Assembly (NCBI GenBank): GCA_013002175.1
Contig: JABDKP010000172.1
Span: 1-41,906 of the forward strand
DNA: 41,906 bases
Origin: Ilumatobacter sp.
GTDB taxonomy: Bacteria; Actinomycetota; Acidimicrobiia; Acidimicrobiales; Ilumatobacteraceae
Direction of reading: 5' to 3'
Positions 1 through 41,906 of this stretch are shown in pieces. The position numbers and the translations under genes were made by a program. How positions within the stretch are numbered: the first letter of the stretch is position 1; each line of letters begins with the position of its first letter. The notes beneath the pieces are model-generated. The model ran no database searches. It worked only from the letters and a program-made list of their open reading frames with translations, and was not told where the DNA came from.

Positions 1-127
1 CTCCGCGGGCGTCCCGACCAGCGAGCGCCCACACGTTCAGGTTGTGTCTGACACAAGTCGCACGCCGTCGGAGGGCGATTCGTGCCCAGACGAGGCGAAA
101 GGAATCCAGGAGGGTCGACAGGTGCGG

Positions 128-194
128 CCTGGCAAGGCGCGACGAGCACCGAGCTGCCTTGGGGCAGCGAGCGTCGAGGCGGAACGCAGCCAGG
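128..194. repeat. Nested imperfect palindrome downstream of livF
   Basis: Three nested inverted repeats are visible: an outer arm at 128-133 (CCTGGC) with 189-194 (GCCAGG), a middle arm at 140-144 (CGACG) with 172-176 (CGTCG), and an inner arm at 153-158 (GCTGCC) with 163-168 (GGCAGC) closing a 4-nt loop. Together they could fold into one long stem with internal loops. It lies 3' of livF on the minus strand, so it may end that transcript, though no U-tract follows. It could also be a dispersed palindromic repeat; no second copy is obvious in this window. The rest of 1-209 shows nothing I can support as a gene. Confidence 0.5.
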
Positions 195-209
195 GCGTGG
201 CCGGCGGCC

Positions 210-941
210 CTACTGGTGGGTCTTGACGAGGGTGCCGAGGTACAACTCGATCACCTTCGGGTCGGTCAAGAGTTCGCGCCCGGTGCCCGTGTAGGCGTTC
301 TGGCCCTGGTCGAGCACGTACCCGCGGTCACAGATCTGCAGGCAGCGGCTGGCGTTCTGCTCGACCATCACGATCGACACACCGGCCTTGTTGATCTGGT
401 GACAGCGGATGAACACCTCGTCCTGCAGCGCCGGCGAGAGGCCGGCCGACGGCTCGTCGAGCAGCAGCACCGAGGGGTCCATCATCAGGGCCCGGCCCAT
501 CGCCAGCATCTGGCGCTCGCCGCCGGACAGCGATCCGGCCCGCACCGTCGAGCGCTCGAGCAGGCGTGGGAACATCTCCCCCACCACCTCGAACCGCTCG
601 TCGAAGATCTTCGGGTTGAGAAACGTCCCCATCTCCAGGTTCTCGATCACCGTCAGCGCCGGGAACACGTTGTCGTTCTGCGGGACGTAGCCGATGCCGC
701 GGCTGACCAGGCCGTGCGCTTTCAGGTTGGTGATGTCCTCGCCGCGCAGGCGGACCTTGCCGGCGCGCACGCCGACGAGACCGAACATCGCCTTGACGAG
801 CGTCGACTTGCCGGCCCCGTTCGGGCCGATGATGCCGACCAATTCACCCTCGGCGAGTTCGAGGCTGCATCCGTTGAGGATGTTGACGCCCGGTACGTAC
901 CCCGCGGTCAGGTCGTCGGCGATCAGCAGCGGCTCAGACAT
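210..941 (-). CDS. livF: Branched-chain amino acid-type ABC transporter ATPase LivF
   Basis: This 243-residue cytoplasmic ATPase is of the LivF type and powers uptake of branched-chain amino acids or related substrates together with LivG. The Walker A motif GPNGAGKS is at residues 39-46, the signature LSGGERQ at 138-144 and Walker B LLLDEP at 159-164; the switch histidine region is replaced by the MVEQNA form typical of LivF. Length matches the family (about 235-245). It is last in the operon livH-livM-livG-livF, 24 bp after livG. A purine-rich site (GAGAGG, 947-952) lies 5 nt before the ATG, so it is probably translated from a Shine-Dalgarno site on the shared mRNA. Which substrate is carried cannot be told: no binding-protein gene is in the window. 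Confidence 0.93.
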   Translation of the reverse strand: MSEPLLIADDLTAGYVPGVNILNGCSLELAEGELVGIIGPNGAGKSTLVKAMFGLVGVRAGKVRLRGEDITNLKAHGLVSRGIGYVPQNDNVFPALTVIENLEMGTFLNPKIFDERFEVVGEMFPRLLERSTVRAGSLSGGERQMLAMGRALMMDPSVLLLDEPSAGLSPALQDEVFIRCHQINKAGVSIVMVEQNASRCLQICDRGYVLDQGQNAYTGTGRELLTDPKVIELYLGTLVKTHQ

Positions 942-965
942 GGGACCCTCTCACCATCAGCTTGC

Positions 966-1922
966 TCACAGTTCCGTGTCGAGGTCGAGCGCACTGTCGT
1001 GGTGCGAACCGAGGTATGCGTCGACGACGGCCTGGTTCTCGCCGATCGACGCCGGTGGGCCCTCGGCGATGATGCGGCCCTCGGCCATGACGATCACCCA
1101 GTCGCTGATCTCCTGCACCATGTCCATGTCGTGCTCGACGAACAGCACCGTCATCCCCTGCTCGCTGAGGCCGGTCACGTGGCCGAGCAGCGACTGCGTC
1201 AACGCCGGATTGACGCCGGCCATCGGCTCGTCGAGCATCACCATCGTCGGCTCGACCATCAGCGCCCGCGCCATCTCCAGCAACTTGCGCTGCCCGCCGG
1301 ACAGCGTGCCGGCGAACTCGTCGCGCATGTGGCTCATCTTGAAGCGCTCGAGCAGCGCATCGGCGCGGGCCTCGATGTCGCGCTCCTGGGCCTTCCACGT
1401 GAACGGCAGGATCGACCGCCACAACTTCTCGCCGCGCTGGCCCGTCGCGCCGAGCTTCATGTTCTCGATCACGGTCATCTTCGACAGCGCCTTGGTCAAC
1501 TGGAACGTTCGGACCATGCCGTAGTTGGCGATCTTGTGTGCCGGCACGTCGTCGATGTTGTGCCCGTCGAACACGCGCGTGCCCGAGTCCGGCTTGTCGA
1601 AGTTCGTCAGGAGGTTGAACAGCGTCGTCTTGCCCGCGCCGTTCGGCCCGATCAGCGCGGTGATCACGCCACGCTGCACCTCGACGTGATCGGCATCGAC
1701 GGCCGTGAGACCGCCGAACCGCCGAACGACGTGGTCGGCGACGAGAATCGGATCGGGCTTCTTCGCACCCGGTTCCCACGGCACGTCGGCGAGTGCGGCA
1801 CGGGCAGCCTCGTGGTCGACCTCGCGCAGGGCTTCGGCGAGCGGGACGGCAACCGGCTCCGGATCGGCGGCCTCGGGACCGGCGTCGGGGACACCCGGCA
1901 CGTCCATGTCGTCAGCGGTCAT
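966..1922 (-). CDS. livG: Branched-chain amino acid-type ABC transporter ATPase LivG
   Basis: This 318-residue ATPase is the LivG partner of LivF. Walker A GPNGAGKT is at residues 92-99, the signature LSGGQRK at 207-213 and the Walker B aspartate-glutamate at 231-232. The end of the protein has the extra helices and the FVEHDMD switch region typical of LivG. About 58 residues precede the usual start of the family; this tail is rich in Asp, Glu, Pro and Ala and looks disordered. The ATG at 1922 overlaps the end of livM by 11 bp, consistent with translational coupling. A start further inside, at the second Met (residue 6), is possible and would not change the domain. Confidence 0.92.
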   Translation of the reverse strand: MTADDMDVPGVPDAGPEAADPEPVAVPLAEALREVDHEAARAALADVPWEPGAKKPDPILVADHVVRRFGGLTAVDADHVEVQRGVITALIGPNGAGKTTLFNLLTNFDKPDSGTRVFDGHNIDDVPAHKIANYGMVRTFQLTKALSKMTVIENMKLGATGQRGEKLWRSILPFTWKAQERDIEARADALLERFKMSHMRDEFAGTLSGGQRKLLEMARALMVEPTMVMLDEPMAGVNPALTQSLLGHVTGLSEQGMTVLFVEHDMDMVQEISDWVIVMAEGRIIAEGPPASIGENQAVVDAYLGSHHDSALDLDTEL

Positions 1923-2952
1923 CGAGCGCCATCTCTTCCTTGTTGCCGATGATGCCCTGCGGCCGGAACGCCGCGAGCAGCACGAGCCCGAGCCCCATCA
2001 GCATGAACCGCACCTGACCGACCTGCGTACCCGTCATGATCGACTCGGGGATGTTGCCGTTCGCCACGCCCTGACGCAGGAAGATGTCGGTGAAGTCGAG
2101 GATTCCGTAGAGGATCGCTGCGCCGATGAGCGGCCCCATGATCTTGCCGGCGCCACCGAGGATCAGCGCCACCCACACGAAGAACGTGACGTCGGTGATG
2201 AAGTTGTCGGGCTGTGCGAGGGAGAAGCCGATCGCCCGCAGCATGCCACCGATCGCACCGAAGATGCCGCCCAACATCAGTGCCTGCATCTTGTACCAGT
2301 ACGCGTTCTTGCCGAGGCTGCGCGCCGCGTCCTCGTCCTCGCGGATCGCCTTCAGCACGCGGCCCCACGGACTGCGGATGATCAGCCAGCAGGTGAACGC
2401 ACTGAGTGCGAGCACGACCCACCCCACGAGGACCAGGAACATCTGGTTCCCGATGAACAGGTCGAACAGGTACCGCCCGCCGGGGTCGAACGGGCTCATG
2501 TCGTAGAACGTCTTGGAGAACCCGCTGAGGCCGTCGGACGAACCGGTGAGCCAGTCGAACCGTGGCGAGCGGGCGATCAGGCGGAAGATCTCGGCGGCCG
2601 CGATCGTCACGATCGCGAGGTAGTCCGCGCGTAGTCGCAGCGTGGGGATACCCATGATCAACGCCATGATCAGCGGGAAGACGACGACCGCGACGAACAC
2701 ACCGAGCCAGAACAACGTCGTGGTGCTCAACCCGAGGTCGAGACCGTCCGGGTCGTTGAGGCGCGGCCCGATCGTGACGACGGTGATCGCCAGGCCGTAT
2801 GCACCGGCGGCCATGAAAACCGCCTGACCGAAGTTCAGCAGGCCGGTGTAGCCGAAGTGCAGGTTGAGCCCGATCGCGGCCAGCGCGAAGACGATGAACC
2901 GCTCGCCGATCAGGCCGCGGATCGTGTTCTCGAGAATTGCCCCCCAGTCCAT
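1912..2952 (-). CDS. livM: Branched-chain amino acid-type ABC transporter permease LivM
   Basis: This 346-residue inner-membrane permease has many hydrophobic segments. It carries the FGYTGLLNFGQA motif near residue 33 and the EDEDAARSLGKNAYWYK coupling segment near residue 205, both characteristic of LivM. The first residues (MDWGAILENTIRGLIGE) precede the first membrane helix, so the start looks right. A good Shine-Dalgarno site (GGAG at 2959-2962) lies 6 nt before the ATG, only 19 bp after the livH stop codon. It is therefore expressed from the operon message rather than from its own promoter. Confidence 0.93.
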   Translation of the reverse strand: MDWGAILENTIRGLIGERFIVFALAAIGLNLHFGYTGLLNFGQAVFMAAGAYGLAITVVTIGPRLNDPDGLDLGLSTTTLFWLGVFVAVVVFPLIMALIMGIPTLRLRADYLAIVTIAAAEIFRLIARSPRFDWLTGSSDGLSGFSKTFYDMSPFDPGGRYLFDLFIGNQMFLVLVGWVVLALSAFTCWLIIRSPWGRVLKAIREDEDAARSLGKNAYWYKMQALMLGGIFGAIGGMLRAIGFSLAQPDNFITDVTFFVWVALILGGAGKIMGPLIGAAILYGILDFTDIFLRQGVANGNIPESIMTGTQVGQVRFMLMGLGLVLLAAFRPQGIIGNKEEMALDDR

Positions 2953-2958
2953 GTGTGT

Positions 2959-2962
2959 CTCC
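2959..2962 (-). promoter_or_regulatory. Ribosome binding site of livM
   Basis: GGAG lies six bases before the livM ATG. It contrasts with the leaderless start of livH upstream and fits an operon-internal gene. Confidence 0.6.
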
Positions 2963-2971
2963 GATCCGTCC

Positions 2972-4327
2972 CTATCCGATTCGTTCCGCTCGGCCGAGCA
3001 GGCCCTGAGGTCGGACCAGCAAGATGACGATCAACGTGATCAGCGCGCCGACGTTCTTCATGTCGCTCGGGATCACCAGCGTCGACATCTGGATGAAGAT
3101 GCCGGCGATGATGCTGCCGAACAACGCGCCGTACGCCGTACCCAGGCCGCCGAGCGTCACGCCGGCGAACATCAGCAGCAGCAGGCGGAAGCCCATCTCC
3201 CAGTTGATGTTCTCCGTCAAGCCGAACAGCACGCCGCCCAGGCCGGCGAGCGCACTGCCGACGATCCACACCCAGCGGATCACCTTCTCGACGTCGATGC
3301 CCGAGGACTCGGCCAGGTCGCGGTTGTCGGCGACCGCGCGCATCGCCTTGCCGATCCGTGTGCGTTGGAGTGCGACGCCGACGGCGACGAGCACGGCGAG
3401 TGCGAAGACGATGATGAAGATGTCCTTGCGCAGCAGCGAGAAGACGCCGAAGTCGACCTGCTGGCCGATGCGGTAGTCACGGTAGAAGCCGGCGCGGCCG
3501 CCGAACTGGTACAGCAGGACATACCGCGCCAGGATCGAGAAGCCGATCGACACGACGAGTGCGGCGATGAGACTTGCGCCCCGATTGCGCAACCGTTTCC
3601 AGACGTACTCGTTGAACAGCCACCCGGCGACGCCGGTGATGACGATCGCGACGACGCCGGCGAACACGAGCGAACTCATCCAGCTGCCGAGCCACGACAC
3701 CTGCCACGTCACATGGAAGACGAACGCGACCATCGCCCCGAACGTCACCATCTCGCCGTGGGCGAAGTTCGTCAGGCCGGTTGTGCCGTAGATCAGCGAC
3801 AGGCCGATCGCGCACATCGCGATGATCATGCCGAGCTTGATGCCGTCGACGAACAACTGCACCGAACGGATCGTGTTGTCCTCGGTCGTCACCCGCTCGC
3901 CGAGCGGGAACAGCGTGTTGCGTGTCGTACCGGGTTGGACCTCGATGCCGGTCAACGGGTTGCTGGCACCCTCGCGCAGCGAGACGCCCTCGGCGAGCGT
4001 CGACTCGTCGAGTTCGACCGAGTAGAAACCAGGACCCGGCAGCGGGACGAGCCAGGCCCCCTCGGCGTCGGTCGTCGACGACCCGACCTCGTTGCCGTCG
4101 GCGTCGAACACGGTGAACGTCGCACCCTCGACGAAGATGTTCTCGCCCGCTTCGTCTCGTGTCCGCAGCGTGCCACCGAGCGTTTCGTCGGCGCCGGAAT
4201 CGTCCTGTGCGAGCGCCGGCGCACCGATCGCCAGTGCGATGAGCAGCGCACCGATCGCCGTCAGGACCGCCCTCGCGCCGCCGGAGCGGCGGTCGGGCCG
4301 GAGCACATTTCGAGACGCCTGGGGCAC
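2972..4327 (-). CDS. livH: LivH-type ABC permease with N-terminal signal peptide and extracellular domain
   Basis: This permease has 451 residues, against about 290-310 for ordinary LivH. Residues 155-451 are a normal LivH permease with the GTTGLTNFAHGEMVTFGA motif near 181 and the MRAVADNRDLAESSGID coupling loop. Residues 1-40 look like a cleavable signal peptide: basic start, hydrophobic stretch, ALA before QDDSG. Residues 51-145 form a hydrophilic domain with repeated beta-strand patterns, including GATFTVFDADGNEVGSSTTD. That resembles carboxypeptidase-regulatory-like or SpaA/prealbumin-like extracellular folds. A GTG start at 4327 is chosen because a TAGAGT hexamer ends 8 nt before it. 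First gene of the liv operon. The added domain may bind substrate or the solute-binding protein; that is inference. Confidence 0.88.
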   Translation of the reverse strand: MPQASRNVLRPDRRSGGARAVLTAIGALLIALAIGAPALAQDDSGADETLGGTLRTRDEAGENIFVEGATFTVFDADGNEVGSSTTDAEGAWLVPLPGPGFYSVELDESTLAEGVSLREGASNPLTGIEVQPGTTRNTLFPLGERVTTEDNTIRSVQLFVDGIKLGMIIAMCAIGLSLIYGTTGLTNFAHGEMVTFGAMVAFVFHVTWQVSWLGSWMSSLVFAGVVAIVITGVAGWLFNEYVWKRLRNRGASLIAALVVSIGFSILARYVLLYQFGGRAGFYRDYRIGQQVDFGVFSLLRKDIFIIVFALAVLVAVGVALQRTRIGKAMRAVADNRDLAESSGIDVEKVIRWVWIVGSALAGLGGVLFGLTENINWEMGFRLLLLMFAGVTLGGLGTAYGALFGSIIAGIFIQMSTLVIPSDMKNVGALITLIVILLVRPQGLLGRAERIG

Positions 4328-4335
4328 GAGCGGTA

Positions 4336-4341
4336 ACTCTA
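4336..4341 (-). promoter_or_regulatory. -10 element of livHMGF (leaderless)
   Basis: TAGAGT ends 8 nt before the GTG of livH, which predicts a leaderless operon transcript. Its first three bases are also the TAG stop codon of ctaA. Confidence 0.5.
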
Positions 4342-5289
4342 GGCCGCGCCGGCCACCCGAGCGGTAATCGCGGAGCGCTCACCGGACATCGAGCCGGTGA
4401 ACGCCGCGTCGGTGAGGCTGACCGTGGCCGCCCAGAGCAACGTCGCGAGGGCGATGTGCGCACCGACGAGCAGTTCCGGCACCCCGTTGAGGTACTGCAC
4501 ATAGCCGACACCGCCCTGGACGATGCCGAGGAAGATCCACGCCGACAGCGTCGAGCCGAGCAACTGACGAGCCGCCGCATCGCGCCGCAATTGCCAGGCG
4601 AGCGCGAGCGCAGCCACGATCGCGATCAGCACCGTGATGCTGTGGACCCGCGCGACCATCGAGATGTCGAAACCGAACCGGCGAGCGTCTTCGTCGCCGG
4701 CGTGCGGGCCGGTCCCGGTGACGACCGTCCCGGTGATCAGCGCAAGCGTCGTGAGTGCCGCCACCACCGCCGCCCCGTCGCGAGACCGCGACCCGATCGA
4801 GCCGGCGACGGCGTGGGGCGAGGTCGGCTGCCGTGAGGTCGGGCGCGATGAGCTCCGGTTGATCGCGACGACGCCGAACGCGATCGACGCCATCGCCAGC
4901 AGGAAGTGCGATTGCACGAGCACCGGGTGCAGGTCGCCGCGAACCGCCAAGCCGCCGACGACGGCATTCGCCATGACGGTGACCAGCACCCCGACGGCGG
5001 GCCACCGCACGGCCGGCATCGGCGGTCTGACCCGCCATGCGGCGACGACGAGCAGCACCGTGGGGAGGCCGATCAGCCCGCTGAAGATCCGGTTGATCTG
5101 CTCGATCGCGGCGTGGCCGGACGACACGTCGACGAACCGCTCGCTGTTGCAGTTCGGCCAGTCGTCGCACCCGAGGCCGCTCCCGGTGAGCCGGACGACG
5201 CCGCCCGCGACGACCAGCAACCCGATGCCGACCGTGGTGATCATCGCGAGCCGGCGGACGCTCGATGGGCCGACGGTCCAGCGTTCCAT
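4339..5289 (-). CDS. ctaA: Heme A synthase (COX15/CtaA family)
   Basis: CtaA oxidises the C8 methyl group of heme O to make heme A for cytochrome c oxidase in the membrane. This 316-residue protein has about eight hydrophobic segments and the typical N-terminal motif GSGLGCDDWPNC, with Cys41 and Cys47 matching the paired cysteines of Gram-positive CtaA. Conserved histidines occur in the HPVLVQSH segment, in ARVHSI and in VGAHIALA. In the Glu-x-x-His-Arg motif of the second helix the histidine is Asn here (Glu63, Asn66, Arg67). The ATG at 5289 is preceded by TAGCCT. It is separate from the liv operon, whose promoter overlaps its stop codon, and divergent from the gene at 5322. Confidence 0.88.
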   Translation of the reverse strand: MERWTVGPSSVRRLAMITTVGIGLLVVAGGVVRLTGSGLGCDDWPNCNSERFVDVSSGHAAIEQINRIFSGLIGLPTVLLVVAAWRVRPPMPAVRWPAVGVLVTVMANAVVGGLAVRGDLHPVLVQSHFLLAMASIAFGVVAINRSSSRPTSRQPTSPHAVAGSIGSRSRDGAAVVAALTTLALITGTVVTGTGPHAGDEDARRFGFDISMVARVHSITVLIAIVAALALAWQLRRDAAARQLLGSTLSAWIFLGIVQGGVGYVQYLNGVPELLVGAHIALATLLWAATVSLTDAAFTGSMSGERSAITARVAGAA

Positions 5290-5298
5290 ACTCGGGCC

Positions 5299-5304
5299 AG
5301 GCTA
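5299..5304 (-). promoter_or_regulatory. -10 element of ctaA
   Basis: TAGCCT ends 9 nt before the ctaA ATG. It faces the forward TAGCGT at 5309-5314 within a 32-bp divergent intergenic space. Confidence 0.45.
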
Positions 5305-5308
5305 CGGC

Positions 5309-5314
5309 TAGCGT
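5309..5314 (+). promoter_or_regulatory. -10 element of the gene at 5322 (leaderless)
   Basis: TAGCGT is followed by 7 nt and then the GTG at 5322. Confidence 0.5.
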
Positions 5315-5321
5315 CCCGGCG

Positions 5322-6458
5322 GTGCTCAGCTCGTTCGACGACTTCCCCATCCATCAGACGACGCGGCCGGTCGCACACACGGCGACATCGGACATCAACC
5401 ACTACGACCGGTACTTCTTCAACGGCTACACCCGCGACACGCGCCTGTTCTTCGCGGCAGCGATGGGCCTGTACCCCAACCGCCACGTCGCCGACGCCCA
5501 CTTCAGCGTCGTCCTCGACGGCGGCACGCCCGACGCCCGGCAGATCAACGTGCACGCATCACGCCGCGCACCGGTGGAACGGCGCGACGCCAACACGGTC
5601 GGCCCGATCGAGGTCTCGGTGCTCGATCCCCTGCACGCGCTGCGGATCGCCGTCGAGGCACCCGAGCAGGGGCTGCGGGCCGACCTCACGTTCGTCCGGC
5701 GTTGCGCCGCCGTCGAGGAACCGCACTTCTTCCTCCAGGTCGGCCAGCGCGTCGTGATGGACTCGACGCGCCTCACGCAGTTCGGCGGGTGGGAGGGCTG
5801 GATCGAGATCGACGGCGAGATGATCGACCTCGCACCGGGCGAGCAGGTCGGATCGCGCGATCGCTCGTGGGGTGTCCGTCCCGTCGGCGAGCCGTCCAGC
5901 ACCGGCGCGCCGGTCGCCGACCCGCAGTTCTACTGGCTGTGGGCGCCGATCAACTTCGACACGTTCGCGACCCACTTCGACGTCAACGAGTTGTACGACG
6001 GCAAGCGCTGGCACGAAACCGGGTTCGTGTGCCCCGTGATCACCGGCGATGGCATCGTGGCGGGCGAGGCGATGCGCGATGTCGACTACCGGGTCGGCTG
6101 GAAGCCGGGCACGCGCTGGGCCGACTGGTTCGAGATCGACCTCGTGCCATGGGACGGCGAACCGACGACGATCCAACTGGAGCCGCTGTTCGACTTCCCG
6201 ATGCGGGGCATCGGGTACGGCCATCCCGAGTGGCGCCACGGCGCATGGAAGGGCGAGTCGGTCGTCGGCGGCGATCGTTGGGACCTGCCGGTCGACGACC
6301 CGACTGCGATCGAGAACCTCCATGTACAGACCGTCGTCCGCGCAACGGCGTCGGGCGGCCTCGGCGAGCACGTCGGGATCGGCGTCCTCGAGCAGCTCGT
6401 GATCGGACGCCACGACCCGAGCGGCTTCACCGGCCTCACGACCGGCTCCGCGTCCTGA
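5322..6458 (+). CDS. AttH/CrtC-like (DUF7064/7065-type) protein of unknown function
   Basis: This 378-residue soluble protein has no signal peptide. It starts at GTG 5322, chosen for the TAGCGT hexamer 7 nt upstream; an in-frame ATG at 5265 lies inside ctaA and upstream of the promoter. The sequence is rich in Trp, His and beta-strand patterns. The segment GSRDRSWGVRPVG near residue 185 resembles the conserved block of AttH/hydroxyneurosporene-synthase-like beta-barrel proteins (DUF7064/7065). Those are often found beside dehydrogenases and lipid-handling enzymes in actinobacteria; the assignment is from memory of that motif only. It converges on an SDR gene with just 3 bp between stop codons. 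No enzymatic role can be assigned. Confidence 0.75.
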   Translation: MLSSFDDFPIHQTTRPVAHTATSDINHYDRYFFNGYTRDTRLFFAAAMGLYPNRHVADAHFSVVLDGGTPDARQINVHASRRAPVERRDANTVGPIEVSVLDPLHALRIAVEAPEQGLRADLTFVRRCAAVEEPHFFLQVGQRVVMDSTRLTQFGGWEGWIEIDGEMIDLAPGEQVGSRDRSWGVRPVGEPSSTGAPVADPQFYWLWAPINFDTFATHFDVNELYDGKRWHETGFVCPVITGDGIVAGEAMRDVDYRVGWKPGTRWADWFEIDLVPWDGEPTTIQLEPLFDFPMRGIGYGHPEWRHGAWKGESVVGGDRWDLPVDDPTAIENLHVQTVVRATASGGLGEHVGIGVLEQLVIGRHDPSGFTGLTTGSAS

Positions 6459-6466
6459 GCGTCAGG
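6454..6466. terminator. Small hairpin formed by two convergent stop codons
   Basis: CCTGA-GCG-TCAGG is a perfect 5-bp stem in which the two TGA stop codons of the convergent genes mirror each other. There is no U-tract; its terminator role is uncertain. Confidence 0.3.
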
Positions 6467-7265
6467 TGTGGCGGATCGACATCCCGCCGTCGACCGGGAT
6501 GATCGCCCCGTTGACGTAGCTCGCAGCCGGCAAACAGAGGCTCAGCGTCATCTGCGCGACCTCCTCGGGGGTGCCGTAGCGTCGCAACGGCACCCGTCGA
6601 CGGGCGTACGTCTCCTTGGCGGCGGCGTCGATGTCGGCGGTCATCGCGGTCTCGATCGGGCCGGGGCAGATGCAGTTGACCGTGACGCCATACCGCCCCA
6701 GCTCGACCGCGAAGCTCTTCGTCAGGCCGACGACGCCCGCCTTCGTCGCGGCATACGCCGCCAGTCCCGCAGTCGTGACGATCGCCTCGGTCGAGGCGAT
6801 GTTGACGACCCGGCCGCCACCGGGTGCGGCACGGAGGTGCTCGACGGCGAGGCGGATCAGCCGCGCATGCGCGGTGAGGTTGACGTCCAATGTGCGGGCC
6901 CAGTGGTCCTCGAACTCCGCGGTCGGCTGGAACGCCGACGTGGCGAGCGAGACACCGGCGTTGTTGACGACGATGTCGATCGCTCCGGACCAGTCGGTCG
7001 CGGCCTCGACCATCGCTTCGAGCTGGGCGTGGTCCGCGACATCGCAGACGACGCCCAGCGACGCGTCGTCGCCGTGTACCGACCGGATCTCATCGACGAC
7101 CGCACCGACGCGATCGCCGCCGAGGTCGGCGATCACCACCCGGGCTCCCTCGTCGGCGAGCAGATGCGAAATCGCCCGGCCCATCCCGCTCGCCGCGCCG
7201 GTGACGACCGCCGTCCTCCCCGCGATCGATCTGGACAGTGCGGTGAGACGGGCTGCTCCGGTCAC
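6462..7265 (-). CDS. SDR family NAD(P)-dependent oxidoreductase
   Basis: This 267-residue classical short-chain dehydrogenase/reductase has the Rossmann motif TGAASGMG near residue 20, NNAG near 95, the catalytic YAATK (Tyr-x-x-x-Lys) near 165 and the CPGPIETAM segment after it. The C-terminus VNGAIIPVDGG is typical of FabG-like members. The GTG at 7265 is preferred over a longer frame because it overlaps the stop codon of the upstream methyltransferase as GTGA, the usual coupling in this genome; the longer version adds 53 residues of non-family sequence. The substrate is unknown: FabG-like 3-oxoacyl or an alcohol/sterol substrate are equally possible. Confidence 0.88.
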   Translation of the reverse strand: MTGAARLTALSRSIAGRTAVVTGAASGMGRAISHLLADEGARVVIADLGGDRVGAVVDEIRSVHGDDASLGVVCDVADHAQLEAMVEAATDWSGAIDIVVNNAGVSLATSAFQPTAEFEDHWARTLDVNLTAHARLIRLAVEHLRAAPGGGRVVNIASTEAIVTTAGLAAYAATKAGVVGLTKSFAVELGRYGVTVNCICPGPIETAMTADIDAAAKETYARRRVPLRRYGTPEEVAQMTLSLCLPAASYVNGAIIPVDGGMSIRHT

Positions 7266-8368
7266 GGACGCACTTCGTAGAAGGCGTTCACACTGTGATC
7301 GACATCGAGCCGGGCGAAGCGGGTGAACCCGGCGGCCCTGCTCATCTCCCGTGCCCTGGACTCGGGCAGCCCGAGCGTACCCAAGCCGGCGCCGTCCGGT
7401 GCCGACAGCGCCGACGACATGCACGACAGCACGCTGATCCCGTACATCAAGGCGGCCATCGGGTTCTTCTCGACGTTCTCGGCGAACGAGTCCCGACCCT
7501 TGATGTCGACGAGCAACCAGGTGCCGTCCGGCGCGAGCGCGTCGTAGATCGCGCCGATCATCTCGTCCGGATGGGTCATGTCATGGATGCAGTCCATGGT
7601 GGTGACGAAGTCGACCGAGCGGTCCGCGGGCAACGGTTCGTCGCGGGGGTCGACGAACCGGGCGTTCGTGAGGCCGGCCTCGTCCCGACGTTCCTCGGCG
7701 CGATCCAGCGCGTGGCGCGAGATGTCGTAACCGACGAACGAGCTCTCGGGGAACGCGGCGGCCATCAGCAGGACCCCTCCCCCGGCACCGCAGCCGATGT
7801 CGGCGACGGTCGCACCTCGCTCCAGGCGCTCGACGACACCGTCGAGTGCCGGCAACACCGTCGGCAGCAGGTGGTGCTGGTTCCACGGTTCGAAGCTCCG
7901 CTCGATGCCGACTGCGCCCTCGGCGCCGTGGCTGTCGTAGTCGTGGCCGATGCCCGACCGGAAGCTGTCCGGCATCCGCTCGAGCGCCTGCATCGTCTGC
8001 GGAAACCGGTGGAACATCCCGGTCCCCGACGCCGGGTGATCGGGCGACGCGAGCACCGCCACGCCTTCCGGCGTCAGACCGAACCGCTCGGTACCGTCGT
8101 CGTCGAACGCGACGGTCAGCAGCTTCGCGGCGGCCTGGTTGTACGCCCACTCGCGCACCCACCGCTCGTGCAGCGACGCGCGTTCGGCGATCTCGGCCGT
8201 CGTCAGCGGATCGCCTGCGGCGGCGATGACCGTGTACAACCCGAGCTTGTCGCCGAGATGGATCATCCCCGCCGTCACGGCACCACTGAGCTGAGTGAAC
8301 ACGTTGAACGAGAAGTACTTGAGCCGTTCGGGATCGGTGTCCACCAGTTGGTCCGCGTCGCGTTGCAT
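7262..8368 (-). CDS. Winged-helix class I SAM-dependent methyltransferase (Rv2258c-like)
   Basis: This 368-residue protein has two parts. Residues about 15-100 form a winged-helix-like segment (GDKLGLYTVIAAAG, then LTTAEIAERASLHERWVREW) that in related enzymes mediates dimerisation. The rest is a Rossmann-fold methyltransferase with the SAM-binding motif VADIGCGAGGG near residue 180, followed by the acidic loop FVGYDIS. The layout matches the mycobacterial Rv2258c group; substrates there are mostly unknown. The ATG at 8368 is chosen because TACGGT ends 7 nt upstream. It is translationally coupled to the SDR downstream, so the two probably act on the same small molecule (inference). Confidence 0.82.
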   Translation of the reverse strand: MQRDADQLVDTDPERLKYFSFNVFTQLSGAVTAGMIHLGDKLGLYTVIAAAGDPLTTAEIAERASLHERWVREWAYNQAAAKLLTVAFDDDGTERFGLTPEGVAVLASPDHPASGTGMFHRFPQTMQALERMPDSFRSGIGHDYDSHGAEGAVGIERSFEPWNQHHLLPTVLPALDGVVERLERGATVADIGCGAGGGVLLMAAAFPESSFVGYDISRHALDRAEERRDEAGLTNARFVDPRDEPLPADRSVDFVTTMDCIHDMTHPDEMIGAIYDALAPDGTWLLVDIKGRDSFAENVEKNPMAALMYGISVLSCMSSALSAPDGAGLGTLGLPESRAREMSRAAGFTRFARLDVDHSVNAFYEVRP

Positions 8369-8375
8369 TCCCACG

Positions 8376-8381
8376 ACCGTA
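8376..8381 (-). promoter_or_regulatory. -10 element of the methyltransferase-SDR operon
   Basis: TACGGT, 7 nt, then the ATG at 8368; predicts a leaderless transcript. Confidence 0.5.
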
Positions 8382-8403
8382 GGCGGCTCGGCGGGCGCCG
8401 ACC

Positions 8404-9081
8404 TCAGCGGGTGCGTTCGCCGTCGCCGAGGTGTTCGGCGTTGCCGAGCCGGGTCAGACCGAAGGCGTGGCCATCGCCCAGTTCGAACGTCTCGAGCCGG
8501 GTGATCGACGCATGGAACAACTGGAACCGTTCCCACTGCCACGGCACCGGATCGACACCGAGCAGGTGGCCGATCGTCATCGAGTTGGTGCCGGCATGCG
8601 CGACGATCGCGATCCGCATGTCCGGCGATCCGAGCTTCCACACCGGCAGTTCGCCGTCGGCACGCATCGCGCCCCGCCGGTCCATGAAGTCGCCGACTCC
8701 GACGCCGATCCGGTCGGCGAAGTCGCGAACGCTCTCGCCGCCCTCCAACCCGCTCCAGCGCTCCAGCGACGGGCGGGCGAGGAGCTCGCGATAGGCCTCC
8801 TGGGCGGCTTCCGCCGGCGTGCCGTGCCAGCTCGGGTCGCCGATCTCACGCAACCACGGCTCGATCTCCTCTTCTCGGCCGAGCGCCTCCAACAGCGGCT
8901 CGGCGGTCTGGCGAGCCCGCAGCAGCGGCGACACGAGCACCTCGTCGAAGTGCTCGTCGGCGAGCACCTCCGCCGTCCGCTGCGCCTGGCGGCGGCCGAG
9001 GTCGGTGAGGGGCGGATTCTCGACGTTGAGCCCGCCGCGGACCCACTCCGGTTGCCCGTGACGGACGAGGACGATCTCCAT
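8404..9081 (-). CDS. Histidine phosphatase family protein (phosphoglycerate mutase-like)
   Basis: This 225-residue member of the histidine phosphatase superfamily has the phosphoacceptor motif VRHGQPEW at residues 6-13 (RHG, catalytic His8). The second catalytic histidine lies in VAHAGTN near residue 160. The conserved SPLLRARQTAEP block near residue 52 is present. Such proteins dephosphorylate small metabolites or, rarely, act as mutases; the substrate cannot be read from the sequence. The start at 9081 is the first Met of a normal family N-terminus and has TACAGT 8 nt upstream. It precedes the methyltransferase operon by 35 bp, but that operon has its own -10 element. Confidence 0.87.
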   Translation of the reverse strand: MEIVLVRHGQPEWVRGGLNVENPPLTDLGRRQAQRTAEVLADEHFDEVLVSPLLRARQTAEPLLEALGREEEIEPWLREIGDPSWHGTPAEAAQEAYRELLARPSLERWSGLEGGESVRDFADRIGVGVGDFMDRRGAMRADGELPVWKLGSPDMRIAIVAHAGTNSMTIGHLLGVDPVPWQWERFQLFHASITRLETFELGDGHAFGLTRLGNAEHLGDGERTR

Positions 9082-9089
9082 GGACCCCG

Positions 9090-9095
9090 ACTGTA
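9090..9095 (-). promoter_or_regulatory. -10 element of the histidine phosphatase gene
   Basis: TACAGT ends 8 nt before the ATG at 9081. Confidence 0.48.
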
Positions 9096-9178
9096 CGGCA
9101 CGGCGGTGTCCGCACCAGTGCCGCTTCGCGCCACTCCCGGCCGCCCGACGCGCCCGGGTCGCCGGCGGTCGACGGCGC

Positions 9179-9184
9179 TAGCTT
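9179..9184 (+). promoter_or_regulatory. -10 element of the gene at 9192 (leaderless)
   Basis: TAGCTT, 7 nt, then GTG at 9192. This hexamer argues against the TTG at 9183, which overlaps it. Confidence 0.5.
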
Positions 9185-9191
9185 GCGGCAC

Positions 9192-9908
9192 GTGAACGAC
9201 TCCGCACCGGGCTGGCACCCCGACCCCACACTGCGGTTCGAGCTGCGGTATCACAATGGGCGGGCATGGACGGCCGACGTGTCGACCGGCGGCCGCCGCT
9301 ACGTCGACCCGGAGGGCACTCGCCCGTCCACGCCACCGACGGAGGCGACGAATCGTCCGGCCACGGCCGCCTTGACGCTGGGCATCGTCGCGGTGGCGAT
9401 CGGCTGGATGCCGTTCGTCGTCGTGCTCGGCGTGATTGCGGCCGTCCTCGCGCTGGTGCTCGGCGCGGCCGGGCGGAAACGGGCTCGGCAGTCGGGCGTC
9501 GGCGGCGGGTTTGCGCTGACCGGGCTGATCACAGGCCTCGTCGGCCTGGTCGTCTGCGTGGGCGGCGTGTTCCTCACCGCCGCAGTGCTCGACGCCGTCG
9601 ACCGCTTCCAGCATCCGGCGGATCATTCGGCGTCGATCACGTCGTGCGTCCGCGATGGCGACGAGGTGACCGCGCGGGGCACGTTGACGAACCGTGCTTT
9701 CCGCGAGTCGAGCTTCGTCGTGCGGGTGTTCTACGTCAGGCCCGGCACCGACAACCCCCGCCGGGTCGCGCTCGTCGATGTCGGTCGTGTCGACGGTGGC
9801 GCGACCGTCGGTTTCGAGACGACCCGCGCGGTCGGCCCCGACGACGTCGACTGCATCGTCGGCGCCGTACGGGGCCCGCTGCCCTACGGCGTCGATCCCG
9901 GATCCTGA
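9192..9908 (+). CDS. DUF2510/DUF4190-type membrane protein
   Basis: This 238-residue protein begins with a DUF2510-like segment: PGWHPDP near residue 5, then the YHNGRAWT tryptophan motif. After a short Pro/Thr linker come two hydrophobic stretches (about residues 58-90 and 105-130) with the DUF4190 pattern, in which a small-residue helix pair flanks a basic loop (AGRKRARQSG). The C-terminal 95 residues are polar with beta-strand patterns (DEVTARGTLTNRAF, FVVRVFYVR) and resemble the FxLyD-type extracellular domains common at this position. A membrane-anchored sensor or surface protein is plausible; the function is unknown. Confidence 0.8.
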   Translation: MNDSAPGWHPDPTLRFELRYHNGRAWTADVSTGGRRYVDPEGTRPSTPPTEATNRPATAALTLGIVAVAIGWMPFVVVLGVIAAVLALVLGAAGRKRARQSGVGGGFALTGLITGLVGLVVCVGGVFLTAAVLDAVDRFQHPADHSASITSCVRDGDEVTARGTLTNRAFRESSFVVRVFYVRPGTDNPRRVALVDVGRVDGGATVGFETTRAVGPDDVDCIVGAVRGPLPYGVDPGS

Positions 9909-9939
9909 GCCGCACGTTTCCGCAGGCGTGACGCCGCCA

Positions 9940-9945
9940 TAGCGT
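9940..9945 (+). promoter_or_regulatory. -10 element of the gene at 9953 (leaderless)
   Basis: TAGCGT, 7 nt, then GTG at 9953. Confidence 0.5.
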
Positions 9946-9952
9946 CGAGACC

Positions 9953-10516
9953 GTGGAGACCCGACCTGGCGCATCCGAGCCGCGTGAACATGCCGACGTC
10001 GAGCGGACCGCCGCCCGCATCGGCCTGACGCCGTTCCGGGTGCTGTTCCCGATCGGGTTCGCGCTGTTCGTCGCGTTCTGGGTGTGGGCGCTGTTCTTCG
10101 CGTCGAAGACGGCAGTCAACAAGATCGAGGATCGCGCCTGGGCCGAGCGCGCGGAGACGATCTGCGCTCCGGTCAAGGCCCAGCTGCGGCAGTTGGAACT
10201 GCTCGCCGACCCGGATCTCACCGTCCGCGCGGACCTCGTCGTCGAGTCGACCGACCTCCTCGCGGCGATGCTCGACGATCTGGACGCGGTCGAGCCGAGC
10301 GATGCGAAGGGCCAGGCGATCGTGCCGCAGTGGCTCGCCGACTGGCGGCAACTCGTGCGCGACCGGTACGCCTACGCCGATCGGTTGCGGGCCGGCACCG
10401 ACGGCCCGTTCACCGAGACCGCGGTCGCCGGTGTCCCGATCACCGAGCGCATCGAGACGTTCGCCGGCGACAACGAGATGCCGAGCTGCGCGCCCCCGCA
10501 CGGTTCGGTCGTCTGA
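9953..10516 (+). CDS. Single-pass membrane protein of unknown function
   Basis: I do not recognise this 187-residue protein. Residues 1-25 are polar, residues about 27-48 form one strong hydrophobic helix (FRVLFPIGFALFVAFWVWAL), and the rest is a mostly helical, charged region with two widely spaced cysteines (CAPVKAQL and the C-terminal SCAPP), which could form a disulfide if outside the cell. The topology suggests a small N-terminal cytoplasmic tail and an external domain. The GTG start fits the TAGCGT element 7 nt upstream. It is 44 bp from the DUF2510 gene and may be functionally linked to it, but has its own promoter. Confidence 0.75.
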   Translation: METRPGASEPREHADVERTAARIGLTPFRVLFPIGFALFVAFWVWALFFASKTAVNKIEDRAWAERAETICAPVKAQLRQLELLADPDLTVRADLVVESTDLLAAMLDDLDAVEPSDAKGQAIVPQWLADWRQLVRDRYAYADRLRAGTDGPFTETAVAGVPITERIETFAGDNEMPSCAPPHGSVV

Positions 10517-10523
10517 GCCCCGG

Positions 10524-10544
10524 CCACGCTGCGTCAGCGCGTGG
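10524..10544. terminator. Convergent hairpin at the end of two genes
   Basis: CCACGC (10524-10529) pairs with GCGTGG (10539-10544) between the convergent genes ending at 10516 and 10534. The stem overlaps the last codons of the acyltransferase; there is no U-tract. Confidence 0.35.
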
Positions 10545-11190
10545 GTGCCTCGAGGGACTTGATGACGCGTGCCGGTACGCCGGCCGCGATCGAGTAGTCG
10601 GGGATCACCCCGGTGACGACGCTGTTGGCGCCGATCACGACGTGCCGCCCGATGTCGGCGCCCGGCAGGACGACCGTCCCGTGCCCCAGCCACGAGCCGT
10701 CGCCGATCGTGACCGGCCGTTCCGGCATCACCTGCTGCGAAATCGGCAGTTCGACGTCGGCGTACCCGTGATTCTGATCGGTGATGTACACGTGGTGACC
10801 GGTCCACACGTCGTTGCCGATCGTGATCTGGAGATGGCCGACGATGCCGCTCCCCTTGCCGATCAGGCAGCGATCGCCGACGGTGATCACCGGGTCGGAG
10901 ACCATCTCCTGGCCGGGCACCATGCCCGCCGACAGCGTCAGCTGCGGGCCGAAGAGCGTGCCACTGCCGATGTGCACGTACTGCTCGTTGAACAGCGCGT
11001 TCGCCGGAAAGCAGATCACGCTGTCCGGCCCGAAGGCGCCGAACCGTCTGCCCCTCCGGGAGTGGGGCCCGATCGCGCCGAGTTCGGTGATCAGGTCCCA
11101 CCCGGCATGCACGAGTTCGGTGGACGCACGCTTGCCTGCGGTCAGCACGCGCTGCCGGAAGGTGTCGGGGACGGCGTCACGATCCAGCAC
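10534..11190 (-). CDS. Left-handed beta-helix (hexapeptide) acyltransferase
   Basis: This 218-residue protein shows hexapeptide repeats of the left-handed beta-helix acyltransferases from about residue 60 on (ITVGDRCLIGKGSGIVGH, ITIGNDVWTGHHVYI, VTIGDGSWLGHGTVVLPGA). It carries the catalytic-type histidine segment DQNHGYADVELPISQQ and the terminal PARVIK motif. These features match WbbJ/maltose-acetyltransferase-like O-acetyltransferases, which move an acetyl group from acetyl-CoA to a sugar. The open frame continues upstream to 12585, but that part is antisense to the esterase. The GTG at 11190 is chosen from TAGCGT 8 nt upstream and a natural N-terminus (VLDRDAVPDTFRQ). The acceptor is unknown. 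Confidence 0.87.
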   Translation of the reverse strand: MLDRDAVPDTFRQRVLTAGKRASTELVHAGWDLITELGAIGPHSRRGRRFGAFGPDSVICFPANALFNEQYVHIGSGTLFGPQLTLSAGMVPGQEMVSDPVITVGDRCLIGKGSGIVGHLQITIGNDVWTGHHVYITDQNHGYADVELPISQQVMPERPVTIGDGSWLGHGTVVLPGADIGRHVVIGANSVVTGVIPDYSIAAGVPARVIKSLEAPTR

Positions 11191-11198
11191 GAATCCCG

Positions 11199-11204
11199 AC
11201 GCTA
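11199..11204 (-). promoter_or_regulatory. -10 element of the hexapeptide acyltransferase
   Basis: TAGCGT ends 8 nt before the GTG at 11190. It sits in a 39-bp divergent space with the forward TAGCTT at 11218. Confidence 0.48.
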
Positions 11205-11217
11205 CCCACGCAGCATC

Positions 11218-11223
11218 TAGCTT
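11218..11223 (+). promoter_or_regulatory. -10 element of the carboxylesterase operon (leaderless)
   Basis: TAGCTT, 6 nt, then ATG at 11230. Confidence 0.5.
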
Positions 11224-11229
11224 GGCTCC

Positions 11230-12702
11230 ATGGCGCGCTCCGCGACACCCTCCTCCGACGGGCCGCGACCGCCACGTGTTCCGACGCCTGCCACGACCGC
11301 GGTGGTGGCGTGTCCCGCCGGCGATGTCATCGGCGTCGATCGCGGGGGGACCGCGGCATTCACCGGGATCAGATATGCCGGCGTCGACCGCTTCCGTCCC
11401 CCGCAGGACATCACGAGCTGGACGGGACGGGTGATGGCGACCGGGTTCGGTGCGCAGGCGCCGCAGAACGGCGGCGTGCTCGAACGGCTGCTCGGCGGAT
11501 CCTCGTTCCCGATGGCCGAGGACTGCCTCTTCCTCAATGTCTTCACACCGGGATGTGACGACGTCCGACGACCCGTGCTGGTGTGGGTCCACGGCGGCGC
11601 CTATGTCACCGGAACCGGGGCGATGCCCTGGTACGACGGGTCGGCGCTCGCCGCCCGCGGTGACGTCGTCGTCGTCACGATCAATTACCGCCTCGGTGCG
11701 CTCGGGTTCCTCGACGATCACAACAGCGGCACGCTCGACCAGGTGGCGGCGCTGCGCTGGGTCGCCCGCAACATCGAAGCGTTCGGCGGCGACGCCGACA
11801 ACGTGACCGTGTTCGGCGAGTCCGCCGGCGGGTCGGCCCTGATGGCGTTGATGGCCACCCCGGCCGCAGACCGGCTGTTCCATCGCGCCATCGCGATGAG
11901 CCCGTCGATCCTCCAGCTGCGCGACGCCGACCAGGGTGCGCGACTTGCCGCGACGTTCCTCGATCTGCTCGGCGTCGACAGCATCGACGATGCCCGGATG
12001 GCGCCGGTCGACGCGATCCTGGAGGCGCAGGCCCGGTTCCCGGCGTCGACGGCGGGTCTCAAGAACTTCAGCCCGACGAGCGGGACGGACGTGATCCCCG
12101 AGCCGATCCTCGACGTCGCCGCCGCCGACCCGCGCCCGCTCGTGATCGGCACGAACCGCGACGAGATGTTGCTGTTCACGGCGTACGACCACAGCCGCAG
12201 CGACTGGACCGACGCCGACGTCGGGCGCGAGTTCGAGCGGCGCTTCGGCGACGATGCCGCGGCGGCGATCACCGCGTATCGCTCCCACCGTCCCGACACG
12301 TCGCCGAGCCAATTGGTCTCCGCGATGCAGACCGACGAGGTCTTCCGCGTCCCGGCCCAGCGGGTCGGGGAACAACGGTCGGACCGCGGCAACGCCACCT
12401 GGATGTACTCGTTCGACTTCGCGTCCCGCGCGTTCGGAGGCGTGATGGGTGCCTGCCACGGGCTCGACATCCCGTTCGCGTTCGACAACCTGTCGCGTCA
12501 GGGCGCCGAGATGTTCACCGGTCCCGGCGACGATCGGCAGCGAGTCGCCGACCAGTTCGCGCAGGCGATCGTCGACTTTGCCCACACCGGCGATCCGGGC
12601 TGGCCCGAGTTCGAGCGGGACGGCCGCGCCACCCAGCGGATCGGGCTCGAACCGGCGGTCGACGCAGACCCCGACGCCGAGCTGCGTGCGCTGTGGCGGT
12701 GA
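11230..12702 (+). CDS. Type B carboxylesterase
   Basis: This 490-residue alpha/beta-hydrolase is of the carboxylesterase type B (para-nitrobenzyl esterase-like) family. The nucleophile elbow GESAGG places the catalytic Ser at residue 198. The oxyanion-hole segment VWVHGGAYVTG is near residue 120, and the catalytic His410 sits in GACHGLDIPF. Length fits the family. There is no signal peptide, so it is probably cytoplasmic. It hydrolyses ester bonds of unknown natural substrates. Its stop overlaps the start of a P1-family amidohydrolase, suggesting that an ester and an amide of the same compound class are handled together (inference). Confidence 0.9.
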   Translation: MARSATPSSDGPRPPRVPTPATTAVVACPAGDVIGVDRGGTAAFTGIRYAGVDRFRPPQDITSWTGRVMATGFGAQAPQNGGVLERLLGGSSFPMAEDCLFLNVFTPGCDDVRRPVLVWVHGGAYVTGTGAMPWYDGSALAARGDVVVVTINYRLGALGFLDDHNSGTLDQVAALRWVARNIEAFGGDADNVTVFGESAGGSALMALMATPAADRLFHRAIAMSPSILQLRDADQGARLAATFLDLLGVDSIDDARMAPVDAILEAQARFPASTAGLKNFSPTSGTDVIPEPILDVAAADPRPLVIGTNRDEMLLFTAYDHSRSDWTDADVGREFERRFGDDAAAAITAYRSHRPDTSPSQLVSAMQTDEVFRVPAQRVGEQRSDRGNATWMYSFDFASRAFGGVMGACHGLDIPFAFDNLSRQGAEMFTGPGDDRQRVADQFAQAIVDFAHTGDPGWPEFERDGRATQRIGLEPAVDADPDAELRALWR

Positions 12703-13796
12703 CCTCCACCCCGGCCGGCTCGATCACCGATGTGACCGGCGTCGCAGTCGGTCATCACCAGCGCACGGGTCGGGCGTGGCAGACCGGGACGACCGTGGTC
12801 CTCGTGACCGATGGCGCGACGCCCGCGGTGGCGGTCCGCGGCGGGGGCCCCGGCACCCGCGAAACGGATGCCCTCGCCCCCGAGAACCTCGTCCACGAGG
12901 TCCATGCCGTGTGTCTCACCGGCGGGAGCGCCTACGGGCTCGCCGCTGCAGACGGCGTGATGGCGTGGCTGGAGCAGCACGGTCTCGGGTACCCGGTCGG
13001 GCCCGATGTCGGTGGTCACCAGCCGGTCGTGCCGGTCGTGCCGACGGCGGTGATCTTCGACCTGGGACGCAGTGGTGCATTCGCGAACCGGCCGGACTCG
13101 TCGTTCGGCGAGCGCGCAGCCCGCAACGCCCGTTCGGCGCAGACGAACTGGGGCTCCGTCGGCGCCGGCACCGGAGCGACCGCCGGCGGGCTGCAGGGCG
13201 GCGTCGGCACGGCGTCGACGCGGGTTCGCCTCCCCCTCGCTCGCCCCGTCAGCACCGAGCATGCGACCACGAGTGCCGACTCGGAGGCGGGCGCCGTCGA
13301 GGTGGTCGTCGGCGCGCTCGCGGTCGTGAACGCGAACGGGAGCGTGATCGACCGGTCGACCGGCCTGCCGTGGGAGACCGGCGGGCTGCGTCTCCGGCGG
13401 CCCGACCGAGCGCAACGGAGCGCACTGGCCGATGCGCTGTCCGGTTCGGCAGCGCTGAACACGACGATCGGCGTGGTGGCCACCTCGGCGAGGCTCTCGA
13501 AGGCCGAGGCATCGAAGATGGCGTCGGTCGCCCACGACGGGCTCGCCCGGGCGATCCGACCGGCCCACTCGATGTTCGACGGTGACACGATCTTCGGACT
13601 GGCAACCGGGCACGCCGAGTTGCCGGCCGGACCGCACCGACTGCGCGCCGAGGGCTCGCGCCAACATGCGCTCAACGCGATCCTCGTCGCCGCCGCGGAC
13701 ACCTTCGCTGCGGCGTGCACCCACGCCGTGGTCGCGGCTGCCGCGATCGGCGATGCACCGGCCTACCGCGACCTGTGCTCGTCAGCGCTACGTTGA
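12693..13796 (+). CDS. P1 family (S58) peptidase/amidohydrolase, DmpA/NylC-like
   Basis: This 367-residue N-terminal-nucleophile hydrolase is of the P1/S58 family, which includes L-aminopeptidase/D-esterase DmpA and the nylon-oligomer hydrolase NylC. The N-terminal ITDVTGVAVGHH and the GGSAYGLAAADGVM block are characteristic. The expected self-cleavage site is LN|TTIGVVAT, with Asn256 and nucleophile Thr257 (counted from 12693), as in NylC. DmpA has Gly-Ser there. Two GTG codons (12693 and 12699) could start it; the second overlaps the esterase stop as GTGA. The substrate is unknown: N-terminal peptides, beta-amino acid peptides or cyclic/oligomeric amides are the family's range. Confidence 0.87.
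   Translation: MAVTSTPAGSITDVTGVAVGHHQRTGRAWQTGTTVVLVTDGATPAVAVRGGGPGTRETDALAPENLVHEVHAVCLTGGSAYGLAAADGVMAWLEQHGLGYPVGPDVGGHQPVVPVVPTAVIFDLGRSGAFANRPDSSFGERAARNARSAQTNWGSVGAGTGATAGGLQGGVGTASTRVRLPLARPVSTEHATTSADSEAGAVEVVVGALAVVNANGSVIDRSTGLPWETGGLRLRRPDRAQRSALADALSGSAALNTTIGVVATSARLSKAEASKMASVAHDGLARAIRPAHSMFDGDTIFGLATGHAELPAGPHRLRAEGSRQHALNAILVAAADTFAAACTHAVVAAAAIGDAPAYRDLCSSALR
13789..13794 (+). promoter_or_regulatory. -10 element of panC, overlapping the upstream stop codon
   Basis: TACGTT, 7 nt, then the panC ATG at 13802. Its last T is the first base of the TGA of the upstream hydrolase. Confidence 0.5.
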
Positions 13797-13801
13797 CGCC
13801 G

Positions 13802-14668
13802 ATGTTGACGATCACGACGCCGGCGGAGATGCGCGCCTGGGCTCGTGTGCAGCACGCCGCCGGCCGGTCGATCGGGCTCGTCCCGACGATGGGCGCACTG
13901 CACCGCGGTCACCGTGAGTTGATCGCCGATGCTGCTCGCCGAGCCGACGCCGTGGTCGTGTCGATCTTCGTCAATCCGCTGCAGTTCAACGAACCGGCCG
14001 ACTTCGACCGCTACCCCCGTCCGATCGACGACGATGTCGACGTGTGCGCGGCCGCCGGTGTCGCGGCGGTGTTCGCGCCGACGGCTGCCACGATGTATCC
14101 CACCGGCTTCCAGACCCGCGTGCTGCCGGGCGCGCTCGGCGACGTGATGGAGGGCCCGGGCCGGCCGGGCCATTTCGAAGGCGTCCTGACGGTGGTGGCG
14201 AAGCTGTTCGGGGCGACCGCCGCCGACATCGCACTGTTCGGGCAGAAGGACTACCAGCAGCTCCGACTGGTGACGCAGATGGCGTCCGACCTCGACCTCG
14301 GTGTGGAGATCGTCGGCCATCCGATCGTGCGCGACGACGACGACGTCGCGATGTCCAGCCGCAACGTCCGTCTCGACGACGAGCAGCGGGCGGCAGCGGT
14401 GTGCATCCCTCGAGCGCTCGCCGCCGCGGCCACGACGGCCGCCTCGGCACATGATGCAGATGCGGTCGTCGATGCGGCCCGGGCCGTTCTCGACGACGAG
14501 CCGCTGGCGGCGGTGGAGTACGTCACCGTCTTCGAGGCCGAGACGCTGGAGCCCGTCGAGTCGATCGAGGTCGGGCAGCGGCGGCCCGGTGCCGTGCGGA
14601 TCGCGGCCGCCGTGTGGTTCGGCGACGTGCGCCTGATCGACAACCGGGACCTCTTCGACGGCGGCTGA
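13802..14668 (+). CDS. panC: Pantothenate synthetase
   Basis: PanC condenses pantoate and beta-alanine with ATP to make pantothenate (vitamin B5) in the cytoplasm. The 288-residue protein has the nucleotide-binding motif PTMGALHRGH near residue 30, VVSIFVNPLQF, then FGQKDYQQ near 145 and the MSSRN signature near 185. Length is normal. The ATG at 13802 is chosen because TACGTT lies 7 nt upstream; an upstream in-frame start lies inside the previous gene. Although only 5 bp separate it from the P1-family hydrolase, the embedded promoter suggests it can be expressed on its own. panB is 0.9 kb downstream, beyond a convergent gene. Confidence 0.95.
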   Translation: MLTITTPAEMRAWARVQHAAGRSIGLVPTMGALHRGHRELIADAARRADAVVVSIFVNPLQFNEPADFDRYPRPIDDDVDVCAAAGVAAVFAPTAATMYPTGFQTRVLPGALGDVMEGPGRPGHFEGVLTVVAKLFGATAADIALFGQKDYQQLRLVTQMASDLDLGVEIVGHPIVRDDDDVAMSSRNVRLDDEQRAAAVCIPRALAAAATTAASAHDADAVVDAARAVLDDEPLAAVEYVTVFEAETLEPVESIEVGQRRPGAVRIAAAVWFGDVRLIDNRDLFDGG

Positions 14669-14682
14669 CGGCGCCCGGCCGC
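14661..14682. terminator. Weak hairpin between panC and the CPBP gene
   Basis: GCGGC (14661-14665) can pair with GCCGC (14678-14682) in the 13-bp convergent gap. The stem is short and lacks a U-tract. Confidence 0.22.
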
Positions 14683-15509
14683 TAGTCCTGCAGCCGCTCG
14701 GCGACGCGCGTCAGGACGAGCAGCAGCACGACACCATTGAAGATCGCATGGGCGACGATCGTCGGCCCGATCCGCCGCAGCAGGTACGCCGCGCCGCCGA
14801 ATGCTGCACCGACCCCGGTGAGCACGAGCGCGAGGCCGATGTTGCCGACGCCGCGGACCGGGTCGATGTGGGCAACCCCGAACAGCACCGCCTGCAGCCC
14901 GATCGTCGGGAGCACCGGGAGCCGGCTGAGCAACCCCCGCATCACCACGCCGCGGAACACGACCTCCTCGACGAACGGCGCGGCGACCACCGCGGTGATC
15001 ACGATCGACACGACATAGGTGCGGTCCTGGGTGAGTTCGCTGATGCCGTCGGTGTTGCTGGTGAGCGGCACGTCGAAGGCGAGCACGAGTGCACCGACGA
15101 ACACCTGCGTGCCGACCGCCGCCAACCACGCGACCGGACCCCACCCGAGATCGGACCATCGGGGCACGATGCCGACATCGGCGAGGAACGCCCCACTGCC
15201 CCACCGGCGGCTGACGTACGTGCACCACATCAGCGACGGCGCGTATCCGACGACGCCGAGCAGCGCCACGTACGCGACGACCGGCCATTCGTAACGCAGG
15301 ACGGCGTCGAGCAACACCTTCGAACCGAACAGCGAACCGATCAAGACGGCGAGCGCCCCGCCCGCTGCGGAGATCGGAAGCGTCGGATGGGGCTGGCGAG
15401 GCGGCGCGAACGTCGGACGCGGCCGGCCGGCGGGACCCGGCACGGGTGGGGCCCACCGCGCCGGGGAGACGGGGGGCGGCGGGCCCGGCGGTGGTGGCAG
15501 CGAAGTCAT
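14682..15509 (-). CDS. CPBP family intramembrane metalloprotease
   Basis: This 275-residue protein has a Pro-rich cytoplasmic N-terminus (residues 1-45, runs of PPPP and a PxxP-like pattern) followed by about eight hydrophobic segments. The CPBP/Rce1 motifs are all present: EEVVFRG, FGVAHI and HAIFNGV, giving the two glutamates, Arg, the two histidines and Asn of the active site. Such proteases cut within or near membranes; some modify peptides or prenylated proteins. It starts at ATG 15509. A TAGCCT hexamer at 15541-15546 is about 30 nt upstream, so this is one of the few genes here likely to have a 5' leader. It lies convergent to panC and divergent from panB. Confidence 0.85.
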   Translation of the reverse strand: MTSLPPPPGPPPPVSPARWAPPVPGPAGRPRPTFAPPRQPHPTLPISAAGGALAVLIGSLFGSKVLLDAVLRYEWPVVAYVALLGVVGYAPSLMWCTYVSRRWGSGAFLADVGIVPRWSDLGWGPVAWLAAVGTQVFVGALVLAFDVPLTSNTDGISELTQDRTYVVSIVITAVVAAPFVEEVVFRGVVMRGLLSRLPVLPTIGLQAVLFGVAHIDPVRGVGNIGLALVLTGVGAAFGGAAYLLRRIGPTIVAHAIFNGVVLLLVLTRVAERLQD

Positions 15510-15540
15510 GGGGCGTCTGCCGGCGGTTCCGGCGGCGCCC

Positions 15541-15546
15541 AGGCTA
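15541..15546 (-). promoter_or_regulatory. Candidate -10 element of the CPBP gene
   Basis: TAGCCT lies 31 nt before the ATG at 15509, predicting a leader of roughly 24 nt. No clear Shine-Dalgarno site is visible. Confidence 0.35.
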
Positions 15547-15580
15547 GGGCGGCGTTGGTCGGAGGCGGGCTCGACGGGTC

Positions 15581-15586
15581 TACGGT
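15581..15586 (+). promoter_or_regulatory. -10 element of panB (leaderless)
   Basis: TACGGT, 7 nt, then the panB GTG at 15594. Confidence 0.5.
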
Positions 15587-15593
15587 GGGTGCG

Positions 15594-16442
15594 GTGACCG
15601 ACGAACAACGACCCTACGGAAGCACCCCCAGCGACCCGACGCTGAAACGCGTCAGGACACGTCACTTCAAGCGGGCGAAGGAGGACGGCATCAAGATCAC
15701 CGGCCTCACCAGCTACGACTTCATGTCTGCGTCGATCTTCGACGAAGCCGGCGTCGACTTCCTGCTGGTCGGCGACTCGGCCGGCAACACCGTGTTCGGG
15801 TACGACACCACGATCCCCGTGACGCTCGACGAGCTGATCCCGCTGACCGCCGCAGTGGTTCGTGGCGCGAACCGCGCGCTCGTGATCGCCGACATGCCGT
15901 TCGGCTCGTACGAGAACGGACCGAAACAAGCGCTCGAAACGGCGATGCGGTTCATGAAGGAGACCGGCTGCCAGGCAGTCAAGCTGGAGGGCGGCCGACG
16001 CAGCGCCGACCAGATCGAGCGGATCGTCGGCGCAGGCATCCCGGTGATGGGTCACATCGGCTTCACGCCGCAGAGCGAGCACGGGCTGGGAGGGCACATC
16101 ATCCAGGGCCGCGGGGAAGACGCCGACCGACTGCTCGCCGACGCACACGCGGTCGAGCGGGCCGGCGCGTTCGCCGTCGTGCTGGAGATGGTGCCGTCGG
16201 AGATCGCCGGCCGCTGCACCGAGGAGTTGTCGATCCCGACGATCTCGGTCGGAGCAGGCCCGCACTGCGACGGGCAGTTGATGGTGTGGACCGACTGGGC
16301 CGGCTTCGGGGCGGGGCGCATCCCGCGCTTCGTCAAGCAGTACGCGAACATCCGCGAGGTGCTGCTCGACGCGACGAAGACGTACCGGCAGGAAGTCGAG
16401 TCCGGGATCTACCCCGGACCCGAGCACGAGTACAGCGAATGA
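15594..16442 (+). CDS. panB: 3-methyl-2-oxobutanoate hydroxymethyltransferase
   Basis: PanB transfers a hydroxymethyl group from methylene-tetrahydrofolate to 2-oxoisovalerate, the first committed step to pantothenate. The 282-residue protein has the family blocks TSYD near residue 39, LVGDSAG near 58, DMPFGSY near 100, KLEGG near 127, MGHIGFTPQ near 150, EMVP and ISVGAG..CDGQ. These cover the metal-binding aspartates and catalytic Glu. The open frame extends 282 codons upstream but that part is antisense to the CPBP gene; the GTG at 15594 is fixed by TACGGT 7 nt before it. With panC nearby, the window holds both pantothenate-specific enzymes but not panD or panE. Confidence 0.95.
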   Translation: MTDEQRPYGSTPSDPTLKRVRTRHFKRAKEDGIKITGLTSYDFMSASIFDEAGVDFLLVGDSAGNTVFGYDTTIPVTLDELIPLTAAVVRGANRALVIADMPFGSYENGPKQALETAMRFMKETGCQAVKLEGGRRSADQIERIVGAGIPVMGHIGFTPQSEHGLGGHIIQGRGEDADRLLADAHAVERAGAFAVVLEMVPSEIAGRCTEELSIPTISVGAGPHCDGQLMVWTDWAGFGAGRIPRFVKQYANIREVLLDATKTYRQEVESGIYPGPEHEYSE

Positions 16443-16443
16443 C

Positions 16444-16476
16444 GCTCAGCGCGACGTCCATCGCGCGGCGCTGAGC
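16444..16476. terminator. Strong hairpin between panB and the thioesterase
   Basis: A perfect 9-bp inverted repeat, GCTCAGCGC (16444-16452) and GCGCTGAGC (16468-16476), lies just after the panB stop and includes the stop region of the convergent thioesterase. It is probably a bidirectional terminator without a U-tract. Confidence 0.5.
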
Positions 16477-17192
16477 ACTGCGTCGTCGCACACGAGCCAG
16501 GCCGAGCACGCCGACGAGGCCGCGTCGATGCGGATCCCGACATCCGCGTCCGGTTCGACCGGCGCGACGAACTCCATCTCGGCGACGCCTCGTCGATCAC
16601 CGAACGAGTCGACCGATTCCTCGAGAAACGCCCAGTTCGCCGCGTTGTTGACGTGGTTGAACTGGTCGAGGTCGGTCCGCCGGACGAGCCACCGTCGGCG
16701 GGCCGCACCGCCTGGTGGGCCGCCGAGCGACAACCGTGCCGAGACGCTGCGCCCGGCGCAGGCCTCGCCGTAGATGTCGGTGAACTGTCCGGTCAACCGT
16801 GTCGGCCGGCCGGTCGTTCCGTCGACCTGGACCCACACGCTGACTGCGTCGACCGCCGCCCCTGCGGCCCCCGCGATCGCCGTCCGGCGTTCGGCCCAGC
16901 TCGGACCGGCACCGGTGCACCACGTCGTGAGGCTCAACGACTCGCCGAGGAGGGCAGGCCTCGCCACGTCGATCAACGTGCGGCGGACGAGCCACCCGAA
17001 ACGACCGTCGAGCGCCGCGTCGGTGGCGTCGTCGGTGGCAACGTCCTGGAGGTAGCGCGCCGTGGCGTCCAGCCGCAACGACCCGGCCGGGTCGACGTCG
17101 CCCAGGCGCACGACCCGATCGGCGACGAAGCGGCGTCCCGATGTGGGGGGCGGGAGCAGTTCGGTCGCTCCGGGAACAGCCGCGCGCGCCAT
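16446..17192 (-). CDS. Acyl-ACP thioesterase-like hotdog protein
   Basis: This 248-residue protein is a double-hotdog acyl-ACP thioesterase-like protein. The N-terminal half has RVVRLGDVDPAGSLRLDATARYLQD, the typical first-hotdog helix entry, and the second half has RRTDLDQFNHVNNAANWAFLEE, where Asp, Asn and His fit the catalytic positions of the family. Such enzymes release fatty acids from acyl carrier protein or hydrolyse acyl-CoA. The length and double domain match bacterial members. The ATG at 17192 has TAGGTT 6 nt upstream. No neighbouring lipid gene points to a specific chain length. Confidence 0.78.
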   Translation of the reverse strand: MARAAVPGATELLPPPTSGRRFVADRVVRLGDVDPAGSLRLDATARYLQDVATDDATDAALDGRFGWLVRRTLIDVARPALLGESLSLTTWCTGAGPSWAERRTAIAGAAGAAVDAVSVWVQVDGTTGRPTRLTGQFTDIYGEACAGRSVSARLSLGGPPGGAARRRWLVRRTDLDQFNHVNNAANWAFLEESVDSFGDRRGVAEMEFVAPVEPDADVGIRIDAASSACSAWLVCDDAVLSAARWTSR

Positions 17193-17198
17193 CGCGGC

Positions 17199-17204
17199 AA
17201 CCTA
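17199..17204 (-). promoter_or_regulatory. -10 element of the thioesterase gene (leaderless)
   Basis: TAGGTT ends 6 nt before the ATG at 17192. Confidence 0.5.
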
Positions 17205-17218
17205 CCCGGTCCGATCGG

Positions 17219-18784
17219 TCAGGCCGGGTAGTCGTCGGGGAGATCGGTGGCGTAGAGCCACTCGTCGAAGAACGTCTGCAGGTCGACGCCGGCGACCTCC
17301 TCGGCGAGCTCGATGAATTCCGCTGTCGCCTGCGAGGTGCCGACGTTGTCGAAGATCCACCGTCGGAGCAAGTCGAAGAACGCGTCCTCACCGATCGTCA
17401 ACCGCAGCGCGTGGACGATCACGGCACCACCGTCGTAGCTCTCGAACCCGAACAGGTTCTCGACCACCGGATCACCGGTCGAGTGAACGCCGTTCTGCCG
17501 TTGCGACAGGGCGTCGCCGGCGAGCCGGTCCAGCGTGTCGACGCCCACCTCGTCGAGCCACAACCACTGGCTGTACGTGGCGAAACTCTCGTTCAACCAG
17601 ATGTCCGACCAGGTCGCCGGGCTGACGGCATTGCCGAACCACTGGTGGGCCAACTCGTGGGCGAGGAGCAGACGTTGGAGGTATCCGAGCTGCTCGCGAC
17701 GGAAATCCCCGGCATCGAACATCGACCGGCCCTGCGTCTCCATCGCCAACCCGGGCGTGCTGTCGACGAACGCGAGCCCGTACCCCGCGAGCGGGTACGG
17801 ACCGAAACGCTCTTCGAAGAACGCGACCTGACGCGCGGTCTCCTCCAGCATCGGCGGCAGGTCGTCGACGAGGTCGGTCGGCGCGAGGTTGAGCATCGGG
17901 ATCGTGCCGCCGTCGATGGAGGGGATCGGCTCCGAGTCGACGAGTTCGTAGTCACCGATCACCAGCTGGACGAGATACGTGCTCATCGGCTCGTCCATCT
18001 CCCAGATCCACGGCGTCCCGGCCGAGCCCCGTTGGGTGAGCTCGCCATTCGCAGACACCGTCTCATCGCCAGGCACGGTGATCTCGAACCGCCATGTCGC
18101 CTTGTCCGACGGGTGGTCGTTGGCAGGCATCCAGCGACGGGCGCCGTCCGGCTCGTTCAACACGTAGGAGCCGCTGCTCGTCTGGAACCACCCCGCCGGC
18201 AGCCCGGCCTCGGAGTAGACGTCGTTGGGCGCCGCGGCGTACGCGATCGATGCCGTCACCCGCTCATCGCGTTCCTCTGGCAGGCCGATCACCAGCTCGT
18301 CGCCGATCAGCTCGAACTCGGCCGCATCGGCGCCGACGTCCACCGAAGCGATGTCGAGTTGCTGTGCGTCGAGCGCGAGGAACCGCACCCCGAGCTCGAC
18401 GTCGGCGACGACACCGACGACCCCTTCGAACGCGCCGGCGTCGGCGTCGACGTCGAGTCGCACGTCGTAGGAGACGACATCGACCGCGGGCGCACCGAGT
18501 TCGGGGAACATCTCGTCGCCGAGGCCGAGCTCCGAGTCGACGTCCGGCGGGTCGGTCGTCGACACGTTCGGCACCGTCGTCGACGGCGGTGCCGTCGGTT
18601 CGGTCGGTTCGGTCGGAGGCTCGGTACCGCTGGACTCGGTGCCGTCGGGGTCGGTCTGGGGCAACGTCGGCACCGGGGCGCCCGGCAAACGCCCGATCGC
18701 CTCGGTCTCGACCGAGTGGTCAGCGGCGCAGCCGGACTGCGCCACGACGAGCGCCATGATCATCCATCGCCCCGGTCGCCGCAC
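17219..18784 (-). CDS. M1 family zinc metallopeptidase, secreted or lipoprotein
   Basis: This 521-residue zinc peptidase is of the M1 aminopeptidase family. The zinc site HELAH is at residues 376-380 with the third ligand Glu399 in WLNESFATY, giving the expected His-Glu-x-x-His-x18-Glu spacing. The segment GLAMETQ stands where the exopeptidase motif GAMEN normally lies. Residues 1-19 form a short signal peptide ending in AQSGC, an imperfect lipobox (Cys19). A Thr/Pro/Glu-rich linker (residues about 40-85) follows, then an N-terminal beta domain. It is shorter than classic aminopeptidase N because the C-terminal helical domain is missing. GTG start with TACGCT 6 nt upstream. It probably cleaves peptides outside the membrane. 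Confidence 0.87.
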   Translation of the reverse strand: MRRPGRWMIMALVVAQSGCAADHSVETEAIGRLPGAPVPTLPQTDPDGTESSGTEPPTEPTEPTAPPSTTVPNVSTTDPPDVDSELGLGDEMFPELGAPAVDVVSYDVRLDVDADAGAFEGVVGVVADVELGVRFLALDAQQLDIASVDVGADAAEFELIGDELVIGLPEERDERVTASIAYAAAPNDVYSEAGLPAGWFQTSSGSYVLNEPDGARRWMPANDHPSDKATWRFEITVPGDETVSANGELTQRGSAGTPWIWEMDEPMSTYLVQLVIGDYELVDSEPIPSIDGGTIPMLNLAPTDLVDDLPPMLEETARQVAFFEERFGPYPLAGYGLAFVDSTPGLAMETQGRSMFDAGDFRREQLGYLQRLLLAHELAHQWFGNAVSPATWSDIWLNESFATYSQWLWLDEVGVDTLDRLAGDALSQRQNGVHSTGDPVVENLFGFESYDGGAVIVHALRLTIGEDAFFDLLRRWIFDNVGTSQATAEFIELAEEVAGVDLQTFFDEWLYATDLPDDYPA

Positions 18785-18790
18785 GGCGTC

Positions 18791-18796
18791 AGCGTA
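18791..18796 (-). promoter_or_regulatory. -10 element of the M1 peptidase gene (leaderless)
   Basis: TACGCT ends 6 nt before the GTG at 18784. Confidence 0.48.
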
Positions 18797-18826
18797 ATCA
18801 GCCCATCGTGGAGGCGGGTCGCGCGC

Positions 18827-20335
18827 TCAGCGATGGGTGGAGTGGTCGGCGACGACCGCCCGGTACCGCACGGTGTGGACGCTGTCGCCCGACAGCACCG
18901 CACCCCGACCGAGCATCCGGCCGCCCTGCCAGTTCGACAGGCCCAGCTCGGGCGCGCCCAGTGCATACTGGCCGTCGACCCAGCGGGTGAACCCGTTGCC
19001 GACGAATGGAGCATCGACGCCGGCGTAGAACCGGTCGTGCTCGGCGTCATCATCGCTGACCAGCGATGCCGTGAAGTGCGGGCTGTACGTGTTGCACAAC
19101 CGCACGGCGTGGGCCACATCGTCGACGACGACGAGGGTCATCTCCGGCGAGTGCTCCCACTCCCACTCGGTTGCGAGCCCGGCCTCGGGCAGCGTCGAGG
19201 CGAATCGTTCCTGATGCGCACCGTCCGCCCGCTCGACCGAGACCTCGCGGTCGAAGCACTCGGCAGGGACGAACTCCTCGGATCCGGCGACGACGTGCAG
19301 CCGTGGCGACGCCGACCGCCCCTCGGCCGCGGCCTCCAGGCCGGCCAGGACCGACGGGATCAGCTCGGCCGCGCGACGGGCGGGCACGGCGCAGACATTG
19401 AGCGTGTTGCACACCTTGCGATCCAGCGAGTGCCGCACGACCCGTTCGAGTGTGGCCGGCGCAGCTGTCTCCCCTGCCACGACCCATGCCCCGCCGGTGC
19501 CGTGCAGGCTGACGGGCACGCCGGATTGGGCAGCCACCGCGCCGAGCTGCGCGACCGCTGCGCCGGACCCGCGGGCGACTGCGAGGGCGAGCCGCGCATC
19601 GCTGAACAGTGCGTGGCCGGCACTGTGCGCGGGCGAGTCGACGAGCTGGACCACACCCTCGGGCAACCCCGCTGCGTGGAGCGCAGGGCGCAGCGCGTGC
19701 TCGACGATCGCCCGCGCCGTCCCGAGCGCGTCTGACCCGATGCGGAACACGACCGAGTTGCCGGTGCGGACGACGCCGCATGCGTCGGCGAACACATTCG
19801 GCCGCCCCTCGAAGACGAACCCGACGATGCCGAGCGGCGCACGCCGCGCCTCGACCCGCCAGCCGGGATGAGCGATCTCGCCGACGACGACGTCGCGCGT
19901 CGCGCTGGTGTCGCGCCAGCCGTGCAGTCCTGCGATCATGTCGGCGCGCATCGTCGCCGACAGTTCGAGCCGAGTCGTCGAGCGGCCGCGGTCACGAGCC
20001 TGCTCGACATCACCGCGGTTCGCCGCGGCGATCGGCTCGAACGCGCCGTCGTCGGCCAGCAACGTGGCGAAGCGATCGAAGAACTCGCTGATCGCCTCGT
20101 CGGAACATCCGGCGAGCCCGGCGAAACCGTCGGCCGCTGCCGTGACGGCGGCGTCGACCAGCGCGTGTTCTGCGGCGGCGATGTGCAGCAGTGCGCCATC
20201 GGACTGCACGACGACGAGCCTGTCGCCCTCGCGGAAGGCCCCAGCGAGCTCTGCATCGACCGTCGCCACCCGGTCGCCGCCGAACACGATCTGCTGCCCG
20301 GCCGTCAGCGACGTCAGGTGCCCGATCTCGCTCAC
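18827..20335 (-). CDS. ProA-like aldehyde dehydrogenase (glutamate-5-semialdehyde dehydrogenase family)
   Basis: This 502-residue protein is an aldehyde dehydrogenase related to ProA. Family blocks are PLGIVGFVFEGRPNVFADA near residue 170, KTGN-like RTGNSVVFRIGS, and the catalytic cysteine segment SLDRKVCNTLNVCAVP near residue 330. It is about 80 residues longer than normal ProA because of an N-terminal extension. Its GTG start overlaps the stop of the upstream Gfo/Idh/MocA dehydrogenase as GTGA, so the two are translated together. Normal proA usually sits near proB, so this may act on a different phosphate or aldehyde. A true proline-pathway role is not excluded. Substrate unknown. Confidence 0.82.
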   Translation of the reverse strand: MSEIGHLTSLTAGQQIVFGGDRVATVDAELAGAFREGDRLVVVQSDGALLHIAAAEHALVDAAVTAAADGFAGLAGCSDEAISEFFDRFATLLADDGAFEPIAAANRGDVEQARDRGRSTTRLELSATMRADMIAGLHGWRDTSATRDVVVGEIAHPGWRVEARRAPLGIVGFVFEGRPNVFADACGVVRTGNSVVFRIGSDALGTARAIVEHALRPALHAAGLPEGVVQLVDSPAHSAGHALFSDARLALAVARGSGAAVAQLGAVAAQSGVPVSLHGTGGAWVVAGETAAPATLERVVRHSLDRKVCNTLNVCAVPARRAAELIPSVLAGLEAAAEGRSASPRLHVVAGSEEFVPAECFDREVSVERADGAHQERFASTLPEAGLATEWEWEHSPEMTLVVVDDVAHAVRLCNTYSPHFTASLVSDDDAEHDRFYAGVDAPFVGNGFTRWVDGQYALGAPELGLSNWQGGRMLGRGAVLSGDSVHTVRYRAVVADHSTHR

Positions 20336-21471
20336 CCGGAGGACTCCAGCCCGTCGAGCTCGGCCAGATCCGACATCTGCACCGGGTCGCCCGTGTCGAG
20401 CGACCGGTGGGCCGCAAAGCCGATGGCAGCGGCCCAGAGCCCGTCGAGCACGGTGACCGCCGCCGGCTCACCTGCACGGATCGCAGCGGCGAAGTCGACA
20501 TGTTCCAGGTAGCTCGCACCGTGGTGCAGGCCGACGTGCTTGATGTCACCGTCGTAGATCGTCTCCTCGACCACCGCGTGGACACCGCTGAAGATGTCCG
20601 GTGTCCGCCGGCCGACCCGGAGCACACTCTCGGTGTCCAGCGCCTCGACCTTGCCGAGCGGGCCGACGACGGAGATCTCCCGCTCGTTCTTGCTCGCCTC
20701 CGCGAACATGCAGAGGTCGAGCAGCCCACGGCTGCCGTCGGCGAAGTCGACGACGACGAATGCGTTGTCCAAGATGTCGGGCGTCTCGCCGTCGTACCGC
20801 TCGTCGAGATGGTTGACGTCCTGGTTGCCCGATGCGAACACCCGGACCGGTCGGCTCTGCGTGATCTGCAGCATCAGGTCGAAGAAGTGGCAGGTCTTCT
20901 CCACGAGCGTGCCGCCGGTGTTGCGGTTGAAGCGATTCCAGTCGCCGACCTTCTCCAGGAACGGGAAGCGGTGCTCGCGGACGGCGACCATCTTGACGTC
21001 GCCGACAACCCCCGCACGCACCTCCTCGAGCAGCCGTCGGACCGGCGGCATGTAGCGGTACTCCAGGCCCATCCAGACGACCTGGCCCGGCGGGCGGGCA
21101 GCGACACGGTCGACGATGTCGCGACAGTCCTCCATCGTCGTGCACAGCGGCTTCTCGATCAGCAGGTGCATGCCGGACTCGATCGCAGGCACGAGCACCT
21201 CGTGGTGGGTGAAATTGGGCGACGCGACCACCACGGCGTCGCACAGCCCGGCGTCGAGCAACTCCTCGACTGTGGTGAACGTGGCAAGTGGCACGTCGCC
21301 GCCGACGACGGCGCGCGCCCGGTCGAGCGACGGCTGGTGCGGATCGGCCACCGCGGCGACCTCGCAGCCGTCCATCGCCCGGATGTTCTCGATGTGCTCG
21401 ATGCCCATCATCCCGGTACCGATCACGCCGTAGCGGATGACGTCGGTCTCGACCTGGGTTCGCTCTGGCAC
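20332..21471 (-). CDS. Gfo/Idh/MocA family oxidoreductase
   Basis: This 379-residue NAD(P)-dependent dehydrogenase has the Rossmann motif GVIGTGMMG near residue 16, the DAVVVASPN segment, and the family signature EKPLCTT near residue 100 (the catalytic lysine of EKP). The second domain has the EYRYMPPVRRL and NTGGTLVEKTCHFFDLM helix, where the latter His is usual in sugar- or inositol-type members. Such enzymes oxidise or reduce a hydroxyl/keto group on sugars or cyclitols. The GTG at 21471 fits the reverse TACGCT 7 nt upstream. Followed by a ProA-like aldehyde dehydrogenase in one operon; the pathway is unknown. Confidence 0.87.
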   Translation of the reverse strand: MPERTQVETDVIRYGVIGTGMMGIEHIENIRAMDGCEVAAVADPHQPSLDRARAVVGGDVPLATFTTVEELLDAGLCDAVVVASPNFTHHEVLVPAIESGMHLLIEKPLCTTMEDCRDIVDRVAARPPGQVVWMGLEYRYMPPVRRLLEEVRAGVVGDVKMVAVREHRFPFLEKVGDWNRFNRNTGGTLVEKTCHFFDLMLQITQSRPVRVFASGNQDVNHLDERYDGETPDILDNAFVVVDFADGSRGLLDLCMFAEASKNEREISVVGPLGKVEALDTESVLRVGRRTPDIFSGVHAVVEETIYDGDIKHVGLHHGASYLEHVDFAAAIRAGEPAAVTVLDGLWAAAIGFAAHRSLDTGDPVQMSDLAELDGLESSG

Positions 21472-21477
21472 GACGGT

Positions 21478-21483
21478 TAGCGT
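21478..21483 (+). promoter_or_regulatory. -10 element of the MBL hydrolase, shared bidirectional promoter
   Basis: TAGCGT, 6 nt, then GTG at 21490. It overlaps base-for-base the reverse TACGCT at 21479-21484. Confidence 0.55.
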
Positions 21484-21484
21484 A
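21479..21484 (-). promoter_or_regulatory. -10 element of the Gfo/ALDH operon, shared bidirectional promoter
   Basis: TACGCT (minus strand), 7 nt, then GTG at 21471. Only 18 bp separate the two divergent start codons. Confidence 0.55.
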
Positions 21485-21489
21485 CGCGT

Positions 21490-22209
21490 GTGACCGGACT
21501 TCCCGACAACAGCCACGACAACCCATCCGACGTCTCTGACCGCCTCTACTTCCGGCAGCTGCTGTCCGGGAAGGACTTCGCCGCCGACGATCAGCTCGCC
21601 GCCCAGATGGTCAACTTCGTGTACGCCATCGGCGACCGCCAGACGGGCGAATGCGTGCTCGTCGACCCCGCGTACGCGCCGGGCGAACTGGTCGACATCG
21701 TCGAGGCCGACGGCATGACGGTGGGCGGCGTGCTCGCCACCCACTACCACCCGGACCACGTCGGCGGATCGATGATGGGGTTGTCGATCGCCGGAATCTC
21801 CGCGCTCCTCGAACGGGTCGACTGTCCGATCCACGTGCAGGCCGACGAGTCCGAATGGGTCGCCAAGACCACCGCCGTGGGCGACGACCATCTCGTCTCG
21901 CACTCGTCAGGTGACGTGCTGACCGTCGGCGCGGTCGACATCACGCTGTTGCACACGCCAGGTCACACACCGGGCAGCCAGTGCTTCCTCGTCGACGGCC
22001 GACTCGTCGCCGGCGACACGCTGTTCCTCGACGGGTGCGGGCGGACCGACCTGCCCGGGTCGAACCCGGCTCAGATGGTCGAGAGTCTGCGCACGCTCGC
22101 CACCGTGCCCGGCGACACGATCCTCTACCCCGGCCACCGGTACTCCCCCGCCGCCAGCGCGCCGATGGAGCACGTCGTCGCCGAGAACTGGGTGTTCCAG
22201 GGCCTCTGA
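21490..22209 (+). CDS. Metallo-beta-lactamase fold hydrolase (glyoxalase II-like)
   Basis: This 239-residue hydrolase has the zinc-binding motif THYHPDHVGG (His-x-His-x-Asp-His) near residue 84, HTPGHTPGSQC near 157, GDTLFLDGCGRTDLPG near 176 and the final YPGHRYSP near 218, so the dinuclear metal site looks complete. The GRTDLPG block is typical of the hydroxyacylglutathione hydrolase/persulfide dioxygenase branch. Actinobacteria use mycothiol, so the thioester partner would differ. It starts at GTG 21490 with TAGCGT 6 nt upstream and is divergent from the Gfo/ALDH operon across 18 bp, which may mean co-control. Confidence 0.87.
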   Translation: MTGLPDNSHDNPSDVSDRLYFRQLLSGKDFAADDQLAAQMVNFVYAIGDRQTGECVLVDPAYAPGELVDIVEADGMTVGGVLATHYHPDHVGGSMMGLSIAGISALLERVDCPIHVQADESEWVAKTTAVGDDHLVSHSSGDVLTVGAVDITLLHTPGHTPGSQCFLVDGRLVAGDTLFLDGCGRTDLPGSNPAQMVESLRTLATVPGDTILYPGHRYSPAASAPMEHVVAENWVFQGL

Positions 22210-22224
22210 CCCGCTGCTGTTGAG

Positions 22225-22287
22225 GACTCCGAGCCGGAGGCGAGTCGGGCGTCAGCCCGAGCACCGCCGGCAGCGGCGGAGCCGCTG
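22225..22287. terminator. Three consecutive hairpins between convergent genes
   Basis: Three inverted repeats lie in a 119-bp convergent gap. GACTC pairs with GAGTC (22225-22229 with 22242-22246), CGGGC with GCCCG (22246-22250 with 22255-22259), and CAGCGG with CCGCTG (22271-22276 with 22282-22287). They probably terminate the MBL gene and the LysM gene from either side. The rest of the gap shows nothing coding. Confidence 0.45.
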
Positions 22288-22328
22288 GAGTCGACGAAGT
22301 CGACCGGTGTCGACGTCGCCGACCGGCG

Positions 22329-22961
22329 TCAGCAGTCGGCTTTGGCGGGGATGACGATCTGCAGGCCGGGGTAGAACGAGTTGTACCCGTCCGTTCCGGC
22401 GTTGGCCGCGTCCATCGCGTCGACGGTGACGTCGAACTTGTTGGCGACCTTGACCCGGCTCGTGTCGCCGGCCTCGATCGTGTAGCTGCCGGCCTCGCAG
22501 TTCGAGCCGGCCTCGGGGATCGTGTCGCCGACCGGCGCGTCGCCGGCGGGCGCGGCCGCCGGGTCGTCGGCAGCCGCGGGGCTCGCGCCCTGGACGGCAC
22601 CGCCGGGCGGGATGCGAACCTCCTGGCCGGGGAACGGGAACTCAGCGCCGCTGGCCCAGCCGTTGTACGCGAGCAGGTCATCGAGCGGGACCTCGAAGAG
22701 ATCGGCGACCTTGATCGCGTAGTCACCCGACTGGACGACGTAGACCTGTTCGCCCTGCGACGTCGTCTCGTCGATCAGCGGGGCGATCGTGGTGGTCACC
22801 GGGTCCTTGACGATGTAGTTCGTTGCTTCGGTGTCGAGGTTGAGTGTGCTCGCCGTGGCTCCGGCGCCGGTGCCGTCACTGCCGCACGACGCGAGCACGA
22901 GCGCACCGACGGCGATCGGCCACGCCAGTACCCCGACTCGACGAAGGTTGTTCAAGCGCAT
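22329..22961 (-). CDS. LysM-domain lipoprotein
   Basis: This 210-residue protein is a probable lipoprotein with a signal sequence ending in the lipobox LASC (Cys26). Two LysM-like repeats follow: YVVQSGDYAIKVADLFEVPLDDLLAYNGW near residue 74 and YTIEAGDTSRVKVANKFDVTVDAMDAANA near 160, separated by an Ala/Pro/Asp-rich linker. LysM modules bind N-acetylglucosamine-containing glycans such as peptidoglycan, so it is likely a surface protein held at the wall. The ATG at 22961 is set by TACGAT 7 nt upstream; an earlier in-frame codon at 23114 lies inside gltD. A wall-binding role is inferred. Confidence 0.85.
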   Translation of the reverse strand: MRLNNLRRVGVLAWPIAVGALVLASCGSDGTGAGATASTLNLDTEATNYIVKDPVTTTIAPLIDETTSQGEQVYVVQSGDYAIKVADLFEVPLDDLLAYNGWASGAEFPFPGQEVRIPPGGAVQGASPAAADDPAAAPAGDAPVGDTIPEAGSNCEAGSYTIEAGDTSRVKVANKFDVTVDAMDAANAGTDGYNSFYPGLQIVIPAKADC

Positions 22962-22968
22962 CGGTGCA

Positions 22969-22974
22969 ATCGTA
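22969..22974 (-). promoter_or_regulatory. -10 element of the LysM gene (leaderless)
   Basis: TACGAT ends 7 nt before the ATG at 22961, in the short gap after gltD. Confidence 0.5.
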
Positions 22975-23005
22975 GGGGCTGCGAACCGATCACCGGTGTC
23001 AGCGC

Positions 23006-24460
23006 TCACATCAACGGGCGTTCGGTCGGCGCGATCGGACGGGGCAGTCGCGACTCGCCCATCAGATACGCGTCGACGCCCGCCGCGGCGGCGCGCCCCT
23101 CGGCGATCGCCCACACGATCAGGCTCTGCCCCCGACCCATGTCACCGGCCACGAACAATCCCCGCTGGCTGGACATGTAGTCGCCGTCGCGGGCGACGTT
23201 GCCACGCGCGTCGAACTCGACGCCGAGGTTCTCCAGCCACGAACCCTTCTCCGGACCGACGAACCCCATCGCGAGGAACACGAAGTCGGCGGCGATCTCC
23301 TGGTCGGTGCCCTCGACGCGGGTGAACCTGCCGTCGACCATCTCGACCTCGTGCAGCCGCAACGCCCGGACGCGACCGTTGCCGTCGTCGATGAACTCCT
23401 CGGTGTTGACGCTGTAGATCCGCTCGCCGCCCTCCTCGTGGGCCGACGTGATCTTGTAGACCTGAGCGAACTGAGGCCACGGGTTGCGGTCGGCTGCCCG
23501 TTCCGCCGGCGGCATCGGCATGATCTCCAACTGCGTCACCGATGCCGCTCCCTGGCGGTGAGCCGTGCCGAGACAGTCGGCGCCGGTGTCGCCACCGCCG
23601 ATGATCACGACGTGGCGGCCCTCGACGTCGATCGGCGATCGCTCCTGGTCGCCGAGTTGCACCCGGTTCGACTCGGGCAGGTACTCCATCGCCTGGTGGA
23701 TGCCGTCGAGTTCGCGGCCCGGAATCGGCAGGTCACGCCACGCCGTGGCCCCGCAGGCCAGCACGATCGCGTCGTGCGACGCGCGCAGTACCTCGATGTC
23801 GACGTTCTCACCGACGACGGCATTCGTACGGAACTCGGTGCCCTCCGCCTCCATCTGGGCGATCCGTCGGTCGATGTGGCGCTTCTCCATCTTGAACTCG
23901 GGGATCCCGTAGCGCAGCAACCCGCCGATGCGGTCGGCGCGTTCGAGCACGACGACGTCGTGGCCCGCACGGGTCAACTGCTGGGCCGCGGCGAGGCCCG
24001 CCGGCCCCGAGCCGATGACCGCGACGCGCTTGCCGGTGCGCACCGACGGGACATGGGGGGTGACCCACCCCTCGCTCCACGCACGGTCGATGATCTCCAC
24101 CTCGACCTGCTTGATCGCCACCGGGTCCTGGTTGATGCCGAGCACACACGCCGACTCGCACGGAGCCGGGCACAGCCGACCGGTGAACTCGGGGAAGTTG
24201 TTCGTGGCGTGGAGCCGTTCGATCGCGTCCTGCCACTGCTCGCGGTACACGAGGTCGTTCCAGTCCGGGATCAGGTTGCCGAGCGGGCAGCCGTTGTTGC
24301 AGAAGGGGATGCCGCAGTCCATGCACCGCCCGGCCTGCTGCTTCAATGCTTCGGCGTCGAACGGCTCGTAGACCTCGTTCCAGTCACGCAGCCGCACCGG
24401 CACGGGTCGCCGCGCCGGTGTCTCGCGCTGCCATTCGAGAAATCCTGTTGGTTTGCCCAT
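23006..24460 (-). CDS. gltD: Glutamate synthase small subunit
   Basis: GltD feeds electrons from NADPH through FAD and iron-sulfur clusters to the large subunit for conversion of 2-oxoglutarate and glutamine to two glutamates. The 484-residue protein has the cysteine-rich N-terminus CMDCGIPFCNNGCPLGN near residue 46 and CPAPCESACV near 93, the FAD motif GSGPAGLAAAQQL near 147 and the NADPH motif GGGDTGADCLG near 280. The final GDMGRGQSLIVWAI block is complete. The ATG overlaps the gltB stop by one base (TGATG), coupling the subunits 1:1. Family and function are clear. Confidence 0.96.
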   Translation of the reverse strand: MGKPTGFLEWQRETPARRPVPVRLRDWNEVYEPFDAEALKQQAGRCMDCGIPFCNNGCPLGNLIPDWNDLVYREQWQDAIERLHATNNFPEFTGRLCPAPCESACVLGINQDPVAIKQVEVEIIDRAWSEGWVTPHVPSVRTGKRVAVIGSGPAGLAAAQQLTRAGHDVVVLERADRIGGLLRYGIPEFKMEKRHIDRRIAQMEAEGTEFRTNAVVGENVDIEVLRASHDAIVLACGATAWRDLPIPGRELDGIHQAMEYLPESNRVQLGDQERSPIDVEGRHVVIIGGGDTGADCLGTAHRQGAASVTQLEIMPMPPAERAADRNPWPQFAQVYKITSAHEEGGERIYSVNTEEFIDDGNGRVRALRLHEVEMVDGRFTRVEGTDQEIAADFVFLAMGFVGPEKGSWLENLGVEFDARGNVARDGDYMSSQRGLFVAGDMGRGQSLIVWAIAEGRAAAAGVDAYLMGESRLPRPIAPTERPLM

Positions 24461-27400
24461 CAGCCCCTCGCTGCTTCCATGATCTTGTCGACGGTCTCGG
24501 CCTCGGTGAGACCGGCGGACGCGGCCTCGTCGATGACCGTGAGCACCCGCTTGTAGTCGGTCGGCATCACCTTGCGGAACTTGGCCACCTCCACCTCCCA
24601 CGAGGCGAGGATCCCCGACGCGACGGTCGAGTCGGTGACGTCGCGGTGGCGGGCAACGGTCGACCTGACGAAGTCGCGGTCCTCCGCGGTGAGCTGCTCG
24701 AGCTGCACCATCTCGTAGTTGACCTTGCTCGCGAAGTCGCCGGTCGGGTCGTAGACGTACGCGATGCCGCCCGACATCCCGGCACCGAAGTTGCGGCCGG
24801 TCTCGCCGAGCACGACGACGCGCCCGCCGGTCATGTACTCGCAACCGTGGTCGCCGATGCCCTCGCTGACGGCGAGGGCACCCGAGTTGCGGACGCAGAA
24901 CCGCTCACCGACGATGCCCCGCAGGAAGATCTCCCCACCGGTCGCGCCATAGGCGATGACGTTGCCGGCGATCACATGGTCTTCGGCGACGAACGTCGCA
25001 TCCGGGTGCGGGTGCACGATCAGCCGTCCGCCGGACAGTCCCTTGCCCAGATAGTCGTTGGCGTCACCGACGAGACGCATCTGGATGCCACTCGGCACGA
25101 ACGCCCCGAAGCTCTGTCCGGCCGAACCGGTGAGCGTGATGTCGATCGTGCCGTCCGGCAGGCCGTCGCCCTTCCACTGTTTGGTGACTTCGTGACCGAG
25201 CAGCGTGCCGACCGTGCGGTGGACGTTGCGGATCGGAAGTTCGACCGACACGGCGTGACCGTCCTGGATCGCCGGCTGTGAGAGTTCGATCAGCTGCTGG
25301 TCGAGTGCGTGCTCGAGGCCGTGGTCCTGGCCGACCGTCTGGTGCCGGGCCTGGTCGTACGGGTTCTGCGGCACGGCCAGGATCGGGCTGATGTCGAGGC
25401 CGGATGCCTTCCAGTGGTCGACGGCGGTGCGGGTGTCGAGACAGTCGACGCGGCCGATCAGCTCGTCCATCGTCCGGAATCCGAGTGACGCCATCAACTC
25501 CCGCACCTCCTCCGCGATGTACTCGAAGAAGTTGACGACGAACTCGGGGCGACCGTTGAACCGGGTCCGCAGGTCCGGGTTCTGGGTTGCGATCCCGACC
25601 GGACAGGTGTCGAGGTGGCAGACGCGCATCATGACGCACCCGGACACGACGAGCGGTGCCGTGGCGAAACCGAACTCCTCGGCGCCGAGCAGCGCCGCGA
25701 TGACGACGTCTCGGCCGGTCTTGAGTTGTCCGTCGGACTGGACGACGATCCGGTCGCGCAACCCGTTGAGCATCAAGGTCTGCTGCGTCTGGGCCAGGCC
25801 CAGTTCCCACGGGCCGCCGGCGTGCTTCAGCGACGTCAGCGGGCTCGCGCCGGTTCCGCCGTCGTGGCCGGAGATCAGCACGACGTCCGCCTTCGCCTTG
25901 GCGACGCCCGCGGCCACGGTGCCGACCCCGGTCTCGGCGACCAGCTTGACGTGGATGCGGGCCTGCGGATTGGCGTTCTTGAGGTCGTGGATCAGCTGCT
26001 TGAGGTCCTCGATCGAGTAGATGTCGTGGTGCGGCGGCGGCGAGATCAGTCCGACGCCAGGCGTCGAGTGGCGGGTCTTGGCGATCCACGGGTACACCTT
26101 GTGGCCGGGCAACTGGCCGCCCTCGCCCGGCTTCGCGCCCTGCGCCATCTTGATCTGGATGTCGTCGGAGTTCGTGAGGTACTCCGCGGTGACGCCGAAG
26201 CGGCCGGAGGCGACCTGCTTGATCGCCGAGCGACGCTGCGGGTCGTACAACCGGTCCTCGTCCTCGCCGCCCTCGCCCGTGTTCGACTTGGCGCCGATCC
26301 GGTTCATCGCGACCGCCAGCGTCTCGTGTGCCTCGGCCGAGATCGACCCGTAGCTCATCGCCCCCGTCGAGAACCGCTTCATGATCTCACTGATCGGTTC
26401 GACCTCGTCGATCGGGACCGGTTGCCGGTCGGGCGAGTCCGCCCACTCGAACAGACCGCGCAGCGTCATCAGCTTCTCGGACTGGTCGTCGACGCGTGCC
26501 GTGTACTCCTTGAACACGTCGTAGCGCCCGGCACGAGTCGCGTGCTGCAGCTTGAAGACGGTCTCGGGGTTGAACAAGTGCAGCTCGCCCTCGCGTCGCC
26601 ACTGGTACTCGCCACCCAGTTCCAGCTTGCGATGGGCCCGGTCCTCGGGCCGCTCGGGGTTGGCCATCCGGTGCCGCGCCGCGACCTCGGCGGCGATCTC
26701 GTCGAGCCCGATCCCGCCGAGCTGGCTGATCGTGCCGGTGAAGTAGCGGTCGATGACGTCGTCGCCCAGCCCGATCGCCTCGAAGATCTGGGCGCCGGTG
26801 TACGACGCGACCGTCGACACGCCCATCTTCGACATCACCTTGAGGACGCCCTTGTTGCATGCCTTGATGTAGTTGTGCACCGCCACGTTGGGGTCTGCTC
26901 CGCCGAGACCGTGCATGCCTTCGGCGATCAGGTCCTCGATCGACTCGAACGCGAGGTAGGGGTTGATCGCGCCGGCGCCGTAGCCGATCAGCAGGGCCAT
27001 GTGGTGCACTTCGCGGGCGTCGCCCGCCTCGACCAACAGCCCGGTCATCGTGCGCTGCTTCGTCCGCACCAGGTGATGGTGCACTGCGGCGGTCAGCAGC
27101 AGCGAGGGGATCGGCGCATCGACCGTGTCCGCATTGCGATCGGACAGCACGATGATGCGCGCCCCGTCGTCGATCGCAGCAGACGCCTCGGCGCAGACCC
27201 GGTCGAGTGCCTTCGCCAGACCGGGACCACCGTCCTCCACGCGGTACAGACCCGACAGGACCTTCGCCCCGAGCTCCTCGTGGTTGCCGTCGTCGTTGAT
27301 GTGGATGATCTTCGCCAACTCGTCGTTGTCGATGATCGGGTTCGGCAGCAACAGCTGCTTGCAACTCTGCGGACCCGGCGCGAGCAGGTTCGCCTCGGGC

Positions 27401-29007
27401 CCGACCGTCGACGACACGGCGGTGACGACTTCCTCGCGTATCGCGTCCAACGGCGGGTTCGTCACCTGGGCGAACAGCTGCTTGAAGTAGTCGAACAGCA
27501 GGCGCGGCCGTTCCGACAGCACGGCGAGCGGCGTGTCGGTCCCCATCGAGCCGAGCGCCTCGTATGCATTCGCCGCCATCGGTGTGAGCAGGATGCGGAG
27601 TTCTTCGTGGGTGTAACCGAACATCTGCTGACGCCGCAGGACGCTCTGGTGGCTGAACACGACGTGCTCGCGGGCGGGCAGGTCGGCGAGGCTGACCAGG
27701 CCGGCGTCGAGCCACTCGCCGTAGGGGTGTTCGGCGGCGAGCTTCGACTTGATCTCCTCGTCGCCGACGATGCGACCCTCGTTCGTGTCGATCAGGAACA
27801 TCCGGCCGGGCTGCAGCCGCCCCTTGGCGACGACCCGCGACGGCTCGATGTCGATCACGCCGACCTCCGACGCCATCACCACGAGATCGTCGTCGGTGAC
27901 CCAGTACCGGCTCGGGCGCAGGCCGTTGCGGTCGAGCACCGCGCCGATCATCTCGCCGTCGGTGAACGTGACCGACGCCGGCCCGTCCCATGGCTCCATC
28001 AGGGCGGCGTGGAACCGGTAGAAGTCCCGCTGGCTCTGCGACATCGTCGTGTCGTTCTCCCACGCCTCCGGGATCATCATCAGCACCGCGTGGTGGATCG
28101 GATAGCCGCCGAGGTGCAACAGTTCGAGGACCTCGTCGAACCGTGCGGTGTCGGATGCGCCGGGCGTGCAGATCGGGAACGCCCGGTCGATCCCCGGCAG
28201 CGCGGGGCTGGCGAGCATCGCCTCGCGGGCGCGCATCCAGTTCTGGTTGCCCTGCACCGTGTTGATCTCGCCGTTGTGCGCGACGAAGCGGTACGGGTGC
28301 GCGAGTGGCCACGACGGGAACGTGTTGGTCGAGAAACGGCTGTGCACGAGGAGCAGCGCAGACTCGACCCGCGGGTCGGTCAAGTCCGGGAAGAACTCGC
28401 TCAGTTGGGGCGTCGTCAGCATCCCCTTGTAGACGATCGTCCGTGACGACAGCGACGAGAAGTAGCTGTCGAGATCACCGACGAGTTCGCGCCGCGACGT
28501 CTTGCGGGCGACGAACGCCTTGCGGTCGAGGTCGATGCCGCTGGCGCCGTCCGGGTCGGCGACGAACAGCTGCTTGAACGTCGGCATCGCGGCCCGCGAC
28601 GTGGTCCCGAGGCACTCGGGATCGACCGGCAGATCGCGCCAGCCGAGCACCGTCAGGCCGGCATCGGCCACCGTGTTGTCGATCGCCGCGACCGCCTTCT
28701 CGGCGAGCCGGGGGTCGGCCGGCAGGAATGCGATCCCGGCGGCGTAGGCGCCGGCGGCCGGAAGCGCGAAGTCCACGACCTCACGGAAGAATCGGTCGGG
28801 GATCTGCAGCAGGATGCCGGCACCGTCGCCCGAGTCGGGTTCGGCGCCGGTTGCGCCGCGATGTTCCAGGTTGGTCAATGCGCGCAGGCCGGTGACGACG
28901 AGCTCGTTGGAGCGCTCGCCCTTCAGGTTGGCGACGAACGACACGCCACAGGAGTCATGCTCCTGCCGCGGATCGTAGAGGCCACTGGGGCCTGGAGGCT
29001 GCTGCAT
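24460..29007 (-). CDS. gltB: Glutamate synthase large subunit
   Basis: GltB makes glutamate from glutamine and 2-oxoglutarate. This 1,515-residue protein has the class II amidotransferase domain with catalytic Cys20 in EHDSCGV (the preceding residues are presumably cleaved), the central domain, and the FMN-binding domain with [13 protein letters not shown]. The 3Fe-4S cysteines lie in [21 protein letters not shown], split here as C..C....C. The C-terminal GXGXG beta-helix ([18 protein letters not shown]-like blocks) is complete. Length is normal. The ATG at 29007 is preferred; GTG codons at 29013 and 29019 are alternatives. No Shine-Dalgarno site is clear, and the upstream leader is long and structured (29008-29157). 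Confidence 0.96.
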
Positions 29008-29157
29008 TGTCACATCCACGAGAGGTCGAGTCGGGCTTCGAGATCGCCGAGGGCGAGCGGTCGACACTGACCGGCTGATCGGTCGTCGTCGACCGAACGT
29101 GCGCCCTCTCACGAGGATGCTCGAGACAACGCTGGCTCAAGCGGAGATCACATCCTA
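29008..29157 (-). promoter_or_regulatory. Candidate promoter and structured leader of gltBD
   Basis: A TAGGAT hexamer at 29152-29157 would start a leader of about 138 nt. It contains two mutually exclusive hairpins sharing one strand: CGGTCG-loop-CGACCG (29080-29095) and GACCG-loop-CGGTC (29069-29084). This is unlike the leaderless genes around it and may regulate glutamate synthase by attenuation or a small RNA. I recognise no known riboswitch family; 29158-29237 holds nothing else I can name. Confidence 0.4.
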
Positions 29158-29225
29158 GGGGCTGATTCGCCGCGTCAGCCAGCTCGTCCGCTCGTGAACC
29201 TGTTGCCCACACCGTCGGCAGCGGC

Positions 29226-29231
29226 GATGAT
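29226..29231 (+). promoter_or_regulatory. Candidate -10 element of the methyltransferase pair
   Basis: GATGAT lies 6 nt before the ATG at 29238. It matches the weaker xAxxxT form, so it is less certain than the TANNNT cases. Confidence 0.35.
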
Positions 29232-29237
29232 GGATCG

Positions 29238-30029
29238 ATGAAGGCATCGGAGCGCTGGGCCGAGCAGCTCGCCGAGTGGGCGATACCGGACGAGATCCTC
29301 GCCCAGGCCGACGAGTCGCCGTGGTCGCACGACACCGCCACGTTCGCAGTGGACGACAACCTCGACCGATCGACGCTCGCATCGGCGATCGCCCGGGCCG
29401 AGCTGCCGCCGAGCGGCGGCTCGGTGCTGGACGTCGGCTGTGGGGGCGGGAGGGCCGCACTGTCGCTCGTTCCGCCGGCGGAGTTCGTGATCGGTGTCGA
29501 CGAGAGCCACGCGATGCTCGCGTCGTTCGCCGGCGCAGCCGATGCGGCCGTGGTCGAGTCACTCGCGATCCCCGGCCGCTGGCCGGACGTTGCTGCCGAC
29601 ACCCCACGCGCCGACGTCGTCACGTGCCACCACGTCGCGTACAACGTCTCGGTGATCGTTCCGTTCATCACCGCCCTCACCGATCACGCCCGCCGCGCCG
29701 TCGTGCTCGTCGTGCCCGCACAGCATCCCAGTACGGCCTGGAACGGCGCCTGGAAGCACTTCTGGGGGCTCGACCGCCCGACCGGCCCGACCGCGTCGGA
29801 CTTCGCCGATGTGCTCACCGAACTCCACATCGACGCCGTCCGGTGGGAGATGCCGCGACCTCAACTCTCGCTCCATGCTGCCGCGCCCGGCACCCTCGTG
29901 GCGTCCGCGATGCGTCGGCTCTGCTTGCGTGCGGACCGCCGTGACGAGGTCACCGAGTACTTGGAACGTCACGAGCCGGCGTGGGTCCAGATGCACGACG
30001 TGTTCCGCTGGTCGGGCGATGCAGGCTGA
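29238..30029 (+). CDS. Class I SAM-dependent methyltransferase
   Basis: This 263-residue methyltransferase has the SAM-binding motif VLDVGCGGGR near residue 63, the acidic FVIGVDES loop and the DVVTCHHVAYNV strand (motif II region). The N-terminal ERWAEQLAEWAIPDEIL helices and the C-terminal region resemble small-molecule methyltransferases common in actinobacteria. The substrate is unknown. It ends 11 bp inside the next gene, another methyltransferase, so the two are likely co-translated. The ATG at 29238 is the first reasonable start. Confidence 0.82.
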   Translation: MKASERWAEQLAEWAIPDEILAQADESPWSHDTATFAVDDNLDRSTLASAIARAELPPSGGSVLDVGCGGGRAALSLVPPAEFVIGVDESHAMLASFAGAADAAVVESLAIPGRWPDVAADTPRADVVTCHHVAYNVSVIVPFITALTDHARRAVVLVVPAQHPSTAWNGAWKHFWGLDRPTGPTASDFADVLTELHIDAVRWEMPRPQLSLHAAAPGTLVASAMRRLCLRADRRDEVTEYLERHEPAWVQMHDVFRWSGDAG

Positions 30030-30693
30030 CGCGATGGCCGGACAGGAGCCCGACGAGGCCCACCCTGCGATCCAGCAGGCGTTCGAACTGCGGGGCGACC
30101 CGGAACGCATCGTCGAGTACTACGACGAGTGGGCAGCGACGTACGACTCCGACGTCGCCGGTGAGGTCTACGGCGTGCCGTCGAGTTGTGTCGCCGTGTT
30201 ACGACGATGCATCGAGATGGTCGAGGGTTTCGACGACCCCGAGATCTCGATCCTCGATGCCGGTTGCGGTACCGGGCTCGTCGGTGCCGCACTCGCCGCC
30301 GCAGGGTTCACCAATCTGCACGGTGTCGATCTCTCCCCCGGCATGGTTGCCGCGGCCCGGGCCCGGGGGGTGTACCGCCGGCTGGTGGCCCAGGTCGACC
30401 TCGCCGAACCGCCACCCGACGGATGGGCGCACGACTTCGACGTCATGGTCATCGGCGGCGTGTACACGCTGGGCCACCTCCCCCCGACCACGCTCGCCGA
30501 CATGCCGCGCTGGATCAAGCCCGGCGGGATGATGATCACCAGCGTGCGCGATGCGTACTACGACGCCGAGGACTACCAGACCGTCAGCGACGGACTCGTG
30601 GCGGCCGGACGGCTGACCGAGCTGCTCCACGCCGAGAACCTGCCGTACACGATGGACAGCACCGGGCACTACTTCGCCTACCTCGTCGGATGA
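30019..30693 (+). CDS. Class I SAM-dependent methyltransferase
   Basis: This 224-residue methyltransferase has the YDEWAATYDSDVA segment near residue 34 that is typical of Williams-Beuren/UbiE-like members, the SAM motif ILDAGCGTGL near 74, the VDLSPGMV loop and the YTLGHLPP strand. It overlaps the upstream methyltransferase by 11 bp. A second ATG at 30034 is 4 bp after the upstream stop and may be the true start. Both proteins could act in series or on the same compound; substrates unknown. Confidence 0.82.
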   Translation: MQADAMAGQEPDEAHPAIQQAFELRGDPERIVEYYDEWAATYDSDVAGEVYGVPSSCVAVLRRCIEMVEGFDDPEISILDAGCGTGLVGAALAAAGFTNLHGVDLSPGMVAAARARGVYRRLVAQVDLAEPPPDGWAHDFDVMVIGGVYTLGHLPPTTLADMPRWIKPGGMMITSVRDAYYDAEDYQTVSDGLVAAGRLTELLHAENLPYTMDSTGHYFAYLVG

Positions 30694-30699
30694 CGCATC

Positions 30700-30716
30700 C
30701 CGCGCTCGCCACGCGG
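30700..30716. terminator. Weak hairpin between convergent genes
   Basis: CCGCG (30700-30704) can pair with CGCGG (30712-30716) in the 30-bp gap between the methyltransferase and the minus-strand DUF2064 gene. Confidence 0.25.
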
Positions 30717-30723
30717 TACGGCC

Positions 30724-31365
30724 TCAGCCCCAACGCGGACCGATGAGGTGCGCCGCGACTCCTGCCAGGTGCGAGCCGGGCAGTTCGGCGACGAGCGGGG
30801 CGAGATCGTCGAACGTGTCCAGATCCCGCACGGTCGGCAGCACGCGGACCACCCGGCCGAGTTCCCGCATGCGGTCGAGCTGAGCCTGCCCGGTGCGGTC
30901 GGTGCTCATCGGCACCCCGTCGAAGACCGCCGGGTCGGGATCGGCCAGCGCGATTCCCCAGTAGCCGCCGTCGGCGGTCATCCCGATCGCGTCGTCACCC
31001 GCCCGAAGTGCCTCCAATGCCGCATCGAACCAGGGCCCCGCGGACGGCGTGTCCATCCCGATGATCAGCCCGGGCCCGAGATCGACGAACCCGTTGGCCA
31101 GCCGCGCGCCGAGGCCGTCGCCGCGCTGGTCGTGCACGCCGTAGCCGGCCGGGATCCACCGCCCGGCGTCGCCGTCGATCAGCGCCACCGCACGCACATC
31201 CGGGTGGCGCTCGACCGCCGAGGTGACCGCCGCGAACGTGTCCGCGAGGCAGGCACCTGCGATCCGTGCGGCCTGATCGTGGGACAGTGGCGGCACCAGG
31301 CGGGTCTTCACCCGTCCCGCGACCGGCTCCTTGGCGATGACGGTGAGGTGGAACGTCGCACTCAT
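30724..31365 (-). CDS. DUF2064/TIGR04282 family glycosyltransferase-like protein
   Basis: This 213-residue protein belongs to the DUF2064 (TIGR04282) group, whose fold is that of nucleotidyl-sugar transferases. Its opening LTVIAKEPVAGRVKTRL is the group's hallmark, and IIGMDTPSAGP and ADGGYWGIALA are the other conserved blocks. Members sit beside GT2 enzymes; some are annotated in arsenosugar synthesis, but no arsenic gene is seen here. The ATG overlaps the stop of the upstream GT2 gene as ATGA. It probably makes or transfers an activated sugar phosphate (inference). Confidence 0.85.
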   Translation of the reverse strand: MSATFHLTVIAKEPVAGRVKTRLVPPLSHDQAARIAGACLADTFAAVTSAVERHPDVRAVALIDGDAGRWIPAGYGVHDQRGDGLGARLANGFVDLGPGLIIGMDTPSAGPWFDAALEALRAGDDAIGMTADGGYWGIALADPDPAVFDGVPMSTDRTGQAQLDRMRELGRVVRVLPTVRDLDTFDDLAPLVAELPGSHLAGVAAHLIGPRWG

Positions 31366-32012
31366 CGGAGTTCGCGCAGGATGTGGCTCATGTCCCTGAC
31401 GGCACGGGCGGTCCCGCGGGCGGTGCCGGTCACCTTCGATCGTCCGGAGCGTTCGCGGTACTCGACCGGTACGTTGCGCACGGTCAGACCGGCATGCACG
31501 GCCCGCAGCACCATCTCCAGTGGCCAGCCGGATCGTCGGTCGGTCATGCCGAGGTCGAGCAGTTGCTGCCGCCCGATCGCCCGCATCGGACCGAGATCGT
31601 CGAGTCGCAGCTTCGTCCGGCGGCGAACTTCGAACGCGAGCGCCTTGTTCGCCAGCCGAGCGTGCACCGGCCACGCACCACGGTCGGCGACCCGGCTGCC
31701 GATCACCAGATCGGCGTCGCCCCGCTCGACATACGCCGTGACCAGCGGTAATGCCACCGGGTCGAGTGACGCGTCACAGTCCATGAAGCACACGATGTCC
31801 GCGGATGCGGCCTCCAGCCCGGCCCAGCAGGCGGCGCCGAATCCGCGCTTCTCCTCGTGCACGACCGTTGCGCCGTGTTCCGCCGCCAACTCCGCGGTGC
31901 GATCGGTCGAGCCGTTGTCGACGACGATCGGCCGGTAGCCGTGCGGCATCCTCGACAGGACCCACGGGATCGCGGCGGCCTCGTTCAGCGCAGGCAGGAC
32001 GACGTCGGGCAT
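31362..32012 (-). CDS. Family 2 glycosyltransferase
   Basis: This 216-residue cytoplasmic GT2 enzyme (DPM1/ExoM-like size) has the donor-binding IVVDNGSTDRT segment near residue 30, the metal-binding Asp-x-Asp in FMDCDASLDP near 75 and the acceptor-side RSGWPLEMVLRA block near 160. It lacks membrane helices. It transfers a sugar from a nucleotide sugar, often to a polyprenyl phosphate. The ATG at 32012 has TACCCT 7 nt upstream; the open frame goes further upstream but is antisense to the epimerase. It heads an operon with the DUF2064 gene. Confidence 0.87.
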   Translation of the reverse strand: MPDVVLPALNEAAAIPWVLSRMPHGYRPIVVDNGSTDRTAELAAEHGATVVHEEKRGFGAACWAGLEAASADIVCFMDCDASLDPVALPLVTAYVERGDADLVIGSRVADRGAWPVHARLANKALAFEVRRRTKLRLDDLGPMRAIGRQQLLDLGMTDRRSGWPLEMVLRAVHAGLTVRNVPVEYRERSGRSKVTGTARGTARAVRDMSHILRELR

Positions 32013-32019
32013 CGTCGTG

Positions 32020-32025
32020 AGGGTA
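32020..32025 (-). promoter_or_regulatory. -10 element of the GT2-DUF2064 operon (leaderless)
   Basis: TACCCT ends 7 nt before the ATG at 32012. Confidence 0.48.
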
Positions 32026-32098
32026 GGTGACCGCGCGTCGATTCGATCGACCTTCTGATCGTTTCGTGAACGAGCCCTGGCCGTTCGGACACGGCAGA

Positions 32099-32104
32099 TA
32101 GGTT
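32099..32104 (+). promoter_or_regulatory. -10 element of the epimerase gene (leaderless)
   Basis: TAGGTT, 7 nt, then GTG at 32112. It excludes the TTG at 32103. Confidence 0.5.
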
Positions 32105-32111
32105 GCCGCGG

Positions 32112-33173
32112 GTGAGGATTCTCGTCACGGGCGGCGCCGGATTCATCGGATCCCACGTCGTCGACCAGCTCGTGTCCGGCGATCACGACGTCCACGTCGT
32201 CGACGACCTCGACCCGGCGGCGCACGACGGCATCCCGGCCGGCTGCAACGACGGTGCGACCTACCACTGGACCGACATCCGCGAGCCGAGTACCTACGAC
32301 GGCATCCTCGACCACGTCGATGCGGTGTGCCACCAGGCCGCCAAGGTCGGGCTCGGCGTCGACTTCGCCGATGCCGCCGAGTACGTCTCCCGGAACGAAG
32401 GCGGCACGGCCGTGCTGCTGCAACACCTGCACGAACGGGACTTCCGGGGGCGGATCGTCCTCGCGTCGAGCATGGTCGTCTACGGCGAGGGTCGGTACCG
32501 GTGCGGTGAGCACGGTCTCGTGCGGCCCGGGCCACGTGCCGTCGACGATCTCGATGCGGGCCGGTTCGAGCCGACCTGTCCGTCGTGCGGTGCCGAGCTC
32601 GTGGCGGAGACGGTGCCGGAAGACCACGGGGTCGATCCGCGCAACGTCTACGCCACGACGAAGCTCGCGCAGGAGCACCTCTGCAACGCGTACGTCCGCG
32701 AGCACCGGGGTGCGTCGGTGACCTCGCTGCGCTATCACAACGTCTACGGGCCACGGATGCCGCGGGATACGCCGTACGCCGGCGTCGCGAGCATCTTTCG
32801 CAGCGCCTACGAGAACGGCACCGCACCGCAGGTCTTCGAGGACGGCGGGCAGACCCGCGACTTCGTGCACGTCCACGACGTCGCGCGGGCGAACGTGCTG
32901 GCCGTGACGAACGAGCACCCGGCCGAAGGTGCGTTCAACATCTGCAGCGGGACGCCCAGGACGATCCTCGACATGGCCAACGCGCTCCGGCCCGACGGTG
33001 CGCCCTCGCCCGACGTCGTCGGGGACTATCGGCTCGGCGACATCCGCCACGTCTTCGCCTCACCGCACAAGGCTGCGAGCATGCTGGGCTTTTCCGCCGA
33101 GATCGACGTCGACTCCGGCCTGCGCGAGTTCGCCACCGCGCCGCTGCGTTCCGCCGTGGCGCCGCGCCCCTGA
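32112..33173 (+). CDS. NAD-dependent nucleotide-sugar epimerase/dehydratase
   Basis: This 353-residue extended SDR of the sugar epimerase type has the NAD motif TGGAGFIGSH at residues 6-15, the catalytic tyrosine and lysine in NVYATTKLAQEH near 182 and the substrate-side RYHNVYGPRMP and GGQTRDFVHVHDVA blocks. Between residues 133 and 163 it carries an insertion with four possible metal ligands, RYRCGEHG and TCPSCGAEL, as in dTDP-L-rhamnose 4-epimerase-like proteins. Such enzymes change the stereochemistry at C4 of a nucleotide sugar. It is divergent from the GT2-DUF2064 operon, so a shared glycan pathway is likely (inference). Confidence 0.87.
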   Translation: MRILVTGGAGFIGSHVVDQLVSGDHDVHVVDDLDPAAHDGIPAGCNDGATYHWTDIREPSTYDGILDHVDAVCHQAAKVGLGVDFADAAEYVSRNEGGTAVLLQHLHERDFRGRIVLASSMVVYGEGRYRCGEHGLVRPGPRAVDDLDAGRFEPTCPSCGAELVAETVPEDHGVDPRNVYATTKLAQEHLCNAYVREHRGASVTSLRYHNVYGPRMPRDTPYAGVASIFRSAYENGTAPQVFEDGGQTRDFVHVHDVARANVLAVTNEHPAEGAFNICSGTPRTILDMANALRPDGAPSPDVVGDYRLGDIRHVFASPHKAASMLGFSAEIDVDSGLREFATAPLRSAVAPRP

Positions 33174-33177
33174 CGCC

Positions 33178-33193
33178 TCACGTCGAGACGTGA
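33178..33193. terminator. Convergent hairpin terminator
   Basis: TCACGT-CGAG-ACGTGA is a perfect 6-bp stem with a tetraloop. It fills nearly all of the 20-bp gap between the epimerase and the convergent membrane protein gene. Confidence 0.45.
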
Positions 33194-34549
33194 TCACCAC
33201 TTCGTGACGAGTGCCGCCTGCAGCAGGATCGCGGTCGCAGCCTGCGCAGTGACCCAGCCGGCCGCGTGGCTGTTCCGGCCGAGGCGCACGAGGCGGAGGT
33301 CGAGCGGTGCCACGAGGGCCGCCGCCGCAATCGCCAGCCACGGATAGAAGATCAGCCAGATCCGTTCGACTTCGCCCTTCGACAGTTGCGACAGGTCGGC
33401 GACGACCAGCGCGGCCAGACCGCCCCCGACGAGCGTCCACATGGTGACGCCGCGGAGTCGCGTCAACCCCGCGAGCGTCGCCGGGCCGACGGCGATCAGC
33501 GCAGCGGCGATGTTGGCGAAGATGAAGTAGTTCCAGATGCGGAACTGGGCGGACCCCTCCCAGTACTCGACCCGCGTCAACGCCGCGCCTTCGAACCACC
33601 AGAACCCGGCCGCCCACCACCCGGTGGTCACCGCGACGGCCGCACCGACTGCCCCGAGGACCACTCGAACGGTTCCGGCCATCCTGTGGCGCCGTCCGAC
33701 GATCACGATCGTCAGCGGCACGAGGAGGAAGATCGCGCCGCCGTAGGTGAGGAACAGCAGCATTGCCAGCAGTGTCCCGCCCGCGACGCCGAATGCGAGT
33801 GCGGCTCGGCCGGAGGACCGGACCCCGAGTGCGACCAGTGCCACGCCGCAGGCGCCCACCGCCGAGAAGAACGCATCCGCCGATGTCACCATCCACAGTG
33901 CGTACGGCGCGACGACGAGGAACGGCGCCGATCGGCGGACCCAGACATGACCGGCCAGTGCCCAGACGGCGACGAGCACCGCCGCGGGCACTGCGATCGC
34001 GGAGAGCACCGAGAGCGCAGCGACCGGCCAGGCACCGCCCAACCCGACAGCGTCCAGCGCCTGGAGCAGCACGACGAAGCCGGGCGGATGACCGCGGACG
34101 TGCACGCTGTAGTCGTCGATGTTGTCGACGAACGTCCGCACGAACGTCCCCGCCGGCGGGGTGATCGCGAGGTTGGCGAGATACTCGTGTTCGTCGGCCG
34201 CGCCGAACAGAATGCCGTCACGACCGTCGGTCGCCGCGAGGAGCAGCGCAAATGCGCCGGCCCCGAGCGAGGTCGCACCGACGACGATCCGCAGCCGTGC
34301 CCGCTCGAACCAGCCGGTGACGACGCCGGCGACCGTCGCCGCGGCGATGATGCCGGCACCGACCAGCCCCCACCCGAACCGCCAGTCCCAGCCGTCTCGG
34401 AAGTTTCGCCCGACGAGCGGGGCTGCGCCGAGGAAGATCTCCGGTGCGGTGCGTTGCAGCTCGCGACCCCAGATGACGCTGACCCAGATCGCGCTCGCTG
34501 CGCCCGCCCACAGGGCGAGTACGAGCGACTGTCGGATCCGCTTCGGCAC
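33194..34549 (-). CDS. Multi-pass membrane protein, possible GT-C glycosyltransferase
   Basis: This 451-residue protein has roughly ten or more hydrophobic segments. An extracytoplasmic loop near residues 115-155 holds acidic residues and DEHEY, then DYSVHVRGHPPGF, which recalls the first loop of GT-C (mannosyl/arabinosyl-type) transferases where an acidic pair is catalytic. The C-terminal part (SKGEVERIWLIFYPWLAIAAAAL) also fits this class. The assignment is from topology and loop only. GTG start with CATCCT 7 nt upstream. Next to GT2 and epimerase genes it may use a lipid-linked sugar donor. Confidence 0.75.
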   Translation of the reverse strand: MPKRIRQSLVLALWAGAASAIWVSVIWGRELQRTAPEIFLGAAPLVGRNFRDGWDWRFGWGLVGAGIIAAATVAGVVTGWFERARLRIVVGATSLGAGAFALLLAATDGRDGILFGAADEHEYLANLAITPPAGTFVRTFVDNIDDYSVHVRGHPPGFVVLLQALDAVGLGGAWPVAALSVLSAIAVPAAVLVAVWALAGHVWVRRSAPFLVVAPYALWMVTSADAFFSAVGACGVALVALGVRSSGRAALAFGVAGGTLLAMLLFLTYGGAIFLLVPLTIVIVGRRHRMAGTVRVVLGAVGAAVAVTTGWWAAGFWWFEGAALTRVEYWEGSAQFRIWNYFIFANIAAALIAVGPATLAGLTRLRGVTMWTLVGGGLAALVVADLSQLSKGEVERIWLIFYPWLAIAAAALVAPLDLRLVRLGRNSHAAGWVTAQAATAILLQAALVTKW

Positions 34550-34556
34550 GGCCGCC

Positions 34557-34562
34557 AGGATG
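34557..34562 (-). promoter_or_regulatory. Candidate -10 element of the membrane protein gene
   Basis: CATCCT ends 7 nt before the GTG at 34549. It deviates from TANNNT at the first base. Confidence 0.35.
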
Positions 34563-34616
34563 CCAGAGCCGAGTCGGCGGCGTGGCCGGTTCAGCGCGGT
34601 GTTGTCGCAGCGTTTC

Positions 34617-35435
34617 TCAGTCGTCGGCGAACACCGGCGGCCGGCTCTCGAACCCCGACCGCACGGCCTCGGCCTGGTTCGGCGAGCCGATCTGTTCGCC
34701 GATCACCTGGCGTTCGGCAGCGAAGTGGTCCGCGGCGCCATCGGTGAAGATCCGGTTGAACAGTGCCTTGGCGCCGCGTACGGCACCGGGGCTGCGGCCC
34801 GCGATCTCCGTGGCCATCGCCATCGCGTCGTCGTACGGCGTCTCGCTGAGCCGCGTCGCGAGACCGAGCTCCATCGCCTCGGTGCCGGTGAACACGCGGG
34901 CGGTGAACGTCAGCTCCTTCGCGACGTCCGGCCGGACGAGCTTGGACAACACGAACGTGCCGGTCATGTCGGGAACCAGCCCCCAGTGCACCTCGCGCAC
35001 CGACAACTTCGTGTCCGGGTGCATGATGCGGATGTCGGCGCCGAGTGCGATCTGGATCCCGCCACCGAGCGCGTGACCGTGCACCGCCGCGATCACCGGC
35101 ACCGGGATCTCCTGCCACACCCAACAGACCTGCTGGCCGAGGTGGGTGATGCGACCGTCGGCCATCTCGCCCGGATTGCCGGACGCTCGTTCGGCGCCGT
35201 CGGACTGCCCGACGTCGGCGATCGCCTGCATCGAGGAGAAGTCGAGCCCTGCGCAGAACGACGCGCCTTCACCCGAGAGCACGACCGCCCGCAGGCCGGA
35301 CTGCTCACGGAGTTGCTCGCCTGCTTCGGCGAGCGCGAGGAACATCGCATTGTCGAGCGCGTTGCGCTTGTCGGCCCGATTCATGCGGACGTCGGCGATG
35401 CCGTCGGAGGTGGTGATGGTGACGCGATCGGACAT
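34617..35435 (-). CDS. Enoyl-CoA hydratase/isomerase family protein (crotonase)
   Basis: This 272-residue crotonase-family enzyme has the oxyanion-hole loops GASFCAGLDFSS near residue 60 and HGHALGGGIQIAL near 120. The segment VHWGLVPDMTGTFVLSKLV includes the position often holding a catalytic acid, here with Asp. Such enzymes hydrate or isomerise acyl-CoA thioesters in fatty acid or side-chain breakdown. The length is normal. The ATG at 35435 has GACAAT 6 nt upstream. No other beta-oxidation gene is adjacent, so the exact reaction is open. Confidence 0.87.
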   Translation of the reverse strand: MSDRVTITTSDGIADVRMNRADKRNALDNAMFLALAEAGEQLREQSGLRAVVLSGEGASFCAGLDFSSMQAIADVGQSDGAERASGNPGEMADGRITHLGQQVCWVWQEIPVPVIAAVHGHALGGGIQIALGADIRIMHPDTKLSVREVHWGLVPDMTGTFVLSKLVRPDVAKELTFTARVFTGTEAMELGLATRLSETPYDDAMAMATEIAGRSPGAVRGAKALFNRIFTDGAADHFAAERQVIGEQIGSPNQAEAVRSGFESRPPVFADD

Positions 35436-35441
35436 CCGGCG

Positions 35442-35447
35442 ATTGTC
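35442..35447 (-). promoter_or_regulatory. Candidate -10 element of the enoyl-CoA hydratase gene
   Basis: GACAAT ends 6 nt before the ATG at 35435. Weaker match (first base G). Confidence 0.35.
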
Positions 35448-35543
35448 GCGCCTGGCTCGTGTTCCGGACGAAGCGGCTGCCCCGGAAACGATCCGCACAA
35501 TCGATCGGTCAAGACCGCCGGAAGATCTGCCGAAGAAAGGGTC

Positions 35544-38012
35544 ATGACCGAGCAACCCGGCTTCGCGGCACCGACGCTGTCGTCACCGACGGCCTCGTCG
35601 GGCTCCCCGTCGATGCCTGCCCCCGCGCCCCCGCCGCCACCGGCTTCGATCGAGCCCGCGGTCGAGCCCCCCGCAGGGCCACTCGATCCGCCGGCGCCGC
35701 ACACCGTGCCCTCGTCGTCTGCCGCAACTCCTGCGCCGACCGTGCCACTGGTGCCCCCTGCTCAGCCCGCGGACGTGCCGCTCACCCAGACCGCGCCCAT
35801 GGCGCCGCCGTCGCCTGAGGCCGCGACCACCCTGCCGGAACCGGCGGACGTCGAGGAACGACTTCCCGTCGACGAACCGACTGCGGACGCCATCGACATC
35901 GAAACCGAGACCGGCACCGAGACCGGCACCGAGGCGGTGACCGACGCCGCGCCGGCGGATCCGATGGCACCGCTCGTCGGGCCGATCGTGTCGGATCTCC
36001 CGGCAACTCCGCCGTTGTCCGAGGCGTTCGCCCCGCCGGCCACGGCCGAGCCGGCGTCCGACGAGGCGATCGTCGTCGACCTCGCCCCTCCGGTGATGTC
36101 GGGCCCGGTCGACGTCGACCTCCCCGCCCCGGCGCCCGGGGCCGACGCTGTCGTGACCGAACAGACCGCGGTCGATCCGGCCGAAGTGGCCGAGGTCGAG
36201 ACCGTCGCTGTCCCCAGCGAACCCGTCGCGCTCGCGGTCGACGAGCCCGACCAGGACGAGCTTGCACCGTTCGACACGGCCGCCGAGATCGACGATGCGG
36301 CCGTCGAGGCCGCGACGGTCGAGATCGATCCGCCTGCGCCCGCCCCGGACGACGTCGAGATGGTTGCCGTCGACGCCGACGATGTGGTGCCGGTCGACGA
36401 CGTCGAGATGTTCGTCACGTCGGACGAGGCGATGGACGCCGTCCCGGCGCCTCCCGCCGCCGACGCCACGGACGCTCCCGCTTCGCTGCCGCCGCTGCCT
36501 GAGTCACCGACGGCGGCTCCGACGTTCGCGGCCCCCACCGCGGCGTCTCCCGACGCATCGATTGCACCGCCGTCGCCGGCGGTACCCGCCGTACTCGCCG
36601 CGCCGGATGGCGCCCCGGACGACACTGCGATGTCGTCTCCCCCGGCCCCGCCGGTCGTTGCACCGATGCGGGCGCCCGCGTCAGCCGCCGAGCAGTCGCT
36701 GTCCGCTCCGACGTCACCGTCGATTCCATCAGCGGTCGCCCCGCCGGTCCCTGCGGCCGAGCTGCTCGACGCACACGCGTCGGCCGACGAAGCCGCAGCA
36801 CCCACACTCGACGACGCCGCACCACCCACACTCGACGACGCCGCACCATCGTCACTCGACGAAGACGCGCCCGCCGTGCTCGACGACCTCGCAGTACCGT
36901 CGCTCGACGCACCGACACCGGACGCGCCCGCAGCACCGTCACTCGACGCACCACTCGTGCCCACGCTCGAGGTTCCGGCGACGCCTGCCACGATGCTGGC
37001 GCCGCCGCCGAGCGAGTGGTCGCCGCCGGCCAAGACGAGCGGCAAGCAGCGGCGCACCCCCAGCCCCGGCGTCAAGCAGATCGGCACTGCCATTCTGCTC
37101 GGTGCCCTCGGCATCGGTGGCCTCTTCGCCTCGCAACGGATGGCCGGCAATGACGGACCATCCGTCGTCCCCGCCCCGACCACCCCGGTCGACGTCGACG
37201 AGCCCGTCGAGGTTCCGGCCGCCCCCGAAGCAGAGACCGACGCCTCGTCGGGCGTCGCGATCATCGACGACACGACTGACCTGGTCGCCGAGATCAACGA
37301 CAACAGCGAGGAGCTCGAAGCACTCGAGCTGCTCGACCTCGGGACGGACACCGCGTTCGTCGCCGCACCTGACGCCGTGGTCGTCGCCGCCGACGAGATC
37401 GCCGCCGGTGCAGCATCGGTGTCCGATGCACAGAGCTACTCATTCAGTTGGTCGTATCCGGCAGGGACATCGATCACTGCCTGGATCGACGCGAGCACGG
37501 GAGACTTTCAGATGACGACAGCAGCGAATCATGTCCTCCGCAGCGTGGACGGGCTCTTGTACGAGCAAGCCGCTCCCGGCGGGCAGTGGTCGCTGTCGCC
37601 CCTCCAGGAGTTCGCGGACCGCGCATTCGTCGGACGCGACCAGTTGATCACCACGCCGTCGATGCTTCCCGACGAGATGCTCGCCTTCGCAACACTGAGC
37701 GAGATCGGCGAAGACGGCTTCGGTACCTACCTGATCGACGATGTCGCATTCCACCGCGACAACCCGCAACTTCGCGCCGATTGGCTGACGATCTGGGGCT
37801 TCGACTCCAGTGTGGTCGCCGCCGAGTCGCCGGATCACGGCGGCGTGCTGCCGGATGCGGCCGCACCCGGTCAGATCCTCGTGCACACCGAGGGCGGGCT
37901 CGACTCCGTCGTCACGACCGCAACGGTGTCCACGTCGGACGGCACGTCGACGTACGTGCTGCTGGAGGCGTCCCGCGACGAACGGGCGATCGCCGTCCCC
38001 GACGTCGGCTGA
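35544..38012 (+). CDS. Large Pro/Ala/Asp-rich single-pass membrane protein
   Basis: I do not recognise this 822-residue protein. Residues 1 to about 505 are low-complexity, rich in Pro, Ala, Asp, Glu and Ser/Thr and strongly acidic, with degenerate repeats (TLDDAAPP, SLDAP). A short basic patch (KTSGKQRR) is followed by one membrane helix near residues 513-530. The remaining 290 residues should be outside the cell. Their DAQSYSFSWSYPAG...WIDASTG pattern loosely recalls lipid-binding LppX/LprG-type half-barrels; this is a guess. The ATG has a purine-rich AAGAAAGGG close upstream and probably a CACAAT promoter about 40 nt before it, unlike the leaderless neighbours. Likely a cell-envelope protein. 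Confidence 0.8.
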   Translation: MTEQPGFAAPTLSSPTASSGSPSMPAPAPPPPPASIEPAVEPPAGPLDPPAPHTVPSSSAATPAPTVPLVPPAQPADVPLTQTAPMAPPSPEAATTLPEPADVEERLPVDEPTADAIDIETETGTETGTEAVTDAAPADPMAPLVGPIVSDLPATPPLSEAFAPPATAEPASDEAIVVDLAPPVMSGPVDVDLPAPAPGADAVVTEQTAVDPAEVAEVETVAVPSEPVALAVDEPDQDELAPFDTAAEIDDAAVEAATVEIDPPAPAPDDVEMVAVDADDVVPVDDVEMFVTSDEAMDAVPAPPAADATDAPASLPPLPESPTAAPTFAAPTAASPDASIAPPSPAVPAVLAAPDGAPDDTAMSSPPAPPVVAPMRAPASAAEQSLSAPTSPSIPSAVAPPVPAAELLDAHASADEAAAPTLDDAAPPTLDDAAPSSLDEDAPAVLDDLAVPSLDAPTPDAPAAPSLDAPLVPTLEVPATPATMLAPPPSEWSPPAKTSGKQRRTPSPGVKQIGTAILLGALGIGGLFASQRMAGNDGPSVVPAPTTPVDVDEPVEVPAAPEAETDASSGVAIIDDTTDLVAEINDNSEELEALELLDLGTDTAFVAAPDAVVVAADEIAAGAASVSDAQSYSFSWSYPAGTSITAWIDASTGDFQMTTAANHVLRSVDGLLYEQAAPGGQWSLSPLQEFADRAFVGRDQLITTPSMLPDEMLAFATLSEIGEDGFGTYLIDDVAFHRDNPQLRADWLTIWGFDSSVVAAESPDHGGVLPDAAAPGQILVHTEGGLDSVVTTATVSTSDGTSTYVLLEASRDERAIAVPDVG
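35904..35933 (+). repeat. 12-nt tandem repeat coding TETG
   Basis: The unit accgagaccggc occurs two and a half times in a row within the Pro-rich protein gene. Confidence 0.6.
36801..36848 (+). repeat. 24-nt perfect tandem repeat (two units) plus degenerate copies
   Basis: Two identical 24-nt units (36801-36824 and 36825-36848) encode PTLDDAAP. Similar but diverged units follow up to about 36965, encoding SLDEDAP, VLDDLAV and SLDAP motifs. This is a sign of recent local duplication inside the disordered region. Confidence 0.75.
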
Positions 38013-38020
38013 GCACCTGG

Positions 38021-38039
38021 GCTGACCGCGTCGGTCAGC
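38021..38039. terminator. Strong convergent hairpin
   Basis: GCTGACCG (38021-38028) and CGGTCAGC (38032-38039) form a perfect 8-bp stem with a 3-nt loop. It lies between the Pro-rich protein and the oxidase and includes the oxidase stop codon. Confidence 0.5.
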
Positions 38040-39252
38040 GCTTCCACTGGACGAGACCACGTTCGATCTCGTCGATCGTCCGGACTCCCGACAATGCCAT
38101 CGTCCGTTCCAGCCCGTCGCGCATGAACCGCAACATGTGGTCGACGCCGCGCTCGCCCGCCGCACCGAGCGCATAGAAGTACGGCCGTCCGATCGCCACG
38201 CTGTCGGCGCCGAGCGCGAGCGCCTTGACGATGTCACTTCCCCGCCGTACCCCGCCGTCGCAGATGATCGTTGCGTCCGCTCCCACCTCCTGGCGCACCG
38301 GCTCGACGAGCGAGATCGGCGTCGGCGCGTCGTCCAGCTGACGGCCACCGTGGTTGGACAGGCCGATCCCGTCGACGCCGGCCGCGACCGCCTGCTTCGC
38401 GTCGGCGACGGTCTGGATGCCCTTGAGCACGATCGGCCCGTCCCACAGCGAGCGCAACCAGTCGATGTCGTCCCACGACAGTGCCTGGTCGAATTGGCGT
38501 GCCACGTGCTCCGCCAATGAGACGGCCGTGCTGCCGTCCTCGGTGCCGCGACCGACGACGTTCGCGAACGTGATGGGCTCGCTGCGCAGGAAGTCGATCG
38601 TCCACGACGGGTGAATCGCGCCGTCGATCAACGTGCCGAGTCCGATCTTCGGTGGCAACGTCATCCCGCGGCGGACATCGCGCTCGCGCCGGCCGAGCAC
38701 CGCCGTGTCGACGGTGAGCCACAGCGCCGTGTAGCCGGCCGCCCTGGCCCGCTCGACGAGGTCCCGGACCAGCCCGCGGTCCTTCCACGTGTACACCTGG
38801 AACCACTTGTCCCCGTCACTGACCGCAGCGACCTCTTCGATCGACCGAGTGCCCATCGTCGACAGCGACCACGGCACCCCGGCGCGCGCCGCGGCTCGAG
38901 CCACGGCGAGTTCGCCCTGCGAATGAGCGATCCGGGTGAAACCGGTCGGTGCGAGGATCAGCGGCATCTCCGCGGGCCGTCCGAAGATCGAGGTCGACGT
39001 GTCGATGTTGCTGACGTCGCGCAGCACGCGGGGCCGGAACTCGATGTCGGAGAAGTCGGCCGAATTGCGCCGCAGCGTCCGCTCGTCCTCCGCACCGCCG
39101 TCGATGTAGTCGAAGACACCGAAGGGGAGGCGCCGCTTGGCGATGCGACGGTAATCCTCGACCGACGCAGCCCGCTTCAACCGTCGCTCGACCGGGTCGA
39201 GCGTGATCGAGTCGAACTGCACGACCGACCGGAACGTCTTGATCACACCCAT
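38035..39252 (-). CDS. FMN-dependent alpha-hydroxy-acid oxidase/dehydrogenase
   Basis: This 405-residue flavoenzyme is of the lactate dehydrogenase (LldD)/glycolate oxidase family. The active-site segment LSNHGGRQLD places catalytic His301, and the FMN-binding blocks LILAPTGFTRIAHSQGE, LTVDTAVLGRRERDVR and ICDGGVRRGSDIVKALALGAD are all present. Such enzymes oxidise L-2-hydroxy acids; lactate, mandelate, glycolate or a cofactor precursor (as for mycofactocin MftD) are possible, but no mycofactocin gene is in view. The ATG at 39252 has TACGCT 7 nt upstream. The length is slightly above the 350-390 residues usual. Confidence 0.9.
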   Translation of the reverse strand: MGVIKTFRSVVQFDSITLDPVERRLKRAASVEDYRRIAKRRLPFGVFDYIDGGAEDERTLRRNSADFSDIEFRPRVLRDVSNIDTSTSIFGRPAEMPLILAPTGFTRIAHSQGELAVARAAARAGVPWSLSTMGTRSIEEVAAVSDGDKWFQVYTWKDRGLVRDLVERARAAGYTALWLTVDTAVLGRRERDVRRGMTLPPKIGLGTLIDGAIHPSWTIDFLRSEPITFANVVGRGTEDGSTAVSLAEHVARQFDQALSWDDIDWLRSLWDGPIVLKGIQTVADAKQAVAAGVDGIGLSNHGGRQLDDAPTPISLVEPVRQEVGADATIICDGGVRRGSDIVKALALGADSVAIGRPYFYALGAAGERGVDHMLRFMRDGLERTMALSGVRTIDEIERGLVQWKR

Positions 39253-39259
39253 CGCCGCC

Positions 39260-39265
39260 AGCGTA
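39260..39265 (-). promoter_or_regulatory. -10 element of the hydroxy-acid oxidase (leaderless)
   Basis: TACGCT ends 7 nt before the ATG at 39252. It sits within the palindrome AGCGTACGCT. Confidence 0.5.
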
Positions 39266-39273
39266 CGCTCCGC

Positions 39274-39999
39274 TCAGTCGACGAGACGGAGCCCGCTCGG
39301 TGTGGTCGACGGCTCGGCCTGCGGCAGGTCGACGACGAACTCCGTGCGATGCGCCGGGAAGAGGTGCTCGCTCACGAGGATCGGCTCGCCCCGCCGGTCG
39401 GTCGTCACCCGCTGGCAGCGCAGCAGCGGCGACCCGACGCGGATCCCGAGCAGCCGCGCATCGGCCGGCTCGGCCGAATCGGCGCCGATCGTCTGAGTCG
39501 CTCCGCGCAGCTCGATGTCGAGCAACTCGTAGAACGGCCGCGCCTCGACGTCCTGACGCGACAGCTGCGCGCCCAGATCGGACGGGCACCAGACCGTGAC
39601 GACGGCGAACGGTTCGCCGTCGGCGAAGTTGACGCGCTTGACCCGCAGCACCTGGTCGGTCCGCAGCAGCGCGCGGACGCGGGCGGGCGGTTGCTCGAAG
39701 GCGAATTCCTCGACCCGTCGCTCGGACACCTTGCCGACGCCTTCGATCTGGGCCTCGATCGTGCCGAGCGACTCGAGGCGCTGCCGCACCGGCTCGGTCG
39801 CGACGAACCATCCGAACCCCTGCCGGGCGGCGATCAACCCGTCGTCACGCACCAACTCGAGCGCGCGGCGGACCGTCACCCGCGACGCCTTGAACTCGGT
39901 CGACATCTCGGCCTCGGACGGCAGCAGCGAGCCAGCGGGCGCGGCGTCGGCACGCCGGCGCAGCTCGTCGGCGATCTCCTGGTAGCGGATCCGTCTCAC
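39274..39999 (-). CDS. GntR family transcriptional regulator with UTRA domain (HutC type)
   Basis: This 241-residue regulator has an N-terminal winged helix-turn-helix (LPSEAEMSTEFKASRVTVRRAL near residues 26-47, then DDGLIAARQGFGWFV) and a C-terminal UTRA ligand-binding domain (VLRVKRVNFADGEPFAVVTVW, PFYELLDIEL, then LVSEHLFPAHRTEFVVDL). HutC-type members usually repress and are released by a small carboxylate or sugar ligand. Its GTG overlaps the VOC gene stop as GTGA, and GGGGGAGG at 40007-40014 is a good ribosome site. Divergent aconitase is the likely target (inference). Confidence 0.9.
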   Translation of the reverse strand: MRRIRYQEIADELRRRADAAPAGSLLPSEAEMSTEFKASRVTVRRALELVRDDGLIAARQGFGWFVATEPVRQRLESLGTIEAQIEGVGKVSERRVEEFAFEQPPARVRALLRTDQVLRVKRVNFADGEPFAVVTVWCPSDLGAQLSRQDVEARPFYELLDIELRGATQTIGADSAEPADARLLGIRVGSPLLRCQRVTTDRRGEPILVSEHLFPAHRTEFVVDLPQAEPSTTPSGLRLVD

Positions 40000-40463
40000 C
40001 GCGGTGCCTCCCCCGGCGGGGTGTCGATCGTGTCCGCGTCGACGAGCTCGATCCGGTTCCCGAACGGGTCGGAGACGTGGCACCGCACGAGCCCGGGGAT
40101 CTCGGTGTTCCACGACGCGTCGAGGTTCGCCGACTCCACGAATGACACCAGTCGGCGGACGGTGATCGCGGGATGGGCCTTGCGTGCGGGCACGAACGAG
40201 TCGTCGGCGCCGACGTGCAGCCGCACGGCGCCGGCCTCGAACCATGCCCCGCCGCGGGCCGCCATCACCGGCGGCTTGGGCACCTCGGTCAGCCCGAGCA
40301 CGCCGCAGTAGAACTCCCGGGCCCGGTCCTCGGCGCCGACGGGGATCGCGAGCTGCACGTGGTCGATGCCAACCCATTCGGGCGCGCCCGACCGTTCGTC
40401 GCGTGCGGCGCCGGTGGTGGACCCCGGTCGCCCGGCGTCCGGTCGCTCGGTTGGTGACGTCAT
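39996..40463 (-). CDS. VOC family (glyoxalase-like) protein
   Basis: This 155-residue protein has a 28-residue Ser/Gly/Asp-rich tail and then one vicinal-oxygen-chelate domain: [27 protein letters not shown] (metal-binding His near residue 35), [19 protein letters not shown] and the terminal [11 protein letters not shown] with its Glu ligand. Such proteins are metal-dependent isomerases, dioxygenases or lyases, or bind drugs. It heads an operon with the GntR regulator and is divergent from aconitase across 23 bp, suggesting that it handles the ligand or a toxic by-product (inference). Confidence 0.85.
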
Positions 40464-40489
40464 GTACTTGTATTATAGTTGTCTACATG
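40461..40489. promoter_or_regulatory. Divergent promoter and probable GntR operator, VOC-GntR / aconitase
   Basis: This is the most AT-rich spot in the window. It has a minus-strand TATAAT (40472-40477) 8 nt before the VOC ATG and a plus-strand TATAGT (40474-40479) 7 nt before the aconitase ATG, overlapping by four bases. The ends carry an inverted repeat, CATGTA (40461-40466) and TACATG (40484-40489), that includes both start codons. TTGT occurs twice at 40468 and 40479, one helical turn apart. This is consistent with an operator bound by the neighbouring GntR protein. Confidence 0.55.
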
Positions 40490-41906
40490 GCCTCCGTCAG
40501 TGCAACCACCCCCATCGACCTCGTCGAGCGCGTCTACACCAGCCTTCCCGGACGGGTCGCGCTGGGGCGGGAGCGGCTCGGACGGCCCCTGACGCTGACC
40601 GAGAAGATCCTCATCAATCACCTCGTCGACCCGGACGACCAGGAGATGGAGCGCGGTTCCAGCTACGCCGACTTCAACCCCGATCGCGTGGCGATGCAGG
40701 ACGCGACCGCCCAGATGGCGCTCTTGCAGTTCATGACCGCCGGCCTGCCGGAAGCCGCCGTGCCCTCGACGGTCCACTGCGACCACCTGATCCAGGCCAA
40801 AGTCGGCGCCACGATCGACCTCGGGGTCGCGATCGACACGAACAAGGAGGTCTACGACTTCCTCAAGTCGGTGTCCGCCAAGTACGGCATCGGGTTCTGG
40901 GGACCTGGTTCGGGCATCATCCACCAGGTCGTCCTGGAGAACTACGCGTTCCCCGGCGGGATGATGATCGGCACCGACAGTCACACGCCCAACGCGGGCG
41001 GCCTCGGCATGGTCGCGATCGGCGTCGGGGGCGCGGACGCGGTCGACGTGATGACCGGCTTCCCGTTCAATGTCAAGTGGCCGAAGGTGATCGGCGTCAA
41101 GCTGACCGGGTCACTGTCGGGCTGGTCCAGCCCGAAGGACGTCATCCTCGAAGTGGCGCGACGGCTCACCGTCGAGGGCGGCACCGGCGCGATCGTGGAG
41201 TACCACGGCCCCGGCGCCGACTCGATCTCGGCGACCGGCAAGGCGACGATCTGCAACATGGGCGCCGAAATCGGGGCCACCACGTCGCACTTCCCGTACG
41301 ACCGCAACATGGCGGTGTACCTCAAGGCGACCGGCCGGGAGGCGATCGCCGATGCCGCGGACAAGGTTGCCGACGACCTGCGCGCCGACGACGGCGCGAC
41401 GTACGACCAGTTGCTGGAGATCGACCTCGACGAACTCAAGCCGCAGATCAATGGCCCCCACTCGCCCGACCGCGCCCATCTCGTCGGCGCCGCCGGCGTC
41501 GGCGCGGCTGCACGTGAGAACGACTGGCCACTCGAGCCGTCGGCGTGCCTGATCGGGTCGTGCACCAACTCCTCGTACGAGGACATCACCCGCGTCGCGT
41601 CGATCGCCCGCCAGGCCGCCGCCCGGGGGCTGACGGCCAAGTGCGAGCTGCTCATCACGCCGGGCTCCGAGCAGGTGCGTGCGACGATCGAGCGCGACGG
41701 CCTGCTCGCCGACCTCGAGGCGATCGGGGCGACGGTGCTGGCCAACGCATGCGGGCCGTGCATCGGCCAGTGGTCGCGCCCCGAGTCGATCACCGGCCGG
41801 CCGAACACGATCGTCAACTCGTTCAACCGCAACTTCCCGAAGCGCAACGACGGCTCGGCGAAGACGCTGAGCTTCGTCACGTCGCCCGACACGGTGCTCG
41901 CGATCG
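40487..41906 (+). CDS. acn: Aconitate hydratase, mitochondrial-type (3' end outside window)
   Basis: The first 473 codons of an aconitase are open to the right edge; the gene is cut there (the family is about 750 residues). Conserved blocks are [59 protein letters not shown] and IVEYHGPG. The 4Fe-4S ligands are in [10 protein letters not shown] (Cys359) and ACGPCIGQW (Cys422 and Cys425), at the same numbers plus one as in mitochondrial aconitase. It converts citrate to isocitrate in the TCA cycle. These blocks match the mitochondrial ACO2 branch rather than the AcnA/IRP branch usual in actinobacteria. The ATG at 40487 is fixed by TATAGT 7 nt upstream; it is leaderless and divergent from the VOC-GntR operon. 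Confidence 0.93.

Follow-up and report, generated by a model that had tools for sequence, protein, structure and literature searches.

A head-to-tail repeat as the predicted operator of a GntR-type regulator of aconitase and further TCA cycle genes in Acidimicrobiia

We consider it quite probable that positions 40466-40485 of the analysed window, a stretch of 41,906 nucleotides of DNA from Ilumatobacter sp., an uncultured actinobacterium, are the operator of the GntR-type regulator encoded nearby, a predicted repressor of the oxidative branch of the TCA cycle that would be relieved by citrate or aconitate. The gene neighbourhood and the operator are conserved, the operator co-occurs with the regulator, recurs before a set of further genes and overlaps promoter-like hexamers; we infer that the window GntR binds the site, that it represses and does not activate, and which ligand it responds to. 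The window is contig C87 of a source genome (G000) of 3.33 Mb in 191 contigs that is 89% complete.

On the plus strand, the mitochondrial-type aconitase gene acn (40487-41906, PF00330) has its 3' part cut by the window end, and its 473-aa fragment matches TIGR01340 best among the NCBIfam models (703.5 bits against a cut-off of 825 for the whole protein). The minus strand carries three genes. A VOC/glyoxalase-fold protein, whose closest PDB sequence is 2qqz, is encoded between the operator and gntR (39996-40463, PF00903). The gntR gene itself (39274-39999, PF00392 and PF07702) starts with GTG and overlaps the VOC stop by 4 nt, and it is followed by lldD (38035-39252, PF01070), the product of which resembles FMN-dependent L-lactate dehydrogenases, with NF008398 as best NCBIfam match (373 against a cut-off of 376). 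Further along, at 34119-38012 on the plus strand, is an open frame of 1297 aa with a Pro/Ala/Asp-rich middle, overlapped by long frames on the opposite strand; its first part may be non-coding. The nearest named relatives of the window GntR belong to the Ilumatobacteraceae of the class Acidimicrobiia, with L244 at 95% identity (among the best 80 of 269 named relatives).

Alignment of the acn/gntR regions revealed a conserved element, ACTTGT-N5-A(C/G)TTGT-(A/C)T, with a period of 11 bp and overlapping the likely -10. In the window it consists, on the plus strand, of ACTTGT at 40466-40471 and AGTTGT at 40477-40482, with a conserved tail to 40485. At least 10 of the 12 fixed bases were matched by 58 of the 59 regions, the window included, and nine by the remaining one (L087); in the shuffled control (200 shuffles per region) the best match reached at most 11 fixed bases. 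Several T and G positions are fixed in all 59 sites, and the base after the second TTGT is A or C in 58 of 59. Exact ACTTGTNNNNNASTTGTNT sites numbered 131 in 106 of the 397 order genomes, compared with 23 for a reversed control pattern (counted by hand). The direct repeat is beyond chance. We call it head-to-tail because both TT pairs face the same direction, while the self-complementarity of AC..GT also gives it a GT-N5-AC core with twofold symmetry.

Every motif described in the initial annotation was found in the window sequence at the positions claimed. The TTGT blocks said to be one helical turn apart lie at 40468-40471 and 40479-40482, spaced by 11 bp, and the proposed link of an AT-rich element with aconitase and a HutC-type GntR gene is supported, the element very likely being an operator of this GntR. 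The inverted repeat that it had described, CATGTA at 40461-40466 and TACATG at 40484-40489 (40461-40489 in all), is present and includes both ATGs. As an operator it was ruled out, since 0 of 72 distinct named sites in relatives have it, and in the window it is probably incidental, judging from this comparison. A canonical HutC palindrome was likewise rejected, as the columns past the second repeat are not conserved overall. Four loci (L083, L086, L088, and L090) have an additional half-site in inverted orientation behind the two direct copies, seen by eye as ACTTGTAT-N-ATACAAGT; this third half-site gives the palindrome-like ACTTGTATnATACAAGT, possibly a second binding mode. Tandem operators, two per promoter region and about 29-32 bp apart, occur in L051, L052, L092, and L240 (and in G357:C287).

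Two overlapping -10 hexamers on opposite strands had also been claimed, and TATAAT (40477-40472, minus) and TATAGT (40474-40479, plus) indeed have 4 bp in common. TATAGT, 7 nt 5' of the ATG, probably serves acn as its -10; 33 of the 59 order sites and 43 of the 72 distinct named sites have either TATACT or TATAGT, and upstream of the window copy only TTGGTG was seen by eye, at 17 bp. TATAAT (40472-40477) is probably the -10 for transcription towards VOC, gntR and lldD; CTGACG (40500-40495) stands 17 bp before it. A promoter scan of 40380-40600 returned this single minus-strand promoter, CTGACG-17-TATAAT, at 10/12, with a mean of 0.0 in 50 shuffles. The TATAAT has the same position as the gntR-direction -10 of the codirectional loci in other orders. 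All 20 of those loci have TAnnAT between the two repeats, and in 16 of the 20 it is preceded at 17-18 bp by a -35 of 4/6 matches or better (the best of three spacings). The start codon of gntR falls at the first repeat in most of the divergent loci, so that a minus-strand promoter using this -10 would have little space. In the window, the 7-8 nt from -10 to ATG on both sides suggest leaderless mRNAs from both sides of the operator.

Such hexamers could mean that the element is a shared bidirectional promoter alone, with two -10s overlapping by sequence symmetry and no operator. Both -10s are near consensus in the window, exact minus-strand TATAAT is found in 33 of the 72 distinct named sites, and TATAAT with an overlapping TATA(C/G)T also in 33 of 72. 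Across the order, however, the exact minus-strand TATAAT is retained in just 7 of 59 sites, and the most invariant positions include the TTGT blocks, which lie away from the centre of the -10 and are at several positions the same in 59 of 59 sites. Furthermore, of the 62 acn genes that lack an adjacent gntR, 61 also lack the element, and it recurs before further genes of one pathway. A promoter without an operator is therefore very unlikely, and we prefer to read the repeat as an operator.

The operator and the regulator gene go together. Of the 62 acn loci without an adjacent gntR, 61 had no operator score above 5.5, and the one left, G108, scored 16.8 with a degenerate site and no regulator detected; four acn genes with a missing start (G036, G037, G055, and G181) were left out of this control set. 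The scoring matrix was trained on the same 59 sites (training minimum 21.0; 99th percentile in random sequence 1.4) and later reused for the acn control, the named loci and the other orders. In L163, which is at a contig edge, and in L165 and L166, where a gntR fragment is adjacent, an operator site is present at acn. In G172 (L164), the regulator lies elsewhere with the operator before gntR, and acn has no site. The gntR relatives of G002, G149, G084, G174, and G117 showed no operator score of at least 12 within the fetched stretch, and G055 and G063 (86% and 78% complete) have tam-type sites with no gntR detected. The Fisher value for the co-occurrence, about 1e-33, comes from a table slightly off the counts in which related genomes are taken as independent, and we do not rely on it.

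The neighbourhood was followed through the order and the class. A GntR search of 198 order genomes gave matches in 101 at E<=1e-10, of which 69 genomes, counting the source genome and two fragments, hold close relatives (at least 43% identity) and the remaining matches are weak. Without the source genome and the fragments, 66 loci were fetched, and gntR adjoins acn divergently in 58 of them; an acn match is absent from the fetched stretch in eight (L061, L064, L077, L080, L092, L093, L094, and L096). The named loci are the 80 best out of 269 relatives; in 78 of them acn lies upstream of gntR in divergent orientation, in four of these with genes between, and the remaining two are at a contig end. 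All of these 80 loci have a site scoring at least 15, within 900 bp of gntR in 77 and, in three, further up at the start of acn with genes inserted between. The named loci partly overlap the 66-locus set and include genomes also listed under G handles (e.g., L299/G102), so they are not an independent sample. In other orders of the class the two genes are codirectional, gntR first and acn second, in all 20 loci examined, taken from 29 non-order genomes with matches after leaving out the fragment G555 and eight weak matches (108-127 bits). An operator-like site was present at the gntR start in all 20, and 18 of these scored at least 15; the degenerate ones are L348 (12.5) and L364 (11.0). No spread outside the class was seen in a 296-genome sample of the phylum, in which all 12 matches at E<=1e-40 fell into this order. 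The initial annotation had named unconserved gene order and motif in relatives as what would speak against its proposal; this objection falls away because neighbourhood and motif are both conserved.

The same loci do not bear out a GntR-VOC operon as a unit. VOC lies between operator and gntR in only 16 of the best 80 of 269 named loci, which rules out VOC-gntR as a conserved unit, and lldD follows gntR in 10 of these 80. From this distribution, VOC and lldD appear as lineage-specific, accessory additions. In four other loci, L035, L041, L044, and L049, a VOC gene follows acn in the same orientation (about 2.3 kb from gntR), and in G124 VOC has an operator of its own. The ties between VOC and aconitase thus take three layouts: in the gap between operator and gntR (window 39996-40463), 3' of acn, and alone under an operator (L200:2593-2964). 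As it is repeatedly linked to aconitase, the VOC protein is a candidate for aconitate handling. One could also propose that the site belongs to a different regulator and that GntR acts locally on VOC and lldD, given that VOC, gntR and lldD are tightly packed on one strand in the window. Against this, VOC and lldD occur in a minority of the named loci just counted, whereas acn and the operator are near-universal, the operator and gntR co-occur, and the operator-like site accompanies the gntR start throughout the other orders. We judge a separate regulator to be highly improbable and assign the site to GntR as its predicted operator.

Copies of the operator precede further genes. The 123 distinct exact sites were assigned to gntR+acn (80), gntR alone (2), other genes of one theme (30), and elsewhere (11); 8 of the 131 exact sites fall outside this gene assignment. 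The reference proteins were drawn from sites already found, so these counts and those of the one-mismatch search show recurrence and not discovery. The 30 were three AcnA-type aconitases, eight isocitrate dehydrogenases (five of the eukaryotic type, two monomeric, and one of the E. coli type), four genes for the 2-oxoglutarate dehydrogenase E2 (sucB), six trans-aconitate-methyltransferase-like (tam-like) genes, eight TauE permeases, and one VOC. One of the 11 unassigned sites, L242, also precedes sucB. Ten exact sites are then left without a theme gene, and in eight of them the base behind the second TTGT is G or T. A search of 10 genomes that tolerated one mismatch gave 21 sites, 20 of them at theme genes and one, L380, elsewhere. 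The window's genome has two exact sites, one at acn/gntR and the other at a distance of 46 bp from the gene for a monomeric isocitrate dehydrogenase (TIGR00178, 1259 bits against 950), and still two with one mismatch allowed, where the control pattern has one. NCBIfam cut-offs were passed by all seven proteins scanned for them (one AcnA, four isocitrate dehydrogenases, and two SucB). For the tam-like proteins, trans-aconitate methyltransferase models were the top NCBIfam match in 6 of 6, all below cut-off, and the one protein compared with solved structures had Tam (2p35) as its closest sequence. The TauE/SafE-type permease genes of L199, L202, L204, L205, L217, L230, L236, L381, L399, and L401 have the operator 0-56 bp from the start codon; the substrate of these permeases could be a tricarboxylate rather than sulfite.

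No mitochondrial-type aconitase was found in G002 at E<=1e-100; there the operator stands 77 bp ahead of AcnA, at a distance of 51 kb from gntR. The strongest argument for control of pathway function, or flux, is the sharing of one operator by different types of aconitase and of isocitrate dehydrogenase. The position of the sites bears on the direction of control. GntR might instead activate these promoters, or act on them in both ways, but the repeats overlap or bracket the -10, and the tam-like and TauE genes have their exact sites within 0-21 bp of the start codon, both of which are positions of a repressor; we hold an activating or dual role to be unlikely. For a repressor, occlusion is the simplest reading because the site sits on the -10.

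According to this repressor model, GntR (39274-39999) would sit on ACTTGT-N5-ACTTGT, bracketing or overlapping the -10s, and when bound would bar RNA polymerase from the aconitase promoter and from its own. The operator copies would put isocitrate dehydrogenase under the same control in the window's genome and, in relatives, also the 2-oxoglutarate dehydrogenase E2, the tam-like enzymes, the TauE-family permease and VOC. Accumulating citrate or (cis/trans-)aconitate would bind the UTRA domain, and the regulator would release the DNA. Release would turn on the oxidative TCA branch together with the disposal of stray trans-aconitate. An acid of the citrate/aconitate group is the likely signal, as the gene set comprises aconitase, isocitrate dehydrogenase, 2-oxoglutarate dehydrogenase E2, trans-aconitate methylation and a permease.

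The divergent gene had been annotated as a HutC-type GntR regulator, and both domains of this type score above their cut-offs, the N-terminal GntR winged helix at 43.4 bits against 27 (PF00392) and the C-terminal UTRA domain at 86.0 against 23.8 (PF07702). No other matches, and thus no membership in the MarR (TamR) or TetR (AcnR) families, were obtained in the Pfam scan. HutC proper, the histidine repressor, was rejected, as the TIGR02018 equivalog scored 101.4 against a cut-off of 220. A structure model of moderate quality (mean pLDDT 80, pTM 0.60), used for the fold only, matched DasR and YvoA. These HutC-subfamily proteins have the same domains as the window GntR and are its nearest structures. 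The initial annotation names RipA as an AraC-type aconitase regulator in actinobacteria.

DasR and YvoA (NagR) are described as serving N-acetylglucosamine use (PMC4494728), and YvoA has been solved on palindromic operator DNA according to its structure entry (4wwc), in contrast to the head-to-tail repeat in Acidimicrobiia. The usual operator of the HutC subfamily is a palindrome with GT-N4-AC, and the present site is instead ACTTGT-N5-ACTTGT, head-to-tail; the palindrome is typical of the subfamily but not defining, because published exceptions exist within it. GntR proteins reported to have direct-repeat operators include FarR and NagQ of the HutC type (PMC4494728) and NanR of the FadR type (PMC8012715). 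SdhR is described as a further HutC-subfamily regulator, with a site that is a 26-bp palindrome with added symmetry (PMC4494728); its name suggests a TCA gene, and as described there its palindromic site is unlike the head-to-tail operator. The terms 'SdhR' and 'aconit' have no occurrence in a Shewanella network paper or a Proteobacteria regulon paper. The repeats of FarR, NagQ, and NanR differ in sequence from the ACTTGT repeat, and NagQ and NanR act in other pathways. FarR is said to have once been linked to citric-acid-cycle genes in E. coli.

The closest functional counterpart is TamR of Streptomyces coelicolor, a MarR protein described as the regulator of trans-aconitate methyltransferase that represses multiple TCA genes including aconitase, with DNA binding attenuated by citrate and trans-aconitate (PMC5487221). 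The Acidimicrobiia regulator is a GntR/UTRA protein and its ligand is predicted; its putative operator copies precede tam-like, aconitase and further TCA genes. Since TamR does this kind of job in Streptomyces, the regulator probably works, by analogy, like TamR without being TamR. AcnR of Corynebacterium glutamicum, reported to bind in the stretch from -35 to -10 and so to lower the expression of aconitase (PMC9936768), belongs to another family (TetR), and in Acidimicrobiia several further TCA genes also carry the operator. TarR of Bacillus velezensis is described as responding to trans-aconitate from a divergent promoter (PMC11495376); it is presented there as a LysR activator of uptake and isomerisation genes and differs in family from GntR. 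Direct-repeat GntR operators (FarR, NagQ, NanR) and aconitase repressors (AcnR, TamR) are thus already known. At the level of titles and listings in the open-licence literature, no GntR protein was found that controls aconitase or the genes assembled here, and a control circuit of central metabolism with a GntR switch of this kind seems not to have been described previously.

A wider reading, which we put forward tentatively and think somewhat doubtful, is that GntR would be a class-wide master switch for the flux from citrate to succinyl-CoA, sensing citrate or trans-aconitate and having captured two aconitase and three isocitrate dehydrogenase types, with VOC as a new trans-aconitate enzyme. 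The operator would then be wrapped around the -10 and the regulator would have followed function rather than gene, and VOC, for example as an isomerase, would stand beside methylation and export or replace them. For a class represented in this analysis mostly by metagenome-assembled genomes, the predicted operator and its likely regulator provide a testable regulon of central metabolism. They suggest that the job of the MarR protein TamR in Streptomyces falls to a GntR protein in Acidimicrobiia, and they make the permease and VOC genes candidates for uncharacterised steps of trans-aconitate handling.
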